Assembly: GCA_039980135.1 (NCBI GenBank)
Contig: JBDXCV010000009.1
Span: 443,854-507,853 of the forward strand
From: Alphaproteobacteria bacterium
Lineage (GTDB): Bacteria > Pseudomonadota > Alphaproteobacteria > UBA6615
DNA length: 64,000 nt
Direction of reading: 5' to 3'
Part shown: in pieces, positions 1 to 64,000 of the stretch
Layout of the letters: the number at the start of each line of letters is the position of its first letter
How positions within the stretch are numbered: position 1 is the first letter of the stretch
Notes under the pieces: generated by a model
Seen by the model: the letters and a program-made list of their open reading frames with translations, nothing else
Databases searched by the model: none
What the model was told of the DNA's origin: nothing
Position numbers and translations under genes: made by a program

Positions 1-505
1 CCGCGGCCGTCATCAGCATCGGCATGCCGCGACCATAATTCGCCGCGCCGTCAATCACGGCCTTGTAGCCTGACAGGTTCGACTGGGAACTCAGCACGTC
101 CATCGACTGGGCGCGGCTGATGCGCGGCAGCATCTCCATGGCAAACGCCACGATGTTGTGCTTCGCATATTCCTCGACGCCGATCGGGTCACCATACGGG
201 TTGTGCAACGCGATCAGCATCGCCCCGTTCGGGATGTCAGAGAGACCGTCCTCGCCGCCATCCGCCTGGGTGCGCGGGCGCTGTACCTTGAGCACGATAT
301 CGGCGCCCGCCAGCGTTTCGGCGCGGGTGGACTCGACAGTCGCGCCGGCCTCGGTATAGGCGGCGTCGGGAATCGCTGCCGCCTCGCCGGCGCCGGACTC
401 GACGCTCACATCGAATCCCCATTGCAGGTAGCGTTTGATCGTATCTGGGGTTGCGGCCACGCGGCGTTCGTGCGGGCGGCGTTCCTTTGCAATCGCGATC
501 TTCAT
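1..505 (-). CDS. pntAA: NAD(P) transhydrogenase subunit alpha part 1, N-terminal part
   Basis: The gene starts at an ATG at 505 and runs off the left edge, so only about 168 N-terminal residues are visible. The translation opens MKIAIAKERRPHERRVAATP and later has LIALHNPYGD, which is the pattern of the alanine dehydrogenase/PNT N-terminal domain. In the split alphaproteobacterial enzyme this subunit carries the NAD(H)-binding dI domain and works with PntAB and PntB to couple hydride transfer between NADH and NADP to proton movement. A GAGG ribosome-binding site lies upstream of the ATG. The partner genes would lie further left, outside the window. Confidence 0.9.
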   Translation of the reverse strand, partial: MKIAIAKERRPHERRVAATPDTIKRYLQWGFDVSVESGAGEAAAIPDAAYTEAGATVESTRAETLAGADIVLKVQRPRTQADGGEDGLSDIPNGAMLIALHNPYGDPIGVEEYAKHNIVAFAMEMLPRISRAQSMDVLSSQSNLSGYKAVIDGAANYGRGMPMLMTAA

Positions 506-788
506 GGTGTGAAGAACCTCGTTTCGAACCAACATGTGCAGGGCCGATCGACGCCTGCACCGTGCACCTGACAGTGCGGTAAGAATATGCCGCGCTGCAG
601 CACTCAGGGCAAGCCACATCCCCTGCCTTGTCTTGTGCCACGGGGGAAAACCGGCCTCGAACACCGGCGGCCGCCCGTTCCCCGCGGCGTCGGCGCCTGA
701 CCTGGGTCAATTCGCCACCGCCGGCGTTCCCATAAAGTTTGCGCAAGGGTCGGCACAGCCGCCCATCAAGAACTCGGAGACAAGGAAA

Positions 789-1042
789 ATGTCCTCAGCA
801 CGCTGGACCATTGTTCGATCCGGACCGTCAAACTCGACGGTTCCGGCGGCTCCGGCGCCTTCGATCATGTGGCGTTCCGGGCGAAGAACCCCGAAATGCT
901 GATGTCCAGGCTTGAGGCGAAACGCGTCCGGTTCCGCGAGCGCACGGTTCCCGACCACGACCTGTTCCAGATCTTCATCGAAGACCCGAACGGGATCACG
1001 GTGGAACTCAACTATCTCGCGGATGAACAGGTCGCGGCCTAG
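789..1042 (+). pseudogene. decayed VOC (glyoxalase-like) family gene
   Basis: The frame ending at the TAG at 1040-1042 encodes STLDHCSIRT followed directly by a VOC second half (GSGAFDHVAFRA, then FRERTVPDHDLFQIFIEDPN and ITVELNY). Intact VOC proteins have about 60 more residues between these two blocks, so the middle appears deleted. The only good start, an ATG at 789 behind AAGGAAA, is in another frame; one missing base just after ATG-TC would join it to the coding frame. Internal deletion plus frameshift point to a pseudogene. A stand-alone short VOC half-domain is the less likely alternative. Confidence 0.65.
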
Positions 1043-1179
1043 CGCCGTTTCCGGAATTCCGGCTGTGCGGTGTTGCACGCCGGGCTTGTGAATCCGTAAA
1101 CCGGCCTGCTACTCAAGGTGGGGAGCAGTCGCGATCCGTCGTGGACGCCGTCACTATCTGCACGATCAGGGGAACAGCC

Positions 1180-1590
1180 ATGCCCGACAACGTCATCCTG
1201 AAATTTGACGAGATCCAGCCCCTTGAACGCGGTGGCGGTGTCGCCAGTACGCCGCTGGTCATCCCGCTTGTGCGTCCGGATGCGGCCTTTACCACCGGCG
1301 TCAGTTCTTTCCCGGTCGGCCAGGCCGCACCACTCCACAAACATAATTGCGACGAACAGGTCACGATCCTGTCGGGCCGCGCCGAGGTCGAAATCGACGG
1401 CGAGACGACCGAACTGAAGGCGTATGACACGACCTATGTGAATGCAGGGGTCGAACATTGCTTCCGCAATATCGGCGACGAACCGATGGTGATCCTGTGG
1501 ATTTACGGTTCCAACAAGGTCACGCGCACATTTGCCGGAACCGATAAGGAAGTCGAACATCTGTCCGCGGCGGACTTGCTGGCGCGCTGA
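1180..1590 (+). CDS. cupin domain-containing protein
   Basis: This is a 136-residue single-domain cupin. The metal-binding motif is visible as H53-x-H55-x3-E59 in PLHKHNCDEQ, with the second-motif histidine H93 in GVEHCF. Cupins of this size bind a metal and act as small oxygenases, isomerases or sugar-binding proteins; nothing here decides the substrate. I chose the ATG at 1180 rather than the in-frame ATG at 1141 because GGGGAA sits 7 bases before it and the family N-terminus begins there. It stands alone between the VOC pseudogene and an MFS gene. Confidence 0.85.
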   Translation: MPDNVILKFDEIQPLERGGGVASTPLVIPLVRPDAAFTTGVSSFPVGQAAPLHKHNCDEQVTILSGRAEVEIDGETTELKAYDTTYVNAGVEHCFRNIGDEPMVILWIYGSNKVTRTFAGTDKEVEHLSAADLLAR

Positions 1591-1658
1591 TGGGCTTGCG
1601 AGCCAGCCAGACAACCCGTGATACAACTTCGGAAATGAATCCGATCGCCAACGGGTAG

Positions 1659-2852
1659 CGTGCCATTCCTCGTAAATCGCCCACGATCCCGCTGCTCACC
1701 GTCCTGATTTCCAGCAGCGCGATTGCCTATAATCTCTTCCTGCCGTCGATCCCCGATATCGGGCGGGCCTTCGATGTTCCCTCGACCACGGTGCAGGGCT
1801 CGCTGATCGCGTTCCTGGTTCCCTACGCGATCGCGCAACTCTTCTACGGCGGCGTGTCGGACCGCTTCGGGCGACGCCCCACCCTGCTCTGGGGTCTCGC
1901 CATCTATACGGTCGCCAGCCTCGTTTGCGCGAGTTCGACCTCGATGACGATGCTGATTATCGCGCGCATCGCGCAGGGTATCGGGGCCGCCGGATCGATG
2001 GTGATGGTCCGTTCGATCGTCCGCGACCTGTACGACCGCAAACAATCCGCCCGCGCGCTGGCCATCATCTCGACGGTCATGGTCTTCGCGCCCGCGACCG
2101 CACCGGCCATCGGCGGTTATCTGCACACCCAGTTCGGCTGGCAGGCGTCGTTCATTTTCCTCGGCCTGATGGGCGCCGCCCTGTTCATCTATTGCGCGCT
2201 GCGCATGGCGGAAACCAATGTTGTCCAGGGTGCAGACCTGCTCGGCAACATCCGCGCGCTCGCACGCGGTTATCGGGTGCTGATCGGCGAGCGGACTTTC
2301 GTTGCCTACAGCCTCAACATCGGCTTTCTCGCCAGCGGCATGTTCGCCTGGTTTGCCGGCGTCCCTGTCGTCCTGATCGACAATTACGGCGTCGCCCCGG
2401 ACCGGTTCGGCTATCTCATGCTCACTGGCACCCTGGGGGCCTTCTTCGGCTATGCCAGCGCCATCTGGCTCACCGGCAAGCTCGGCGTGAATCGGATGAT
2501 CGTGCTGGGCACCTTCATCGCCTTGCTCGGCGCCACACTGTATCTGGCGTTGCCACTTGCCGGTGTGCTCACGCCGCTGGCCGCAATCGCACCCATGTCT
2601 CTGTTCGGCATCGGCCTGGCCATCGCCTTCCCCAATGTCATGGCGGCGGCTGTCAGCGTGCGGCCCGACTATGCGGGCACGGCCGCCTCGATCAACGGGC
2701 TGGTGCAATACGGAACCGCCGCGCTCGCCACATTGCTGGTCGGCGCGCTCTCAAGCGCCACCCATTTGCCGTTGGCCTGGGTGATCTTCGGCACCCAGTC
2801 ACTCGCCATGGTCGCCGCGTGGGTGGGCTGGCGGGGCCGCCCGGCGGAATAG
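1659..2852 (+). CDS. MFS transporter, Bcr/CflA-like drug exporter; start disturbed
   Basis: The reading frame is open from 1659 and encodes a 12-helix major facilitator. It has an N-terminal helix ending NLFLPSIPDIGRAF and the MFS loop 2-3 motif as GGVSDRFGRRPTLL. Bcr/CflA exporters pump drugs or small metabolites out with proton influx. The first standard start codon in the open frame is GTG 1791, which would delete the first helix. An in-frame ATG at 1635 would give a natural N-terminus but is followed after seven codons by TAG at 1656. Either that TAG is a mutation or sequencing error, or a non-standard start between 1659 and 1692 is used. Coordinates given are the open, clearly coding part. 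Confidence 0.75.
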   Translation, partial: RAIPRKSPTIPLLTVLISSSAIAYNLFLPSIPDIGRAFDVPSTTVQGSLIAFLVPYAIAQLFYGGVSDRFGRRPTLLWGLAIYTVASLVCASSTSMTMLIIARIAQGIGAAGSMVMVRSIVRDLYDRKQSARALAIISTVMVFAPATAPAIGGYLHTQFGWQASFIFLGLMGAALFIYCALRMAETNVVQGADLLGNIRALARGYRVLIGERTFVAYSLNIGFLASGMFAWFAGVPVVLIDNYGVAPDRFGYLMLTGTLGAFFGYASAIWLTGKLGVNRMIVLGTFIALLGATLYLALPLAGVLTPLAAIAPMSLFGIGLAIAFPNVMAAAVSVRPDYAGTAASINGLVQYGTAALATLLVGALSSATHLPLAWVIFGTQSLAMVAAWVGWRGRPAE

Positions 2853-2888
2853 TTCAACCGCCATCGCGGCCATGTTAACTCCAATCCG

Positions 2889-2956
2889 TTATTTATCGTT
2901 TGATAAATTAATTGACTCGCCGCCGCCTATGTTTTAATTTATCAAACGATAAATAA
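2889..2956. promoter_or_regulatory. paired TetR-type operators around a promoter
   Basis: Two perfect 23-base inverted arms (2889-2911 and 2934-2956) flank a 22-base spacer. Each arm contains its own dyad TTTATC-GTTT-GATAAA, so there are two copies of one operator. A -35-like TTGACT lies at 2912-2917 between them, and the likely -10 region overlaps the right arm. The pair sits 30 bases before a 2OG-Fe(II) oxygenase gene that is followed by a TetR gene. It is therefore probably the site through which that TetR represses its own operon. The stretch is strikingly AT-rich for this genome. Confidence 0.8.
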
Positions 2957-2986
2957 TAACGCCCGACGGAAACGCGAGACCCAGCC

Positions 2987-4030
2987 ATGAACACAAAGAG
3001 CGCACCGAAGATTTTCGACTACCGCGATGTAGACAAAGCCGACGAGTTCGAGGACATCCCGGTCCTCGATATGGGGCCGTATCTCGCCGGCGAGCCCGGC
3101 GCGGCGGAAGAACTCGCGGCCAATATCCGGTTCATCCAGGAAACGATCGGCTTCTACGTCGTCATCAATCACGGGCTCGACAGCAAACTTGTCGACGACG
3201 CCTATGCCGCGCTGCAGGACTTCTTCCTGTTGTCGTCGGAAGAAAAGGCCGCTTACAAGTTCGACGAGACTTCGGTCGGCTACATCGCGCCGAAATCCAC
3301 GGTCTATGTCACCTCGAAGATCAACAAGAACACCAAGCAGGATCTGAACGAGACCCTCGTGCTGGCACTCGAACGCCCCGATGACCACCCCTATGTCCGC
3401 GACGGCGTCCGCTTCACCGGCCCGAATAAATGGCCGGACATCGATGGCTTCCGGGCGCCGATGGTGCGCTACCAGAACGCCTGCGCCGACCTGGGTCGCA
3501 AGATGGTCCCGCTCTATGCGCTCGCGCTCGACAAGCCCGCCGACTTCTTCGACAAGTATTTCGAGGAGCCGATCATGTGGACACGCAACGCCCACTATCC
3601 GGCCGTCGAACCCGAAGAGAACCAGTTCGGCATCTCGCCCCACAGCGACCACTCGTTCCTGACGATCCTGCCGCTGACGAAGGTCGGCGGCCTGCAGGTA
3701 CTCACGCGCCAGGGCAACTGGCTCCCGGCCGCCTATATCGAAGACGCGCTCGTCATCAACACGGGCGAGTTCCTGAACCTCTGGTCGAACGGCCGCTTTA
3801 TCGCCTCGCCCCATCGGGTGATCCCGCCCGCGGAAGATCGCATCTCCATGGCGACATTCTTCGATGCCGCGCCCGAGACGATCGCCGACCCGGCGGATTT
3901 CGCCGAACCGGGCGAGGAACTGAAATACGAACCGATCAGCCAGATCGACTATGTCAGCTGGTATATCGACCGGAACTATTCGTCGAAGGCCGGCGGCAAG
4001 GCCGAGGGCATCGACCCCGACGCCGCCTGA
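2987..4030 (+). CDS. 2-oxoglutarate/Fe(II)-dependent dioxygenase, isopenicillin N synthase-like
   Basis: This 347-residue protein has the N-terminal DIOX_N block (IPVLDMGPYLAG, FYVVINHGL) and the double-stranded beta-helix 2OG-Fe(II) domain. The iron triad is visible as H219-S-D221 and H276, and the 2-oxoglutarate anchor as R285-I-S287. Members oxidise small molecules using oxygen and usually 2-oxoglutarate; isopenicillin N synthase and ethylene-forming enzyme belong to the same superfamily. The substrate cannot be read from sequence. It is first in a two-gene operon with a TetR regulator 37 bases downstream, behind a double operator, so it is likely induced by a specific small molecule. Confidence 0.88.
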   Translation: MNTKSAPKIFDYRDVDKADEFEDIPVLDMGPYLAGEPGAAEELAANIRFIQETIGFYVVINHGLDSKLVDDAYAALQDFFLLSSEEKAAYKFDETSVGYIAPKSTVYVTSKINKNTKQDLNETLVLALERPDDHPYVRDGVRFTGPNKWPDIDGFRAPMVRYQNACADLGRKMVPLYALALDKPADFFDKYFEEPIMWTRNAHYPAVEPEENQFGISPHSDHSFLTILPLTKVGGLQVLTRQGNWLPAAYIEDALVINTGEFLNLWSNGRFIASPHRVIPPAEDRISMATFFDAAPETIADPADFAEPGEELKYEPISQIDYVSWYIDRNYSSKAGGKAEGIDPDAA

Positions 4031-4067
4031 ACCATTCCACGCCCGACCGCACAAAAAGAGACCGAGC

Positions 4068-4727
4068 ATGGCCGTATCGGCGAAGACATCCGGCAATCCG
4101 AAACGCCAGCGTTTCGCACCCGCAGAACGCGAGCAGCTCATCATCGACGGCGCCATCCAGTTCTTCGCCGAAGTGGGTTTCTCCGGCCAGACGCGGGAAC
4201 TCGCCCAGAGGCTCGGCATCACCCAGCCCCTGCTCTACCGGTACTTCCCGACCAAGCAGGATCTGATTGAGCGGGTCTATGACGAGGTCTTCATCGGCCG
4301 CTGGAAGACCTCCTGGGAAGCGCTGATCGACGACCGCGCGATGCCCTTGCGCGAACGATTAATCGATTTCTACGACGCCTATGCCAGCGAAGCGCTGACC
4401 TATGAATGGATTCGAATTTACATGTTCGCCGGGCTCGCGGGTGAGGACATCAACCGGCGCTATATCGACCTTCTGGAAAGCCGGCTGCTGATTCCGATCT
4501 GTACCGAAATCCGCGCGACGGCAGGCGCGCCGGATCCGGACGAGGTGCCGATCTCCGATCTCGAGATCGAAGCCGCGTGGAATATTCACGCCGCGATTTT
4601 CTACTATTTCGTGCGCAAGTTCATCTATCGCTCACCGGTCGAGTCCGATCTCGCGGCATATATCTCCGACACGGTCGATCGCACCCTTGACGGCGCGCTG
4701 GCCGTGACGCGGAAGACCGTCGCCTGA
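4068..4727 (+). CDS. TetR/AcrR family transcriptional regulator
   Basis: This 219-residue regulator has an N-terminal helix-turn-helix at about residues 42-63 (ELAQRLGITQPLLYRYFPTK), the classic TetR signature. A longer helical C-terminal part presumably binds the inducer. The ATG at 4068 is preceded by AAAGAG and gives a normal-length protein; the frame is open upstream but overlaps the oxygenase. It is co-transcribed with the 2OG-Fe(II) oxygenase and probably represses the operon through the duplicated operator at 2889-2956. The C-terminus reaches YYFVRKFIYRSP and contains no second DNA-binding domain. Confidence 0.9.
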   Translation: MAVSAKTSGNPKRQRFAPAEREQLIIDGAIQFFAEVGFSGQTRELAQRLGITQPLLYRYFPTKQDLIERVYDEVFIGRWKTSWEALIDDRAMPLRERLIDFYDAYASEALTYEWIRIYMFAGLAGEDINRRYIDLLESRLLIPICTEIRATAGAPDPDEVPISDLEIEAAWNIHAAIFYYFVRKFIYRSPVESDLAAYISDTVDRTLDGALAVTRKTVA

Positions 4728-4749
4728 GGGATGTGTCACAGGCGGCCCC

Positions 4750-5286
4750 CTAGGACATGCCGTTCACGATCCCGATCAGCCGACGCTCGGTGATGAAGAA
4801 GCGACCGATCTCGCCACGCCCGCCACCGAGCTTGAACGCCTCACGGCCCTGCCCGTCGAACACGACCACGGCGGGGACGGCGAAGATGCCACCGAGTGCC
4901 TCGCTCAGGGCCCGGTTGCCGACGACGACCGATATGTCCGGATGAATGACATCCACGAAACGGCGCAGGCGCGACTGGCTGACCGGCCCGGCAAAATTCT
5001 CCATCCAGTTCACCGCGATCATGCTGACCTTGTTGCCATTGTCGGAAATATAGTTGGCAAGCTCGCCCATCTCCGCACGACAGGGCGGGCACCAGCTCGC
5101 CCAGAAGGTGACGAGCACCGGTCGGCCATCGAAATTTCCGTCTGTGACCGGGCCGCGTATGACCTGCAGGCTTTTCAGATTGGACTTCAGCCCGGCGTCG
5201 AGCGTGGTGGCGTAAGCCGGCGTTCCCGCGAGCAGCGCGACCGGTAACCCGGCGGCGGCGGCGATGAATGCGCGTCGATCAAGCAT
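4750..5286 (-). CDS. TlpA/ResA-like thioredoxin-fold protein, exported
   Basis: This 178-residue protein has a signal sequence opening LDRRAFIAAAAGLP, with a twin-arginine-like RR at residues 4-5 and a probable cleavage after AYA (residue 26). The thioredoxin active site is W65-C66-P-P-C69, followed by a cis-proline loop (FAVPAVVVFDGQG). Such periplasmic proteins reduce disulfides, for example in cytochrome c maturation, or act as thiol peroxidase partners. It is isolated: its neighbours are a convergent TetR gene and an ABC1 kinase gene in the same direction, so the context does not name a client. Confidence 0.85.
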   Translation of the reverse strand: MLDRRAFIAAAAGLPVALLAGTPAYATTLDAGLKSNLKSLQVIRGPVTDGNFDGRPVLVTFWASWCPPCRAEMGELANYISDNGNKVSMIAVNWMENFAGPVSQSRLRRFVDVIHPDISVVVGNRALSEALGGIFAVPAVVVFDGQGREAFKLGGGRGEIGRFFITERRLIGIVNGMS

Positions 5287-5364
5287 GGTGATCCTCCAGA
5301 TAATCCTATCTGTAAGACACCATCGCCGGGGACACGGACAAGCAACATTGTCGTGAGTCCGGCA

Positions 5365-6714
5365 CTACTCGGGCGGGTCAAGTTCGTGCGCCGTCAGCAT
5401 CGCGGCCTGGCGGTCGGCGAGGCCGTCAATGTCGAAGCTGTCGATCAGCTCATGGAATACCCGGTGCCAGTTCAGCTCCGCCCGCAGCCGCAGGAACACC
5501 GCCCCCAGCCCGACGGCGGCCCGGTCCATCAGGACGAACTCGCGCGGCGGCGTCACCCCGCCCAGCTCGCGTAATTTCGCCTGAACCTCATGGGCAATGT
5601 TGGCGCCGTAGAGCCCGGATTCCGATTCCTGGATGCGCTGCACCTTGTCTTCCATCAGCGGGCGGTAGAGAAACCCGGCCCAGATGTTGAGCGCGTCAAG
5701 AAGTTCGTTGGAAATATTCTCGAACCCCCAGCTTTCATAGGCATGTGCCGCCCGGTCCCGGTCGTCCTCGCGCAGGGCGTGATAGAGCTCGATCACACCG
5801 CGGACGAAGGCCGGCGGGAAGACCCGGATGCAGCCGAAATCATAGAGGTTGATCGTCGCATCATCGTTCACGGTGTAGTTGCCCAGATGGGGATCGCCGT
5901 GGATCACGCCATAGCCGTAGAAGGGCACATACCAGGCGCGGAACATGTTGAGCGCGGCGGCCTCGCGTATCTCGGGATCCACCGTTTCGGCAAAAGCCGC
6001 CATGGGCTGCCCCTCAAGCCAGCCCGTCGTGAGCAGGCGGCCGCTGGAAAGCGTGTCGTCGACCCGCGGCAAATGAACTCCCGGCTCGTCCGCCAGCATC
6101 GCGCCGTATAGCTTCGTGTGCCGCGCCTCGCGCCGGTAATCGAGTTCCTCGGTCAGACGCTCGGCGAGTTCGGCGTGAATCTGGCTGGGGTCGATCGCAG
6201 AATCGTAGCGGCGGTACAGCGAGAAGACGAGCTTGAGCTGATTCAGATCCGCCGCGACGGTCGAGGCCATATCGGGATATTGAAGCTTGCAGGCGAGTGC
6301 GGCGCCGTCATGGCTGACCGCTTTGTGTACCTGTCCAAGCGACGCCGCGCGCGACGCCGTGCGGTCAAATTCAGCGAACTTGTCGCGCCAGTCATCGCCG
6401 AGCTCGGCCGCCATACGCCGGCGCACGAACGGCCAGCCCATGGCCGGCGCATTGGCCTGAAGTTCGGAAAGCTCGCGCGCATAGTCGGCAGGCAGGGCAT
6501 CGGGGATGGTCGCCAGAATCTGCGCGGCCTTCATGAGCGGGCCTTTCAGGCCGCCCAGCGCCGCCTTCAGATCGGCCGCATTGCGTTCGGGGTCCGCCGG
6601 GCGGCCGAGATAGCGCTGCCCGGCCATGCGAACCGCCGCACCACCCACCGCGGCGCCGACCCGACCGTAGCGGCCGACCTGCCCGCGAACGGTCGGCCGC
6701 TCATCATCCGCCAT
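5365..6714 (-). CDS. ABC1/UbiB (ADCK) family atypical kinase-like protein
   Basis: This 449-residue protein belongs to the UbiB/COQ8 family, whose members are atypical ATPases or kinases linked to ubiquinone and lipid metabolism. The catalytic loop HGDPHLGNY and the DFG-type metal site YDFGC are both visible. The family KxGQ motif, which shapes the inhibitory N-terminal extension in COQ8, reads K-A-A-Q here (LMKAAQILATIPD), so it is a divergent branch. There is no C-terminal transmembrane pair of the UbiB type. It lies 24 bases downstream of the M3 peptidase gene on the same strand. Confidence 0.87.
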   Translation of the reverse strand: MADDERPTVRGQVGRYGRVGAAVGGAAVRMAGQRYLGRPADPERNAADLKAALGGLKGPLMKAAQILATIPDALPADYARELSELQANAPAMGWPFVRRRMAAELGDDWRDKFAEFDRTASRAASLGQVHKAVSHDGAALACKLQYPDMASTVAADLNQLKLVFSLYRRYDSAIDPSQIHAELAERLTEELDYRREARHTKLYGAMLADEPGVHLPRVDDTLSSGRLLTTGWLEGQPMAAFAETVDPEIREAAALNMFRAWYVPFYGYGVIHGDPHLGNYTVNDDATINLYDFGCIRVFPPAFVRGVIELYHALREDDRDRAAHAYESWGFENISNELLDALNIWAGFLYRPLMEDKVQRIQESESGLYGANIAHEVQAKLRELGGVTPPREFVLMDRAAVGLGAVFLRLRAELNWHRVFHELIDSFDIDGLADRQAAMLTAHELDPPE

Positions 6715-6738
6715 GCGTCATCGCTCGCCAATCCTCAT

Positions 6739-8595
6739 TCAGGATTCGAGCGCCTCGAGTTCGTCGATCAGACCGGAGATGACGTCCAGCCCGCGCTGCC
6801 AGAAGGCCGGGTCGGACGCGTCCAGCCCGAAGGGTGCGAGGAGCTCCTTGTGACGCAGGGTGCCGCCTGCCCGCAGCATGTCGAGATAGCGCTCGGCGAA
6901 GCCGTCCGCCGAACCCTCGTAAACGCCGTAGAGCGAGTTCACCAGGCAGTCGCCGAAGGCATAGGCGTAGACATAGAAGGGCGAATGTACGAAGTGCGGA
7001 ATGTAGGTCCAGAAATACCGGTACTCATCCTCGAAGCGAATCGCCGGGCCGAGACTCTCGGTCTGGATCTCCATCCAGATATCGCAGATCTCCTCGGTAA
7101 GAAGTTCGCCCTCGCGACGCTTGTCATGCAGCCGGCGTTCGAATTCGTGAAACGCGATCTGCCGGACCACGGTGTTGAGCATGTCCTCGACCTTCGAGGC
7201 GAGCATCGTCTTGCGCCGCTGGGGGTCGTCGGCCTCGGACAGCAGCTTGCGGAAGGTCAGCATCTCGCCGAACACCGACGCCGTCTCGGCCAGGGTCAGC
7301 GGCGTGTCGGACATCAGATGCCCCTGCCCGCCCGCCAGCACCTGATGCACGCCGTGGCCCAGTTCGTGGGCCAGGGTCATCACGTCGCGGGTTTTGCCCT
7401 GATAGTTGAGCAGCAGATAGGGATGGACACCGGGCACCGTCGGGTGGGCGAACGCGCCCGGTGACTTGCCCGGCCGGACCGGAGTATCGATCCAGTCATT
7501 ATCGAAGAAATTCTGCGCTACCCCTGCCAACTCGGGCGAAAAATTTCCGTAGGCATCGAGCACCTTGGTGACAGCGTCCGCCCAGCGGATGGCCGTGTCA
7601 TCGTCGTCGGGCAGCGGCGCGTTGCGATCCCAATAGTCGAGCTGGTCCACGCCGAACCATTTTGCCTTCAGCGCATAATAGCGATGCGACAAATCCGGAT
7701 AGGCACCGCGCACCGCACCCACCAGCGCATCGACGACTTCGTCCTCAACGACATTCGCAAGGTTGCGGCTCGAGACCGGGCGGGCGAACCCGCGCCACTT
7801 GTCCTCGATCTCCTTGTCCTTCGCCAATGTGTTGGTGATATGGGTGAAAATCCGTGCATTCGCACCCAGCTCCGCGCCGAGCGACTTGGCCGCTGCCTTG
7901 CGCACCGCCCCGTCCCCGTCGGACAGCAGGTTGAGCACTTCGGCGCTGGTCATCTCGCGGTTGCCCGTCGGCAGTTCGACGTCGAAACGCAGATCCGCCA
8001 TCGTCTCGTCGAACAGTCGGTTCCAGGCCGCGCGACCGGCGACGCTCTTCTCGAGCAGCAGTTTTTCGAGCTGGTCGTCGAGCTGATATTCCCGGTAGGA
8101 ACGGCTGTCACGTAGCCAGGGCGCGTAACGCCGCAGCGCCTCGGATTCGCCGAGCTGGATTTCGAGCCTCGTATCCTCGATCCGGTTGATCTCGAGTGCG
8201 AAGAACAAGAGGTGGGAGGAAATCTCCGTCACCGTCTCCTGCATCGACTGCATGAATTTCCCGTTTTCGGGATTTGTCATGTCGCCGGCATACAGAAGGC
8301 CGGCATAACTCATGACCCGCGACAGCACCTCGTCGAGCGCCTCATACTCGGAAATGGCCATGGCCAGCGCGCCGCCATCCATATCCGCAAGCTTTCCCTG
8401 GTAGCGGGTCTCGAACGCCTGCGAATCGGCGCGGGACGTCTTGATCGCCTTGGCCAGTTCGGGGCTGTCGGGGGATGGATACAGATCGGTCAGATCCCAT
8501 TCGGGCAGTTTCTCGCGTCCGGCACGCGCAGGGCTTCCCTCCGGGGCCCGGACCGGGGTCCGAAGCGGGGAACGGACGGGGACATTTCTGGACAT
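6739..8595 (-). CDS. M3 family oligoendopeptidase F-type metallopeptidase
   Basis: This 618-residue cytosolic zinc peptidase has the HExxH motif H410-E411-L-G-H414 in LAHELGHGVHQ. The characteristic downstream region (LAETASVFGEMLTFRKLL) supplies the third zinc ligand. Oligoendopeptidase F cleaves short peptides and clears peptide or signal-peptide fragments. I chose the ATG at 8595 (MSRNVPVRS) over the upstream in-frame start at 8616 because AAGGAG precedes it at good spacing. The N-terminal 30 residues are Arg/Pro-rich and probably disordered. Confidence 0.9.
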   Translation of the reverse strand: MSRNVPVRSPLRTPVRAPEGSPARAGREKLPEWDLTDLYPSPDSPELAKAIKTSRADSQAFETRYQGKLADMDGGALAMAISEYEALDEVLSRVMSYAGLLYAGDMTNPENGKFMQSMQETVTEISSHLLFFALEINRIEDTRLEIQLGESEALRRYAPWLRDSRSYREYQLDDQLEKLLLEKSVAGRAAWNRLFDETMADLRFDVELPTGNREMTSAEVLNLLSDGDGAVRKAAAKSLGAELGANARIFTHITNTLAKDKEIEDKWRGFARPVSSRNLANVVEDEVVDALVGAVRGAYPDLSHRYYALKAKWFGVDQLDYWDRNAPLPDDDDTAIRWADAVTKVLDAYGNFSPELAGVAQNFFDNDWIDTPVRPGKSPGAFAHPTVPGVHPYLLLNYQGKTRDVMTLAHELGHGVHQVLAGGQGHLMSDTPLTLAETASVFGEMLTFRKLLSEADDPQRRKTMLASKVEDMLNTVVRQIAFHEFERRLHDKRREGELLTEEICDIWMEIQTESLGPAIRFEDEYRYFWTYIPHFVHSPFYVYAYAFGDCLVNSLYGVYEGSADGFAERYLDMLRAGGTLRHKELLAPFGLDASDPAFWQRGLDVISGLIDELEALES

Positions 8596-8742
8596 TTTGA
8601 CGGCTCCTTGAATCACATCAAGAGATAGGGTCCATTGAGGCGCTCAACAAGCGCTCATCGGGAATTTCACAAGCTTGTGCGGCTGTCGGAACGAACCGGA
8701 AAACGCAGCAGAGAACCGAAGTAGAGAATCTGGGTAAACGCA

Positions 8743-10563
8743 ATGGACTACGCCGAACGCTACGCAGGCTGGCAAAACCTGCCACAGATGTTTTTCGACA
8801 AGGCCGAGGCACGCGGCGATGCCGCGATGTTCTGGTCCAAGCGCTACGATGCCTGGCAGCCCGTGTCATGGCATGACGCCCGCGACACGGTGAGCGCCAT
8901 CTCGCGCGGCCTGCGACGGATCGGCGTTGAGCACGGTGACCGGGTCATGCTGGTTTCGGAGAACCGGCCGGAATGGGGCCTGGCCGACCTCGCCGTCATG
9001 GCCGCGGGCGCGGTCACCGTACCCGCCTACACCACCAATACGGTGGCCGACCACATCCACATCATCACCGACTGCGACCCGCGCGTCGCTATCGTGTCGA
9101 ACGAACGGCTGGCCGAACGCCTGCTGCCCGCCATTCGCCACACCGGCACCGTCAAGACCGTCATCACCATGGAAGGTGCCGGTGGCGAGAGCGACGGGAT
9201 CGTCATCATCAACTGGCGGGACCTGTTTGAATCCGGCGCGGAAACCGACGACGACGTCGCCGCCGTGATCGGGCAAACCGCGCGCGACGATACGTCCTGC
9301 CTGATCTACACATCCGGCACCGGCGGCGCGCCCAAGGGGGTGATGCTCAGCCACGGCGCGATCCTGTGCAATTGCATCGGCGCCTATCACCTGTTCGAGG
9401 CGGACGGGATGCTGGAAATCGACAACGAGACATTCCTGTCCTTCCTGCCGCTCAGCCATTCCTACGAGCATACGGCGGGGCTGTACTTCCCGATCTCGAT
9501 CGGCGCCCAAGTCTACTATGCCGAGAGCGTGGACAAGCTGGCCGCCAATATGGGCGAGATGCACCCGACCATCATGACCGCGGTGCCTCGGCTGTATGAA
9601 TCCATGCACCAACGGATCATGGCGGGGGTGGAACGCAAGGGGGGGCTGTCGGAAAAGCTTTTCCGTAAGGCCGTCGCACTCGGTATCAAGCGTTACGAGC
9701 AAGGCGCGGCGGGGCTGTCGATGACCGAACGGCTGCAGGATTCGATCCTCGACAAGCTGGTGCGCAAGAAGGTTTCGTCGCGTTTCGGTGGCCGGCTCAA
9801 GGCGTTCGTCTCCGGCGGTGCGCCCCTGAACTACGACATCGGCGTCTTCTTCCTGGCGCTCGGCGTGCGTCTTCTCCAGGGCTACGGCCAGACCGAGACC
9901 GCGCCGGTGGTCAGCGCAAACCCGCCGTCGCGCATCAAGATCGACACGGTCGGGCCGGCTTTAGCCGGCGTCGATGTGCGCATCGCCGAGGATGGCGAAA
10001 TCCTGATCCGGGGCGAGCTAACCATGCAGGGATACTGGAACGCGCCCGAGCTGACCGCAGAGACCCTGCGCGATGGCTGGGTCCATACCGGCGACATCGG
10101 TATCCTCGACGAAGACGGCTACATCAAGATCACCGATCGCAAGAAGGACATCATCGTCAATTCCGGCGGCGACAATGTCTCGCCCCAGCGGGTCGAGGGC
10201 GCGCTGGTCTTCGAGCCGGAGATCAATCAGGCGATGGTCTATGGCGACAAGCGCCCGCATCTGGTCGCCGTTCTGGTACCGGATGACGACTTTGTCCATG
10301 CGTGGGCATCGGAGAACGACCGGGACGCGGACCTCTCGGCACTGGCCGATTCCGAGGCCTTCCACGAACGCCTGCGCGAGGCGCTGGAGCGGGCCAACAC
10401 ACGGCTCGGCCCGATCGAACAGGTGCGCCGCTTCATCGTCGCGAACGAGGCGTTCACGACCGAGAACGGCCTGATGACCCCATCATTGAAAATCCGGCGG
10501 CATGTGATTCGGGAAATCTACGGCGAGCGGCTGGAAGCGCTGTACGGTCGCGCCCGAACGTAA
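8743..10563 (+). CDS. long-chain acyl-CoA synthetase (AMP-forming)
   Basis: This 606-residue ANL-superfamily ligase activates fatty acids as acyl-AMP and then acyl-CoA. The phosphate-binding loop YTSGTGGAPKG is at residues 189-199, followed by GYGQTETAPV (adenine and magnesium site). WVHTGDIGILDEDGY and the ITDRKKDIIV hinge lie near the C-terminal domain. Length and the FLPLSHSYEHTAG block fit the FadD15/FAA1-like long-chain group. It is preceded by a 147-base gap from the divergent peptidase gene and is not in an operon; the downstream epimerase is convergent. Confidence 0.9.
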   Translation: MDYAERYAGWQNLPQMFFDKAEARGDAAMFWSKRYDAWQPVSWHDARDTVSAISRGLRRIGVEHGDRVMLVSENRPEWGLADLAVMAAGAVTVPAYTTNTVADHIHIITDCDPRVAIVSNERLAERLLPAIRHTGTVKTVITMEGAGGESDGIVIINWRDLFESGAETDDDVAAVIGQTARDDTSCLIYTSGTGGAPKGVMLSHGAILCNCIGAYHLFEADGMLEIDNETFLSFLPLSHSYEHTAGLYFPISIGAQVYYAESVDKLAANMGEMHPTIMTAVPRLYESMHQRIMAGVERKGGLSEKLFRKAVALGIKRYEQGAAGLSMTERLQDSILDKLVRKKVSSRFGGRLKAFVSGGAPLNYDIGVFFLALGVRLLQGYGQTETAPVVSANPPSRIKIDTVGPALAGVDVRIAEDGEILIRGELTMQGYWNAPELTAETLRDGWVHTGDIGILDEDGYIKITDRKKDIIVNSGGDNVSPQRVEGALVFEPEINQAMVYGDKRPHLVAVLVPDDDFVHAWASENDRDADLSALADSEAFHERLREALERANTRLGPIEQVRRFIVANEAFTTENGLMTPSLKIRRHVIREIYGERLEALYGRART

Positions 10564-10572
10564 GCAGATGCG

Positions 10573-11547
10573 CTAGTCGTGAAACTCGCGGTACCAGGCC
10601 ACAAAGTTGGGAATGCCCACATCGATCGGCGTCTTGGGCTCGAAGCCGAAATCGCGCTGGCTGGCGCTGATATCCGCATAGGTCGCCTGCACATCACCGG
10701 GCTGCATGGGCTGGAAGTCGATCTCGGCCTTGGTGCCGAGCGCGTCCTCGATCACGCCGATGAAGCGCATCAGCGGCTCCGACTGATTGTTGCCCAGATT
10801 GTAGACCCGGTGGGGCAGCTTGCCCTCTGCGTCGGGTTCCGGCGGCAGATCGAGCACCGCCACCACCCCCGCGACGATATCGTCGACATAGGTGAAGTCG
10901 CGCTGCATATCGCCGTTGTTGAAGACCGGGATCGGCTCACCGGCCACGATCTTGCGCGTGAAGATATAGGCGGACATGTCCGGCCGACCCCACGGGCCGT
11001 AGACGGTGAAGAAGCGCAGCCCGGTCAGCGGCATCCCATAGGTCACCGCATAGGCGTTGCTCATCAACTCGTCCGACTTCTTGGTCGCGGCATAGAGCGA
11101 CACCGGGTTGTCGACCTGGTCCTCGACCGAAAAGGGCAGCTTGGTGTTGCCGCCATAGACCGAAGAGGAACTGGCATAGACCATGTGCTGCAGGCCGTCG
11201 CCCAGCGCGCGCGCCGCCTCGAGCATGTTCATGTGGCCGACGATGTTGGCCTGAATATAGGCGCCGGGATTCTCCATGCTGTAGCGCACACCCGCCTGGG
11301 CCGCGAGATGGACAATACGGTCAACCCCTTTGGCCGCGTCCATGACCGTGTCGAGGTCGGCGATGTCGCCGCGCACGAAGGAGAAATTCTCGTGGGGCGT
11401 CAGCTGGGCCAGCCGCGCTTCCTTCAGGGCGACATCGTAATAGTCGTTGAGGTTGTCGATCCCGACGACCGTCTCGCCGCGTGCGAGCAGCGCCTGGCCG
11501 ACATGCATACCGATGAAACCGGCCGCACCGGTCAGAAGAACTGTCAT
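10573..11547 (-). CDS. NAD-dependent epimerase, UDP-glucuronate 4-epimerase-like
   Basis: This is a 324-residue extended short-chain dehydrogenase. The N-terminal Rossmann motif is TGAAGFIGMHV, followed by VVGIDNLNDYYDVALKEARL, which is the signature of UDP-glucuronate/UDP-galacturonate epimerases. The catalytic site is seen as SSSSVYGG and Y-x3-K in YAATKK. The enzyme would supply galacturonate-type sugars for lipopolysaccharide or exopolysaccharide. I chose the ATG at 11547, where family members begin, over a GTG at 11592 that adds 15 unconserved residues. It is monocistronic and divergent from the large oxidoreductase gene. Confidence 0.9.
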   Translation of the reverse strand: MTVLLTGAAGFIGMHVGQALLARGETVVGIDNLNDYYDVALKEARLAQLTPHENFSFVRGDIADLDTVMDAAKGVDRIVHLAAQAGVRYSMENPGAYIQANIVGHMNMLEAARALGDGLQHMVYASSSSVYGGNTKLPFSVEDQVDNPVSLYAATKKSDELMSNAYAVTYGMPLTGLRFFTVYGPWGRPDMSAYIFTRKIVAGEPIPVFNNGDMQRDFTYVDDIVAGVVAVLDLPPEPDAEGKLPHRVYNLGNNQSEPLMRFIGVIEDALGTKAEIDFQPMQPGDVQATYADISASQRDFGFEPKTPIDVGIPNFVAWYREFHD

Positions 11548-11786
11548 GACGTCACGAAATCCGATTGCACGTTCGGGCGCATCTTCACCCACATTTTCAA
11601 ACGATCATATAAATGAGACCGGCGGTGATTGCACGTCGCCCGGTGTTGGAAGCACAATGGGATTTAATTCCGGGGCCATTCAGCGCGGCAATGTGCCGAT
11701 AGTGCGGCGCGAATGGACAATTAGGACAGTAATACTTACATTTCTGTTCCGGGCGCGCCGCAGCCGCCCACCAGGGAGAGACATTC

Positions 11787-14700
11787 ATGGCCGAGAACGC
11801 CATCAGCCTTGACGATAAATACGCCCTCGAATCGGGCCGCGTGTATCTCACCGGAACCCAGGCACTGGTCCGCCTGCCGATGATCCAGCGACAGCGCGAC
11901 GCCGCGGCCGGGCTCGATACCGCCGCCTATGTCACCGGCTACCGGGGCTCCCCGCTCGGCGCGCTCGATCAGCAGATGGCGCGGGCCAAACCATTCCTCG
12001 AGCGGAACAGCATCGTGTTTCGCCCCGGGGTCAACGAGGACATGGCCGCCACCGCAATCTGGGGCACCCAGCAGCTCAACCTTTATCCCGATGCCAAGCA
12101 TCAGGGCATCTTCTCCATGTGGTACGGCAAGGGTCCGGGGGTCGACCGTTCGGGCGACGTGTTCAAGCATGGCAATCTGGCCGGCTCCTCGGCCCATGGC
12201 GGCGTGCTCCTGTTGGCCGGCGACGACCACACCTGCAAATCCTCCACCACCGCCCACCAGTCGGAATACGCCTTCGTCGATGCGATGATTCCGGTTCTGA
12301 ATCCGGCGGGCGTGCAGGAATTCCTCGACCTCGGCATCTATGGCTGGGCGATGTCGCGCTTCTCGGGCTGCTGGGTCGGCTATAAGACTGTGGCCGAAAC
12401 GGTGGACAGTTCCGCATCGGTGCATGTCGACCCCCAGCGGGTCCAGATCACCCTGCCGACCGATTTCCCCATGCCTGAGGGCGGCCTCAACATCCGCTGG
12501 CCCGATGAATTCCTGGTGCAGGAAGAGCGCCTCCACCGGCACAAGCTCTACGCGGCATTGGCATTCGCCCGGGCGAACCGCCTCGACAAAACCGTGATCG
12601 ACAGCCCCAAGAAGCGCCTCGGTATCGTCACCACGGGCAAGAGCTATCTGGATGTCCGCCAGGCGCTCGACGATCTGGGTATCACCGAGGAGATGGCGGT
12701 CGATGTGGGAATCAGCATCTTCAAGGTCGCGATGCCGTGGCCGCTGGAGCGCGATGGCATCCGCGAATTCGCCGAGGGACTCGAAGAGATTCTGGTCGTC
12801 GAGGAAAAACGCGCGCTGATGGAGAACCAGCTCAAGGAGCAGCTCTACAACTGGCGCCCAGACGTGCGCCCGCGGGTGATCGGCAAGTTCGACGAGAGCG
12901 GCGAATGGGTGTTGCCATCAACGGGCGAGCTCAGTCCGGCACAGATCGCGCGGGTCATCGCCAAGCGCCTTGCGCGCTGGCACAGCTCGGAGGCCATCGA
13001 GCAGCGCCTGTCCTATCTCGAACAGAAAGAGGCGTCACTGGCCCAGCAGCCGCCGAGCGCCAAACGCATCCCGTATTTCTGCTCGGGCTGCCCCCACAAC
13101 AGCTCCACGAAGGTCCCCGAGGGCAGCCGCGCGCTCGCCGGAATCGGTTGCCATTTCATGGCGCTCTGGATGGACCGGGACACCGAGACCTTCACCCATA
13201 TGGGCGGCGAAGGCGTGAGCTGGGTCGGCCAGGCGCCGTTCAGCAATGACGACCATGTCTTCGTCAATCTGGGCGACGGCACCTACTATCACTCGGGTTA
13301 CATGGCCATCCGCCAGGCCGTCGCGGCCGACGTGAATATCACCTACAAGATCCTGTTCAACGACGCGGTGGCGATGACCGGCGGTCAGCCGGTCGATGGC
13401 CCGCTCACGGTGCCCGCCATCACCCGCCAGGTCGAGGCCGAGGGGGTGAAACGTATCGTCGTGGTGAGCGACGAGCCGGACAAGTACCCGACCGGCGCGC
13501 CGTTCGCCCACGGGGTCTCCATCCATCACCGTGACGAGCTCGACCAGGTGCAGCGCGACCTGCGCGAATTCCCCGGCGTGTCCGTGCTGGTCTATGACCA
13601 GACATGCGCGGCGGAGAAACGCCGTCGGCGCAAGCGCGGCACCTTCCCCGACCCCGCCAAGCGGGTGATGATCAACGAGGCGGTGTGCGAAGGCTGCGGC
13701 GACTGCTCGGTCAAGTCCAACTGCCTGTCGGTGGTGCCGGTCGAGACCGAATTCGGCCGCAAGCGGGCGATCGACCAGTCGAGTTGCAACAAGGATTATT
13801 CCTGCGTCAACGGCTTCTGCCCGAGCTTTGTGACCGTCGAGGGCGGCCAGCTGCGCACGCCGGACACGTCTGCCCCGGTCGGTGCGGACACGGCCTTCGA
13901 CGGGATCGAGCTTCCCGAACCCAACCTGCCCGACCTGAACAACCCCTACGGCATCCTCGTCACCGGCGTGGGCGGCACCGGCGTGGTGACCATCGGTGCC
14001 CTGCTCGGCATGGCCGCGCATATCGAGGGCAAGGGCGTGTCGGTGCTCGACATGACCGGCCTCGCGCAGAAGGGGGGTGCGGTGATCAGCCATGTGCGCA
14101 TCGGTGAAACACCGGAAGACCTGCACGCCGTGAGAATCGCGGCGGGCAGCGCGGATCTGGTACTCGGCTGCGATCTCGTCGTGGCCGCCGGGGCGGACGC
14201 GGTCGCCCGCATGCAACCCGGGCTGACCCATGCGGTGATCAACAGCCACGAAACTGTGACCGGCGACTTTACCCGCAATCCGGATTTCGACATGAACGCG
14301 CCGGAGATGCGCCAGACCATCGAGGTCGCGGTCGGCGAAGCCGCGGCCAGCTTTGTCGAAGCCACCCGTTACGCAACCGCGCTGCTCGGCGATTCCATTG
14401 CCACCAACCTCTTCATGCTCGGCTATGCCTGGCAGAAGGGCCTGATCCCGGTCACCGGCGCGGCCCTCGATCAGGCGATCGAACTGAACGCCGTGGCGGT
14501 CGAGTTCAACCGTTCGGCCTTCCTGTGGGGCCGTCGGGCAGCCGTGGACGAGGCGCGGGTCGCGCGCGCCGCGGAACCGGTGACACCACTGCGCCTGCAG
14601 GCACCCGATATCGCCACCACCCTGGAAGACGTGGTCGCGCGGCGTATCCGCTTCCTGACCGATTATCAGAACGAGGCCTATGCCCGGCGTTACAAGGATC

Positions 14701-15281
14701 TGGTGGTGCGTGTGCAGAAGGCCGAAGGGGAGAAAGCCAAGGGGGGGGAGGGCCTCGCCGGTGCGGTGGCGCGCTACTACTACAAGCTGCTCGCTTACAA
14801 AGACGAGTATGAGGTCGCGCGGCTCTATACCGACGGCCAGTTCACCCGCAAGCTGCACGACCAGTTCGAGGGCGACTACAAGCTCAAATTCCACATGGCC
14901 CCGCCCCTGTTCGCCAGGCGCGACCCGGAAACGGGCGAGCTCCTGAAGCAGGAATTCGGCCCCTGGATGATGACCGCGTTCCGGGCGCTCGCGGGCATGA
15001 AGTTCCTGCGCGGCACGGCCTTCGACCCCTTCGGCCGCGCGGCCGAACGCAAGCAGGAACGCCAGCTGATCACGGACTATGAAAAGGTGATCGCGGACAT
15101 CTGCGACGGGCTCAACCGGGGCAACCATGATCTGGCGATCGCGATCGCCTCGATCCCCGAGCATATTCGCGGCTACGGCCATGTGAAGGACGAGCATCTG
15201 GCCAAGGCCAAGACCGAGGAGGCCGCCCTGCTGCGCGCCTTCCACGACCCCAACGCCCCGCAGGCGAAAGCGGCGGAGTAA
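11787..15281 (+). CDS. indolepyruvate:ferredoxin oxidoreductase family protein (IorA-IorB fusion)
   Basis: This 1164-residue protein fuses the parts of a 2-oxoacid:ferredoxin oxidoreductase. The N-terminus is the pyrimidine-binding domain (TAAYVTGYRGSPLGALDQQM). The middle is the TPP-binding domain (HMGGEGVSWVGQAPF, NLGDGTYYHSG). A ferredoxin-like Cys cluster (NEAVCEGCGDCSVKSNC) follows, and then the gamma domain (VTGVGGTGVVTIGALLGMAA). The family decarboxylates aryl- or branched-chain 2-oxoacids to acyl-CoA, passing electrons to ferredoxin. Fused proteins of this length are typical of proteobacteria, where the substrate is usually untested. It has a long divergent upstream region and no operon partner. 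Confidence 0.9.
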   Translation: MAENAISLDDKYALESGRVYLTGTQALVRLPMIQRQRDAAAGLDTAAYVTGYRGSPLGALDQQMARAKPFLERNSIVFRPGVNEDMAATAIWGTQQLNLYPDAKHQGIFSMWYGKGPGVDRSGDVFKHGNLAGSSAHGGVLLLAGDDHTCKSSTTAHQSEYAFVDAMIPVLNPAGVQEFLDLGIYGWAMSRFSGCWVGYKTVAETVDSSASVHVDPQRVQITLPTDFPMPEGGLNIRWPDEFLVQEERLHRHKLYAALAFARANRLDKTVIDSPKKRLGIVTTGKSYLDVRQALDDLGITEEMAVDVGISIFKVAMPWPLERDGIREFAEGLEEILVVEEKRALMENQLKEQLYNWRPDVRPRVIGKFDESGEWVLPSTGELSPAQIARVIAKRLARWHSSEAIEQRLSYLEQKEASLAQQPPSAKRIPYFCSGCPHNSSTKVPEGSRALAGIGCHFMALWMDRDTETFTHMGGEGVSWVGQAPFSNDDHVFVNLGDGTYYHSGYMAIRQAVAADVNITYKILFNDAVAMTGGQPVDGPLTVPAITRQVEAEGVKRIVVVSDEPDKYPTGAPFAHGVSIHHRDELDQVQRDLREFPGVSVLVYDQTCAAEKRRRRKRGTFPDPAKRVMINEAVCEGCGDCSVKSNCLSVVPVETEFGRKRAIDQSSCNKDYSCVNGFCPSFVTVEGGQLRTPDTSAPVGADTAFDGIELPEPNLPDLNNPYGILVTGVGGTGVVTIGALLGMAAHIEGKGVSVLDMTGLAQKGGAVISHVRIGETPEDLHAVRIAAGSADLVLGCDLVVAAGADAVARMQPGLTHAVINSHETVTGDFTRNPDFDMNAPEMRQTIEVAVGEAAASFVEATRYATALLGDSIATNLFMLGYAWQKGLIPVTGAALDQAIELNAVAVEFNRSAFLWGRRAAVDEARVARAAEPVTPLRLQAPDIATTLEDVVARRIRFLTDYQNEAYARRYKDLVVRVQKAEGEKAKGGEGLAGAVARYYYKLLAYKDEYEVARLYTDGQFTRKLHDQFEGDYKLKFHMAPPLFARRDPETGELLKQEFGPWMMTAFRALAGMKFLRGTAFDPFGRAAERKQERQLITDYEKVIADICDGLNRGNHDLAIAIASIPEHIRGYGHVKDEHLAKAKTEEAALLRAFHDPNAPQAKAAE

Positions 15282-15293
15282 CGACCCATAACG

Positions 15294-15319
15294 AAAAGGG
15301 CCCGACGATGCCGGGCCCT
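15294..15319 (-). terminator. Rho-independent terminator of the BCCT gene
   Basis: A perfect 8-bp stem (15297-15304 with 15312-15319, AGGGCCCG/CGGGCCCT) with a 7-base loop lies between two convergent genes. Read on the minus strand the hairpin is followed by TTTT, so it terminates transcription from the BCCT transporter gene. On the plus strand there is no T-run, but the stem could still slow polymerase leaving the oxidoreductase gene. Confidence 0.75.
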
Positions 15320-15345
15320 CTCGATGTCAGTCTCGGTAACCGGCG

Positions 15346-16944
15346 TCAGTCGTCGCCGGCCGCCGGTGCCGGATCGGCACGCAGAGAATCGCCGAACATC
15401 AGCTCGTGCCGCAGCCCCAGATAGAGGCTGACGCACATGGCGATCAGCACCAGGGTGAACGGCAACCCGACGGTGATAGCCGCCGCCTGCAACGCGCCCA
15501 GCGCATCCGCGCCGCCACCGAACAGCAATGCTGCGGCGATGACACCCTCCATGACCGCCCAGAAAATACGCTGGGTGGTCGGGGCGTCGATCTTGCCCCC
15601 GGCGGTGATGCTGTCGATCACCAGCGAACCGGAATCCGACGAGGTGATGAAGAACACCAGCACCAGAATGATCGCCACGAAGGAGGTGATGCCCGTGAGC
15701 GGCAAATTGTCGAGCATCTGGAACATGGCCAGCGGCACCTCGCTGATGCCGTTGGCGAGTGCGCCGACACCATTGGTTGCCTGATCGAGCGCGCTGCCTC
15801 CGAACACGGACATCCAGACCAGGGTTACCAGCGTCGGCACCAGCAGCACCGCGACGATGAACTGGCGCACGGTCCGGCCCTTGGAAATGCGGGCGATGAA
15901 CATGCCGACAAACGGTGACCAGGAGATCCACCAGGCCCAGTAGAAGACCGTCCAGCCGTGATAGAATTTCTCGTCCTCACGACCGACCCAGTTGCTGAGC
16001 GGGATGATGTCTGTGACGTAGTTGGACAGCGTCGTCCCCATCGTTGCGAAGATCGCGAGGGTCGGGCCGAGCAACAGGACGAAGAGCAGCAGCAAGGCGG
16101 CCAGCCCCATATTGATATTGCTGAGGATCTTTACCCCGCCGTCGAGCCCGCGGGTGACGGAGATCAGCGCGACCCCGGTCACGCCGACAATGATCGCGAT
16201 CTGGGTGTTGATCCCCGGGTCGGTGCCGAACAGAAAGTTGAACCCGCTCGCCGCCTGCTGGGCGCCGAAGCCGAGCGAGGTGGCCAGACCGAAGATGGTG
16301 GCGAGCACCGCCAGGGTGTCGATGATGTGCCCGAACCAGCCCCAGGTCCGCTCCTTGAGCAGCGGATAGAAGGCGGAGCGGATCGTCAGCGGCAGCCCCT
16401 TATTGTAGGCGAAGAAGGCCAGGGACAGCCCGACCACCGCGTAGATCGCCCAGGGGTGCAGGCCCCAGTGGAACATGGTCGCGCCCATCGCCGCGCCCGC
16501 GCCTTCAGGCGTGTTCGGCGGCGCGTTGAGCGGCGTGCCGAACCAGTCCGTGTAATAGCCGACGGGTTCGGCCACGGCCCAGAACATCAGGCCGATGCCC
16601 ATGCCCGCGGCGAACAGCATCGCGAACCAGGACATCAGCGAGAAGTCGGGCTTGGCACCATCGCCGCCGATGCGGATCTTGCCGACCGGCAGCACGATGA
16701 GCGCCAGACAGAACAGCACGAAGATGTTGCCGCCGACACTGAACAGCCAGTCGAAATTATTGATCGACCAGCCCTTGGCGCCGTCGAAGGCTTCCTTCGC
16801 CGGTTCGGGCGCGGCCACAGTGCCGACGACGAAGAGCACGATCAGGATCGCGGTGATCCAGAACACCGGGTGATGAACATCCACCCCCCATTTCTGCATA
16901 TTGTGGTCCCCGACCGAATGGTCGGAGGAATATCTCTGTGGCAT
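15346..16944 (-). CDS. BCCT family (betaine/carnitine/choline) transporter
   Basis: This 532-residue membrane protein has about 12 helices and the BCCT signature. The glycine-rich stretch GMGIGLMFWAVAEP is in helix 3, the tryptophan-rich WAWWISWSPFVGMFIAR in helix 8, and SSDSGS comes later. BCCT carriers take up quaternary-ammonium solutes such as glycine betaine, choline or DMSP with Na+ or H+, often for osmoprotection. The short C-terminal tail (about 20 residues after the last helix) lacks the long osmosensing extension of BetP. A perfect 18-bp palindrome lies about 210 bases upstream. Confidence 0.92.
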   Translation of the reverse strand: MPQRYSSDHSVGDHNMQKWGVDVHHPVFWITAILIVLFVVGTVAAPEPAKEAFDGAKGWSINNFDWLFSVGGNIFVLFCLALIVLPVGKIRIGGDGAKPDFSLMSWFAMLFAAGMGIGLMFWAVAEPVGYYTDWFGTPLNAPPNTPEGAGAAMGATMFHWGLHPWAIYAVVGLSLAFFAYNKGLPLTIRSAFYPLLKERTWGWFGHIIDTLAVLATIFGLATSLGFGAQQAASGFNFLFGTDPGINTQIAIIVGVTGVALISVTRGLDGGVKILSNINMGLAALLLLFVLLLGPTLAIFATMGTTLSNYVTDIIPLSNWVGREDEKFYHGWTVFYWAWWISWSPFVGMFIARISKGRTVRQFIVAVLLVPTLVTLVWMSVFGGSALDQATNGVGALANGISEVPLAMFQMLDNLPLTGITSFVAIILVLVFFITSSDSGSLVIDSITAGGKIDAPTTQRIFWAVMEGVIAAALLFGGGADALGALQAAAITVGLPFTLVLIAMCVSLYLGLRHELMFGDSLRADPAPAAGDD

Positions 16945-17276
16945 GCCAAGCCCCCCATGGCTTTGTCACGCGCATGCGCCCATGAACGACGCAAGCGCAC
17001 GCGCCGAATTCATCTCAATCAAGGACAAGATAAAGGGAACTTGGTGTGGCCCCTTGCGACCGGTTCTTTGACGCCGGTCCCGCGTGCTGGTTCAGGTGAT
17101 GTCGTGAACGGCCCGAATGGGCGAGAACCAGCTTCCCCCGCAGAAATGCCCCATCGAGATATCTCGATGTTGGTGGGCGAATCCTAACAAAAGGCCGGGA
17201 AAATTGCGAATTTGCGCGGTAATCCGGCGTTCGCGGCGCCTCCGGGGCGAATCAACCCGCGGTGTCTGGAAACCGC
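16945..17276. other. 332-bp non-coding region upstream of the BCCT gene
   Basis: Both flanking genes are on the minus strand, so this stretch holds the 3-prime end of the gapR transcript and the control region of the transporter gene. I find no credible small gene in it. The only structure that stands out is the perfect palindrome at 17152-17169. An AT-richer patch at about 17185-17215 could hold promoter elements, but no convincing -35/-10 pair is visible. Confidence 0.5.
17152..17169. promoter_or_regulatory. 18-bp perfect palindrome, candidate operator
   Basis: CATCGAGAT is followed immediately by its reverse complement ATCTCGATG with no loop, so this is a DNA dyad rather than an RNA hairpin. 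It lies about 210 bases before the BCCT transporter start and 110 bases after the gapR stop, in otherwise featureless DNA. A dimeric regulator site is the simplest reading; the regulator is not identifiable here. Confidence 0.45.
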
Positions 17277-17519
17277 CTAGAAGCCGATGGCGTTGCGATA
17301 CACCTCAAGCAGATGCTCCTGCTCCTGGCGCTCGGCGGGCTCAAGCTTCCGCAGGCGCACGATCTGGCGCATCGTCTTGGCGTCGAACCCGGCCGACTTG
17401 GCCTCCGAATAGACCTCGCGGATATCCGCGTTCAGGTTGGCGCGGTCTTCCTCCAGCCGTTCAACCCGCTCGATAAAGCTTCGCAGGCGATCGGCCGCAA
17501 TTCCACCGGTGTCCGACAT
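17277..17519 (-). CDS. gapR: GapR family DNA-binding protein (DUF2312)
   Basis: This 80-residue protein matches the DUF2312/GapR family along its whole length (AADRLRSFIERVERLEEDRA, DIREVYSEAKSAGFD, MRQIVRLRKL). In Caulobacter GapR is an essential nucleoid-associated protein that clamps overtwisted DNA ahead of replication and transcription and stimulates gyrase and topoisomerase IV. The first part is a long coiled coil and the C-terminal half is basic. I chose the ATG at 17519, preceded by GGAGAG, over an ATG at 17567. The family is largely restricted to alphaproteobacteria and supports that assignment. Confidence 0.92.
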   Translation of the reverse strand: MSDTGGIAADRLRSFIERVERLEEDRANLNADIREVYSEAKSAGFDAKTMRQIVRLRKLEPAERQEQEHLLEVYRNAIGF

Positions 17520-17597
17520 CAAATTCTCTCCGAAAGCGAATGGCGCCGCGCGTATCGGCGACGCCACGGCGTTTAACCCAATCGCCTGTGGAAAGGC

Positions 17598-17618
17598 AAA
17601 GGGCGCTTATTCAGCGCC
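17598..17618 (-). terminator. weak terminator after the GNAT gene
   Basis: Read on the minus strand, a 6-bp stem GGCGCT/AGCGCC with a 5-base loop (17602-17618) is followed by C and three Ts. It lies 25 bases after the GNAT stop codon and before gapR, the expected place for a terminator. The T-run is short. Confidence 0.4.
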
Positions 17619-17642
17619 TGTGCAAAACACCGTCGCGCCGGA

Positions 17643-18170
17643 TCAGCCGACGCTTTTCTCGAACCAGAGCTGGGCGTAGGGGTTGTCGTTGTAGCGCGGA
17701 ATTTCGGCGTAGCCACAACGGCGGTAAAGCGCACGGGCCTCCGGCAAGGCCCCGTTGGAATCCAGGCGAAGCAGGTGACAGCCCATCTCGTGGGCCGCGA
17801 CTTCCAACGCGTTGAGAATCCGGTAGCCGATACCGAGGCCGCGCAGCGTGTCGTCGACCCACATGCGCTTAATTTCGGCGAAGGCGGGTCCCGCGTCGGA
17901 GGTACGGACGACCACCCCGCCACAGCCGACCGGGCGCACATTTCCGGGAAACTCGATGCGCGCCAGAACAAAACGGCCCGCCGGGGCGGTCATGTCCGTG
18001 TCTGCGTCGGCGCCGCCCGCGCCGCCCGGGCCGGCGTCGAAGCCACCCGGAAAGCGCCTGTTCAGTTCGTCGAAATAGCGATCCCGGCACCAGAGAGAAT
18101 CGGGATCGGTCGGCGCCGCCGTCCTGATCTGCAGAGAGGCGCTGAGGCGCCGGCGTTCTGCCTCATCCAT
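17643..18170 (-). CDS. GNAT family N-acetyltransferase
   Basis: This 175-residue acetyltransferase carries the acetyl-CoA pyrophosphate loop RGLGIGYRIL and the C-terminal block EARALYRRCGYAEIPRYND. GNAT enzymes transfer acetyl from acetyl-CoA to an amine of a protein, amino acid or drug. Sequence alone does not give the substrate. About 20 residues of glycine/alanine/aspartate-rich insertion (near residues 42-60) separate beta strands and look like a disordered loop. It is followed on the same strand by gapR after a probable terminator, and it lies just downstream of the DUF1244 gene. Confidence 0.85.
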   Translation of the reverse strand: MDEAERRRLSASLQIRTAAPTDPDSLWCRDRYFDELNRRFPGGFDAGPGGAGGADADTDMTAPAGRFVLARIEFPGNVRPVGCGGVVVRTSDAGPAFAEIKRMWVDDTLRGLGIGYRILNALEVAAHEMGCHLLRLDSNGALPEARALYRRCGYAEIPRYNDNPYAQLWFEKSVG

Positions 18171-18191
18171 CGGCGGGCGTTGAACGGCCGG

Positions 18192-18494
18192 TCAGTGCCC
18201 GGCCTTTTCCTTCATCTTCGCGAGTTGCTCGGGTGTCGCCTCGGTCTGATGCTTGTCCTTCCACTCGGCATAGGGCATGCCGTAGACGAGTTCGCGCGCG
18301 GCGTCATAGTCGAGGTCGACCCCCTTCTCGTCGGCGGCTGCCTTGTACCATTTGGACAGGCAGTTTCGGCAGAAGTCGGCGAGGTTCATCAGGTCGATAT
18401 TCTGGACTTCCGGGTGGTCGCGCAGATGCTGAACCAATGTGCGGAAAGCCGCAGCTTCCAGCTCGGTCTGGGTCTGGGTGTCGAGGTCGGCCAT
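18192..18494 (-). CDS. DUF1244 domain-containing protein
   Basis: This 100-residue protein matches DUF1244 with the hallmark block NIDLMNLADFCRNCLSKWY. The two cysteines in FCRNC and an aromatic/basic face suggest a metal or nucleic-acid binding function, but the family has no established role. I chose the ATG at 18494 because GGGAGA lies 7 bases before it; the frame extends upstream without conservation. It is 21 bases upstream of the GNAT gene on the same strand, so the two may be co-transcribed. Confidence 0.85.
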   Translation of the reverse strand: MADLDTQTQTELEAAAFRTLVQHLRDHPEVQNIDLMNLADFCRNCLSKWYKAAADEKGVDLDYDAARELVYGMPYAEWKDKHQTEATPEQLAKMKEKAGH

Positions 18495-18565
18495 GTTCGT
18501 CTCCCGTTCGGGCTGTCGTTGGTTGCCGATCAATATAGGCGCGCGTTCGCCCCGTGCAACGCCGA

Positions 18566-19003
18566 TCAATCGTCGTCGGACGCGCGACGGCCTTCCCGGC
18601 GGCGGCGGTGACGATCGCCGAACTTGTGGCCGCGACCTCCGCGATGGCCGCCGCGTCCGCCCCTGCGGCGTTCCGGCAAGGGTTGGTCGGGATCGAGGAA
18701 TTGCGTCAATGCGGCCACGGCGGCGCCCGCCGCTTCATCCCCGTCGCTTTCGACCGTCAACGCTTCCGAGGCATGCGCGATGAGTCCGGCCAGGGCGGCG
18801 TCGGAGATTTTCGATGGATTATCCGCACGCAAACCGCGGACGGCCGCCACAACGGCCCAGGCGAGTGACCGCGGGTCATTCCATGGCTCGCTGCGCAGCC
18901 GGCGGCGGCGGCGGCGCTGGCGCTCGGCCGCAGTCATCGGCGCGTCGTGAATCGGCGGACGTCCCATGGGTTCCGTCACTTGCTTGTTGATCTCTTGGGT
19001 CAT
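18566..19003 (-). CDS. arginine-rich hypothetical protein
   Basis: This 145-residue protein is not assignable to a characterised family. The N-terminus has GRPPIHDAPMTAAERQRRRRRR, a phrase resembling basic N-termini of phage- and plasmid-type DNA-binding proteins. The middle is an acidic/alanine-rich helical segment, and the last 40 residues are Arg/Gly-rich (RRRGGRGGHRGGRGHKFGD), like an RGG nucleic-acid-binding tail. An RNA- or DNA-binding role is an inference from composition only. The ATG at 19003 has AAGGAG at ideal spacing. The promoter region just upstream is a 42-bp near-perfect palindrome, implying tight control. Confidence 0.7.
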   Translation of the reverse strand: MTQEINKQVTEPMGRPPIHDAPMTAAERQRRRRRRLRSEPWNDPRSLAWAVVAAVRGLRADNPSKISDAALAGLIAHASEALTVESDGDEAAGAAVAALTQFLDPDQPLPERRRGGRGGHRGGRGHKFGDRHRRRREGRRASDDD

Positions 19004-19015
19004 GATATGACTCCT

Positions 19016-19057
19016 TTTCGTTACTGTCACGTTATATATAATGTGACAGTAACGAAA
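19016..19057 (-). promoter_or_regulatory. 42-bp palindromic promoter/operator
   Basis: Two perfect 15-base arms (19016-19030 and 19043-19057, TTTCGTTACTGTCAC and its reverse complement) flank a 12-base AT core at 19031-19042. Ten of those core bases, TTATATATAA (19032-19041), are palindromic in their own right. Only one base pair of the whole 42 breaks the dyad. The core looks like a -10 region for the gene starting at 19003. A dimeric or tetrameric repressor covering the promoter is the obvious reading. No regulator gene lies adjacent, so the regulator is remote or is the downstream protein itself. Confidence 0.7.
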
Positions 19058-19075
19058 CAGCAAGCCCGAAACGAC

Positions 19076-20221
19076 CTAAGAGATACGGGTCTCGTCGATC
19101 AGCCAGTCAACCACCCGGCGCAGCGCCTCGGTGTGGTCGGCGCCCGCCGCGACGGCGGCCCGGTACACGTCGAGCTGGCGATGGGCGCTGGTGCCGCGAT
19201 TCTGAATTGCGCGGGCATGCTCGATCTCGGCCCGGCAGCCGAGCATGTCCGCGTCGGGGCCGACGAGATCCAGCATCTCGTCGAGCAGCGTGGCGAAGGG
19301 AACGATCTCGCCCTTGCCGAAATCGACCATCCCCTCGGACAGGCCGTAGCGCTGGGCCCGCCAGCGATTCTCGTTGATGAGCATGTTGGAATAGATGCGC
19401 CAGCGCTGGTTCGAACGGCGAAGCCGGGTGATCATCGAGACGAAGCAGGTAAACAGCGCCGCGATGGTCAGGCTGTCCTCCATGGTCGTGCAGACATCGG
19501 TGATCCGCATCTCGACCGTGGGGAACCGGGCGCTCGGCCGCGCATCCCACCAGATCTTGGACGCATCCTCGATCAGCCCCGCGTCGGTCAGCGCCTCCAC
19601 ATGGCGGACATATTCGCCCCAGCTCTCGAAACGCTCGGGCAGGCCCGTTCGCGGCAACTCGTCGAACACGCTCAATCGGTAGCTCAGCAGACCTGTGTCC
19701 TGGGCCTGCCAGAAGGGCGACGATGTCGACAGGGCGAGCAGATGCGGCAGGAAATAACTGACCTGGTTCATGACGTCGATACGGCGCTCATCGTCATCGA
19801 CCCCGACATGGACATGCATGCCGCAGATCAGCAGGCGCCGGGCCACGGTCTGCAGGTCGGCCGCCAGCTCGTTATAGCGTTCCTTGTCGGTGTGCTGGGT
19901 GTCGTGCCAGTCGGCAATCGGGTGCGTCGAGGCGGCGATGACCCGGTAGCCATGCGCCTCCGCCGTCGTGATGACCGCCTGCCGGAGCGCCGAGAGGCGC
20001 GTGCGGGCTTCGCCCATATTCGAACAGACGGACGTCCCCACCTCGATCTGCGCCTTCAGGAATTCCGGCGAGACCGTGCCCGTCTCCGCCGGAATCAGCG
20101 CCGCGCAATCGCGCAACAGATCATCCGGCGGATCGACCGCGAGTTCGCGCGTCTCCGGATCGACGAGAAGATACTCCTCCTCAATACCGAGCGTGTAGAC
20201 GTCGTCCGCGTCAGCCGTCAT
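19076..20221 (-). CDS. carboxylate-amine ligase, YbdK/GCS2 family
   Basis: This 381-residue protein belongs to the glutamate-cysteine ligase 2 family. The motifs LGIEEEYLLVD near the start, CGMHVHVGV in the middle and EMRITDVCTTMED are those of the ATP-dependent carboxylate-amine ligase fold. E. coli YbdK has weak gamma-glutamylcysteine ligase activity, so the physiological reaction here is uncertain. I chose the ATG at 20221, where the family motif begins 12 residues in. The start overlaps the end of the N-formylglutamate amidohydrolase gene by 11 bases, so the two are translationally coupled and probably share a pathway involving glutamate-type substrates. Confidence 0.88.
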   Translation of the reverse strand: MTADADDVYTLGIEEEYLLVDPETRELAVDPPDDLLRDCAALIPAETGTVSPEFLKAQIEVGTSVCSNMGEARTRLSALRQAVITTAEAHGYRVIAASTHPIADWHDTQHTDKERYNELAADLQTVARRLLICGMHVHVGVDDDERRIDVMNQVSYFLPHLLALSTSSPFWQAQDTGLLSYRLSVFDELPRTGLPERFESWGEYVRHVEALTDAGLIEDASKIWWDARPSARFPTVEMRITDVCTTMEDSLTIAALFTCFVSMITRLRRSNQRWRIYSNMLINENRWRAQRYGLSEGMVDFGKGEIVPFATLLDEMLDLVGPDADMLGCRAEIEHARAIQNRGTSAHRQLDVYRAAVAAGADHTEALRRVVDWLIDETRIS

Positions 20222-21047
20222 GGGCCGGAACCCCCGCCGGGCGATAGATATCGTCACGCGCAAGCACGTCGTGCAGCGCGGCAAGCAGGCGGTCGGACCA
20301 TTGCGTCACGCCGCGCGGGGTGTCGATCAGTTCCTGGCGGATTTCGACCAAAGCGTTGGCCAGCCCGAGACCGTCGCCATGGCGTTCGAGGGTGTAGCCA
20401 TAGCCGAACCGCGCCGAATAGGGCTCATTGTCGCCCACGTTCAGGTCGCTTTCCCGGCGCAGCCGCGCGATCAGGGGTTCGGGGATGCGGGCGTCCCGGT
20501 TCCACAGGATGCCGATCTGCCAGGGCCGCTCGATGTCGTCCATGATCGGCGTGAAGCTGTGAATCGACAGGATGACCGGGTTCGTGTCCGGTCCGTTGGC
20601 CGCACGAAGCCGCGCGATCTCCCGCTCGATGGCGGCATGGAACGGCGTGTGAATCTCCGCAATGCGGGCATCGCGCTCCGCGGCCGTCAGGTTTGCATTC
20701 GCCGGCACGGGTGTGCCGTCGCTTTCCGCCAGCAGCAGGCCCGGATGGTCGAGCTCCCGGTTGCAGTCGATGACCAGGCGCGAATAGCCGCCCAGGACCG
20801 CTGGCGCATCGAGTGCCGCGGCGAGGTGTCGGGTGACGTTCGCCGCCCCGATATCCCAGCCGATATGGCGCAGCAATTCGATCTCGTCGAGACCGAGCCC
20901 GTCGAGCGCACGGGGCACCGCGTGGCTGGCATGGTCGCAGACCAGCAGAACCCGGCCTTCCGCGTCGGGATTCACGATCTCGAAGGGCAGCGCCTCATCA
21001 GGCGCGAGCAGGCCATGCGCGACCTGGTCGGGGACAACATCTTTCAT
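20211..21047 (-). CDS. N-formylglutamate amidohydrolase family protein
   Basis: This 278-residue zinc hydrolase family member shows LLVCDHASHAVPRAL near the N-terminus, followed by HIGWDIGA, YSRLVIDCNRE and LSIHSFTPIM, all family signatures. N-formylglutamate amidohydrolase (HutG) finishes one route of histidine degradation by releasing formate from N-formylglutamate. This paralogue class is often found outside hut operons, as here, next to a YbdK-type ligase. I chose the ATG at 21047; a start at 21107 would run through the terminator of the upstream dps gene. Confidence 0.88.
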   Translation of the reverse strand: MKDVVPDQVAHGLLAPDEALPFEIVNPDAEGRVLLVCDHASHAVPRALDGLGLDEIELLRHIGWDIGAANVTRHLAAALDAPAVLGGYSRLVIDCNRELDHPGLLLAESDGTPVPANANLTAAERDARIAEIHTPFHAAIEREIARLRAANGPDTNPVILSIHSFTPIMDDIERPWQIGILWNRDARIPEPLIARLRRESDLNVGDNEPYSARFGYGYTLERHGDGLGLANALVEIRQELIDTPRGVTQWSDRLLAALHDVLARDDIYRPAGVPAHDG

Positions 21048-21105
21048 GCCCCGACTATAGCCGCTCCCGGCCCCCCGACGCAGCAGGCTGTGACCGGGAC
21101 GCGAC

Positions 21106-21135
21106 AAAAAAGCCGAGCGCCCGGAAGCGCCCGGC
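21106..21135 (-). terminator. Rho-independent terminator of dps
   Basis: On the minus strand a 9-bp stem (21127-21135 pairing with 21112-21120, one G-T wobble) with loop TTCCGG is followed by six Ts (21106-21111). It begins 24 bases after the dps stop codon. This is a textbook intrinsic terminator and separates dps from the amidohydrolase gene. Confidence 0.88.
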
Positions 21136-21158
21136 CCTTCGTTGCCGTGCCCGAACCT

Positions 21159-21647
21159 CTAGGCGAGGAAGCTGCGCAGCATCCAGGCGTTCTTTTCATG
21201 CAGGTTCATGCGCTGGGTCAGCAGGTCGGCGGTCGGCTGGTCGTTGCCGTCGTCGGCCGAAGTGAAGACCTCGCGGGCCGTCCGGGCGACCGTTTCCTGG
21301 CCCTCGGCGAGCTGCTTGATCATCTCCGACGCGTCGGGCACACCGTCCGCCTCGGGAATGGAAGAGAGCTTGGAGAACGCCGCATAGCTTCCGGGCGCCG
21401 GGAAACCGAGGGCGCGGATGCGCTCGGCGATCTCGTCCACGGCCAGGGCGAGCTCGTTGTACTGCACCTCGAACATCGTGTGCAGCGTGTTGAACATCGG
21501 ACCGGTCACGTTCCAGTGGAAATTGTGGGTCTTGAGATACAGCGTATAGGTGTCCGCCAACAGCCGCGAGAGCCCATCGGCGATCGCGCGCCGCTGATCT
21601 TCGGGAATACCAATATTGACACCAATCTGGCCGGGATTTTCGGACAT
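21159..21647 (-). CDS. dps: Dps family ferritin-like DNA-protection protein
   Basis: This 162-residue protein has the Dps ferroxidase ligands H44, H56, D71 and E75 with exactly the spacing of E. coli Dps (12, 15 and 4). They lie in [16 protein letters not shown] and DEIAERI. Dps dodecamers oxidise ferrous iron with hydrogen peroxide, store it as a mineral and protect DNA. The ATG at 21647 has AAGGAGT at 7 bases; an upstream start at 21677 would lie next to the operator. An Irr-type iron-control palindrome at 21678-21698 indicates regulation by iron or haem status. Confidence 0.93.
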
Positions 21648-21677
21648 GTCCGACTCCTTTTTTTGTTCGTGCTTCAT

Positions 21678-21698
21678 TATTTAGAACTATTCTAAATA
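21678..21698 (-). promoter_or_regulatory. Irr box / iron control element upstream of dps
   Basis: The site TTTAGAA-CTA-TTCTAAA (21680-21696) extends to 9-base arms around CTA. It matches the known alphaproteobacterial iron control element TTTAGAA-N3-TTCTAAA bound by the Fur-family regulator Irr. It lies 31-51 bases upstream of the dps ATG. Irr acts under iron limitation and typically represses iron-storage genes, which fits dps as the target. Confidence 0.8.
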
Positions 21699-21806
21699 TA
21701 GGTCGAACGATGCCGGGTTCAATGGGTGCGGGCAATTATTTATGCCCGGCATGGGCCGGTGCGGCGGACAGCTCCGGGATATGCCGGAAAATTTACCGCG
21801 CCCGCG

Positions 21807-23831
21807 TCAGGCGGCTTTCTGGCGCGCCTGAAGCACCGTTTCCGCCTCGCGCCCGGTGAGTTCCTGCAGATGGTCGAAGGCAAACCGGAATGTGCCCGCC
21901 CCCTGGGACAGGGAGCGCAACTCGATGATCAGGTCCGACATTTCCGATTGGGGCATCAGCGCCTGCACCGTGTCCCAGCCGTTCCAGCCCGCCTTGGCGT
22001 CGAAACCGAGCAGCTGTCCCCGCCGCCCGGTCACCACCTGGTTCACCTTGCTGGTGTGCTCGCTGGGCACATCGATATCAACCTTGCAGACGGGCTCGAG
22101 CAGGACCGGCCCGCATTTCGCCAGCCCCTCGCGCATCGCGATCTGGGCGGCAGTCTGAAACGCCATGTCCGATGAATCCACCGCGTGATGCTGCCCGTCG
22201 AGCAGGCAGACCGAGACGTCCACGATCGGAAAGCCGAGGGGCCCGCGATCGAGGAAATTGCGCACGCCGGTTTCGACCGACGGGATGTACTGCTTCGGCA
22301 CCGCGCCGCCCACGACCCGGTTGGAAAATTCGAACCCCGCACCGCGTGGCAGCGGCTTGATCTCGATCTGCACATCGCCGAACTGACCATGCCCGCCAGA
22401 CTGCTTCTTGTGGCGCGCATGCTGTTCGGTCGTCTTGCGGATGGTTTCCTTGTAGGGCACCGCGGGCGGCGAGGTGGTCACATCGACCTTGTACATCTCG
22501 GCCAGGCGTTCGGCCGCAACCGCGAGATGGATTTCCCCCTGCCCCCACAAGACAAGCTCGCGCGTGTCGGCATTATGCTGGACGATGTAGGACGGGTCCT
22601 CCTCGACCAATTTCGCCAGGGCGGCGGACATCTTGACCTCGTCGTCGCGTTTCTCCGGCGCGAGCGCCACCGCATAGACGGGCGGCAGGAGCGCCGGCCA
22701 GGCATCGCCGCCGCTGTCGCGGCCCGACGCGGAGAGCAGATCGCCGGTCGCAGCATCCTCCAGCCGGCCGATGGCCACGATCGCACCGGCCCCCGCCTCG
22801 GAAATCTTCGTCTGATCCTGCCCCATCATCTCGAACAGCCCGCCGACACGCGCACCGCCGAGGTTCATCCCGTCGCCGACGTCGCCGGACCAGACCCGCG
22901 CATGGCTGAGCTTGCCCGTACGCGCCTGGGCCGTCTTGAAGACCTGCACCAGCGGCTCCCCAACCGGGTCGAAGCCCCGCCGCGCCGCGGTGACCGCGAC
23001 GGCCGGCGCGTCGTGGCGCAACGATTTCCAGAGCCGGAACACGCCGCTCTGCCGTTCGGCGGCGCCGATCATCACCGGCACGATCCTGTCGGCGGCCAGA
23101 TTCTCGGTCAGGTCGCGATACACCTCCTTGTCGTCGGGCACGATGTCGTCGAGCAGTTTTTCGAGCAGATCGTCATCGAAATCGGCCAGGGATTCGAGCA
23201 TCGCCTGATGCGCCTGCATGCGCGCATCGTCCACTTCCGGCGGGGCCTCGATGGTCTCGGACATATCGCCCTGCCGGTAGGCATAGGCACGCTGGCTGAT
23301 CAGATCGACATAGCCGACCGTCGCCTCTCCCTCATGGATCGGCAGGTGGCGCAGCACCAGCGGCTGATCGGAGACCGCCTGCAGGGCCGCGACCGTCTCC
23401 TCGAGGCTCGAACTCGGATTGTCGAGTTTGTTGATGAACAGGACGTGGGGAATCTGGTTGTCGTTAATGAATTTAAGTGTCGGCGAGAGAGCGCTCGCCT
23501 TCGCCGCGTCGGCCTCGACGACGATCACCGCAATGTCGGCGACCATCAGCGCATTGCGCGCGTCCTGGCTGAACTCGATCGAACCGGGGCAATCGACAAT
23601 CGCCCAGGGCTCGTCCATGAACAGGCAGTGGGCAACGTTGAGTTCCGTTGAAAAACCGCGCTTCCGGGAGATCGGGGACGCATCGCCAACGGTGTTGCCG
23701 TCTTTCACGCTGCCCTTGCGCGTCACCGCGCCGGCGGCGAACAACATCGCTTCCATGAGCGACGTCTTGCCGCTCAGATAAGGTCCCACCAGAGCCACGC
23801 ACCGTGGCCCGGCACCGAATGTCTCAGCCAT
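21807..23831 (-). CDS. elongation factor G-like protein (divergent translational GTPase)
   Basis: This 674-residue protein has the EF-G domain order: GTP-binding domain, domain II, and the C-terminal domains with KKQSGGHGQFGDVQIEI. The G1 loop reads GPYLSGKTSL where canonical EF-G has GHIDAGKTT. The G3 motif reads DCPGSIEF where EF-G has DTPGHVDF, so the catalytic histidine is serine. The NKxD motif is NKLD. It is therefore a specialised paralogue, probably with altered GTP hydrolysis, not the essential EF-G. Its cellular role is not established. The ATG at 23831 with GGAGGAG is preferred over a TTG at 23846. Confidence 0.88.
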   Translation of the reverse strand: MAETFGAGPRCVALVGPYLSGKTSLMEAMLFAAGAVTRKGSVKDGNTVGDASPISRKRGFSTELNVAHCLFMDEPWAIVDCPGSIEFSQDARNALMVADIAVIVVEADAAKASALSPTLKFINDNQIPHVLFINKLDNPSSSLEETVAALQAVSDQPLVLRHLPIHEGEATVGYVDLISQRAYAYRQGDMSETIEAPPEVDDARMQAHQAMLESLADFDDDLLEKLLDDIVPDDKEVYRDLTENLAADRIVPVMIGAAERQSGVFRLWKSLRHDAPAVAVTAARRGFDPVGEPLVQVFKTAQARTGKLSHARVWSGDVGDGMNLGGARVGGLFEMMGQDQTKISEAGAGAIVAIGRLEDAATGDLLSASGRDSGGDAWPALLPPVYAVALAPEKRDDEVKMSAALAKLVEEDPSYIVQHNADTRELVLWGQGEIHLAVAAERLAEMYKVDVTTSPPAVPYKETIRKTTEQHARHKKQSGGHGQFGDVQIEIKPLPRGAGFEFSNRVVGGAVPKQYIPSVETGVRNFLDRGPLGFPIVDVSVCLLDGQHHAVDSSDMAFQTAAQIAMREGLAKCGPVLLEPVCKVDIDVPSEHTSKVNQVVTGRRGQLLGFDAKAGWNGWDTVQALMPQSEMSDLIIELRSLSQGAGTFRFAFDHLQELTGREAETVLQARQKAA

Positions 23832-23980
23832 TCTCTCCTCCCGCAACCACGGTCAGGAGTCGGTCTGATGCCGCTTTCCCGACCAGACGGCCATATGGTT
23901 CCACCGGAGCGGGGGCGGAGTCGAGTCGAAAGCGGCGGCGCCGAACGCGCGGCGCGCGGAAACCTGCCGGGCAGAATGTC

Positions 23981-25237
<1,257 letters not shown>

Positions 25238-25381
25238 CTAATCCCCGCCCCGACTCTGTGCAAGCGACTCTGCGCCGGCATCTCCGGACGGAATCCCGTG
25301 CCCAAAACGCAGATCGGCGCGGGACATGCCCGCGCCGACCCGGCCACCAGACCGCCGACTAGGTAGATGGGGTTCTGGGGA

Positions 25382-25513
25382 CTATTCGGCGGCCCGGTGT
25401 CGTTCGTTCTGGCGCTGCTTGCCACTTTCCAGGCCCAGCCAACCCGCCACGGTACAAAAGGCGACCATGGCGGCGACAAGAATTCCCAGAATAATTATAT
25501 TATCTAACGGCAC
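25382..25513 (-). CDS. small single-pass membrane protein, 43 residues
   Basis: A GTG at 25513, preceded by AAGAAGGA at 8 bases, opens a 43-residue frame ending at 25382. Residues 4-24 (DNIIILGILVAAMVAFCTVAG) form one hydrophobic helix, followed by a short polar tail ESGKQRQNERHRAAE. Small proteins of this build are widespread in alphaproteobacteria next to respiratory or housekeeping genes, but I cannot name a function. It sits between the aminotransferase gene and the AT-rich islet. Confidence 0.5.
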   Translation of the reverse strand: MPLDNIIILGILVAAMVAFCTVAGWLGLESGKQRQNERHRAAE

Positions 25514-25691
25514 AGCGAATATCCTTCTTGAATTCGCCCCAACTTGCCGTCCGCAACCCCCGGTCACATTGATCTGGGTCAACTTCCGACGCATAGCATC
25601 CTGAAACCAGTAAACCAGCAGATGACGTGAACACAGGCATTGGTTCACTATCATTCCGAGCACCCGAAAGCGCGAGCAGAAAGGAAGAATC

Positions 25692-26894
25692 GTGGCGAAA
25701 CAGCCGAAAAAAGGAAAATCACTGGACCGGTGGGAAATTGCCATGGTCAAAGCGATGCTTGAACGTGGCGGTTATCCTGACCAAGAGGTTTTGGCCTATT
25801 TCACTAGACCAACGCGCTCGGTGAATCATCGTGTCATTTCTGAAATTCGGACGGGCCGGAAGCACAAAACGGTCAAAAGTGCATCCCAACAAGAGCTCGA
25901 TACGTTCATGCTAGCCTGGCCGAACTTAGATCCTGAGACTGGGCTGCACGTCCTCGGAGACGAACTTCTTATCAAAGCTCGCGAGGCAATGATTTCCGCG
26001 GTCCACATCTTCAACGGCGCAGGCATCTCGTTCCGCACAGAACTATTCATCGTCACTTCGATAGTCGCTTGGACCTATTTGCTCCACGCACACTACAAGC
26101 AAGTAGGCATCGACTATCGATACAAGAGGGTGATAGCGGGTCGAAAGACCGTTGTTAGAACCTCCAATGGCGCTGAAAAGTATTGGGAACTCGGACAGTG
26201 CCTGCGGCATGAAGAATGTCCTTTGGAGCCTGGTGTCGTAAAAAATTTGGAGTTCCTTTTGGATCTTCGGCATGAGATCGAACATCGTTCAACAAAACGC
26301 ATAGACGAAGCTGTAAGCGCCAAACTTCAAGCATGCTGCATCAATTTCAACGATGCCATTCGCTCGCTATTTGGGCTGCAGTACGCACTTGAACACAGAC
26401 TCTCAATCGCTCTTCAGTTCGCGAGTTTTAATGTCGACCAGAGGGAATTACTCAAACAAGCTCAAAATCTTCCCGCTAACATCGAAACAATGATGAATGA
26501 GTTCCACGAAAACTTAACGCCCGACGAACAAGCGGACCCACGGTTCGCGTACCGAATTGCTTTCGTCCAGAAAACAGCAAATCGTCAAGCGTCTGCAGAC
26601 GAAGCAATTGAGTTCGTTCGGTCTGACACTGCGGAAGCAGAAGAAATCAACAGGGTGCTTTTGAAGGAAGTCGAAAGATCAAAGTATCTCCCTACAGAGA
26701 TCGTTCGCACCATGCATGCCGAGGGGTTTAGAAAATTCTCGATTACCAAGCATACTGATCTATGGAAAGCGCTCGGTGCGAAAGACAAAAACAAGCCCTA
26801 CGGCACAAGGATCGCGAAGCAGTGGTATTGGTATGAAGCTTGGATCAATCGAGTACGCGAACACTGTGCAGAGAATTTCGAAAAGTACGAATGA
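25692..26894 (+). CDS. DUF3644 domain-containing protein
   Basis: This 400-residue protein starts at GTG 25692 behind AAGGAAGAA. The N-terminal 90 residues look like a small DNA-binding or adaptor region (YFTRPTRSVNHRVISEIRTG). Residues about 95-230 match DUF3644: KAREAMISAVHIFNGAG, then LEFLLDLRHEIEHR with a HEPN-like R193-x4-H198. A C-terminal helical region with a Trp-rich end (KQWYWYEAWINRVREH) follows. HEPN motifs belong to RNases of toxin and abortive-infection systems; catalysis here is inference. Codon use and base composition differ sharply from neighbours. A second HEPN-like gene follows after one base. Confidence 0.75.
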   Translation: MAKQPKKGKSLDRWEIAMVKAMLERGGYPDQEVLAYFTRPTRSVNHRVISEIRTGRKHKTVKSASQQELDTFMLAWPNLDPETGLHVLGDELLIKAREAMISAVHIFNGAGISFRTELFIVTSIVAWTYLLHAHYKQVGIDYRYKRVIAGRKTVVRTSNGAEKYWELGQCLRHEECPLEPGVVKNLEFLLDLRHEIEHRSTKRIDEAVSAKLQACCINFNDAIRSLFGLQYALEHRLSIALQFASFNVDQRELLKQAQNLPANIETMMNEFHENLTPDEQADPRFAYRIAFVQKTANRQASADEAIEFVRSDTAEAEEINRVLLKEVERSKYLPTEIVRTMHAEGFRKFSITKHTDLWKALGAKDKNKPYGTRIAKQWYWYEAWINRVREHCAENFEKYE

Positions 26895-26895
26895 C

Positions 26896-27573
26896 ATGCA
26901 CACGAGTCTAGAAAATATTCCAGACAGAATTCTGCAGGTAGCTGAAGGAGCACTTACCCAAGCAAATCAGCACGCAGTATACTTCGACCCCGGCTTAGAA
27001 CATTGGGACCACATGGCAGTCATAAATGCGGCGTTTGCTGGAGAGCTATTCCTGAAAGCCATAATTGCTAAAGAGCATCCACTGCTGATTTTTCGTGATT
27101 TGTTCCATCTCGATGATCCAGACAGCCATGATCTCGACATCGAAAAAATCATTGAAAAAGGACGGACCTATAATTTCGAACATCTCCCCAAATTACTTTG
27201 GGTAACTACCGGTGAACGGCTGCCAGATATCGAAAGTTTTGAGAAGCTGAGGCAAGTGCGGAATTCCATTCAGCATTTCTGCGCACCTAGCGGTATATCC
27301 TTTCAACGACTAGCCCTCGAATTTATCTACAACAACATTGATCCGCTTATAAAAAGGCATTTCGATATCAACGCTGTTGAGCATCACGAGGATTTGTCAG
27401 TTGGCTATGACTATGTCGTCTCATGTTTAGTTAGACATGAACTTCTTTTTTCGGTGCCGGATAACTTTGACGTTCCGGAAATCGACCTTGAAGCAGAGTT
27501 GTCTCAAACTTCCGAATCCTATCAGACGGAAATAAGACATCGCATACAGCAAAAACTGGCGGCTGCTTCGTAG
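26896..27573 (+). CDS. HEPN-like hypothetical protein, partner of DUF3644
   Basis: This 225-residue protein begins one base after the stop of the DUF3644 gene, so the two are translationally coupled. It has [20 protein letters not shown] and, 80 residues later, [12 protein letters not shown] with R122-x4-H127. That arrangement (a helix pair followed by an R-x4-H helix) is typical of HEPN domains. No characterised family is recognisable. It shares the low GC content of its partner: only 23 of 60 bases at 27121-27180 are G or C. A nuclease or toxin-like role is inferred from the motif and context only. Confidence 0.65.
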
Positions 27574-27586
27574 CTCACTGGCCATG

Positions 27587-27615
27587 TGGCACCCGCGCGA
27601 CCTATACAGGTGCCA
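27587..27615 (+). promoter_or_regulatory. inverted repeat ending at the uvrB start codon
   Basis: TGGCACC (27587-27593) and GGTGCCA (27609-27615) form 7-base arms around 15 bases, the last A being the first base of the uvrB ATG. In RNA this would enclose the ribosome-binding region in the loop. I see no alphaproteobacterial LexA box (GTTC-N7-GTTC) in this gap. Confidence 0.3.
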
Positions 27616-29870
27616 TGGCTGACCTCGCTGAAATTCAAGCCAAATACCTGCCGACGGTTGAGACGTTGCCGCGCCGGGTCTTCGCCGAAGACCACCCGGC
27701 GGGCAGCGGCCCGGCCGGGTTCGAGCTGATCTCCGACTACACGCCCGCCGGCGACCAGCCCCAGGCCATCGTCGATCTGGTCGACGGGCTGAACCGCGAG
27801 GAAATGGACCAGGTGCTGCTCGGGGTCACGGGCTCGGGCAAGACCTTCACCATGGCCCATGTCATCGCCGAGACGGACCGTCCGGCACTGATCCTGGCGC
27901 CGAACAAGACGCTGGCGGCGCAGCTGTTTGCGGAGATGCGCAGCTTCTTCCCGAACAACGCGGTCGAGTATTTCGTCTCCTACTACGACTATTACCAGCC
28001 GGAGGCCTATGTCGCCCGGTCGGACACCTATATCGAGAAGGAATCCTCGATCAACGAGCAGATCGACCGGATGCGCCACGCCGCCACCCGCGTCCTGTTC
28101 GAACGCCGCGACGTGGTGATCGTCGCGTCGGTGTCGTGCATCTACGGCATCGGCGACGCGGAATCCTATCTCAAGATGACCAAGGTCTATCAGGTCGGCG
28201 ACCGGGTCGACCGGACCCAAATCCTGCGCGACCTGACCGAGTTGCAATACCGGCGCAATGACGCCGCCTTCTTCCGTGGCACCCTGCGCTCCCGTGGCGA
28301 CACGGTGGAAATCTTCCCCGCCCATCTGGAGGATCGGGCCTGGCGCCTGTCCCTGTTCGGCGACGAGATCGAGAAAATCACCGAGTTCGACCCGCTGACG
28401 GGCACGACCACCGGCGAACTGGAACGGGTGACGGTGTTCGCCAATTCCCATTACATCACGCCGAAGCCGACCCTCGAGCAGGCCCGCAAGACGATCAAGA
28501 CCGAGCTCACGGCCCGGCTCGAACAGCTCCATGGTGAGGGCAAGCTGCTTGAGGCCCAGCGGCTGGAACAGCGCACGACGTTCGACCTGGAGATGATCGC
28601 GGCCACCGGCGCCTGCCCCGGGATCGAGAATTATTCCCGGCACCTGACCGGGCGCGCGCCGGGCGAGCCGCCCCCCACCCTGTTCGAGTATCTGCCGAAG
28701 GACGCGCTGCTATTCGTCGACGAATCCCACATCACCGTGCCCCAGCTGGGCGGCATGTTCCGGGGCGACCTCGCGCGCAAGGGCACCCTGGCCGATTTCG
28801 GCTTCCGCCTGCCGTCCTGCGTCGATAACCGGCCGCTCAAATTCGAGGAGTGGTTCGAGATGCGGCCCCAGACCGTGTTCGTCTCGGCCACGCCGGGCGA
28901 CTGGGAGATCAACCAGACCGGCGGCGTGTTCGCCGAGCAGGTCGTGCGGCCCACGGGCCTGACCGACCCGGTCTGCATCATCCGCCCGGTCGAGACCCAG
29001 GTGGACGATTTGATCGCCGAGTGCCGCGACGCCGCCGCCAGGGGCAACCGGGTGCTGGTCACCACCCTGACCAAGCGCATGTCGGAAGACCTGACCGAAT
29101 ACATGCACGAACAGGGGCTGCGGGTCCGCTACATGCATTCGGACATCGAGACCCTGGAGCGGATCGAAATCCTCCGCGATTTGCGCCTCGGCGCCTTCGA
29201 CATCCTGATCGGCATCAACCTGCTGCGCGAGGGGCTCGATATCCCCGAATGCGCGCTCGTCGCCATCCTCGACGCCGACAAGGAGGGCTATCTGCGCTCC
29301 AAGACCTCGCTGGTGCAGACCATCGGCCGGGCCGCGCGAAACGTCGACGGCCGGGTGATCCTGTATGCCGACGTCATGACCGACAGCCTCAAGGCCGCGC
29401 TCGACGAGACCGAACGGCGGCGGGCGAAACAGGAAGCCTATAACGCCGCGAACGGCATCACGCCGGAATCGATCCGCACCAACATCACCGACATCCTGCA
29501 ATCCGTGTTCGAGCGCGACCGGGTGACAGTCGAGATCGAGGATGACGAGACCACGCATCTGGTCGGCAAGGACCTGCAGACCCATATCGCCGAGCTTGAG
29601 CAACGCATGCAGACCGCCGCCGCGGACCTGGAATTCGAGGAGGCCGCGCGCCTGCGCGACGAGATCAAGCGCCTCGAGGCCCAGGAACTGTCCGCCATGG
29701 GCGTGGACCTGGACGGGTCGCCGTGGAAAAGCGATGACGGCGACAGCCCGGGAAAAATCCTGGCGGCCCAGCGCGCGGCCCGCACCAGGGCCAATATGAC
29801 GAAAAAACCGCAATCCGGCGGCGGCAAGGGCGGTCACAGACGAAAACGGCGGGCGCGCCGCGGACCCTGA
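27615..29870 (+). CDS. uvrB: excinuclease ABC subunit UvrB
   Basis: This 751-residue protein is UvrB, the damage-verifying helicase-like subunit of nucleotide excision repair, which loads from UvrA and recruits UvrC. The Walker A motif GVTGSGKT has its lysine at K76. The beta-hairpin [11 protein letters not shown], the helicase motifs ([22 protein letters not shown]) and the C-terminal UVR domain ([16 protein letters not shown]) are all present. A 40-residue N-terminal extension precedes the conserved FELISDY, and a basic tail rich in Gly/Arg/Lys ends the protein. The gene follows the AT-rich islet directly, 41 bases after its second gene. Confidence 0.97.
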
Positions 29871-29885
29871 TCCGCGCCCTGATCG

Positions 29886-30305
29886 CTACGAAGCCGAAAT
29901 CGCCCCGATCTGCTCCATCAGCGCCAGCCGGTCGCCCAGCACCCAGACCTTCGTGATCTTTCCGCCGGCCATCGTGAACATCGCCACCCCGGCATATTCA
30001 ATGGGTCTGCCGGTCGCGGCATGGCCGAACAGCGGCCCGTCATGGGTACCGGTATAGGTCAGGCGCGCCACGGCGCGGTTGTCGGTGGCGACGATGTCGT
30101 CGATCCGGTTGTGGAAATCCGGGAACGCGTCGCGGATGGTCTGCATGTAGCCCGCGAACCCGTCATGGCCGTTCACCTGCAGGCCGATGGAGCCGCGGAA
30201 ATCGATGTCGGGATCGAGGATGTCGCGCATCGTCGCGTCATCCCAACTGTTCCACATGACATTGAAGAACGTCTCGACCAGGCGCTGGTTATCGGCGGCT
30301 GACAT
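29886..30305 (-). CDS. SnoaL-like/ketosteroid isomerase-fold protein
   Basis: This 139-residue single-domain protein has the SnoaL pattern: an N-terminal helix (NQRLVETFFNVMWNSWD), ILDPDIDFRGSIG, then DAFPDFHNRIDDIVATDNRAVARLTYTGTH and a C-terminal sheet (TKVWVLGDRLALMEQIG). Members are polyketide cyclases, isomerases or uncharacterised small-molecule enzymes. No operon context fixes a substrate; the msrA gene ends 11 bases upstream and may be co-transcribed. Confidence 0.83.
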   Translation of the reverse strand: MSAADNQRLVETFFNVMWNSWDDATMRDILDPDIDFRGSIGLQVNGHDGFAGYMQTIRDAFPDFHNRIDDIVATDNRAVARLTYTGTHDGPLFGHAATGRPIEYAGVAMFTMAGGKITKVWVLGDRLALMEQIGAISAS

Positions 30306-30316
30306 GAACGGCGCCT

Positions 30317-30829
30317 CTATTTTTTCTTCCGCTTCATGAATATGTCCGACATCCAGCTGCGGTAGTCGAGCCGTTCCTTGTATTTCTGGTGATAATCCTC
30401 GGCCTCCCAGAAGGTGGGCGCCGGCTCGATCGTGGTGACAATCGGCCCCTCATATTTCCCCGAGGCCTGTATCGCCGTCTTCGACGCGCGCGCCGCCTTC
30501 TCCTGATACGGGTCATGGGTGAAGATCGCCGAGCGATACTGGCTGCCCACGTCATGGCCCTGCCTGTCCAGCTGGGTCGGGTCGTGAATCTCCCAGAAAA
30601 TATCGAGCAGGGTCTCGTAGGTCACGACCGTGGGATCGAATTCCAGATGCACGACTTCGGCATGGCCGGTGTTCGTGTGGCAAACCTCTTCATAGGTCGG
30701 GTTCTTCTTGGTACCGCCGGTATAGCCGACCCAGCTGTGGTTCACGCCCTCGACCTGATCGAAGATATGTTGGGGTTCCCAGAAGCAGCCGGCGCCGAAC
30801 GTCGCGAGCGCTACATATCGTCTGTTCAT
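30317..30829 (-). CDS. msrA: peptide-methionine (S)-S-oxide reductase
   Basis: This 170-residue enzyme repairs methionine-S-sulfoxide in proteins. The catalytic GCFW motif has C15, and the conserved blocks [29 protein letters not shown] and [11 protein letters not shown] follow. The usual extra resolving cysteines near the C-terminus are absent, so recycling may rely directly on thioredoxin. It is followed on the same strand by the SnoaL-like gene. Confidence 0.95.
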
Positions 30830-30855
30830 GCCGCGGCTCCTCCTGCCCGAACGAC

Positions 30856-31701
30856 CTAGGTGTTAGCCGGCGGTTCCGCCAGGATCGCCACCCGGCCGCC
30901 GCTCATCAATTCGATCCCGGCACCCTTCAACGCCGCATAGGCCGCGCGGTTCACCTCGAAGCGGGTACGAAAATAGCGCGAACTGGGCACCCAGTAGCGC
31001 AGGCCGAGAATGATGCCACCATAGCTGAAATCATGAATGCCGACCTGCGGGTCGCTGCCCTCGGCCATGTCGGGATAGTCCGCCAGCGCCCTTGCGATGG
31101 CCTCGATGGCAAGTTCGGGGTCGCTGTCGGCGGCGATCACGATCTGGGATTCGACGATCCGGTGGGCCGCGGAATTGACCAGAATCTCACCGACGACCTT
31201 GCGGTTCGGGATGGTGATCTTCTCCTGGTCCTCGCCGACCAGCGTGGTCATCGACAGACTGACCTCGTCGACCACACCGCTCACGTCCTGCACCATGATC
31301 GTGTCGCCGACCGTGAAGGGCCGGGTCAGGATGATCACCAGCCCCGCGCCGTAATTCGACACCGGCCCCTGGATGGCGAAGGAGAGACCCAAAGCGGCGG
31401 CACCGCCGAGGGCGACGAGGGGCGCGATGTCGATGCCGAAGTTGCTCAAGGTGATGATGACCACGATGGCGACCAGCAGGATCTTCACCGCGTTCCCGGC
31501 GAAACGCGACAGGGTGACATCCAGGTCCTTGCGCGCGCAGACGGCGGTGATCCGCCGGCCGACGAAGCCCGCGAATTTGAGCCCGATGAAAAGAATGACC
31601 AGGGCGCCGATGATCTGCAGCCCGTAGGCGATCGCGAACTCCGCGGCGATCTCGATGATCGCGCTCACATGCTCGAGCTGGGTTTCGACTGTTTCTTCCA
31701 T
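30856..31701 (-). CDS. small-conductance mechanosensitive channel, MscS family
   Basis: This 281-residue channel protein has three N-terminal helices. The pore helix is the Ala/Gly-rich [20 protein letters not shown], followed by the beta domain start [13 protein letters not shown]. The C-terminal alpha/beta vestibule is present ([17 protein letters not shown]). MscS opens under membrane tension during hypo-osmotic shock and releases solutes. Length is that of the minimal E. coli-type channel. It is transcribed alone, away from the divergent cation exchanger gene. Confidence 0.92.
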
Positions 31702-31946
31702 GCTGCTTTCCTCTTGGCCCGGCCCCGGGCGCCGGTTCGCGTTCGATTTGATCCGAACCTATCGCCAAACAGCCGGCCATTCCAACTCTAGAACGCCCTC
31801 CACCCGGCGACGGCCCGGGCAAATAAGCGTGACCGGCTCACCACAAACTTCTTGAAACCTGCGCGATGGATCGCGATGTACGGACCTAGCGAAACGCTGG
31901 CGATTCCGCCGGGCGCGATCGGGGCCCGCATCCCGGGAGATCAGAG

Positions 31947-32918
31947 ATCAGTTACACCGGCTTTCTTCTGGCAACGATCGGGTTGGCGCTGCTGCTGTTT
32001 TCCGCGGATTTCATGGTCCGTGGTGCGGTCGGGCTGGCGCGGCGCATCGGCATGTCACCCCTGATCATCGGCCTGTCCGTCATCGCCATCGGCACGTCGG
32101 CGCCCGAACTCGTCACGACCCTGACCGCGACCCTCGAGGGCGCGCCGGATCTGGCGCTCGGCAACGTGGTCGGCAGCAACCTGGCGAACATGTTGCTGAT
32201 CCTCGGGGTCGCCGCATTGCTGAAACCGATTGCCTGCGCGCCGCGCGTGATCGCGCGCGACGGCTCTATGGTTCTCGCGGCGACGGCGTTGTTCGTGGCC
32301 ATCGCGATGACCGGCGCCTTCGTCTTCTGGCAGGGCCTCATCCTGCTCGCCGGCCTGTTCACCTATTTGTATCTCACCTACCGGGCGGAGAATACCAATG
32401 CCGACGCCGGCCTCCACGGAAACGAGGCAAACGACGTATCGGGCGTGCCCGAACGGGTGATGGTCGGCATGATCTACCTGCTCGGGGGCCTTGCCGGCAC
32501 GATCATCGGCGCCAAGCTGCTGGTCGATGGCGGCGTCAGCGTTGCGGAATCCCTCGGTGTCTCGAAGACCGTTATCGGCCTGACCCTGGTCGCGATCGGC
32601 ACCAGCTTGCCGGAGCTCGCCATCGTGATCGTCGCCAGCATGCGCGGGCACAGCGACGTGGCGTTGGGCAATGTGCTGGGCAGCAACATTTTCAACCTGC
32701 TGGGCATCACCGGCGCCGTCGCACTGGTCGCGCCCCTGCCCGTGCCGGACATCCTGCTGTCCTTCGATCTCTGGGTGCTGCTGGGCGTCACCGCCCTGCT
32801 GTTGCCGATGATGCTGAGCAAGGGTGGCCTGAGCCGCGCCGAGGGCGGGGTGCTGGTGTTCCTCTACGTGGTCTATCTGGCATTCCAGTTCGACAGCATC
32901 CGGGCCATGATCGGCTGA
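31947..32918 (+). CDS. calcium/sodium (CaCA) exchanger family protein, YrbG-like; unusual start
   Basis: This protein of about 323 residues has the two alpha-repeats of CaCA exchangers, IAIGTSAPELVTTL with ALGNVVGSNLANML, and VAIGTSLPELAIVI with ALGNVLGSNIFNLL. It would export Ca2+ or another divalent ion against Na+ or H+ at the inner membrane. The family N-terminus (SYTGFLLATIGLALLLFSAD) is encoded upstream of the first standard start, TTG 31983. No ATG, GTG or TTG lies before it in frame. An ATC at 31947 sits 6 bases after GGGAGA, exactly where a start is expected, so I place the start there; a G-to-C change or error in an ATG is possible. Confidence 0.8.
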   Translation: MSYTGFLLATIGLALLLFSADFMVRGAVGLARRIGMSPLIIGLSVIAIGTSAPELVTTLTATLEGAPDLALGNVVGSNLANMLLILGVAALLKPIACAPRVIARDGSMVLAATALFVAIAMTGAFVFWQGLILLAGLFTYLYLTYRAENTNADAGLHGNEANDVSGVPERVMVGMIYLLGGLAGTIIGAKLLVDGGVSVAESLGVSKTVIGLTLVAIGTSLPELAIVIVASMRGHSDVALGNVLGSNIFNLLGITGAVALVAPLPVPDILLSFDLWVLLGVTALLLPMMLSKGGLSRAEGGVLVFLYVVYLAFQFDSIRAMIG

Positions 32919-32997
32919 CTTCACCCGGGTCCGGCACATGCCGGCAGATGCGTGTAACTTGTGGTCCGGGCCGCCCGACGGGTATTTAGCTGGATCA

Positions 32998-35028
32998 ATG
33001 ACAGAGCAAGCCGAACCCAGTGAGACGGAGACCACGGAAACCGCTGGCGATGCGTCGCCGCGCGGCGTCGAGGTCATCCGTGAGAAGCTGACCACCCTGC
33101 CCCACGGCCCCGGCGTCTACCGGATGCTGAATGCGGCAGGGGATGCGCTGTATGTGGGCAAGGCCCGGAGCCTGCGCCGGCGCGTTACCAACTACACCCA
33201 GATCTCCCGCCTGCCCTACCGCCTGCAGCGCATGGTGGCGGAGACGGTCGAACTCGAGGTGGTCACGACCCACACCGAGGCCGAGGCGCTGCTGCTCGAA
33301 TCCAACATGATCAAGCGGCTCACGCCCCGCTACAACGTGCTGCTGCGCGACGACAAGAGCTTCCCCTACATCCTGATAACCCGCCATGTGGACCGGCAGA
33401 CCACCAAGACCGGGGCGGACCCCGATGCCCGCAAGGCGCGCGAAACCCTGAAGGCCCGCCGCCAGAGCCGGTCCGGCGCCGACCCCGCCGACTGGCCGGG
33501 GGTCATCAAGTATCGCGGCGCGCGGACCCTGCCGGGTGAGTATTTCGGCCCCTTCGCGTCGGCGGGCTCGGTGAACCGGACACTCAACGCGCTCGAGCGC
33601 GCCTTCCTGCTGCGCAGTTGTTCCGATGCCGTCTTCTCCGGTCGCACCCGGCCCTGCCTGAAGTACCAGCTCAAGCGCTGTGCGGCACCCTGTGTCGGCC
33701 AGGTCAGCGCGGACGATTACACGACCCTGGTCGACCAGGCGCGCAACTTCCTGACCGGACGCTCGCGCGAGGTGCAGGACGAGCTGGTGGCCGCGATGCA
33801 GGACGCCTCCGAGCGGACCGAATTCGAGGCGGCCGCGCGCTTCCGCGACCGGGTCCGCGCCATGACCCAGATCCAGTCCAACCAGGACATCAACATCGAG
33901 AATCTGGACATTCGCGACGCCGACATCGTCGCCGCCGAGCAGGATGGCGGACGCACCTGCATCCAGGTCTTCTTCTTCCGGGCCGGTCGCAACTACGGCA
34001 ACCGGGCCTACTTCCCGCGCCACGACAAATCGGTGCCGCTGGAAGATGTGCTCGGCGCGTTCCTGGGACAATTCTACGAGAACAAACCGGCCCCGGCGGC
34101 CATTTTCCTGAGCCACAAGCCCTCGGAAATCGAGCTGATCGCCGAGGCGCTGGGCGTACGCGCCGAACGCAAGGTGTCGATCACGGTTCCCCAGCGTGGC
34201 GCCAAGCGCAAGCTGGTCGATCATGCCCGAACCAACGCCCGCGACGCCCTCAACCGCCGGCTCGCCGAATCCGCCACCAATCGCGATCTGCTGGCAGGGG
34301 TCGCGGAACTGTTCGGTCTCGACGCGCCGCCGGGGCGGATCGAGGTGTATGACAACTCCCATATCCGCGGTGCCCATGCGACGGGCGCGATGATCGTCGC
34401 CGGACCCGAGGGCTTCATGAAGGCGAATTATCGCCGTTTCAACATCAAGGGCGCGGCAACGGCAGACTCGGACGGCTACAGCCCGGGCGACGATTACGCG
34501 ATGATGCGCGAGGTCCTGCACCGGCGTTTCTCCCGGGCGCTGAAGGAAGACCCGGAACGCAGCCGCGGGCAATGGCCGGATCTGATCCTGATCGACGGCG
34601 GCAAGGGACAGCTCACCGCGACCCTCGAGGCGCTGCAGGAACTCGGCATCGACGATGTGCCGACCGTGGCCATCGCCAAGGGGCCGGACCGGGATGCCGG
34701 GCGCGAGCAATTTTTCGTCGCCGACGGCGACCCGGACGGGTTCCAGCTGCCCCATGACGATCCGGTCCTGTATTACCTGCAGCGTTTGCGCGACGAATCC
34801 CATCGCTTCGTGATCGGCGCCCACCGCCAGAAACGCTCGAAGGCGATATCCCGGAACCCGCTCGACGAGGTGCCGGGCATCGGCGCGAAGCGCAAGCGTG
34901 CGCTGCTCAATCATTTCGGATCGGCGCGCGCCGTGGCCCGCGCGGGCCTGCAGGACCTGGAGCGGGTCGACGGCATCAGCGACACGGTCGCGCGGCGCAT
35001 CTATGATTTCTTTCACACCAACGAATAG
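32998..35028 (+). CDS. uvrC: excinuclease ABC subunit UvrC
   Basis: This 676-residue UvrC makes both incisions in nucleotide excision repair. The N-terminal GIY-YIG domain is seen in PGVYRMLNAAGDALYVGKA, the UVR motif in FEAAARFRDRVRAM, the RNase H-like C-terminal nuclease in IEVYDNSHIRGAHATGAM and LILIDGGKGQL, and the tandem HhH at the end (VPGIGAKRKRALLNHFGSA). A 60-residue charged insertion follows the GIY-YIG region (residues about 125-165), as in related alphaproteobacteria. I chose the ATG at 32998. It leads the run to pgsA and the molybdopterin genes. Confidence 0.96.
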   Translation: MTEQAEPSETETTETAGDASPRGVEVIREKLTTLPHGPGVYRMLNAAGDALYVGKARSLRRRVTNYTQISRLPYRLQRMVAETVELEVVTTHTEAEALLLESNMIKRLTPRYNVLLRDDKSFPYILITRHVDRQTTKTGADPDARKARETLKARRQSRSGADPADWPGVIKYRGARTLPGEYFGPFASAGSVNRTLNALERAFLLRSCSDAVFSGRTRPCLKYQLKRCAAPCVGQVSADDYTTLVDQARNFLTGRSREVQDELVAAMQDASERTEFEAAARFRDRVRAMTQIQSNQDINIENLDIRDADIVAAEQDGGRTCIQVFFFRAGRNYGNRAYFPRHDKSVPLEDVLGAFLGQFYENKPAPAAIFLSHKPSEIELIAEALGVRAERKVSITVPQRGAKRKLVDHARTNARDALNRRLAESATNRDLLAGVAELFGLDAPPGRIEVYDNSHIRGAHATGAMIVAGPEGFMKANYRRFNIKGAATADSDGYSPGDDYAMMREVLHRRFSRALKEDPERSRGQWPDLILIDGGKGQLTATLEALQELGIDDVPTVAIAKGPDRDAGREQFFVADGDPDGFQLPHDDPVLYYLQRLRDESHRFVIGAHRQKRSKAISRNPLDEVPGIGAKRKRALLNHFGSARAVARAGLQDLERVDGISDTVARRIYDFFHTNE

Positions 35029-35061
35029 CGCCCCGAGGCGACGCGGCGCGGACACTCGACC

Positions 35062-35619
35062 ATGACCATTCCGAATATCCTGACCCTGTCTCGCGTCGCG
35101 CTGATCCCCGTGCTCATCGCGATGCTGTTCGCCGACGACCCGGCGCTGCGCTTGTGGAGTTTCGGCTTGTTCGTTGTGCTCGCCGTGACCGACTATCTCG
35201 ACGGCTATCTCGCGCGTGTGCTCGATCAGGCCAGCGCCCTTGGCGCCCTGATGGACCCGATCGCCGACAAGGTGCTGGTCGCCGCACTCATCGTGGGGCT
35301 GGTCGCGCGGGGCGATATCGCCGGCTGGGACGTGGCGGGCGCGATTCTGATTCTCTGCCGGGAGTTCCTGGTGTCCGGGTTGCGCGAATTCCTGGCCCAG
35401 CGTGACCTGCCCTTGCCCGTCACAAAACTCGCCAAATGGAAGACCACGGCCCAGCTCGTGGCCCTGGCGCTTCTGATCCTGGCGCCGCTCGCCGAACCCG
35501 GCCAGCTGCTTGCGATCTCCGCGCTCTGGTGGGTCGCGACGGCGCTGACCCTGCTCACCGGCTTCGACTATACCCGCTCGGCCGTCCGGCATCTCAAACC
35601 CGCCGCGGGAGACATGTGA
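35062..35619 (+). CDS. pgsA: CDP-diacylglycerol-glycerol-3-phosphate 3-phosphatidyltransferase
   Basis: This 185-residue membrane enzyme makes phosphatidylglycerolphosphate from CDP-diacylglycerol and glycerol-3-phosphate. The CDP-alcohol phosphatidyltransferase motif is complete: DYLDGYLAR, G in SALGALMDP and the last D in PIADK. Several hydrophobic helices follow. Its stop codon overlaps the start of mobB by one base (TGATG), so the genes form a coupled operon with uvrC upstream. Confidence 0.95.
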   Translation: MTIPNILTLSRVALIPVLIAMLFADDPALRLWSFGLFVVLAVTDYLDGYLARVLDQASALGALMDPIADKVLVAALIVGLVARGDIAGWDVAGAILILCREFLVSGLREFLAQRDLPLPVTKLAKWKTTAQLVALALLILAPLAEPGQLLAISALWWVATALTLLTGFDYTRSAVRHLKPAAGDM

Positions 35620-36164
35620 TGCGGATCGCCGGAATCGTCGGCTGGCATGACAGCGGCAAGACCACATTGGTGGTCCAGCTGGTCGCCGAACTCACCACGC
35701 GCGGCTATCGCGTCTCGACCGTCAAGCATGCCCATCATGTCTTCGACGTGGACACGCCGGGCAAGGACAGCTGGAAACACCGGGAGTCCGGCGCCACCGA
35801 GGTCATGGTCGGGTCTTCCACCCGCTGGGCGCTGATGCACGAATTGCGCGGCGACGACGAACCCTCGACCCGCGAACTCGTCGCGCGGATGAGCCCGGTG
35901 GATCTGGTGCTGGTCGAGGGATTCAAGCATGAGGATCACGAGAAGATCGAGGTCTACCGGAAAGGTCTCAACGACCCGCCGAACGCCCTGCGCGACCCGA
36001 CGATCATCGCGCTGGCCGACGACGGTACGACAACGGACCTGCCGGACAGGGTCCGGCGCCTCGACGCCGGCGATCCTGTCGCCGTGGCCGACTTCATTGA
36101 GCGTCACTGGGGCCTGACCCGCCCCGGCAAGGACGCCACCAACTCCAGCGCCGGAGCCGCGTGA
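35619..36164 (+). CDS. mobB: molybdopterin-guanine dinucleotide biosynthesis protein B
   Basis: This 181-residue GTP-binding protein has the P-loop GWHDSGKTT close to the N-terminus, followed by VSTVKHAHHVFDVDTPGKDSW and LVEGFKHEDHEKIEVYR, all typical of MobB. It binds GTP and assists MobA in attaching GMP to molybdopterin. The start overlaps the pgsA stop by one base and moeA begins 4 bases after its stop, so it is part of one transcript devoted to molybdenum cofactor assembly. Confidence 0.93.
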   Translation: MRIAGIVGWHDSGKTTLVVQLVAELTTRGYRVSTVKHAHHVFDVDTPGKDSWKHRESGATEVMVGSSTRWALMHELRGDDEPSTRELVARMSPVDLVLVEGFKHEDHEKIEVYRKGLNDPPNALRDPTIIALADDGTTTDLPDRVRRLDAGDPVAVADFIERHWGLTRPGKDATNSSAGAA

Positions 36165-36168
36165 GCCC

Positions 36169-37458
36169 ATGGCGCAACTCTCCGACGATTGCTTCGAGAC
36201 AGACGGCGGCCTGATCGCCGCCGAGGCGGCCCTGGCGCTGCTGGAAGCGCGGCTCGCAACCATCGTCGGTTCCGAACAGACCCCCCTCAACGACGCGGTC
36301 GGACGCATCCTGGCGGAAGACATCGTGTCGGACCGCGCCGTGCCGCCCCACGACAATTCGGCCGTCGACGGATATGCCGTGTATTTCGACGACCTCGACC
36401 CCGACGGCGACACCGGTCTGCCCGTCGCGGGCCGTGTGACGGCGGGACATCCGCTGGACGGGCCCGCGTCACGCGGTACCGCCGTGCGGATCTTCACCGG
36501 TGCGCCGGTACCGGACGGCGAGACAGGACCCGACGGGGGTCCGGACACCGTGCTGATGCAGGAGGATTGCCGCGAAGAGGAGCGCGACGGTCAGGCCGTG
36601 GTCGTGATTCCTGCCGGGATATCGCGCGGCGCGAACCGTCGCGAGCGCGGCGAGGATGTCGCCCCAGGTCAGGTCATCTTGCGCGCAGGCCGGCGGTTGC
36701 GGCCCCAGGATATCGGGCTCGCCGCATCGATCGGTCGCGCGGATCTGCCCGTCTTTGCAAAGCTCCTCGTCGGCGTATTGTCGACCGGCGACGAGGTCTT
36801 CGAGCCGGGCGCCGACGCCCCGGCTGGCGGAATCTACGACGCCAACCGCCATGCGCTCATGGCTGTCCTGTCGGATATGGGTTGCAACGTGCGCGACTAC
36901 GGGATCATCCCCGACGATGCGCGCCGCATTGAAGACACGCTCCGGACCGCCGCCGCGGAGTGCGACGCCATCATATCTTCGGCCGGCATGTCCGTGGGCG
37001 ACGAAGACCATCTCGCGGCCAGCATCGAACGGCTGGGCGCGCTGCATTTCTGGAAGGTCGCGATCAAACCCGGCCGCCCGATCGCGTTCGGACAGATCGG
37101 CGACACGCCCTTCATCGGCCTGCCGGGCAACCCGGCCGCGATGATGGTGACCTTCCTGCGCCTGGCGCGCCCGGCGCTGCTGCGGCTTGGCGGGGCGACG
37201 GAATTGTCGCCGCGCCTGTACCAGGTCCGCGCCGGTTTCAAGCACACCAAGAAGGAAAGACGGCGCGAATATGTGCGCGCCAGGCTGGAGACCGGGGACG
37301 ACGGCGTGCTGGTGGCGCGAAAACACCCGCGCAGCGGCGCGGGTGTGCTGACGTCGATGGTGGAATCCGAGGGGCTGGTTGAATTGCCCGAAGACATGAC
37401 CCAACTCACGCCGGGAACGATGGTATCCTTCCTTCCCTTCACGGAAGTGGCGCGATGA
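36169..37458 (+). CDS. moeA: molybdopterin molybdenumtransferase
   Basis: This 429-residue MoeA inserts molybdate into adenylated molybdopterin. The recognisable segments are PPHDNSAVDGYAV, RIFTGAPVPDG, LSTGDEVFEPG, GGIYDANRHAL, SSAGMSVGDEDH, KPGRPIAFGQIG and GLPGNPAAMMV, covering domains I to IV. It overlaps moaD by 4 bases (ATGA), indicating translational coupling in the operon mobB-moeA-moaD-moaE. Confidence 0.96.
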   Translation: MAQLSDDCFETDGGLIAAEAALALLEARLATIVGSEQTPLNDAVGRILAEDIVSDRAVPPHDNSAVDGYAVYFDDLDPDGDTGLPVAGRVTAGHPLDGPASRGTAVRIFTGAPVPDGETGPDGGPDTVLMQEDCREEERDGQAVVVIPAGISRGANRRERGEDVAPGQVILRAGRRLRPQDIGLAASIGRADLPVFAKLLVGVLSTGDEVFEPGADAPAGGIYDANRHALMAVLSDMGCNVRDYGIIPDDARRIEDTLRTAAAECDAIISSAGMSVGDEDHLAASIERLGALHFWKVAIKPGRPIAFGQIGDTPFIGLPGNPAAMMVTFLRLARPALLRLGGATELSPRLYQVRAGFKHTKKERRREYVRARLETGDDGVLVARKHPRSGAGVLTSMVESEGLVELPEDMTQLTPGTMVSFLPFTEVAR

Positions 37459-37706
37459 AAATTCTCTACTTTGCCTGGATGCGGCAACGGATCGGCATGG
37501 CCACCGAGACCGTTGAGTTGCCCGCGGACGTCGCGACGGTCGACGACCTGATCGACTGGCTGATCGGCCGGGGTGACGGCTATGGCGCGGCCTTCGAGAA
37601 ACGCGACGTGGTTCGCGCCGCCGTAAACCAGGACTATGTCCCGTTCGACCACCCGATCAGCGATTCGGACGAGATCGCGTTCTTTCCCCCGGTCACCGGC
37701 GGCTGA
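37455..37706 (+). CDS. moaD: molybdopterin synthase small (sulfur carrier) subunit
   Basis: This 83-residue ubiquitin-like protein ends in the diagnostic double glycine (FFPPVTGG), whose C-terminal carboxylate is converted to a thiocarboxylate that donates sulfur to precursor Z. KILYFAWMRQRIGM at the N-terminus is typical of alphaproteobacterial MoaD. It is coupled to moeA upstream and lies 13 bases before moaE, its partner subunit. Confidence 0.95.
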   Translation: MKILYFAWMRQRIGMATETVELPADVATVDDLIDWLIGRGDGYGAAFEKRDVVRAAVNQDYVPFDHPISDSDEIAFFPPVTGG

Positions 37707-37719
37707 CGGGCGCGCTGCG

Positions 37720-38199
37720 ATGATCCGCGTGCAACAGGAAGATTTCGATATCGGGGCGGAAGTCGCCGCCCTGACCGCCGGAAAGACGACGATCGGCGGC
37801 GTGGCGACATTTACCGGGCTGGTGCGGGACATGGCCCCTGTCGACGGGGTGGACCAGCCGATCCGTGCCATGACGCTCGAACATTATCCGGGCATGACTG
37901 AGAAGAAGCTAGCCGAGATCGAGGCCGAGGCAAACCGCCGCTGGCCCCTCGACGCGAGCCTGATCATCCATCGCTATGGGCGGCTCGAACCCGGGGACCG
38001 GATTGTTATGGTCGCCTGTGCCTCGGCCCACCGTCAGGCCGCGTTCGATGCCTGCCAGTTCCTGATGGACTGGCTGAAAACGGACGCGCCGTTCTGGAAG
38101 CTGGAAGACACCGACGCCGGCGAGGCGTGGGTCGAGACCCGCGTTACCGACGATGCGGCCGCCGCACGCTGGAAAGAAGGACCGGGGAGCGCCGAATGA
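37720..38199 (+). CDS. moaE: molybdopterin synthase catalytic (large) subunit
   Basis: This 159-residue MoaE carries VATFTGLVRDM, LEHYPGMTEKKL, IHRYGRLEPGD and SAHRQAAFDACQFLMDWLKTDAPFWK, the family blocks including the catalytic lysine near the end. It converts precursor Z to molybdopterin with MoaD. The ATG at 37720 replaces an upstream open extension that overlaps moaD. Its stop codon overlaps the start of the small TGA-containing gene by ATGA, which ties that gene to the same transcript. Confidence 0.95.
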   Translation: MIRVQQEDFDIGAEVAALTAGKTTIGGVATFTGLVRDMAPVDGVDQPIRAMTLEHYPGMTEKKLAEIEAEANRRWPLDASLIIHRYGRLEPGDRIVMVACASAHRQAAFDACQFLMDWLKTDAPFWKLEDTDAGEAWVETRVTDDAAAARWKEGPGSAE

Positions 38200-38408
38200 C
38201 CATCGTTCCGAAATCGACCATCACCTGCCCCCATTGCGGGCATACGCAAACGGAAATCATGCCTGCTGACAATTGACAGGTTTTCTATGAATGTCGCTCG
38301 TGCGGCGACATCCTCAACGCAAAGCCCGGCGATTGCTGTGTGTTTTGCTCATACGGCGACGTGCATTGCCCGTCCGTTCAGGCACGAACCACAGCCCACC
38401 ACCGCTAG
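38196..38408 (+). CDS. GDCCVxC family small protein, probable selenoprotein with in-frame TGA
   Basis: Starting at the ATG that overlaps the moaE stop, the frame reads 26 codons, a TGA at 38274-38276, then 43 more codons to TAG 38406-38408. Both halves are clearly one protein: TITCPHCGHTQTEIMPADN before, QVFYECRSCG and KPGDCCVFCSYGDVHCP after. Relatives as I recall them have cysteine at the TGA position (pattern DACQ-F-YEC), and the GDCCVxC family includes selenoproteins. So TGA probably encodes selenocysteine (residue 27). It has C11/C14 and C33/C36 pairs, suggesting metal or redox chemistry. The total would be 70 residues. A nonsense mutation is the alternative. Confidence 0.75.
38291..38311 (+). 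other. candidate bacterial SECIS stem-loop
   Basis: ATGTCGC (38291-38297) pairs perfectly with GCGACAT (38305-38311) around the loop TCGTGCG. The loop begins 22 bases after the in-frame TGA, within the distance range of bacterial SECIS elements read by SelB, and the stem lies inside the coding frame as bacterial SECIS must. A G is present in the loop at its third position rather than the first two, so the match is good but not exact. Confidence 0.55.
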
Positions 38409-38457
38409 CCCGACAAGCGCCGCGACCGTCGGTACCGCCGAAACCAGCTGCGCTCGG

Positions 38458-39357
38458 CTATTCCGCCGCTGCCGCCGCCGCGCGACCATTCACCAGCGCG
38501 TCGTAATCCTGCATCAGCGTCTTGGTGATTTCGCCTACCGTGAACGTGTGATCGTCTGCGATCCTCGCGATCGGGGTAACCTCGGCCGCAGTTCCGGTAA
38601 CAAACATCTCGGTCGCATCATTGAGTTCCTCGGGCATGATCGCTCGCTCGATGACTTCGTAGCCGCGCTTCTTCGCCAGGCCGATAACCGACCGGCGGGT
38701 GATGCCGTCCAGGAAGCAGTCGGGCGTGGGCGTGTGGATCTTGCCGTCGATGACCAGGAACATGTTGGCGCCCGTGGTCTCGGCGAGCTGTCCGCGCCAG
38801 TCCAGCATGAGGGCATCGGAAAATCCCTTCGCCTCGGCCGCGTGCTTCGACAGGGTGCAGATCATGTAGAGACCCGCCGCCTTCGCACTCACCGGTGCCG
38901 TCCTCGGATCCGGCCGGCGGTAGAGCGCCCAGTCGATCTCGATCCCCTTCATCCGGGCCTCCGGCGTGAAGTAGGACGGCCATTCCCAGACTGCGATCGC
39001 CACCTGGATCTCGCATTTCTGCGCCGACACGCCCATCTGCTCCGGGCCGCGCCAGGCAATCGGGCGGAGATAGGCGTCGGTCAGGCCGGCGCGGCTGAGC
39101 GCCTCGCGGCAGGCATCATCGAGGTCCGCGACCGTGTAGGGCACATCAAAGCCGAGAACCTTTCCCGAATCGTGGAGCCGCTGATTATGGGCGGTGAGCT
39201 CGAAAATCTCGCCATTGTAGGCGCGCATCCCCTCGAATACGGCAGATGCGTAATGCAGCGCATGGTTCAGGACATGCAACTTGGCGTCGGCCCAGGGGAC
39301 AAAGTCACCGTTGAACCAGATCACCCCTTCGCGATTGTCATAGGGAGTTTCGTGCAT
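38458..39357 (-). CDS. ilvE: branched-chain amino acid aminotransferase
   Basis: This 299-residue fold-type IV aminotransferase catalyses the last step of leucine, isoleucine and valine synthesis. The N-terminal block EGVIWFNGDFVPW, HYASAVFEGMRAY, the PLP lysine K159 in SAKAAGLYM, GQLAETTGANMFLV and FVTGTAAEVTPI are all present. I chose the ATG at 39357 (family N-terminus, GAGAG before it); the frame is open to 39444 but would reach the marR operator. It is divergent from a MarR gene with a shared 101-base control region. Confidence 0.93.
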   Translation of the reverse strand: MHETPYDNREGVIWFNGDFVPWADAKLHVLNHALHYASAVFEGMRAYNGEIFELTAHNQRLHDSGKVLGFDVPYTVADLDDACREALSRAGLTDAYLRPIAWRGPEQMGVSAQKCEIQVAIAVWEWPSYFTPEARMKGIEIDWALYRRPDPRTAPVSAKAAGLYMICTLSKHAAEAKGFSDALMLDWRGQLAETTGANMFLVIDGKIHTPTPDCFLDGITRRSVIGLAKKRGYEVIERAIMPEELNDATEMFVTGTAAEVTPIARIADDHTFTVGEITKTLMQDYDALVNGRAAAAAAE

Positions 39358-39452
39358 CTCTCGGCCCTCGAAATATTTGTTCCCTGGAACCAAACCCAGG
39401 GACGAAAAGTTACCCCAAAAGGTTGCGTCAGGTAACATTGCCATTTAATTAA

Positions 39453-39467
39453 GTCAACATGGTTGAC
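39453..39467. promoter_or_regulatory. MarR-type operator centred on the marR start codon
   Basis: GTCAAC and GTTGAC form a dyad around ATG, and that ATG (39459-39461) is the start of the MarR gene. TTAA flanks both sides with one base offset. On the minus strand the left arm supplies TTGACT, a good -35 for ilvE. On the plus strand a -10-like TTTAAT at 39444-39449 would start transcription at or next to the ATG. One bound dimer would therefore cover both promoters. Confidence 0.65.
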
Positions 39468-39956
39468 CTTAAATCAGACCTCGCCGCCGCCGGCCTCCGT
39501 GAAGAGGACCTCCGTCAGGGCATTGAGCTCATGTTCTATGCCTATCGGGATTTCACCGGCGAACCCGACGCGATCCTCGAAAAATACGCGCTCGGCCGGG
39601 CGCATCATCGGGTGATCTACTTCGTCGGCCGCAACCCCGGCATCAGCGTTACCGAATTGCTGGACATCCTGCGGATCACCAAACAGAGCCTGTCGCGGGT
39701 GCTGGGAAAACTGATCGAGGACGAGTTCATCAACCAACGCGCCAACCCCGCCGACCGCCGGCGCAAACAGCTCACCTTGTCCGACAAGGGCAAGACGCTG
39801 GAACACGAGCTCACCTCGACCCAGATGGAACGCTTCGTGCGCGCCTACCGCGAGGCCGGCGACGAGGCCGTGGACGGGTTCCGGCGCGTCCTGACCGGCA
39901 TCATCAACCCCGAGGACCGCGCCCGGGTCCGGCCCGCAACAACCCGCCGTTCCTAG
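39459..39956 (+). CDS. MarR family transcriptional regulator
   Basis: This 165-residue winged-helix regulator has the helix-turn-helix ITKQSLSRVLGKLIEDEFI and the wing NPADRRRKQLTLSDKGKTL. The N-terminal dimerisation helix contains FYAYRDFTGEPDAILEKY. It is divergent from ilvE and probably controls it and itself through the dyad that spans its own start codon. No Shine-Dalgarno sequence precedes the ATG, so the mRNA is probably leaderless. A link to branched-chain amino acid or ligand sensing is inferred from the pairing with ilvE. Confidence 0.9.
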   Translation: MVDLKSDLAAAGLREEDLRQGIELMFYAYRDFTGEPDAILEKYALGRAHHRVIYFVGRNPGISVTELLDILRITKQSLSRVLGKLIEDEFINQRANPADRRRKQLTLSDKGKTLEHELTSTQMERFVRAYREAGDEAVDGFRRVLTGIINPEDRARVRPATTRRS

Positions 39957-39993
39957 AGACGGAATCGCGGATCGGAGATAGAGTCCCGACGCG

Positions 39994-40674
39994 ATGGATG
40001 AAAGCCCGCATATACTGGTCGTCGACGACGATCGCCGGCTCCGGGACCTCCTGCAGAGATTCCTGTCGGAAAGCGGGTTCCGCGTGACAGTGGCAGACAG
40101 CGCGTCACAGGCACGCGAGAAGCTGGAAAGCTTTCAGTTCGACCTCCTTGTCCTCGATGTGATGATGCCCGGCGAAAGCGGCCTCGAACTCACCTCCGGA
40201 TTGCGCAAGACCAACCCGGTCCCGATCCTGATGCTGACAGCGATGGCCGAGCCCGACAACAAGATCGACGGCCTCGAACGCGGCGCCGACGATTATCTGA
40301 CCAAGCCCTTCGAACCGCGCGAGCTGGTGGCGCGCATTCGTTCGATCCTGCGCCGGGCGCAGGTCGGCGTACGCGAAACCAACATCTTCCAGTTCGGCTC
40401 CCACAGCTATGACATGCAACGTCAGATCCTGACGGGCCCGGAAGGCATGATCGCGTTGACCGGCGCCGAGGCGCGATTGCTCGACGTCCTGGCGAGCACG
40501 CCCGGCGTCCCGGTCAACCGTGATACGCTTCAGGCGAAGAGCGGAATCACCGGTAGCGCCCGCGCGGTTGATGTGCAGGTAACGCGGCTCCGTCGAAAGA
40601 TCGAACCCGATCCACGAACCCCCCGGTACCTGCAGACGATCCGGGGTCAAGGTTACGTCCTATGGCCCGACTAG
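39994..40674 (+). CDS. OmpR family response regulator
   Basis: This 226-residue regulator has a receiver domain with the acidic pocket D11-D13, the phosphoacceptor D55 (LVLDVMMPG), T82 and K104. It is followed by an OmpR/PhoB winged helix (SARAVDVQVTRLRRKIEPDP, YLQTIRGQGYVLWPD). It overlaps the sensor kinase gene by 13 bases, so the two form a coupled two-component system of the OmpR-EnvZ type. The inducing signal is not evident from sequence. Confidence 0.94.
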   Translation: MDESPHILVVDDDRRLRDLLQRFLSESGFRVTVADSASQAREKLESFQFDLLVLDVMMPGESGLELTSGLRKTNPVPILMLTAMAEPDNKIDGLERGADDYLTKPFEPRELVARIRSILRRAQVGVRETNIFQFGSHSYDMQRQILTGPEGMIALTGAEARLLDVLASTPGVPVNRDTLQAKSGITGSARAVDVQVTRLRRKIEPDPRTPRYLQTIRGQGYVLWPD

Positions 40675-42014
40675 ACGCGCTCATGCGGTTGCCGCGTATC
40701 CTTCGGCTGACCCTCAAGCAGTTCCTGCCACGCGGCCTGCTCGCGCGCTCTCTGCTGATCATCGTTGTGCCCCTCGTCCTGCTGCAGGTCGTGAGCGGCG
40801 TCATTTTCTATGACCGGCACTGGTCGAATGTCAGCCGCCACCGCGCGACGGCGCTGGCCGGCGATATCTCCATGGTACTGGAGTTGATCAACGAGAACCC
40901 GGCGTCCAACAATCAGACCGAGTTGTTCGAGCTGGCACGCCGCACACTCGACCTCATCCTCGCCTATGAAGCGGGAACGATTCTGCCCAACACCCATTTC
41001 GAACCATCGGGTAACCTCGAGGTCACCCTGTCACGTTCGTTGCGCGAAATTGTGCAGCGGCCCTTCGTGATCGATACCCACAGCCAGCGTGACCGGGTCC
41101 TGATCGATGTCCAGCTGCCGTCCGGGGTGCTGAAGGTCTCGGCGAACGAAGAACGGCTGATCAGTTCGACCACCAAGATCTTCATCTTCTGGATGGTCGG
41201 GACTTCGCTGATCCTGTTCGCGGTGGCGACCCTGTTCATGCGCAATCAGGTGAGCCCCATTCGCCGGTTGGCGACCGCGGCGGAGAATTTCGGCAAGGGC
41301 CGGGACACGCCCAACTTCAAACCGTCAGGGGCGACCGAAGTCCGCCAGGCGGCCAGCGCCTTCATGGCGATGCGCAACCGGCTGGAGCGGCAGATCCAGC
41401 AACGAACGGACATGCTCTCGGGGGTCAGCCACGACCTGCGCACCCCCCTGACCCGGATGAAGCTGCAGCTCGCGATGCTGAACCGGAACACCGAGATCGA
41501 CGAACTCAACTCCGACGTGGCCGCCATGGAAGGCATGATCGAGGGCTATCTGAATTTCGCGCGCGGCGAAGGTACGGAGGAGCGGCAACTCGTCGATGCC
41601 GGTGAATTGCTCGAAGAGGTCGTGCGCGACGCGCGGCGAAACGGCGCGGAAATCTCCGCCCATGTCGAGGCGCCGGTCGAGCTGCCGCTGGCGCGGGCCG
41701 CCATAAGGCGATGCCTCACCAACCTCGCGGACAACGCGGCACGCCACGCCGAGAACATCGAGATGCGCCTGCGCCGAAACGGCAGCGTCCTCGAAATCAC
41801 GGTTGACGACGACGGCCCCGGCATCCTCGAGGACATGCGCGAGGATGTGTTCCGGCCATTTTTCCGGCTGGACGAGTCACGCAACATGGAAACCGGCGGC
41901 ACCGGCCTCGGGCTGTCGATCGCCCAGGACATCGTCCATGGGCATGGCGGCGAGATCAGCCTTGGCGAATCTCCCGCAGGCGGCCTGCGGGTTCTGATAC
42001 GCATCCCGATCTAG
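40662..42014 (+). CDS. EnvZ-like sensor histidine kinase
   Basis: This 450-residue inner-membrane kinase has transmembrane helices at about residues 26-50 and 172-192 with a periplasmic sensor of roughly 120 residues between. A HAMP region (NQVSPIRRLATAAENFGKG), the H-box with H257 (SGVSHDLRTPLTRMKLQLAM) and the ATPase motifs N (NLADNAARHA), G1 (DDGPGI) and G2 (GTGLGLSIA) follow. It phosphorylates the response regulator encoded just upstream. The EnvZ-like pairing suggests control of envelope or osmotic genes, but that is only by analogy. Confidence 0.93.
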   Translation: MARLDALMRLPRILRLTLKQFLPRGLLARSLLIIVVPLVLLQVVSGVIFYDRHWSNVSRHRATALAGDISMVLELINENPASNNQTELFELARRTLDLILAYEAGTILPNTHFEPSGNLEVTLSRSLREIVQRPFVIDTHSQRDRVLIDVQLPSGVLKVSANEERLISSTTKIFIFWMVGTSLILFAVATLFMRNQVSPIRRLATAAENFGKGRDTPNFKPSGATEVRQAASAFMAMRNRLERQIQQRTDMLSGVSHDLRTPLTRMKLQLAMLNRNTEIDELNSDVAAMEGMIEGYLNFARGEGTEERQLVDAGELLEEVVRDARRNGAEISAHVEAPVELPLARAAIRRCLTNLADNAARHAENIEMRLRRNGSVLEITVDDDGPGILEDMREDVFRPFFRLDESRNMETGGTGLGLSIAQDIVHGHGGEISLGESPAGGLRVLIRIPI

Positions 42015-42056
42015 CCGGCTTAGCGAAAAAACGACGTCGAACAGCGCCAGGGGGTC

Positions 42057-42398
42057 TCAGAACAGGCGCCCGCCATTCGCCACCGCCTGATCGACATTCA
42101 GCAGGACGACCGCGCCGTCGGCATCGGGAAAGCCCAGCACCAGGATTTCCGACATGAACTTGCCGATCTGCTTGGGCGGAAAATTCACCACGGCGGCGAC
42201 CTGGCGACCGACCAGTTGCCCGGGCGTGTAGTGAACGGTCAGTTGCGCCGAGGTTTTGCGAACCCCGATCTCCGCACCCAAATCGACCCACAATTTGATC
42301 GCCGGACGCCGGGCTTCGGGAAACGGTTGCGCGTCCACGATCGTGCCGACCCGGATATCCACCTTCTGAAAATCGTCGAATGTTATCTCGCTCATCAT
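42057..42398 (-). CDS. csaA: CsaA-like tRNA-binding domain protein
   Basis: This 113-residue OB-fold protein matches CsaA: FDDFQKVDIRVGTIVDAQPF, then RVG-type strands, VVNFPPKQIGKFMSEILVLGF and a short C-terminus. CsaA proteins bind tRNA-like structures and show chaperone-like or export-related activity in Bacillus; the role in proteobacteria is unclear. The ATG at 42398 overlaps the stop of the TetR gene (ATGA), so they are translationally coupled. A second ATG lies directly after the first. Confidence 0.9.
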   Translation of the reverse strand: MMSEITFDDFQKVDIRVGTIVDAQPFPEARRPAIKLWVDLGAEIGVRKTSAQLTVHYTPGQLVGRQVAAVVNFPPKQIGKFMSEILVLGFPDADGAVVLLNVDQAVANGGRLF

Positions 42399-43006
42399 GC
42401 CTCATCCGGCTGCCGCGCCCACGCACGCCCAAGCGGACACACCGCACCGACCAGATCGATTGCGCGCCCCAGATTGCGGTCGAGGGAGGCCATGGTCGGC
42501 GCCAGATCGGGCGTGTCGTCGCGCAACCAGTCCCGCTGGGTCGCCAGCCAGACGATCGAGAGCGCCTTGGCAAAAACAGCACCTCCGATTCCCTTGTCCG
42601 GATAGCCTGCGGCACCGGCCAGAGACGCAAACGAACGCTGACTTTGCGGCAAACAGCGCAGCATGGTCTTCGGGTCGGCCGGCACTTCGCGTATCAGGCG
42701 GACGACCGCCGCGCGGTGGGTTTGCAAGGTTTCGAACCGGCGCATCAGGATGTCCAGCAGCTCGTCATACCGGGCCGCCGGGTCCGCGCCCGCCTGCGCA
42801 TCGACACAGGCGGCCGCGTCAACGCGGCGGGCATAGGCATCGAGCAATTGCCCCCGGTCGGCGACGAGTGCCGCGGCATCGGGCACGGAGACCCCGGCTC
42901 GCAGCGCGACGGCATCGCGCGTGACCGTCGCCCAGCCATCCGCGGCCGCCATGTCGAGCATGGCGTCGATCAGCCTGTCCAGATTATCGTTCTCGTCTTG
43001 TGTCAT
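42395..43006 (-). CDS. TetR/COQ9-like helix-turn-helix protein
   Basis: This 203-residue protein has an N-terminal TetR-like three-helix region (LIDAMLDMAAADGWATVTRDAVALRAGVSV). Its C-terminal part (YDELLDILMRRFETLQTHRAAVVRLIREV) resembles the TetR/COQ9 group common in alphaproteobacteria. The HTH is degenerate, lacking the canonical YYHF-type motif, so DNA binding is uncertain. In COQ9 this fold binds lipid and supports ubiquinone synthesis, which is an alternative. It is coupled to csaA downstream. Confidence 0.75.
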   Translation of the reverse strand: MTQDENDNLDRLIDAMLDMAAADGWATVTRDAVALRAGVSVPDAAALVADRGQLLDAYARRVDAAACVDAQAGADPAARYDELLDILMRRFETLQTHRAAVVRLIREVPADPKTMLRCLPQSQRSFASLAGAAGYPDKGIGGAVFAKALSIVWLATQRDWLRDDTPDLAPTMASLDRNLGRAIDLVGAVCPLGRAWARQPDEA

Positions 43007-43063
43007 GCGGGTACCGGCATCCCCCGAACCTATGACAGGCGAACCGCCCTGTTAAGCAATACG

Positions 43064-43870
43064 CTAGCCGGCGAGTTCGCGGGAGCGTTCGGTCGCCCGC
43101 AGAATCGCCCGCGTCATCAAGTCGGTCAGCCCATCTTGCGCCATGAGTATATCCAGAGCCGCCGCCGTCGTGCCGCCGGGGCTTGTCACATTCTCGCGCA
43201 GGGTCGCGGCCGGATCGGTGCTTTGTGCCAGTAACTCCCCGCTGCCCGCGACGGTCTCGCGGGCGAGCTGCATCGCAAGGTCCGGCGACAGGCCGGCGGC
43301 CACCCCTGCGGCGGCCATCGCCTCGACCAGATGGAACACATAGGCGGGGCCGCTGCCCGACACGCCCGTGACGGCATCGATCAAACCTTCATCCGCCACC
43401 CATGCGACCTTCCCTACCGCCGTCATGAGCGCTTCGCAGGTATCGCGCTGTGCGCCGGTGACATGCTCGTTGCCGGCCAGAACCGTAATCCCACGGCCCA
43501 CCGCGGCCGGTGTGTTCGGCATGGCCCGGACGATGCGCGCTGCGCCGCCCAACACCGCCTCGAACGACGCGATGGTGCGCCCCGCCGCGATCGACAGGAA
43601 CACCGTCTCGGGCCGAACCATCGCGGGATAGGGCGCGAGCACCGCATCCATGACCTGCGGCTTCACTGCGAGCACGACCACGGTTGCGGCAAAATCATCC
43701 GGGATGTCTTCAAACGCCGCCGCGCCCGCGACCCCGTCCGGCAGATTTGGTTGCATGGGGTCGACGACGAAGATGGCCTCGGGCGGGGTTCCCTGCCCGA
43801 TCCAGCCATCCATCAACGCGCTGCCCATCTTGCCGCAGCCGACGAGCAGTATCGATTCGGGTCGTGTCAT
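43064..43870 (-). CDS. proC: pyrroline-5-carboxylate reductase
   Basis: This 268-residue enzyme reduces pyrroline-5-carboxylate to proline with NAD(P)H. The Rossmann motif is LLVGCGKMGSALMDGW, followed by VVLAVKPQ and IVRAMPNTPAAVGRGIT. The signature VTGVSGSGPAYVFHLVEAM and VTSPGGTTAAAL lie near the C-terminus. It follows the YbjN-like gene on the same strand after a 49-base gap, an arrangement seen in related alphaproteobacteria. Confidence 0.95.
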   Translation of the reverse strand: MTRPESILLVGCGKMGSALMDGWIGQGTPPEAIFVVDPMQPNLPDGVAGAAAFEDIPDDFAATVVVLAVKPQVMDAVLAPYPAMVRPETVFLSIAAGRTIASFEAVLGGAARIVRAMPNTPAAVGRGITVLAGNEHVTGAQRDTCEALMTAVGKVAWVADEGLIDAVTGVSGSGPAYVFHLVEAMAAAGVAAGLSPDLAMQLARETVAGSGELLAQSTDPAATLRENVTSPGGTTAAALDILMAQDGLTDLMTRAILRATERSRELAG

Positions 43871-43919
43871 GGGCTTCGTCCGTAGGTGCTCGTTAGCCGA
43901 TTTTTATCGACCGGCGGAA

Positions 43920-44420
43920 TCAGGCCTCGCCGACCGTCTCGAACATGATCGAACTTATGGCGGTCTGGGCCGACTGGTTACCCCAGACCACATACTGGAA
44001 GGCCGGGTAGAATCGGTCCAGCTCGTGCACCGCGATGTCGACCATGTCCTCGATCTGCTCGGCCGACAGCCCGCCGCCGCGCAGCAGGAGCGCGTGGCGA
44101 TACGCCGGCAGTCCGTCCTGCGAGCCGACATCGAAATGGCCGATCCCGAGCCGTTCGTTCAGCACGGCGAGCAATTCATGCACCGCGACCCGCTTTTCGG
44201 GCGGCGTGCGCATGTCGAAGGCGCAGGTCAGCTGCAATGCGCCGATATCGTCGATCCAGTTGAATACCGCATGGTAGTCGCACCAGCGTCCCGCGATCTC
44301 GGCCAGCAACTCGTCCCGGCGCGTGCGCTCCTGGGCCCAATCGCGCATCGCGATCATCTCCTCGGTCAGATCGAGGGGATGCAGGGTCTGGTCGATGGCG
44401 CTTTGCGACAGATTACCCAT
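43920..44420 (-). CDS. YbjN domain-containing protein
   Basis: This 166-residue protein matches the YbjN family, a fold related to type III secretion chaperones (VFNWIDDIGALQLTCAFDM, HELLAVLNERLGIGHFDVG, LPAYRHALLLRG). In E. coli YbjN affects motility and stress responses, but no biochemical function is settled. It precedes proC on the same strand and is controlled from a region containing an AT-rich dyad at 44468-44496. Confidence 0.85.
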   Translation of the reverse strand: MGNLSQSAIDQTLHPLDLTEEMIAMRDWAQERTRRDELLAEIAGRWCDYHAVFNWIDDIGALQLTCAFDMRTPPEKRVAVHELLAVLNERLGIGHFDVGSQDGLPAYRHALLLRGGGLSAEQIEDMVDIAVHELDRFYPAFQYVVWGNQSAQTAISSIMFETVGEA

Positions 44421-44467
44421 AGGGTGAGAACTCCGGATTGCGGCTTGTGCATATTCGCGTCAAACCC

Positions 44468-44496
44468 CAATATCTTGTAATATATACGAAATATTG
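44468..44496 (-). promoter_or_regulatory. AT-rich imperfect dyad upstream of the YbjN-like gene
   Basis: AATATCTTGTA (44469-44479) and TACGAAATATT (44485-44495) are reverse complements except for two positions, with one more matching C-G pair outside. The dyad stands out in GC-rich DNA, lies 48-76 bases before the start codon and probably contains the promoter, possibly with an operator. Confidence 0.35.
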
Positions 44497-44622
44497 TGGG
44501 TCAGAAGCATCTAACCACTACTGAAGGTAGACTGTCACGAACGCCGACTGCGCCGCAACTGCCGCGCCTGTGGACATCCCCAGCTATTTTCGCGATCGGC
44601 GGTTCCGGCCGAAAGACGCGCC

Positions 44623-44925
44623 TCAGCTCTTGTCGGCGCGGGGTTTTGCGGGTTTTTTCGCGGCCGGCTTGCGGGCGCGCGCCGCCAGTTTCCGCTCCAG
44701 TGTCGCGACCCGTTTCTCCAGGGCCTCCTGGGCCTCGCGGGCCTTGATCGCGACCGCCTCGACGGCTTCGAACTCCTCCCGGCGGACAAGCTGCATATCC
44801 GCCAGCACGCGCTCCAGGCGCTGCTGTACAAGCGCTTCGATCTCTTCGCGCAGGCCGCTGGCAACGCCGGCGGCACCATTGGCCAGACGGGCCACGTCAT
44901 CCAACAATCGGCTTCGGGTCTGCAT
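44623..44925 (-). CDS. ubiK: UbiK/BMFP family accessory factor
   Basis: This 100-residue protein has an amphipathic N-terminal helix (RLLDDVARLANGAAGVASG), a coiled coil (VRREEFEAVEAVAIKAREA, VATLERKLAARA) and a Lys/Ala/Pro-rich basic tail. This is the build of the membrane-fusogenic BMFP/UbiK family. UbiK helps the ubiquinone-synthesis complex at or near the membrane in aerobic bacteria. The gene is divergent from hldD and 200 bases upstream of the YbjN-like gene. Confidence 0.85.
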   Translation of the reverse strand: MQTRSRLLDDVARLANGAAGVASGLREEIEALVQQRLERVLADMQLVRREEFEAVEAVAIKAREAQEALEKRVATLERKLAARARKPAAKKPAKPRADKS

Positions 44926-45047
44926 GACGAATACTCCCTGTTCGGTGCACAGACTCTACGCCCATCGCGGCCGGACGAACAAGGTTGCCACATTGCCGCA
45001 CCGATCCGCCTAAGCCTATAAAGCCGCTGCAGATACAGGAGCAGCCA

Positions 45048-46025
45048 ATGCATGTCGTGACCGGCGGGGCCGGGTTTATCGGTTCGAACCTTGTGGCCAC
45101 GCTGGCCGAGCGCGGCGGCGCGCCGGTGATTTGCGATTTCGAGGAAGACGCGCTGGCCCGTAACATCGCCAAGCGCGGGCCGTTTGAGCTGGTCGCGCCG
45201 GACGATCTTCTGGACTGGCTGGCCGCGCTCGATACCGCACCCGAGGCGGTCTTTCACATGGGCGCGATCTCCTCGACGGTCGAGCGCGACGTCGACCGCA
45301 TCATGCGCAACAATTATCTGCTCACCCTGCGCCTGTGGGACTGGTGCGCGGCGCGCGCTGTGCCGTTCATCTACGCCTCTTCCGCCGCAACCTATGGCGG
45401 CGGCGAGCACGGCTTCGACGATGCCAACGACGACGACGCGCTGGCGCGTCTCCGACCGCTCAACCCCTATGGCTGGTCAAAGCTCCTGTTCGACCGGGCG
45501 GCGCTGCGCATGGCGGCCGCCGGCCACGCGCCGCCGCAATGGGCGGGCCTGCGCTTCTTCAACGTCTACGGACCCAACGAGTATCATAAGGGCGGGCAAC
45601 AGAGCGTGGTGCCGCAATTCTGGCAGCAGATCCGCGAGACCGGCGGCGCGCGCTTGTTCAGATCCCACGACCCCGACTATGGCGATGGCGGCCAGCTGCG
45701 CGATTTCGTGCATGTCCGCGATACGGTGTCGGTCATGCTGTGGCTGCGAGACAATCCGGGTGTCAGCGGAATCTTCAATCTCGGTACCGGCCAGGCGCGC
45801 TCGTTCGACGACATGGCCGGCGCGATCTTCGACGCGATGGGCCAGGCGCGAGAGGTCGAGTATATCGACATGCCGGATACCGTGCGCAATCAGTATCAGT
45901 ACTTCACGCAAGCGCGAATGGACCGCCTGCGCGACGCCGGATACGATCAGTCCTTCACAACCCTCGAAGACGGTGTGCGCAGCTACGTGCAGGATTATCT
46001 CGTGACCAACGATCCCTATGTTTGA
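45048..46025 (+). CDS. hldD: ADP-L-glycero-D-manno-heptose 6-epimerase
   Basis: This 325-residue short-chain dehydrogenase-type epimerase opens MHVVTGGAGFIGSNLVATL. It has the GAISSTVERD loop, SSAATYGGGEHGF and catalytic Y-x3-K (YGWSK), and ends with FNVYGPNEYHKGGQQSVV, which is characteristic of HldD/RfaD. It makes the heptose donor for lipopolysaccharide inner core. The ATG at 45048 has GGAG before it. It is followed by lgt after 37 bases. Confidence 0.93.
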   Translation: MHVVTGGAGFIGSNLVATLAERGGAPVICDFEEDALARNIAKRGPFELVAPDDLLDWLAALDTAPEAVFHMGAISSTVERDVDRIMRNNYLLTLRLWDWCAARAVPFIYASSAATYGGGEHGFDDANDDDALARLRPLNPYGWSKLLFDRAALRMAAAGHAPPQWAGLRFFNVYGPNEYHKGGQQSVVPQFWQQIRETGGARLFRSHDPDYGDGGQLRDFVHVRDTVSVMLWLRDNPGVSGIFNLGTGQARSFDDMAGAIFDAMGQAREVEYIDMPDTVRNQYQYFTQARMDRLRDAGYDQSFTTLEDGVRSYVQDYLVTNDPYV

Positions 46026-46062
46026 CGCTTCCCATGTCTGACCAACCCGGCACAGGACGCCC

Positions 46063-46905
46063 ATGACCGGGCCCATTCCGTTCCCCGAAATCGACCCGGT
46101 GGCGATCGCCATCGGCCCGTTCGTCGTGCGCTGGTACGCGCTCGCATTCATCGCCGGGCTGCTTGCCGGCTGGGGCTATATCGTGACTCTTCTGCGCCGG
46201 CCGCCGGTGACGATGACATCGCAACAAGTAGGGGACTTCTTCAGCTGGGCAATCGTCGGCGTCATCGTGGGCGGGCGGCTGGGCTTCGTCGGCTTCTATC
46301 AGCCCGACTATTTCCTCGCCAATCCGATGCAAGTTCTGGCGGTCTGGAACGGCGGCATGTCCTTCCATGGCGGCCTTCTCGGCGTCATCGTCGCGATTAT
46401 TCTGTATGCCAGACGGTACAACATCCTGGTGCTGACCCTCGGCGATCTGGTCGCCGCCGCCGCCCCGATCGGGTTGTTCCTCGGGCGCCTCGCCAACTTC
46501 ATCAACGGCGAATTATACGGCCGCGCCACCGATGTGCCCTGGGCGGTGGTGTTTCCCGACGGCGGCGATGTCGCCCGCCATCCCAGCCAGCTCTATGAGG
46601 CGGGCCTCGAAGGCCTCCTGCTGTTCGTCACCCTGTTCGCGCTGACCCGATTCGCCGGCGCACGACACCGGCCCGGCCTGCTGACAGGCGTGTTCCTGCT
46701 CGGCTACGGATCGGCGCGCACCTTCGTCGAATTCTTCCGCCAGCCCGACAACTATGTCGGCGACGGCGGCTTCCTGTTATGGGGATCGACCATCGGCCAA
46801 TGGCTGTCGACACCGATCGCCATTGCCGGTCTGATCTTCATCGTCTATGCGATGACCCATGATCGTCTCGATAACAGCCAAAATGCGGCCAGGCCAGCCC
46901 CATAG
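46063..46905 (+). CDS. lgt: prolipoprotein diacylglyceryl transferase
   Basis: This 280-residue integral membrane enzyme transfers diacylglycerol to the lipobox cysteine of prolipoproteins. The Lgt signature GRLANFINGELYGRATDVPW, HPSQLYEAGLEGLL and a C-terminal RTFVEFFRQPDN are visible among seven hydrophobic segments. It is part of a collinear group hldD-lgt-midA-like-pgeF, with the methyltransferase gene 12 bases downstream. Confidence 0.95.
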   Translation: MTGPIPFPEIDPVAIAIGPFVVRWYALAFIAGLLAGWGYIVTLLRRPPVTMTSQQVGDFFSWAIVGVIVGGRLGFVGFYQPDYFLANPMQVLAVWNGGMSFHGGLLGVIVAIILYARRYNILVLTLGDLVAAAAPIGLFLGRLANFINGELYGRATDVPWAVVFPDGGDVARHPSQLYEAGLEGLLLFVTLFALTRFAGARHRPGLLTGVFLLGYGSARTFVEFFRQPDNYVGDGGFLLWGSTIGQWLSTPIAIAGLIFIVYAMTHDRLDNSQNAARPAP

Positions 46906-46917
46906 GAAGTCTCGGAC

Positions 46918-48018
46918 ATGGATAGCGGACAACCGGTCGTCCGCCGTCTGACCCGCCTGATCTCCGAACGCGGCCCGATCAGCGTCGCGGCATTCATGGA
47001 GATCGCGCTCGGCGACCCCGATGGCGGCTACTACGCCACCCGTGATCCGTTCGGCGTGGCGGGAGACTTCACGACCGCGCCCGAAATATCCCAGATGTTC
47101 GGCGAACTGATCGGGCTGTGGTGCGCCGACAGCTGGCAGCGGATCGGCGCACCCGAAAAATTCGCGCTGGTCGAGTTGGGCCCCGGCCGGGGCACGTTGA
47201 TGACGGATGTGCTGCGTGCGATGGCGGGCCTGCCGGCCTGTCGCGCGGCGGCACGCATACATCTGGTCGAGAACAGCCCGACCCTGCGCGATGCCCAGAA
47301 AACGGCACTGCAGGGCCATGACGTGACGTGGCATGACAGCGTACCGGCGCTTGGCGGGTTGCCCGCAATCTTCATCGCCAACGAGTTCCTCGATGCCCTG
47401 CCCGTGCGCCAGTTTGTAAAAACCGGCAAGTCCTGGCGCGAACGCCTCGTGAATTATGACCCGGCAGCCGACGCCTTCGTGTTTACCCCCACCGGAACGG
47501 CAACCCCGGACGGCCCCGATGCCGACCGCCTGCTCGGAGAAGGAACCGAGGGGGATATTCTCGAGGAATCCCCCGCAGTGATTTCCGTCGTCGGCGAAAT
47601 TGCGGCCCATATCGCGGCCCAGGGGGGTGCCGCCCTGTTCATCGATTACGGACACCGTCGCACCGCGCTGGGCGAGACCCTTCAGGCCGTGCGCCGGCAC
47701 CGGCCGATACCCCCGCTCGACGCGCCGGGAGTGTGCGATGTGACGGCCCATGTGGACTTCCAGCGCGTCGCCAACGCCGCCGCAGGCGCGGGTGTTCGAA
47801 CGCTGGGCCCGCTGGATCAGGGCGTGTTCCTGCAACGGCTCGGCATCCGCGAGCGCGCCGATGCGCTTCGCCAAACGGCGAACGGTCGGCAGACCCGCGA
47901 TCTCCACGCGGCGCTGACACGCTTGATCGGACCCGCCGAAATGGGCACCCTGTTCAAGGTAATGGCCCTGTCCGAACAACGGGTCGAGCTTCTCGCGGGC
48001 TTCGACTCCCGACTCTGA
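46918..48018 (+). CDS. MidA/NDUFAF7-like SAM-dependent methyltransferase
   Basis: This 366-residue protein matches the MidA (NDUFAF7) family: FMEIALGDPDGGYYATRDPFG, TAPEISQMFGELIG, LVELGPGRGTLMTDVLRAM (SAM-binding glycine loop) and FIANEFLDALPVRQF. In mitochondria NDUFAF7 dimethylates an arginine of complex I subunit NDUFS2; bacterial homologues are presumed protein arginine methyltransferases. It is followed by pgeF with five bases between and preceded by lgt. Confidence 0.9.
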   Translation: MDSGQPVVRRLTRLISERGPISVAAFMEIALGDPDGGYYATRDPFGVAGDFTTAPEISQMFGELIGLWCADSWQRIGAPEKFALVELGPGRGTLMTDVLRAMAGLPACRAAARIHLVENSPTLRDAQKTALQGHDVTWHDSVPALGGLPAIFIANEFLDALPVRQFVKTGKSWRERLVNYDPAADAFVFTPTGTATPDGPDADRLLGEGTEGDILEESPAVISVVGEIAAHIAAQGGAALFIDYGHRRTALGETLQAVRRHRPIPPLDAPGVCDVTAHVDFQRVANAAAGAGVRTLGPLDQGVFLQRLGIRERADALRQTANGRQTRDLHAALTRLIGPAEMGTLFKVMALSEQRVELLAGFDSRL

Positions 48019-48023
48019 ACATC

Positions 48024-48803
48024 ATGCAAGACCCACACGCCAGCGCAGATATCTTGGGCCGCATTCCCGGTGTCCGGCATCGCTTCCTGTCCCGCGCGGG
48101 CGGGGTCAGCGCGGGCATCTATGCCGGTCTCAATTGCGGACTCGGCTCCGCTGACGACAGCGCCCATGTGATCGAGAACCGCGCCCGCGCCGCCCGTGCG
48201 GTTGGCGCGGAAACCGGCAAGCTGCGGACCCTCTACCAGGTTCATTCCGCCAGCGTCGTCGACGCCGAGACGGTGGATCCCGCCGCCCCACCGCAAGCCG
48301 ACGCGCTCGTCTGCACCCGCCCGGACCTGGCGATCGGAGTGCTCGCCGCCGATTGCGCGCCGGTGCTGTTCGCCGATCCCGAAGCGCAGGTCGTTGCGGC
48401 CGCTCATGCCGGTTGGCGCGGCGCGCTGGATGGCGTGGTCGAGGCGACGGTCGCCGAAATGACGGCGCGCGGCGCCGACCGGGCCCGCATCACTGCCGCG
48501 GTCGGGCCGTGTATCGGGCCTGCCTCCTATGAAGTGGGGCCGGAGTTTCCCGAACCTTTCCTCGCCCAGGACCCAGCCAACGAGGCGTTTTTCACCGCGC
48601 GGCCGGAATCCGACCGGCTGCTGTTCGATCTGCCCGCCTACGTCCGAAACCGGTTGGCTTGCGCGGGTGTCAACGCGAACACCGCGACCGGGCATGACAC
48701 CTATCGCGACGAGAATTTCTTCAGCTATCGGCGCAGCTGCCACCGGCACGAACCGGACTATGGCCGCAACCTGTCACTCATCATGCTGGACGGCAGGGCC
48801 TAA
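48024..48803 (+). CDS. pgeF: peptidoglycan editing factor PgeF (multicopper polyphenol oxidase fold)
   Basis: This 259-residue YfiH/laccase-domain protein has VRHRFLSRAGGVSAGIYAGLN at the start. LYQVHSASV, AADCAPVLF, AAHAGWRGAL and GPCIGPASYEVG with YRRSCHRHEP carry the His/Cys metal site. PgeF removes wrongly incorporated residues from muropeptide precursors in E. coli; other members are purine-nucleoside phosphorylases. The start at 48024 is 5 bases after the upstream stop. Confidence 0.92.
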   Translation: MQDPHASADILGRIPGVRHRFLSRAGGVSAGIYAGLNCGLGSADDSAHVIENRARAARAVGAETGKLRTLYQVHSASVVDAETVDPAAPPQADALVCTRPDLAIGVLAADCAPVLFADPEAQVVAAAHAGWRGALDGVVEATVAEMTARGADRARITAAVGPCIGPASYEVGPEFPEPFLAQDPANEAFFTARPESDRLLFDLPAYVRNRLACAGVNANTATGHDTYRDENFFSYRRSCHRHEPDYGRNLSLIMLDGRA

Positions 48804-48806
48804 CCC

Positions 48807-48872
48807 ATGCCCTATCTGATTATGCTGATTTTCTTCACACTGGCGGCGACGATGGTGAGTTGTGCGATTTAG
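48807..48872 (+). CDS. possible 21-residue hydrophobic leader peptide
   Basis: Four bases after the pgeF stop, an ATG opens a 21-codon frame that is almost entirely hydrophobic (PYLIMLIFFTLAATMVSC). It ends 11 bases inside the lipoprotein gene. Such an arrangement suits translational coupling or a tiny membrane peptide. There is no independent evidence that it is translated. Confidence 0.3.
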   Translation: MPYLIMLIFFTLAATMVSCAI

Positions 48873-49749
48873 CGTTCTGTTGCCGTTCCTTGTCGTCCTG
48901 ACCGCATGCCAACCGGTACCGCGCGTGTTCGAACGCGCGCCCGACACCGAAAACGGACTCCTGCGGCTCTCGGATTCACGCGGCATCCTGGTCCAGCCCG
49001 TCGTCGATGCGCCACCCGCGACCGCGGACGGTCTGGCCGGCAAGATGGTCGAGGCCCTGATCGAGCGCGACGTCCCGGCCTTCCGGACCAGTCGCAACCG
49101 GTCGACCATGGTCCTGACCGGCACGGTGGTGGATCCCGGCCGCGACGCCCATATCGCATGGGTGCTCTACGACCCCCAGGGCAAAGAGGTCGGACGATAT
49201 GAACAGAGTATCGAGGGCACGCCCATCGCGCCCTGGGCGCAGGCCGACCCGGCGCTGATGGAGACCTTCGCGGCAGGCGCGGCGCCACAGATCGCCGCCT
49301 ACATCCAGGATGATGTCCAGGCCGAGGTGGTGACCCCGGCGATATATGTGGGGGCGGTCTCCGGCGCACCGGCGAACGGCGGGGGGCGCCTGCAGGCGGC
49401 ACTGCGCCAGGGTCTGCGCCGCCTGGGCGCGCGTGTCGCGACCACGCAAAGCGACGAGACCCTGACGGCAACCGCCGATGTCCGCGTGACGCCGATGCCC
49501 GATGACCGCCTCGAAGTGGCGATCGCATGGGCCGTGGCGGATCCGTTCGGCGCGGAGATCGGCAAGATCGACCAGGCAAGCCCGTTCGCCAAAAGCGTTG
49601 TCGAGAACAGCTGGGGGGAACTCGCGCGCGAGGCCGGACTCGCGGCGGCGGCGGGCATGGTGGACCTGGTTTCACGGATCGATTGGCGCGACGGATTCGT
49701 CGCGCCCGAGACCGGAAAAGACGACGGCGCCGACACCGCAAAACGTTAA
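48862..49749 (+). CDS. putative lipoprotein of unknown function
   Basis: This 295-residue protein starts at GTG 48862 behind GGTGAG. It has a short signal peptide ending in the lipobox LTAC with C16 as the modified residue, so it should be a lipoprotein, matured by the Lgt encoded 2 kb upstream. After that come alternating beta/alpha segments (GTVVDPGRDAHIAWVLYDPQ, RLQAALRQGLRRLGARVAT, LEVAIAWAVADPFGAEIG) suggesting two similar alpha/beta repeats. I do not recognise a named domain. Confidence 0.75.
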   Translation: MRFSVLLPFLVVLTACQPVPRVFERAPDTENGLLRLSDSRGILVQPVVDAPPATADGLAGKMVEALIERDVPAFRTSRNRSTMVLTGTVVDPGRDAHIAWVLYDPQGKEVGRYEQSIEGTPIAPWAQADPALMETFAAGAAPQIAAYIQDDVQAEVVTPAIYVGAVSGAPANGGGRLQAALRQGLRRLGARVATTQSDETLTATADVRVTPMPDDRLEVAIAWAVADPFGAEIGKIDQASPFAKSVVENSWGELAREAGLAAAAGMVDLVSRIDWRDGFVAPETGKDDGADTAKR

Positions 49750-49787
49750 CGCGGCCGCTGTTATTATCCCCAACCGAGTCTTGTTTA

Positions 49788-49805
49788 CAGCCCCCTGCGG
49801 GGTTG
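49788..49805 (+). terminator. weak hairpin after the lipoprotein gene
   Basis: CAGCCCC pairs with GGGGTTG (one G-T wobble) around CTGC, 38 bases after the lipoprotein stop codon and before prs. No T-run follows, so it is a weak terminator at best. Confidence 0.3.
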
Positions 49806-49914
49806 ATACGTTCCGCCCGCGCATGGGGTCGGTTGTCACAACCGTTTCCCTTCGAACGGTCGAATAATACCCGGGTCGCCAGAGGGCGACATTCAGGGTT
49901 CGGGGGTACGGTCG

Positions 49915-50847
49915 ATGAAGGTGCTGGCGTGCAACAGCAACCGCCCGCTTGCCGAGGCAATTTCGGCATATCTGAATATTGAACTGACACAGGCATCCAT
50001 CCGGCGGTTCTCGGACATGGAGGTGTTTGTCGAGATCCTGGAGAATGTGCGCGGCGAGGATGTCTTCGTCGTCCAGTCCACATCCTACCCGGCCAACGAC
50101 AACCTGATGGAATTGCTGGTGACGCTGGACGCGCTTCGGCGCGGCTCTGCCCGCCGGATCACGGCCGTCCTGCCTTATTTCGGCTATGCCCGGCAGGACC
50201 GGAAAACCGGGCCACGGACCCCGATCACCGCAAAGCTGGTCGCGAACATGATCACCGAGGCCGGGGCCGACCGGGTGCTGACAATGGACCTTCATGCAGG
50301 CCAGATTCAGGGCTTTTTCGATATCCCGGTGGACAACCTCTACGCCGAGCCGCTGTTCTCCGAGGACCTCGAGAGCCAGGGCAGCAATGACGATCTGGTG
50401 ATTGTTTCGCCCGATGTCGGCGGCGTTGTGCGCGCCCGGGGGTTGGCCAAACGGCTTGACGCCGATCTCGCGATCATCGATAAGCGCCGCGAACGGGCTG
50501 GCGTCTCCGAAGTGATGAACATCATCGGCGACGTCAACCAGCGACGCTGCATCCTTATCGACGATATCTGTGATAGCGCCGGTACATTGTGTAACGCCGC
50601 AACAGCGTTGATGAATCAAGGCGCCAAATCGGTGTCCGCCTATGTGACGCACGGTGTGTTGTCGGGTGGTGCCGTGGGGCGTGTTGCGGCATCGCCGCTG
50701 GAAACCCTGGTGATGACAGACTCGATACAAGCGACCGAAGCGGTGCGTGTGGCGAGCAACATCCGGCAACTGACGGTCGCCCCCCTGTTGGGCAAGGCGA
50801 TAGACCGCATCAGCCGCGAAGCCTCGGTTTCAAGTCTGTTCAACTAG
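49915..50847 (+). CDS. prs: ribose-phosphate pyrophosphokinase
   Basis: This 310-residue enzyme makes PRPP from ribose-5-phosphate and ATP for nucleotide, histidine and tryptophan synthesis. The PRPP synthase signature [20 protein letters not shown], the flexible loop with [13 protein letters not shown], and the PRPP-binding [15 protein letters not shown] are present. The usual length of class I enzymes is matched. It precedes rplY by 81 bases on the same strand. Confidence 0.97.
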
Positions 50848-50880
50848 AATTCGGCGCATCCGGCGTCGATAATTAACCGT

Positions 50881-50913
50881 CCCGGTCGTGGCACCCTTGG
50901 AGGCATGACCGGG
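50881..50913 (+). other. leader hairpin before rplY
   Basis: CCCGGTC (50881-50887) is complementary to GACCGGG (50907-50913), just before the GAGGAG ribosome-binding site of rplY. A large loop of 19 bases separates the arms. It may be a terminator of prs, an L25 autoregulatory structure or chance; it has no T-run. Confidence 0.3.
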
Positions 50914-50928
50914 TCAGAGGAGTGAATC

Positions 50929-51615
50929 ATGGCGGATACCGTAGCGTTCAACGCGGAATCGCGCGCACAGGTCGGCAAGGGGGCCGCCCGTGCAACTCGC
51001 CGAACCGGCAAAGTGCCGGCGGTGATCTATGGCGCGAACAAGGACCCCGAACCCATTTCCATCACCCCGGCCCAGTTGCGGGCCGCGCTCGCGCAGCCCG
51101 GCTTCTTCGCCACGCTGTTCGACATGGAGGTCGATGGCAAGCAGCAGCAGGTCTTGTGCCGCGAATTGCAGGTGCACCCGGTCACGGATGTGCCGATGCA
51201 TCTGGACTTCCTGCGCGTCACCGAACGTACGCGCATCAACCTGGAAATTCAGGTTCGCTTCGAAAACGAGGAAGAATCTCCCGGCCTCAAGGGCGGCGGC
51301 GTTCTCAACATCGTCCGGCATGCGGTCGAGGTCGTTTGCCGTGCCGGTGCCATTCCCGAGGAATTCACTGCCGACCTGACCGGTCTCGATGTGGGTGACA
51401 GCATCCACATCTCCGACATCACGCTTCCTGACGGCGTCAAACCGACGATCACGGATCGTGACTTCACCATCGCGACAATCGCCGCGCCGACAGTCGCGCC
51501 GGTCGAAGACGAAATCGACCCGGATGCCGAGCTTGAAGAAGGCGAAGAGGGTGAAGAGGGCGAAGAAGGTGAAGGCGAAGGCGAAGGCACCGACGGCGAG
51601 GGCGACGAGGACTAA
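50929..51615 (+). CDS. rplY: 50S ribosomal protein L25/general stress protein Ctc
   Basis: This 228-residue protein is the long (Ctc-type) form of L25, which binds 5S rRNA. The N-terminal L25 domain (VGKGAARATRRTGKVPAVIYG) is followed by the beta-barrel TL5 domain (VPMHLDFLRVTERTRINLEI, GGGVLNIVRHAVEVVCRAG). The last 30 residues are a Glu/Gly-rich run encoded by near-perfect GAAGGC-type repeats at about 51535-51610. The pair rplY-pth is conserved in many bacteria, and pth follows after 30 bases. Confidence 0.96.
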   Translation: MADTVAFNAESRAQVGKGAARATRRTGKVPAVIYGANKDPEPISITPAQLRAALAQPGFFATLFDMEVDGKQQQVLCRELQVHPVTDVPMHLDFLRVTERTRINLEIQVRFENEEESPGLKGGGVLNIVRHAVEVVCRAGAIPEEFTADLTGLDVGDSIHISDITLPDGVKPTITDRDFTIATIAAPTVAPVEDEIDPDAELEEGEEGEEGEEGEGEGEGTDGEGDED

Positions 51616-51645
51616 CCCGCCGTCCCACAAACGGGCGAGCAGAAA

Positions 51646-52389
51646 ATGCGATTGGTTGTGGGGCTCGGTAATCCCGGCCCGAAACACCGAAACAACCGAC
51701 ACAATATCGGTTTCATGGCGGCGGACGAGATCGTTCGCCGCCATGGCCTTTCTGCGCCCCGTGCCAAGTTCCAGGGCGATGTCAGCGAGGGTCAGATCGG
51801 CGCCGAACGGGTTATCGTCCTGAAACCGGCCACCTTTATGAACGAGTCCGGCCGCGCGGTCGGCGAAGCCGTTCGCTTCTACAAACTGGCCCCTGAAGAC
51901 GTCATCGTGATCTATGACGAGATCGACCTGGTCGCCGCCAAGCTCAAGGTCAAGCAGGGTGGCGGCCATGCGGGGCATAACGGCCTGCGCAGCATCGACG
52001 CCCATCTCGGCGACAAGAATTACTGGCGCGTGCGCCTCGGGGTCGGGCACCCCGGCGACAAGGCGCAGGTGAAGAATTACGTGCTCGGCGACTTTTCAAA
52101 GGCAGATCAAAACTGGCTCACCGCCGAGCTGGCCGCGGTTGCAGAGGAACTGCCCGCCCTGTTCGAAGACCGGGCGAGCGACTTCATGAGCCGGGTCGCC
52201 ATGGCGGTTCAAGGCAGCGCCCCGAAAGACGCGTCCAGAGCGCCCGGAAAAACGACCGCCGCCAATAGTACCGCCGGGGGAGCAACCAACACCAAGGCCG
52301 CGGCAGCGCCGGCGGCACCATCCGAACCGGAGACCGCGATCGGCAATGCCTTGTCGCGCGCGATGAACCGGCTGCGAGGACGCGACTAG
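51646..52389 (+). CDS. pth: aminoacyl-tRNA hydrolase
   Basis: This peptidyl-tRNA hydrolase recycles tRNA from prematurely released peptidyl-tRNA. N9 and H19 (VGLGNPGPKHRNNRHNIGF) correspond to the E. coli active-site Asn10 and His20, and the aspartate region is in FYKLAPEDVIVIYDEIDL. At 247 residues it is about 50 longer than usual; the extra C-terminus is Ala/Thr/Pro-rich and disordered. The ychF start follows one base after its stop. Confidence 0.95.
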   Translation: MRLVVGLGNPGPKHRNNRHNIGFMAADEIVRRHGLSAPRAKFQGDVSEGQIGAERVIVLKPATFMNESGRAVGEAVRFYKLAPEDVIVIYDEIDLVAAKLKVKQGGGHAGHNGLRSIDAHLGDKNYWRVRLGVGHPGDKAQVKNYVLGDFSKADQNWLTAELAAVAEELPALFEDRASDFMSRVAMAVQGSAPKDASRAPGKTTAANSTAGGATNTKAAAAPAAPSEPETAIGNALSRAMNRLRGRD

Positions 52390-52390
52390 C

Positions 52391-53491
52391 ATGGGTTTCA
52401 ATTGTGGGATCGTCGGTTTGCCGAATGTGGGCAAATCGACGCTGTTCAATGCGCTGACGGCGACCGCGCAGGCGGAATCGGCGAACTATCCGTTCTGCAC
52501 CATCGAGCCGAATGCGGGCCGCGTGGCGGTTCCCGATGATCGGCTGGGTGTGCTGGCCGGCCTGGCGAAGTCGGCCGAAATCGTCCCGACCTATCTGGAG
52601 TTCGTGGACATTGCGGGCCTGGTCCGCGGAGCGAGCAAGGGCGAAGGGCTGGGCAACAAGTTCCTTTCCCATATTCGCGAGGTCGATGCCGTCTGTCATG
52701 TGCTGCGTTGTTTCGACGATAGCGGCATCACCCATGTCGAGGGCGGGATCGACCCGGTGCGCGATGCGGAAATCGTCGAGACCGAATTGCTGATCGCGGA
52801 CCTGGAGGCCATGGAGCGACGTTTCGAGACCACCGAGAAACGCGCCAAGGGCGGTGACAAGGATTCGCGCAGCCAGCTCCAGCTTCTGGCGCCGGTGCTG
52901 GCCGTCCTGCAGGATGGGCGCCCGGCCCGGACCGCGAGCATTCCGGACGATCAGGCGGTCGAGTTTCAGCAACTCCAGCTGCTCACATCCAAACCGGTGC
53001 TCTATGTCTGCAACGTCGACGAGGAATCGGCGGTCGACGGCAACGACCACACGCGGGCAGTCGCTGAAATGGCCGCCGCCAACGGCGCGGGGATCGTCAT
53101 CGTGTCGGCGGAAATCGAATCCGAGGTGGCGCAGCTCGACGACCCGGCCGAACGGGCCGAGTTCCTCGAAGGCCTGGGGCTCGCCGATACGGGCCTCTCG
53201 CGGGTCATTCGCGCCGGCTATGAGCTACTCCATCTGATGACCTTCTTCACCGTCGGCCCCAAGGAGACCCGCGCCTGGACCGTGGCCGGTGCCGCCACCG
53301 CCTATGACGCGGCGGGCCGGATTCACACGGACTTTCAGAAGGGCTTCATCCGGGCGGAGACGATCGGCTATGACGACTATGTCGAACATGGCGGCGAGCA
53401 GGGCGCGCGCGAAGCCGGCCGCATGCGTCAGGAAGGGCGTGACTACAAGGTCCAGGATGGTGACGTGATGCTGTTTCGCTTCAACGTCTAG
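52391..53491 (+). CDS. ychF: redox-regulated ATPase YchF (Obg family)
   Basis: This 366-residue P-loop protein has G1 GLPNVGKSTLFNAL, G2 region YPFCTIEPN, G3 VDIAGLVRGASKGEGLGN and the noncanonical G4 VCNVDEES. The Glu in place of the usual Asp gives ATP rather than GTP preference. The C-terminal TGS domain is present. YchF/Ola1 is a universal ATPase implicated in translation and oxidative stress. The pth-ychF coupling is conserved widely. Confidence 0.96.
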   Translation: MGFNCGIVGLPNVGKSTLFNALTATAQAESANYPFCTIEPNAGRVAVPDDRLGVLAGLAKSAEIVPTYLEFVDIAGLVRGASKGEGLGNKFLSHIREVDAVCHVLRCFDDSGITHVEGGIDPVRDAEIVETELLIADLEAMERRFETTEKRAKGGDKDSRSQLQLLAPVLAVLQDGRPARTASIPDDQAVEFQQLQLLTSKPVLYVCNVDEESAVDGNDHTRAVAEMAAANGAGIVIVSAEIESEVAQLDDPAERAEFLEGLGLADTGLSRVIRAGYELLHLMTFFTVGPKETRAWTVAGAATAYDAAGRIHTDFQKGFIRAETIGYDDYVEHGGEQGAREAGRMRQEGRDYKVQDGDVMLFRFNV

Positions 53492-53544
53492 CCATCTAGG
53501 ATGGCGCGCCAAACGATATAAACCTGGACTGGGAGGAACGAAAC

Positions 53545-54213
53545 ATGGGTACCGATCTGAAACTGAAAGCCGCCGACGGGCACGAACTCGATGCCTACCG
53601 GGCCGAGCCCGATGGCCCCGCGCGCGGCGGAATCGTCATCATTCAGGAAATCTTCGGCGTCAACGACGACATCCGCGAGACCGTCGACAACTTCGCCAAG
53701 GAAGGCTATGTCGCGATCGCGCCGGCGTTGTTCGACCGTCATGAGCGCGACGCGGTCCTCGAGTTCAACGAAGATGGCATGGCCAAGGGACGCGCACTCA
53801 AGGGCGCGCTGGACTGGGACGACGTCATCAAGGACGTCGATGCGGCGATCGCGCAGATCGACGGCGTCGGCAAGATCGGCGTGGTGGGATTCTGCATGGG
53901 CGGCTCTGTCGCCTGGTTCGCGGCGGCACGCTCGTCGGTATCAGCGGCGGTTTGCTACTATGGCGGCGACATCCTGTCGAACAGCGGCGAGGCCCCCAAA
54001 TGCCCCGTCATGTTCCATTGGGGTGCGGAAGATGCCGGCATCCCCCTCGACGGTGTGCACAAGGTCGAAGCGGACCATCCCGACATTCCCAGCTTCATCT
54101 ATGAGGGCGCGGGTCACGGCTTCAGCTGCTCGCGCCGCGGCTCCTATCACAAGGAAGCGGCCGGCCAGGCGATGGGACGCACACTGGAATTCCTGACGGC
54201 GAATATCGGGTAA
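53545..54213 (+). CDS. dienelactone hydrolase family protein
   Basis: This 222-residue alpha/beta hydrolase has the catalytic triad of dienelactone hydrolases: C117 in GFCMGG, an Asp in WGAEDAGIP and a His in GAGHGFSC. The true enzyme opens dienelactone in chloroaromatic degradation, but most family members act on other carboxylic esters. It is preceded by GGGAGGAA and is not linked to catabolic genes here. Confidence 0.9.
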   Translation: MGTDLKLKAADGHELDAYRAEPDGPARGGIVIIQEIFGVNDDIRETVDNFAKEGYVAIAPALFDRHERDAVLEFNEDGMAKGRALKGALDWDDVIKDVDAAIAQIDGVGKIGVVGFCMGGSVAWFAAARSSVSAAVCYYGGDILSNSGEAPKCPVMFHWGAEDAGIPLDGVHKVEADHPDIPSFIYEGAGHGFSCSRRGSYHKEAAGQAMGRTLEFLTANIG

Positions 54214-54223
54214 CGCAAGGCGG

Positions 54224-55120
54224 CTAGTTACCGGGCGGGTCGGCGAAAACGAGGAATGTCCCGCAGGCCTCTTCCGACGAGACAATCACCGCATCGGTAC
54301 TGTCGCGCTCGAACGCCACCTGCTGGCCGGAAAGATACAGCGCCGTCGTCTGGGTATCGGCGACTTCGAGGGTGAGCGCGGCGAGCCGCGGCAGCGGCAG
54401 GCTCTCGTCGATCGTCTTGTCGTAGTGCCGTTCGGGAAAGGTCTTGGGCGTGACGAACCAGAGTTCGTCGCGACCGGTATCGACCGTAATGTTGCCCTTG
54501 CGTTCATCGCCCGAGACCGCGTCTTCGCCGAACAGGCGGACATAGCAATCCCGGATGCCATCGAGACTTTCCATGACGATGGTCACTTCCGAAATGCGGC
54601 GCGCGCCGTTGGGGTGTGACAGCCAGCTCGCGCGCCGGATTTTCTCGGGCGTGAGATGCTCGCAGGCAAAGGTGTTGAGGCCCGGGGTGATGTCGTTGGG
54701 AATGTAGACGTTGCGAAACTGAAGGGTCTCGTCCCCGGCATCCGTTTCGAGCAGCCGCTGCAGCTGTTCGGGCGGCGATGCATCCACGCCCTGCGCCTGC
54801 AGCCACTGATAGGCCTCCTCGGCATCGCCCGTGCCGAGGGCGACATTCAACAGCCCTTCCCCGGTTTCCAGGAACTCGTCGAGACGGTGGATATATTGCG
54901 AGGCATCCACGACGCCGAGCAGTTCCACATAATCATGCTCGAACATGATCGTGTAGTTTCCCGTGCCCCAGCCGATGTGGCGGCCGCGCGGCGAAACGGT
55001 AAACCCGAGGCGCGTGAAAGTGTCGCGCGCCGCATCCAGATCGGCCACGCCGATCAAGGCATGGTCGATACCGGCAATCGGGCGGTCGGTCACCGCATCG
55101 TGGCCGTTCGCGTCTGGCAT
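54224..55120 (-). CDS. VOC/glyoxalase-like domain protein
   Basis: This 298-residue protein starts with IDHALIGVADLDAARDTFTRLGFTVSPRGRH and TMFEHDYVELLGV, the pattern of a glyoxalase-like (VOC) domain of the kind found in two-domain dioxygenase-like proteins. A weaker second half ends near SEEACGTFLVFADPPG. VOC metal enzymes cover isomerases, dioxygenases and resistance proteins, so the reaction is open. It is convergent with the dienelactone hydrolase gene. Confidence 0.8.
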   Translation of the reverse strand: MPDANGHDAVTDRPIAGIDHALIGVADLDAARDTFTRLGFTVSPRGRHIGWGTGNYTIMFEHDYVELLGVVDASQYIHRLDEFLETGEGLLNVALGTGDAEEAYQWLQAQGVDASPPEQLQRLLETDAGDETLQFRNVYIPNDITPGLNTFACEHLTPEKIRRASWLSHPNGARRISEVTIVMESLDGIRDCYVRLFGEDAVSGDERKGNITVDTGRDELWFVTPKTFPERHYDKTIDESLPLPRLAALTLEVADTQTTALYLSGQQVAFERDSTDAVIVSSEEACGTFLVFADPPGN

Positions 55121-55243
55121 AACTCACTGCTCCCCTGGCAACCCCTGTACCTCGCATGAGGCCCGGTTGCCGTTTGTCCCATTCTATTACGTCCGCGCTG
55201 GTCCCGGAAGGACGCCCGCGTAACCAGTTGTTTTTATGTTGTT

Positions 55244-56134
55244 TTAACCGAGAACCCGCCCGGCGACCGTGGACAAACGGTCGATCATGGCCGGGTCTCG
55301 TGCATCGGGCGCGGTGATCAGGGCGTTGTCGAGGGCGGTATGACAGCCCTGCCCGCAGACCGCGTCCCGGTTCGCAAGCCGCGGCGCCAGGGCGCGCACC
55401 AGGCTGCGCCCCTTCTCGGCATTTCCGACAAGGACCTCGATGACCTGATCGACGGTCACATCCTCATGGTCTTCGTGCCAACAATCGAAATCCGTGACCA
55501 TCGCGACCGTTGCATAACAAATCTCGGCCTCGCGGGCGAGTTTCGCCTCGGGCATGTTGGTCATGCCGATGACCGAACAACCCCATGACCGGTAGAGTTC
55601 GGATTCGGCGCGCGACGAAAATTGCGGGCCCTCCATCACCAGATAGGTGCCGCCCCGGGAAATCTCGATATCCAGCCCCGCCGCGGCGGCCTCGATATGA
55701 TCGCCCAGCCGCGCGCAGACCGGGTCGGCCATCGAGACATGGGCCACCAGGCCGGCCTCGAAGAAGGATTTGACCCGGGCGAAAGTCCGGTCGATGAATT
55801 GATCGACAATCACGAACGACCCGGGCGTCAGGTCTTCGCGCAGCGACCCCACGGCAGAAAGCGAAAGAATTTCCGTCACGCCGACGCGCTTGAGCGCGTG
55901 GATATTGGCGCGGAAGTTCAGTTCCGACGGGGGCACCCGGTGCCCCCGGCCATGGCGCGGCAGGAACACGATGGGCACGCCGTCGAGATTGCCGAACATG
56001 AGTTCGTCGGACGGGCTGCCATACGGGGTGTCGACCGCCTCCCAGCGCACATCGCTCAGGCCTTCGACATCGTAGATGCCGCTGCCGCCAATCACCCCGA
56101 GTATCGGCGGCACGCTGGTATGATTGGGCGCCAT
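55244..56134 (-). CDS. mtnP: S-methyl-5'-thioadenosine phosphorylase
   Basis: This 296-residue enzyme phosphorolyses methylthioadenosine in methionine salvage, releasing adenine. IGGSGIYDVEGLSDV, FLPRHGRGHRVPPSE, AVGSLREDLTPGSFVIVDQFIDRT and IGMTNMPEAKLAREAEICYA with MVTDFDCWHEDHE are MTAP-type motifs. It lies 8 bases after the BKACE enzyme gene on the same strand. Purine nucleoside phosphorylase is the closest alternative, but the adenosine-specific DFDCWH segment favours MTAP. Confidence 0.93.
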   Translation of the reverse strand: MAPNHTSVPPILGVIGGSGIYDVEGLSDVRWEAVDTPYGSPSDELMFGNLDGVPIVFLPRHGRGHRVPPSELNFRANIHALKRVGVTEILSLSAVGSLREDLTPGSFVIVDQFIDRTFARVKSFFEAGLVAHVSMADPVCARLGDHIEAAAAGLDIEISRGGTYLVMEGPQFSSRAESELYRSWGCSVIGMTNMPEAKLAREAEICYATVAMVTDFDCWHEDHEDVTVDQVIEVLVGNAEKGRSLVRALAPRLANRDAVCGQGCHTALDNALITAPDARDPAMIDRLSTVAGRVLG

Positions 56135-56142
56135 TCGTGGGC

Positions 56143-57024
56143 CTACTGCGCGCGCGGCAGAAGGTCGAGCATCTCCGCAGCGCGTTCCGGCTCCACCGGC
56201 TCGGCATCGAGTTCGCGCATGATCCGAACCGCCTTGTCGACGAGCTGACCGTTGCTCGCGAACTCGCCCTTCGTCAGGTAGAGATTATCCTCCAGCCCGA
56301 CCCGCACATGGCCGCCATTGTTGACGACCTCGGCCACGATCGGGAACTCCCAGCGGCTGATGCCGAACGCTGCCCAGTTTGCATCGCGCGGCAGCATCGA
56401 GTGCATCACCTGCACCATCTGCGGTGTGGCGGGTGAGCCCCAGGGAATGCCGAGGCAAAGCTGGAACAGCGGTGGCGATTCGATGAAACCGTTCTTGACC
56501 ATGTCGACCGCGAGCCGGATATGGCCCGGCTCGAACACCTCGATCTCGGGCTTCACACCGGCATCCTTGATGAGTTCCGCCATCCGGCGCAGATGGGCCG
56601 GTGTGTTCATGAACACGGCCTCGCCGAAGTTCATGGTCGCCACGTCGAGCGTGCAGATGTCCGGGCGCAAATCGAGCACATGGCGGACACGCACTTCGGG
56701 TGTGGACAGGGACGTCCCGGGGCCGCCGACAGCGGGATCTTCCTCGCTGGGCACATAGCGCCCCCCTTCACCCGTGGTCAGGTTGATCAACACGTCGCAA
56801 TCGGCATCCCGGATGCGTTCCACCACCTCGCGAAAATAATCCGGATTGCCCGACCGCGAGCCGTCCGGCTCCCGCACATGGATATGGGCCACTGCGGCGC
56901 CCGCCTTGCGCGCCTCGATCGCCGCTTCGGCAATCTGTTTGGGCGAGATCGGAAAATCCGGATGGTCCTGGAAATTCTGGTGACCGCCGGTCACCGCACA
57001 TGTGACGATGGTTTCGCGCGCCAT
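56143..57024 (-). CDS. 3-keto-5-aminohexanoate cleavage enzyme (BKACE) family protein
   Basis: This 293-residue TIM-barrel enzyme has CAVTGGHQNFQDHP near the start, the zinc-binding HIHVREPDG with two histidines, LTTGEGG and the C-terminal GGHVRVGLEDNLYL. BKACE enzymes cleave beta-keto acids with acetyl-CoA; Kce in lysine fermentation is the prototype, but most genomic members act on other beta-keto acids. It is co-directional with mtnP downstream. Confidence 0.92.
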   Translation of the reverse strand: MARETIVTCAVTGGHQNFQDHPDFPISPKQIAEAAIEARKAGAAVAHIHVREPDGSRSGNPDYFREVVERIRDADCDVLINLTTGEGGRYVPSEEDPAVGGPGTSLSTPEVRVRHVLDLRPDICTLDVATMNFGEAVFMNTPAHLRRMAELIKDAGVKPEIEVFEPGHIRLAVDMVKNGFIESPPLFQLCLGIPWGSPATPQMVQVMHSMLPRDANWAAFGISRWEFPIVAEVVNNGGHVRVGLEDNLYLTKGEFASNGQLVDKAVRIMRELDAEPVEPERAAEMLDLLPRAQ

Positions 57025-57098
57025 CTGGTCCTCCCACTACGATTATCTGTGTCGTTGCTTGCGTCCGAGTTTAGCGAATGCGAGCAAACGTGCTTAAC

Positions 57099-57133
57099 AA
57101 AAAGGCCGCTTGCGCGATCGCAAACGGCCTTTT
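57099..57133 (-). terminator. Rho-independent terminator of the cytochrome bc1 operon
   Basis: AAAGGCCGcTTGCG (from 57101) pairs with CGCAAaCGGCCTTT (to 57133) with one G-T wobble, a 4-base loop and a following T-run on the minus strand (57099-57103 read as Ts). It lies 18 bases after the cytochrome c1 stop. The structure has A/T runs on both sides, so it could act in both directions. Confidence 0.85.
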
Positions 57134-57150
57134 CATGGAACTTGTCCCGG

Positions 57151-57936
57151 TCAGTGGTCGATATTCGCCCACAATTTGCGCTTCCCGGCATAAAGCAACG
57201 CGCTGAGGATTATCAGGAAGATCACGACCTTGAAGCCGGTCTTCTTGCGCTGCTCCATCTCGGGCTCGGCCGCCCACTGCATGAAGTTGACCACGTCCGT
57301 CGCCATCTGCTCGACCGTCGCCGCCGTGCCGTCTGAATACTCAACGCCATCCTCGAAGAGCGGCGGCGGCATGGCGATGAAACCGCCGCGGAAGAACGGG
57401 TTGTAGTTGGAGCCGTCCGGCACATCGACACCGTCCGGTGCGTCGGCATAGCCGGTCAGCAGCGCGTGGACATAATCCGCACCGCCGGGATGTGCCTTGA
57501 CCTGCAGGGTCAGATCCGGCGGGACCGCGCCGCCGTTTGCGGCCGCAGCGGCCTCGTCATTCGGGAATGGTGACACGAAACGATCCGAGGGAATCGCCGC
57601 GCGCTCAAACATCTCGCCTTCGCTGTCCGGGCCGTCGGTCACGTCGAAATCGGCCGCGATCGCCTTGATCTCGTCCTCGGTGAAGCCGAGCGCGTGCAGG
57701 TTGCGGTACGCGACGTGCTTCAGGGCGTGGCAGCCCGAACAGACCTCAAGATAGACCTGCAGGCCGCGCTGCGCCGAATGGACGTCCACGGTCCCGAAGA
57801 TACCGGAGAAATGCCAGTCGCGTTCCTCGGGATGCGCGCCATCACCGGCCGCGAATGCCGCCGTTGAGGTCATGACCACCGCGGCTGCGAGACCGGTTGC
57901 CGCCGCCGCGCGGCGCAGGTTGGAAACGATACCCAT
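57151..57936 (-). CDS. petC: cytochrome c1 of the bc1 complex
   Basis: This 261-residue exported haem protein has a signal peptide (about residues 1-29 ending AAFA), the haem c site C66-S-G-C69-H70 and a later methionine-ligand region (FRGGFIAMPPPL). A single C-terminal transmembrane anchor (FLIILSALLYAG) follows. It receives electrons from the Rieske centre and passes them to cytochrome c. The start codon overlaps the petB stop by one base (TAATG), and the gene ends the operon before a strong terminator. Confidence 0.96.
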   Translation of the reverse strand: MGIVSNLRRAAAATGLAAAVVMTSTAAFAAGDGAHPEERDWHFSGIFGTVDVHSAQRGLQVYLEVCSGCHALKHVAYRNLHALGFTEDEIKAIAADFDVTDGPDSEGEMFERAAIPSDRFVSPFPNDEAAAAANGGAVPPDLTLQVKAHPGGADYVHALLTGYADAPDGVDVPDGSNYNPFFRGGFIAMPPPLFEDGVEYSDGTAATVEQMATDVVNFMQWAAEPEMEQRKKTGFKVVIFLIILSALLYAGKRKLWANIDH

Positions 57937-59246
57937 TACGACTTCTCCATCGGCTTGGCAGTTGCCGAAGCGCCCGCGGATCCGCCCCCGAGAACGGGTT
58001 CGGAAATACTCTTGGGCAATGGCTTTGGTCTTTCGAAAACGCCGAGCAACGGCAGCAAAATAATGAAGTGGAAGAAGTACCAGAAGGTCGAGAGGTAGCC
58101 GAGATGGATGACCTTCAGACCGAGACCCTCGAATACCAGATCGTCCGGCGCGCGTCCGCCGACCCAGCCGAGAAGGAAGCAGTCGAGCAGGAAGATCCAG
58201 AAGAACCACTTATAGACAGGGCGGAACTTGGCGCTGCGCACCGGCGACTTGTCGAGCCAGGGCAGGACGAACAGCACAAAGATCGCGCCGAACATGGCGA
58301 TCACGCCGCCAAGCTTGGCCTCGATGAACCAGATGTCGAAGTTGATCGAACGCAGGATCGCGAAGAAGGGCAGGAAATACCATTCCGGCACGATATGCGC
58401 CGGCGTGTTCAGCGGCGCGGCCGGCAGATAATTCTCCGGCTCGCCGAAGAAATTCGGCGCGAAGAACACGAAGAAGGCGAAGATCGTCACGAAAATCGCG
58501 AGGCCCGCGCTGTCCTTCATCGTGTAGTAGGGATGGAAAGACACCGTGTCCTGCGGCCCCTTCGGATCGACACCCAGCGGGTTGTTTGAGCCCGACACAT
58601 GCAACGAGATCACATGCAGGATCACGACGCCAAAGATCAGGAACGGCAGCAGATAATGCAGCGCGAAGAAGCGGTTCAGGGTCGGGTTGTCGACCGAGAA
58701 ACCACCCCAGAGCAGGGTGACGATCGCGTCGCCGACCAGCGGGATCGCGGAGAACAGGTTGGTGATCACCGTGGCGCCCCAGAAGCTCATCTGGCCCCAG
58801 GGAAGCACATAACCCATGAACGCGGTCGCCATCATCAGGACGAGGATGACCACGCCGAGAATCCACAGCAGCTCACGCGGGTTCTTGTAGGACCCGTAAT
58901 ACATGCCACGGAAAATATGGATGTACACGGCGATGAAGAAGAATGTCCCGCCGTTGGCGTGCAGATAACGCAGCAGCCAGCCGAAATTCACATCGCGCAT
59001 GATCCGTTCGACGGAATCGAAGGCCAGCTCGGTGTTGGGCTGATACTGCATCGCGAGGAATATCCCCGTGATCATCATCAGCACGAGCATGAAGGTCAGG
59101 ATGGCACCGAAGTTCCAGAACCAGTTGAAGTTCTTCGGCGACTGGAACTCGGCATATTCCTTCTGCAGATAACTAAAGACCGGCAGCCGCGTGTCGATCC
59201 ACTTGACCAGGCCATTTCCGACGGGTTGTTGGTTTCCAGCGCTCAT
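57936..59246 (-). CDS. petB: cytochrome b of the bc1 complex
   Basis: This 436-residue integral membrane protein carries the two b haems and both quinone sites. The haem-ligand segments are in [22 protein letters not shown] and [25 protein letters not shown]. The Qo-site PEWY motif appears as [11 protein letters not shown]. The length is that of the full (not split) alphaproteobacterial cytochrome b. It lies between the Rieske gene (8 bases upstream) and cytochrome c1. Confidence 0.97.
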
Positions 59247-59254
59247 GGTTCGCC

Positions 59255-59800
59255 TCAGCCGATCTTGATTTTGGTGTCAGTCAGGAAAGCATGCTCGGGC
59301 ACCGGCAGATTCAGCGGTGCGGGTCCCTTCCGGATGCGCCCCGACGTGTCGTAATGCGAGCCGTGGCAGGGGCAGAACCAGCCGCCCCATTCGCCGCGCG
59401 GCTCGGATGCCTTCTGGCCGAGCGGGACACAGCCCAGATGGGTGCAGACACCAACGACGACGAGCCATTCCGGCCGGTCCGTGCGCTGCGCATCCGTCTC
59501 GGGATCGCGCAGATCAGCCAGCGGCGTGTCAACCGCCTCGGCGATCGCGGCCTCGGTGCGTCGGTCGATGAAGACAGGCTTGCCACGCCATTTGACCGTC
59601 ACCCGCTGCCCGAGATCGACCTGCGACACATCCACCTCGACCGAGGAGAGCGCCAGCACGTCCGCGGAGGGGTTCATCGAACTGACGAACGGCCAGAGCG
59701 CGATCGCCCCGCCCACCCCGGCAAATGCGCCGGCGGAAAGGTAAAGGAAATCGCGGCGGCTCCCAGAATGACCGTCGTGATCCTGAGTATCATCGCTCAT
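59255..59800 (-). CDS. petA: ubiquinol-cytochrome c reductase iron-sulfur (Rieske) subunit
   Basis: This 181-residue protein has a twin-arginine signal/anchor ([18 protein letters not shown]) and the 2Fe-2S ligands C119-x-H121-x2-C124 and C143-x-C145-H146 in CTHLGC and [10 protein letters not shown]. It accepts electrons from ubiquinol at the Qo site and delivers them to cytochrome c1. It is the first gene of the bc1 operon. The ATG at 59800 has AAGGA upstream; upstream codons in frame carry no conservation. Confidence 0.96.
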
Positions 59801-60089
59801 GAGCAAATGTCCTTGGTTCGGCGGTCTGCGTCCGCCTTGAGACCTGTTGTGCACATGGTGGTTGGGTATGGGATTTTCCGTGCCCCAGCAATGTGACACC
59901 GTGCCGCAACAGGATATCTCCACAGCGACGCGATTCGTCTGCACGCTTTGACCAGAATGCCCCCCGGAACCATGTGTGCCTTACACTTCGCCCGGATATA
60001 ATCGAAGTCCAAAGCGTTTGCCAAGCCCGCCTTGAACGCTTCTCCACAAGGTTTTGCCGGAACCCGCGCCGGCATCGGAGTCCACCACC
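59801..60089. other. 289-bp divergent control region between petA and trmL
   Basis: The region separates the bc1 operon (minus) from trmL (plus) and must hold promoters for both. I see no small gene, no clear dyad and no convincing -35/-10 pair. Confidence 0.4.
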
Positions 60090-60566
60090 GTGCGTATTGC
60101 CCTGTACCAGCCCGACATTCCCCAGAACGCAGGCGCCATCCTGCGCCTCGCCGCCTGCCTGAATATCCCGGTGGACCTGATCGAACCGGCCGGATTCGTG
60201 CTGCACGATCAGGGCGTGCGTCGCGCCGGCATGGACTATCTGGAACAGGCGGATCTGACGCCCCATATCTCCTGGGACGCGTTCGAGGGTGGCGTGATGC
60301 CCCCGCAACGGCTGATCCTGCTGAGCACCAAGGCGACAGAACGGCACATTGACTTTGAATACCGCCGCGACGATACGCTGCTGGTCGGTCGCGAAAGTGA
60401 CGGCGTGCCGCCTTCCGTGCACGCGCGGGCCGACGCGCAGGTGCGGGTGCCCATGCAGACGGGTTCACGCGCGCTGAATGTCGTCACGGCCCTGGCGCTG
60501 GTTCTCGGTGAGGCCTTGCGTCAGCAAAACGGGTTTCCGGATCAAGGAGCGGCACTCGAAACATGA
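60090..60566 (+). CDS. trmL: tRNA (cytidine(34)-2'-O)-methyltransferase
   Basis: This 158-residue SPOUT methyltransferase modifies the wobble position of tRNA-Leu isoacceptors. [36 protein letters not shown] and the knot region [22 protein letters not shown] are the TrmL signature. It starts at GTG 60090 with GGAG about 10 bases before. It overlaps hemF by 4 bases (ATGA), so the two are translationally coupled. Confidence 0.93.
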
Positions 60567-61423
60567 CGGACGAGAACCACAAAAGCGCGGCGGCGGCATG
60601 GTTCGCGCAATTGCGCGATGACATCTGCGCCGCGTTCGAGGCGATCGAGGATGATCTTGAAGGCGTCATGACCGACCGGCCCGCGGGCCGTTTCGAACGG
60701 TCGAGCTGGCAGCGCCCCGACCAGGACGGCGCGCCGGGGGGCGGCGGTGTCATGTCGATCATGCGCGGACGCGTGTTCGAGAAGGTGGGCGTGAACATCT
60801 CCACCGTCGAGGGCGTGTTCTCCGAGGAATTCCGCGAGAATATTCCCGGCGCGGCCGGTGACGGCCGGTTCTGGGCATCGGGCGTCTCGCTCGTCGCCCA
60901 TATGCATTCACCGCTGGTGCCGGCCGTGCACATGAACACACGGCATATCGTGACCACGAAGTCCTGGTTCGGCGGCGGCGCGGATCTGACGCCCATGTAT
61001 CCCGACGACGACGATACGGCCCTGTTCCACAGCCGCCTGCAGGCGGCCTGTGACGCCCATGACCCGGACTATCACCCGAAATTCAAGGCCTGGTGCGACG
61101 AGTATTTCCATTTGAAGCATCGCGATGAGCCGCGCGGGGTCGGCGGCATTTTCTATGACTATGTCGACACCGGCGACTGGGATGCGGATTTCGCGTTCAC
61201 CCGGGACGTGGGCAAAGCATTCCTCGACGTCTATCCGCGCATCGTGCGCCGGCACATGAACAGGGGATGGACCGATGACCAGCGCGCCCATCAGCTGCAG
61301 CGCCGTGGGCGCTACGTGGAGTTCAACCTTCTGTATGACAGGGGCACCCAGTTCGGCCTCAAGACCGGCGGCAATGTCGAGGCGATCCTGATGTCGCTGC
61401 CGCCGGTGGTCACCTGGCCCTGA
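60563..61423 (+). CDS. hemF: oxygen-dependent coproporphyrinogen III oxidase
   Basis: This 286-residue aerobic haem enzyme carries SVVEGV-type segments ([13 protein letters not shown]), [19 protein letters not shown], the conserved [21 protein letters not shown] with CDEYFHLKH, and [22 protein letters not shown]. It converts coproporphyrinogen III to protoporphyrinogen IX with oxygen. The trmL-hemF coupling is common in alphaproteobacteria. Confidence 0.97.
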
Positions 61424-61581
61424 ACAAGGCCCTCAACCCGGACCCGAACCCGGCCGTGCGTATTTTTTTGCCGAAAACTGCCTCGCGCAGAGTTCCTTAG
61501 ACGCGCGGCCTGGGCTAGTTTCAGCTCGGATATACGCTGCCCGGCCCCAGCGATCGGCGCCGGCGCAGGATTGGAGAGACC

Positions 61582-62142
61582 ATGACCCGCATTTCAAACT
61601 GTCTGACCATAACCCTCGCCGCAGCTCTGCTGCTGGCGACGAGTTGGCTCATTGCCCCCACGGCGACCGCGCAGTCCCTGCCGGTCAACGCCTTCTACGG
61701 GCACTTTCAGGGGTCCGGCGTGGCCGAGAACAGCGACTCCCTCTATTTCGGCGTCACCGTCCGGGACCTCGACGTCAAGATCGGCGCCGAGGGCACCGGC
61801 TTCTATGTGGAGTGGACGAGCGTGATCCGCAGCGGCGGCGATCCGAACAATCCCGACATACGCCGGCGCACCCAGCGCATGGACTTCACCCCCGGCGCGA
61901 ACGCCGGCGTGTTCAATGCGACCGGCCGGGACAATCCGCGCACCGACGGTCTCGCCTGGGCCCAGATCCGCGATCAGACCATGTCGGTTCATGTGATGCA
62001 GATCACTGCGTCGGGGGGATATGTGATCCAGACCTATAACCGGACCCTTGAAGGCACGGGCATGCGTCTCAAGTTTATCAATATCGCCAACGGCGAACCG
62101 CAACGCGAGGTCGATGCCCGGCTGGTCAAGGTCGGAAACTAG
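61582..62142 (+). CDS. exported protein of unknown function, paralogue 1
   Basis: This 186-residue protein has a signal peptide (about residues 1-30, ending TATAQS) and no membrane helix after it. Its core reads YGHFQGSGVAENSDSLYFGV, then VRDLDVKIGAEGTGFYVEWTSVIR and a C-terminal GGYVIQTYNRTLEGTGMRLKF. The downstream gene encodes a protein with the same scheme, so the two are tandem paralogues. No named domain is recognisable. Its predicted beta-rich build suggests a small periplasmic binding or scaffold protein. Confidence 0.72.
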   Translation: MTRISNCLTITLAAALLLATSWLIAPTATAQSLPVNAFYGHFQGSGVAENSDSLYFGVTVRDLDVKIGAEGTGFYVEWTSVIRSGGDPNNPDIRRRTQRMDFTPGANAGVFNATGRDNPRTDGLAWAQIRDQTMSVHVMQITASGGYVIQTYNRTLEGTGMRLKFINIANGEPQREVDARLVKVGN

Positions 62143-62172
62143 ACCCGCATTCTCCACCGACGGACCATCCGC

Positions 62173-62757
62173 ATGAATTTACTTCACGCCACACGCACCT
62201 TGCTCGCCACGACCGTTTTTCTCGCGGCCGGAACCATCCTGGCGGGTGGCGCGCACGCGAATGAGGCGGTCGAGAAATTCTTCGGCAACTATGTCGGCGC
62301 GGGCAACGCCGTCGTCGAGGAAGATGACCGACGGGAAATTCGTGATCTCGACGTCACGATCGAGCGGTTCAAGAATGACGGCTTCACCCTGAAATGGATC
62401 ACCGTCATCCGCGACGAGGATGGCGGCCGCACAGGCACCGAGGTCAAGCGGCGCGAGGTCGAGGAAAATTTCATCCCCGTGGAGGACAAGGACAATGTCT
62501 TCGTCCTGTCCCCGAAGGGCGGCCTGTTCCAGAAATCCGAGTTGCCCAACCCTCTGCGCGGTGAGGCGGTCCGCTGGGCCGCGGTCGAAGGCAATGCGAT
62601 GACCGTTTATTCACTGGCCATCAACGAGCAGGGCGGATCGGAACTCCAGGTCTATCGCCGCTCCCTGACTGACAAGGGCATGGCGATCTCGTTCATGCGG
62701 CTGCAGGACGAGGACGTGAAAATCCGCATGTCCGGCGAGCTGGTGCGCACGGAATAG
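62173..62757 (+). CDS. exported protein of unknown function, paralogue 2
   Basis: This 194-residue protein has a signal peptide ending GGAHA (residue 29) and then FFGNYVGAGNAVVEEDDRRE, IRDLDVTIERFKNDGFTLKWITVIRDEDG, and later LRGEAVRWAAVEGNAMTVYSLAI and GGSELQVYRRSLTDKGMAISFMRL. These align with the upstream protein (RDLDV-I-GF-W-VIR; WAQIRDQTMSVHVMQI; GG-Q-Y-R-L-GM-F), supporting a tandem duplication. Only 30 bases separate them, so they are co-transcribed. Function unknown. Confidence 0.72.
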   Translation: MNLLHATRTLLATTVFLAAGTILAGGAHANEAVEKFFGNYVGAGNAVVEEDDRREIRDLDVTIERFKNDGFTLKWITVIRDEDGGRTGTEVKRREVEENFIPVEDKDNVFVLSPKGGLFQKSELPNPLRGEAVRWAAVEGNAMTVYSLAINEQGGSELQVYRRSLTDKGMAISFMRLQDEDVKIRMSGELVRTE

Positions 62758-62848
62758 GGCTCGAACCATTATTAGCCATACGCGGACCGCACTTCGCGCG
62801 TTGGCGGATAACCATTCTCCCGCGTATCTCGTCTCCGCACCGAATGAG

Positions 62849-62871
62849 ATGCCCGGATCAAGCCCGGACAT
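62849..62871. repeat. REP-like intergenic palindrome
   Basis: ATGcCCGG-atcaag-CCGGaCAT-like symmetry (62849-62871) resembles the short GATGCCCGGATCAAG-type intergenic repeats scattered in many alphaproteobacterial genomes. It lies between two convergent genes. Only one copy is in the window, so repetition elsewhere is assumed, not seen. Confidence 0.35.
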
Positions 62872-62922
62872 GCCGTGCCTTGATGAAGGGGCGGGTTTCA
62901 AACCCGTCCGTCCCGACGCGCG

Positions 62923-64000
62923 TCAGGCGTCAACGCGTCGCGCAAGCTCAGCCAGGCATTCGTCCCGGCCGGCTTCGAACCCGCCGTCGATCCACCAGTT
63001 TTCAACATCCTTGAGAATACGGCTGACATCGGGCCCCTCGGGTATGCCCGCCGCCAACACATCCGCACCACGCATGGGGAATGTGGGCACCGGCCAGACG
63101 CTCGGGAATGCCAACAGTTCCTGCCAGGCGTCAACCCGCAGGCGGTCACCCGTGCGGCCATCGGCGAGTTCGCCGGCCCATTTCAGCAACACATGGTCCT
63201 GCCACCTGTCGGCACCTGTTCTATAGAGACGCGGTTTCAACATATCCGTCGGCAGGTCAGGATCGATGGCGTCGTCGCTTGTGTTCAGGTCCCGCAGGCG
63301 AGCCCCGTCCCGGTTGGAAAGTCGCAGCCGCGCGATAACGGCGTCGGCGGTGTTTCCGGCGGCATGCGCCCCGACCTCCATGAGCGCCGCCAACCGCCGT
63401 ATTGGATCGGCGGCGGCGACCACCCCTTCGACCGTGACCAGTCCCGCGAGACGATCGCAGCGGTTCAGTGCGACGAGCTCCGCACCCAGTATCTGTGCCT
63501 CGAGCATCATCTGCCAGGTCGCTGCCGGCGCGGGCGCCGCCAGCAGCTTCAAAAGTTCCGCGCGAATGCGTTCGCCGGAGAGATTTGCGATATCGCCCGC
63601 GCGCGCCCGGCACGCCGCGAGCCCTTCGGGATCGATCTGCCCATCCTCGATCTGCGCGTGAAACCGGAAGAAACGCGGAATCCGCAGCGCGTCCTCGCCA
63701 ATGCGCTCGTTTGCGTCACCAATAAAGTGCACCCGCCGCGCTGCCACGTCCGCCATACCGTCCAGCGGGTCGAAAACGTTGCCGTCGAGATCCGCATACA
63801 GCGCGTTCATGGTGAAGTCCCGCCGCGACGCGTCGGCGACCCAATCGTCTGTGTAGGCCACCTTCGTGTGGCGCCCGTCGGTCTCCAGATCCACGCGCAA
63901 GGTCGTGATCTGGAAAAGTTTGTTCCCGAAACGCGCCACGACCGTGCCGTGCTCGATGCCGATCTCCAGCACGTCGATGCCGGCAGATTTAAGCCTTGCC
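62923..64000 (-). CDS. cca: CCA tRNA nucleotidyltransferase, C-terminal part (5-prime truncated)
   Basis: The frame enters at the right edge and ends at 62923, giving about 359 residues without the N-terminus. The visible part has LETDGRHTKVAYTDDWVADASRRDFTMNALY, LDPLDG-type FDPLDGMADVAARRVHFIGDANERIGEDALRIPRFFRFHAQ and the helical neck/body, as in class II CCA-adding enzymes and poly(A) polymerases. The nucleotidyl-transfer motif (GGxVRD, DID) would lie to the right of the window. It adds or repairs the 3-prime CCA of tRNA. Poly(A) polymerase is the main alternative. Confidence 0.9.
   Translation of the reverse strand, partial: ARLKSAGIDVLEIGIEHGTVVARFGNKLFQITTLRVDLETDGRHTKVAYTDDWVADASRRDFTMNALYADLDGNVFDPLDGMADVAARRVHFIGDANERIGEDALRIPRFFRFHAQIEDGQIDPEGLAACRARAGDIANLSGERIRAELLKLLAAPAPAATWQMMLEAQILGAELVALNRCDRLAGLVTVEGVVAAADPIRRLAALMEVGAHAAGNTADAVIARLRLSNRDGARLRDLNTSDDAIDPDLPTDMLKPRLYRTGADRWQDHVLLKWAGELADGRTGDRLRVDAWQELLAFPSVWPVPTFPMRGADVLAAGIPEGPDVSRILKDVENWWIDGGFEAGRDECLAELARRVDA

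Follow-up and report, generated by a model that had tools for sequence, protein, structure and literature searches.

A short gene with an in-frame TGA behind moaE

The window (the whole stretch of 64,000 nucleotides that was analysed) contains a run of four genes on the forward strand, mobB-moeA-moaD-moaE. mobB (35616-36164) matches TIGR00176 at 156.9 bits and moaD (37455-37706), encoding the sulfur carrier of molybdopterin synthase, matches TIGR01682 at 91.5 bits, both above cut-off. moeA (36169-37458) encodes the molybdopterin molybdotransferase; its score against NF007960 is 410.7 bits, below the cut-off of 440, while its domain TIGR00177 is above cut-off. moaE (37720-38199) encodes the catalytic subunit of molybdopterin synthase (NF007959, 163.8 bits, below the cut-off of 175). 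Directly downstream, and last in the same-strand run, is a short gene (38196-38408) predicted to encode a GDCCVxC (GOS_B) selenoprotein of 70 residues. A convergent gene on the reverse strand (38458-39444), encoding a branched-chain amino acid aminotransferase (NF005726, 494.2 bits, above cut-off), bounds the insertion site.

An earlier note on this DNA described a frame that opens at an ATG overlapping the moaE stop, is broken once by a TGA at codon 27, and closes at TAG 38406. The frame reads exactly so: 70 codons and a stop lie between ATG 38196 and TAG 38406-38408, the only in-frame TGA is codon 27 (38274-38276), and moaE stop and start of the short gene share the sequence ATGA (38196-38199). 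The ATGA overlap is identical in all six genomes that carry a TGA form of the gene (see below), suggesting that its translation is coupled to that of moaE. The cysteines listed in the note are likewise all present, with C58 in addition. CPHC (C11 and C14; 38226-38237) and CRSC (C33 and C36; 38292-38303) form the first and second halves of a zinc-ribbon-like site, the former recognised from the frame, the alignment, and weak zinc-ribbon matches, and the latter, which falls in the 5' arm and loop of a hairpin, from comparison of the TGA genes. The third motif, GDCCVFC (C47, C48, and C51; 38328-38348), is the source of the family name. Its seven columns are all invariant in a 50-row alignment; rows beyond that alignment deviate, with D45 in genome G022 and Y50 in G001.

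With the TGA read as Cys, residues 7-63 match NF041374, the "GDCCVxC domain-containing (seleno)protein" model, at 102.3 bits (E 1.2e-29; curated cut-off 40 bits), and the CxxC...C/U...CxxC...GDCCVxC...CP pattern of that model is present. A Pfam profile search of the read-through protein gave no family at or above cut-off. The claim of the earlier note that the family includes selenoproteins agrees with the literature: the available excerpts of PMC2398784 (2008) describe the hypothetical protein GOS_B with 11 selenocysteine (Sec, TGA) and 125 Cys sequences, no functional evidence being found, and the 2026 review PMC13188914, in its available part, equates GOS_B with NF041374. Because Sec members were already listed as GOS_B in 2008, the selenoprotein family is not new, and the gene is a new member of a known one. 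It resembles GOS_B, as far as those excerpts go, in matching the same curated model, in aligning its Sec with the Cys of homologues, and in having a SECIS-like element behind the UGA. GOS_B differs in having been described without its gene neighbourhood, the comparison being made with its description rather than with the reads.

Two further groups of proteins invite comparison. Cys-form GDCCVxC proteins, found in genomes, on plasmids, and in metal-resistance islands, share the same cysteines and are 57-72% identical over the best segment (79 best genome loci other than L035). They differ in having Cys at position 27 and, mostly, a Cys-bearing C-terminal tail, and in occupying varied, partly mobile contexts (merT-merP, merTP, merF, efflux pumps). 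Zinc-ribbon proteins such as PaaD and those of the TFIIS/RPB9 type share the two CxxC knuckles within residues 8-40 and give weak sequence matches; these matches are, however, below curated cut-offs, and a zinc ribbon leaves the GDCCVxC part of the protein unexplained.

Relatives and the residue at codon 27

Of the 24 genomes sampled from the taxonomic family, 14 have an NF041374 match (the order-level sample consists of the identical 24 genomes). Twelve are over cut-off, and six genomes carry the TGA form. In wider samples, which share members, 62 of 385 class-level genomes and 106 of 398 phylum-level genomes have a match; among the matches outside the family with an in-frame stop, none that is readable has TGA at codon 27. 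Of 146 distinct homologous domain sequences, 140 have Cys and six have TGA at site 27, in agreement with the note, which put this TGA where relatives have Cys. The count left residue 27 free but required all four cysteines of the CxxC pairs and most of those in GDCCVxC, which keeps decayed copies out. A sequencing error for TGC or TGT, raised in the note as a possible refutation, is not the cause, since the TGA stands at the same codon in genomes of six species.

In a tree of the distinct sequences (57 columns, U coded as C, generally poorly resolved) the six Sec forms make up a single clade with support of 100/95, recovered in 99% of 200 bootstrap trees. The Sec forms thus appear to be a single clade that arose once and is found only at the moaE site. 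They are also distinguished by their ends: behind the CPS motif, none of the six has a Cys, whereas among 153 locus rows of Cys forms (near-copies included) the tail contains CC in 111, Cys without CC in 22, and no Cys in 20. The CRSC residues of the Sec forms occur in one of 139 Cys-form cores. Full-length Sec and Cys forms are each present in six of the 24 family genomes and no genome has both (G021 also has a short second match); this exclusion may be due to chance at such numbers and is not used as evidence.

Several other copies were flagged for a TGA in the wider samples, and none that is readable is a Sec form. In G144 (L192:1821-2021) a TGA replaces C48 and the genome has no selB over cut-off, so this is probably a broken copy. 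The TGA of G577 stands at the domain end, the copy in G597 (L256:734-904) is strongly decayed with most cysteines lost and its TGA elsewhere, and that of G590 looks like a frame-shifted fragment. The second match of G224 and the match in G509 are short fragments below cut-off in which codon 27 is not readable. Separately, the same GDCCVxC protein, with the same few residues after the stop, is present at loci L041-L044; these come from four genera of Bacteroidota, two being represented by draft metagenome assemblies, and reflect either recent transfer or contamination.

Coding constraint beyond the TGA

Synonymous and nonsynonymous differences (pS and pN) were computed over the six TGA genes. 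In codons 2-26 pS is 0.574 and pN 0.160. In codons 45-62, beyond both the TGA and the hairpin described below, pS is 0.579 against a pN of 0.043, indicating that the second half is kept as protein in this frame. C33, C36, C47, C48, C51, and C58 are retained in all six genomes. In the genome of the window, the first in-frame ATG, GTG, TTG, or CTG after the TGA is a GTG at codon 49, within the GDCCVxC motif, and no start-codon position after the TGA is common to all six TGA genomes. Re-initiation is therefore unlikely.

The SECIS region

Synonymous change is suppressed immediately behind the TGA. In codons 28-39 (38277-38312), the predicted SECIS region, pS is 0.187, compared with 0.600 in codons 2-26 plus 40-62. 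For codons 28-36 the value is 0.183; a control set of six Cys forms from within the taxonomic family has no such drop (0.948 in codons 28-36 and 0.800 in codons 45-62). Among windows that do not span codon 27, the one of lowest pS begins at codon 28 for a width of 12 (42 windows), at codons 28 and 29 (a tie) for a width of 10, at codon 29 for a width of 9, and at codon 32 for a width of 8. The four CRSC codons, TGT CGC TCG TGC, are identical in all six TGA genomes.

The earlier note placed a 7-bp stem-loop at 38291-38311, at a SECIS-like distance from the TGA. Folding confirms a hairpin at these positions, with the loop 22 nt from the UGA; we count eight pairs, the closing pair being U-G, around a 5-nt loop CGUGC (38299-38303) with G at its second position. 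According to the legend of Fig. 2 in PMC13188914, a bacterial SECIS has an apical loop of 3-9 nt on an upper stem of 4-16 bp, a G at loop position 1 or 2, a UGA-to-loop spacing of 16-37 nt, and a minimum free energy (MFE) of at most -7.5 kcal/mol. The hairpin of the window's gene lies within all four constraints as that legend gives them (8 bp with a 5-nt loop, the loop G, 22 nt, and -11.1 kcal/mol). The loop CGUGC is present in all six TGA genomes, and at least four consecutive pairs from the loop in five of them, the exception being G002, where one C-G pair of the stem is disrupted. In a 42-nt window the MFE limit of -7.5 is reached in four of the six and missed by G011 (-5.9) and G002 (-5.8).

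Energy and covariation were rejected as proof of a SECIS. The stem energy of the window's gene is unremarkable on its own (z -0.54 for 47 nt and -2.24 for 32 nt). When ten-codon pieces are set against random synonymous recodings, only one of the six stands out as clearly more stable: the fraction of recodings at least as stable is 0.008 for G021, 0.1495 for G022, 0.157 for G001, 0.2155 for the window's own genome, 0.302 for G002, and 0.581 for G011, leaving the energies unexceptional in five of the six. None of the eight pairs changes on both sides among the six TGA genomes and three never vary, none of the hairpin pairing measures is higher than in shuffles, and an Rfam search matched no family. 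In the window's gene the stem-loop of the note thus fits the published constraints, but it has no compensatory changes, and three of the six genomes have a weaker version. We regard the hairpin shape as likely; that something in the RNA is conserved is indicated by the sequence constraint behind the TGA, rather than by energy or covariation.

Selenocysteine machinery

The window's genome (3.76 Mb, 98.81% complete) encodes all four of selA, selB, selC, and selD, whose absence the note had named as grounds for refutation. The tRNA-Sec scores 71.2 bits and is called by ARAGORN as tRNA-SeC with anticodon tca. Profile searches found selB (467.2 bits), selD (284 bits), and selA (522.6 bits with Pfam and 525.7 bits with NCBIfam), the last overlapping selB, and all of these genes are on one contig. 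The search for selA and selD covered the window's genome. As a control, the named genomes matched each of the three Sec-machinery models searched (14/14), with scores above cut-off in 5, 2, and 2 of them. Because genomes without selB over cut-off, such as G010 (48.9 bits), can also exceed the 47-bit tRNA-Sec cut-off, we relied on scores of at least 70 bits and, for the window's genome, on the anticodon. All six TGA-form genomes have selB over cut-off and a tRNA-Sec of 70.5-73.5 bits. Five of the six family genomes with a full-length Cys form likewise have selB over cut-off (G010 is the exception), so a genome can decode Sec without having the Sec form.

In the window's genome, selD is adjoined by a further probable selenoprotein gene, which contains one in-frame TGA (L201:576-1811). 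It encodes a UPQC motif and resembles PrdB/GrdB, scoring 120.7 bits against PrdB, below the model cut-off of 300. Given this gene, the Sec machinery of the genome probably serves more than one protein. selD itself is fused behind a pyridine-nucleotide oxidoreductase domain (L201:1901-4123, reverse strand), TIGR03169 and TIGR00476 both scoring above their cut-offs.

Decoding of the UGA

The UGA is very probably decoded as Sec, through a SECIS near 38291-38311, because coding constraint continues past the TGA, synonymous change collapses behind it, Cys and TGA exchange at this site, and selB and tRNA-Sec are present. Sec decoding is thus supported computationally by protein constraint past the TGA, RNA constraint behind it, Cys/TGA exchange at codon 27 only, and complete machinery. 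The reading offered in the earlier note stands, the selABCD genes, the TGA in several genomes, and the conservation of codon 27 all speaking for it, and we hold with high confidence that the locus encodes a predicted 70-residue GDCCVxC (GOS_B, NF041374) selenoprotein with Sec27 at UGA 38274. In the proposed mechanism, translation would begin at the start codon overlapping the moaE stop, at the end of the mobB-moeA-moaD-moaE run. At UGA 38274 the ribosome would encounter SelB with Sec-tRNA-Sec, held by the hairpin at 38291-38311, and Sec would be placed at residue 27 in place of termination. We infer that such insertion actually takes place.

Other readings of the TGA account for less of these data. 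Read-through of any kind would produce the downstream coding signal, so the codon might be read as another amino acid, by Trp insertion or near-cognate suppression; nothing else speaks specifically for this, and it is very improbable given that TGA is an ordinary stop next door, ending moaE in all six genomes, that every one of the 140 remaining sequences has Cys at site 27, and that synonymous constraint lies where a SECIS is expected in a genome with complete Sec machinery. It is extremely improbable that the TGA is a plain stop, in which case the locus would be a gene in decay or encode a peptide of 26 residues, and its downstream half would go untranslated. An automatic listing does contain no open reading frame of at least 60 aa in this frame, and decayed family copies exist, as in G597 and G144; against this stand the low pN relative to pS in codons 45-62 and the fixation of the TGA, together with the downstream cysteines, in six of six genomes. 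Stop-start coupling is common in operons, and termination at the TGA followed by re-initiation would yield two proteins. That arrangement is next to inconceivable here, where the first possible start lies inside GDCCVxC and its position is not shared by the six genomes.

Occupancy of the moaE site

All six TGA forms sit between moaE and the branched-chain aminotransferase gene. moaE was searched in the 24 genomes of the taxonomic family and its distance to the aminotransferase gene measured. Six sites are occupied, the Sec gene lying in a gap of 253-287 bases, and 14 are empty, with a gap of 19-100 bases and no insertion. Four are uninformative: G009 has a gap of 1005 bases without a gene match, in G013 the aminotransferase gene is absent from the locus, in G010 moaE lies at a contig end, and G020 has no moaE. 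Three of the empty sites are in genomes that share the genus of the window (G018, G019, and G023), so within the taxonomic family the gene has either been lost more than once or moved. From uvrC to an OmpR-type regulator, gene order is kept among the Sec genomes up to the ends of their contigs, that of G002 beginning within moeA and so limiting its comparison; uvrC and pgsA are the names that we assume for neighbouring genes.

At E 1e-5, none of 152 loci with other forms (some of them near-copies) has a moaE or moaD match, and one has a weak moeA match; the median length of these loci is 4.7 kb, so more distant moaE or moaD genes would escape. The earlier note called the linkage to molybdopterin genes unusual and saw in it a possible redox or metal-sulfur role. 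The linkage is real and was observed in the Sec clade alone; any role in molybdopterin synthesis is hypothetical. A search of the open-access literature, with most subscription papers outside it, gave no report of moaE linkage of a GDCCVxC/GOS_B selenoprotein, and the available portions of PMC12013277 and PMC1088965 contain nothing on the GDCCVxC family. Within the open-access literature, the fixed place beside moaE is the unreported part of the finding.

Predicted function

Clues to function come mainly from the neighbours of the Cys forms. Among the 138 nearest open reading frames of 73 genome loci (near-copies removed, false frames possibly included), the most frequent Pfam match is heavy-metal-associated (HMA, 7), along with MerR (4), SBF (4), MerT (3), and cation efflux (3). 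SBF is a family that includes arsenite exporters. A cluster of open reading frames represented by a MerR regulator is present in 22 of 117 loci; many loci of other forms have no metal gene nearby. GDCCVxC relatives, counted irrespective of residue 27, occur in 347 of 72,556 plasmid records.

We inspected four annotated plasmid stretches, two of them chosen for a mer gene listed under the match. One of these two has merR, merT, and merP followed by the GDCCVxC gene, which overlaps the end of merP (L261:2998-3222); in the other the GDCCVxC gene overlaps the end of merTP (L262:3001-3207). This suggests that on both mer plasmids the GDCCVxC protein is made together with mercury transport proteins. 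On the third stretch a multicopper oxidase and a DsbD-domain protein are encoded near the GDCCVxC gene, and on the fourth an RND efflux permease and a copper-binding protein. With the plasmid records and the Bacteroidota loci, the other members of the family are partly mobile.

The AlphaFold model has a pLDDT of 86.6, a fold search with it gave no match at E 0.001 (best VIA Z 3.3), and in the absence of a strong fold match we drew no function from structure. A sequence match to a solved zinc ribbon, 1qyp, has an E of 0.0045, and the weak sequence matches point to a zinc ribbon.

The mercury and other metal genes beside some Cys forms favour a soft-metal or thiol/selenol role, and soft-metal binding or transfer, or thiol reduction, is the most likely work of the protein. 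We tentatively propose a cytosolic zinc-ribbon-like protein in which Sec27 together with C47, C48, C51, and C58 would form a selenol/thiol site for soft metals (Hg, Cu, and others) or for reduction of a thiol partner, a reading whose chances fall somewhat short of even.

The Sec form might instead serve molybdenum-cofactor synthesis, for example as a sulfur or selenium relay or as a redox guard of MoaD-MoaE. Its fixed place and ATGA overlap behind moaE in six of six genomes, and the complete lack of moaE or moaD at the 152 loci of other forms, would fit such a role, which is also compatible with Sec decoding, our low estimate concerning the function. We nevertheless consider it unlikely, given that moaE adjoins the aminotransferase gene without the Sec gene in 14 of 24 family genomes and that one gain at the moaE site also explains the linkage. 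The Sec gene is not universal with the moaD-moaE pathway, and from the 14 empty sites that pathway can do without the Sec protein; an accessory role in molybdenum-cofactor synthesis may still be compatible with them, and the link to the moa genes may either have a functional meaning or reflect where the gene happened to insert. More doubtful still is a specific version in which the Sec form would be a distinct sub-family dedicated to molybdopterin synthase as its partner. Such a selenol/zinc-ribbon protein would be produced in concert with MoaE through the overlap of start and stop, guarding or feeding thiocarboxylate/dithiolene chemistry and derived from a mobile soft-metal protein after loss of the Cys tail.

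With this locus, an uncharacterised selenoprotein family gains a clear evolutionary test case, in which one Sec clade keeps a fixed place, six sites are occupied and 14 empty within one taxonomic family, and Cys forms provide a matched control. Where hairpin energy and covariation are insufficient, support for a working SECIS comes from the synonymous drop behind the UGA, and this test could be applied to other candidates. The metal-gene neighbours of the Cys forms and the moaE overlap of the Sec form provide two experimentally separable ideas on what the protein may do.
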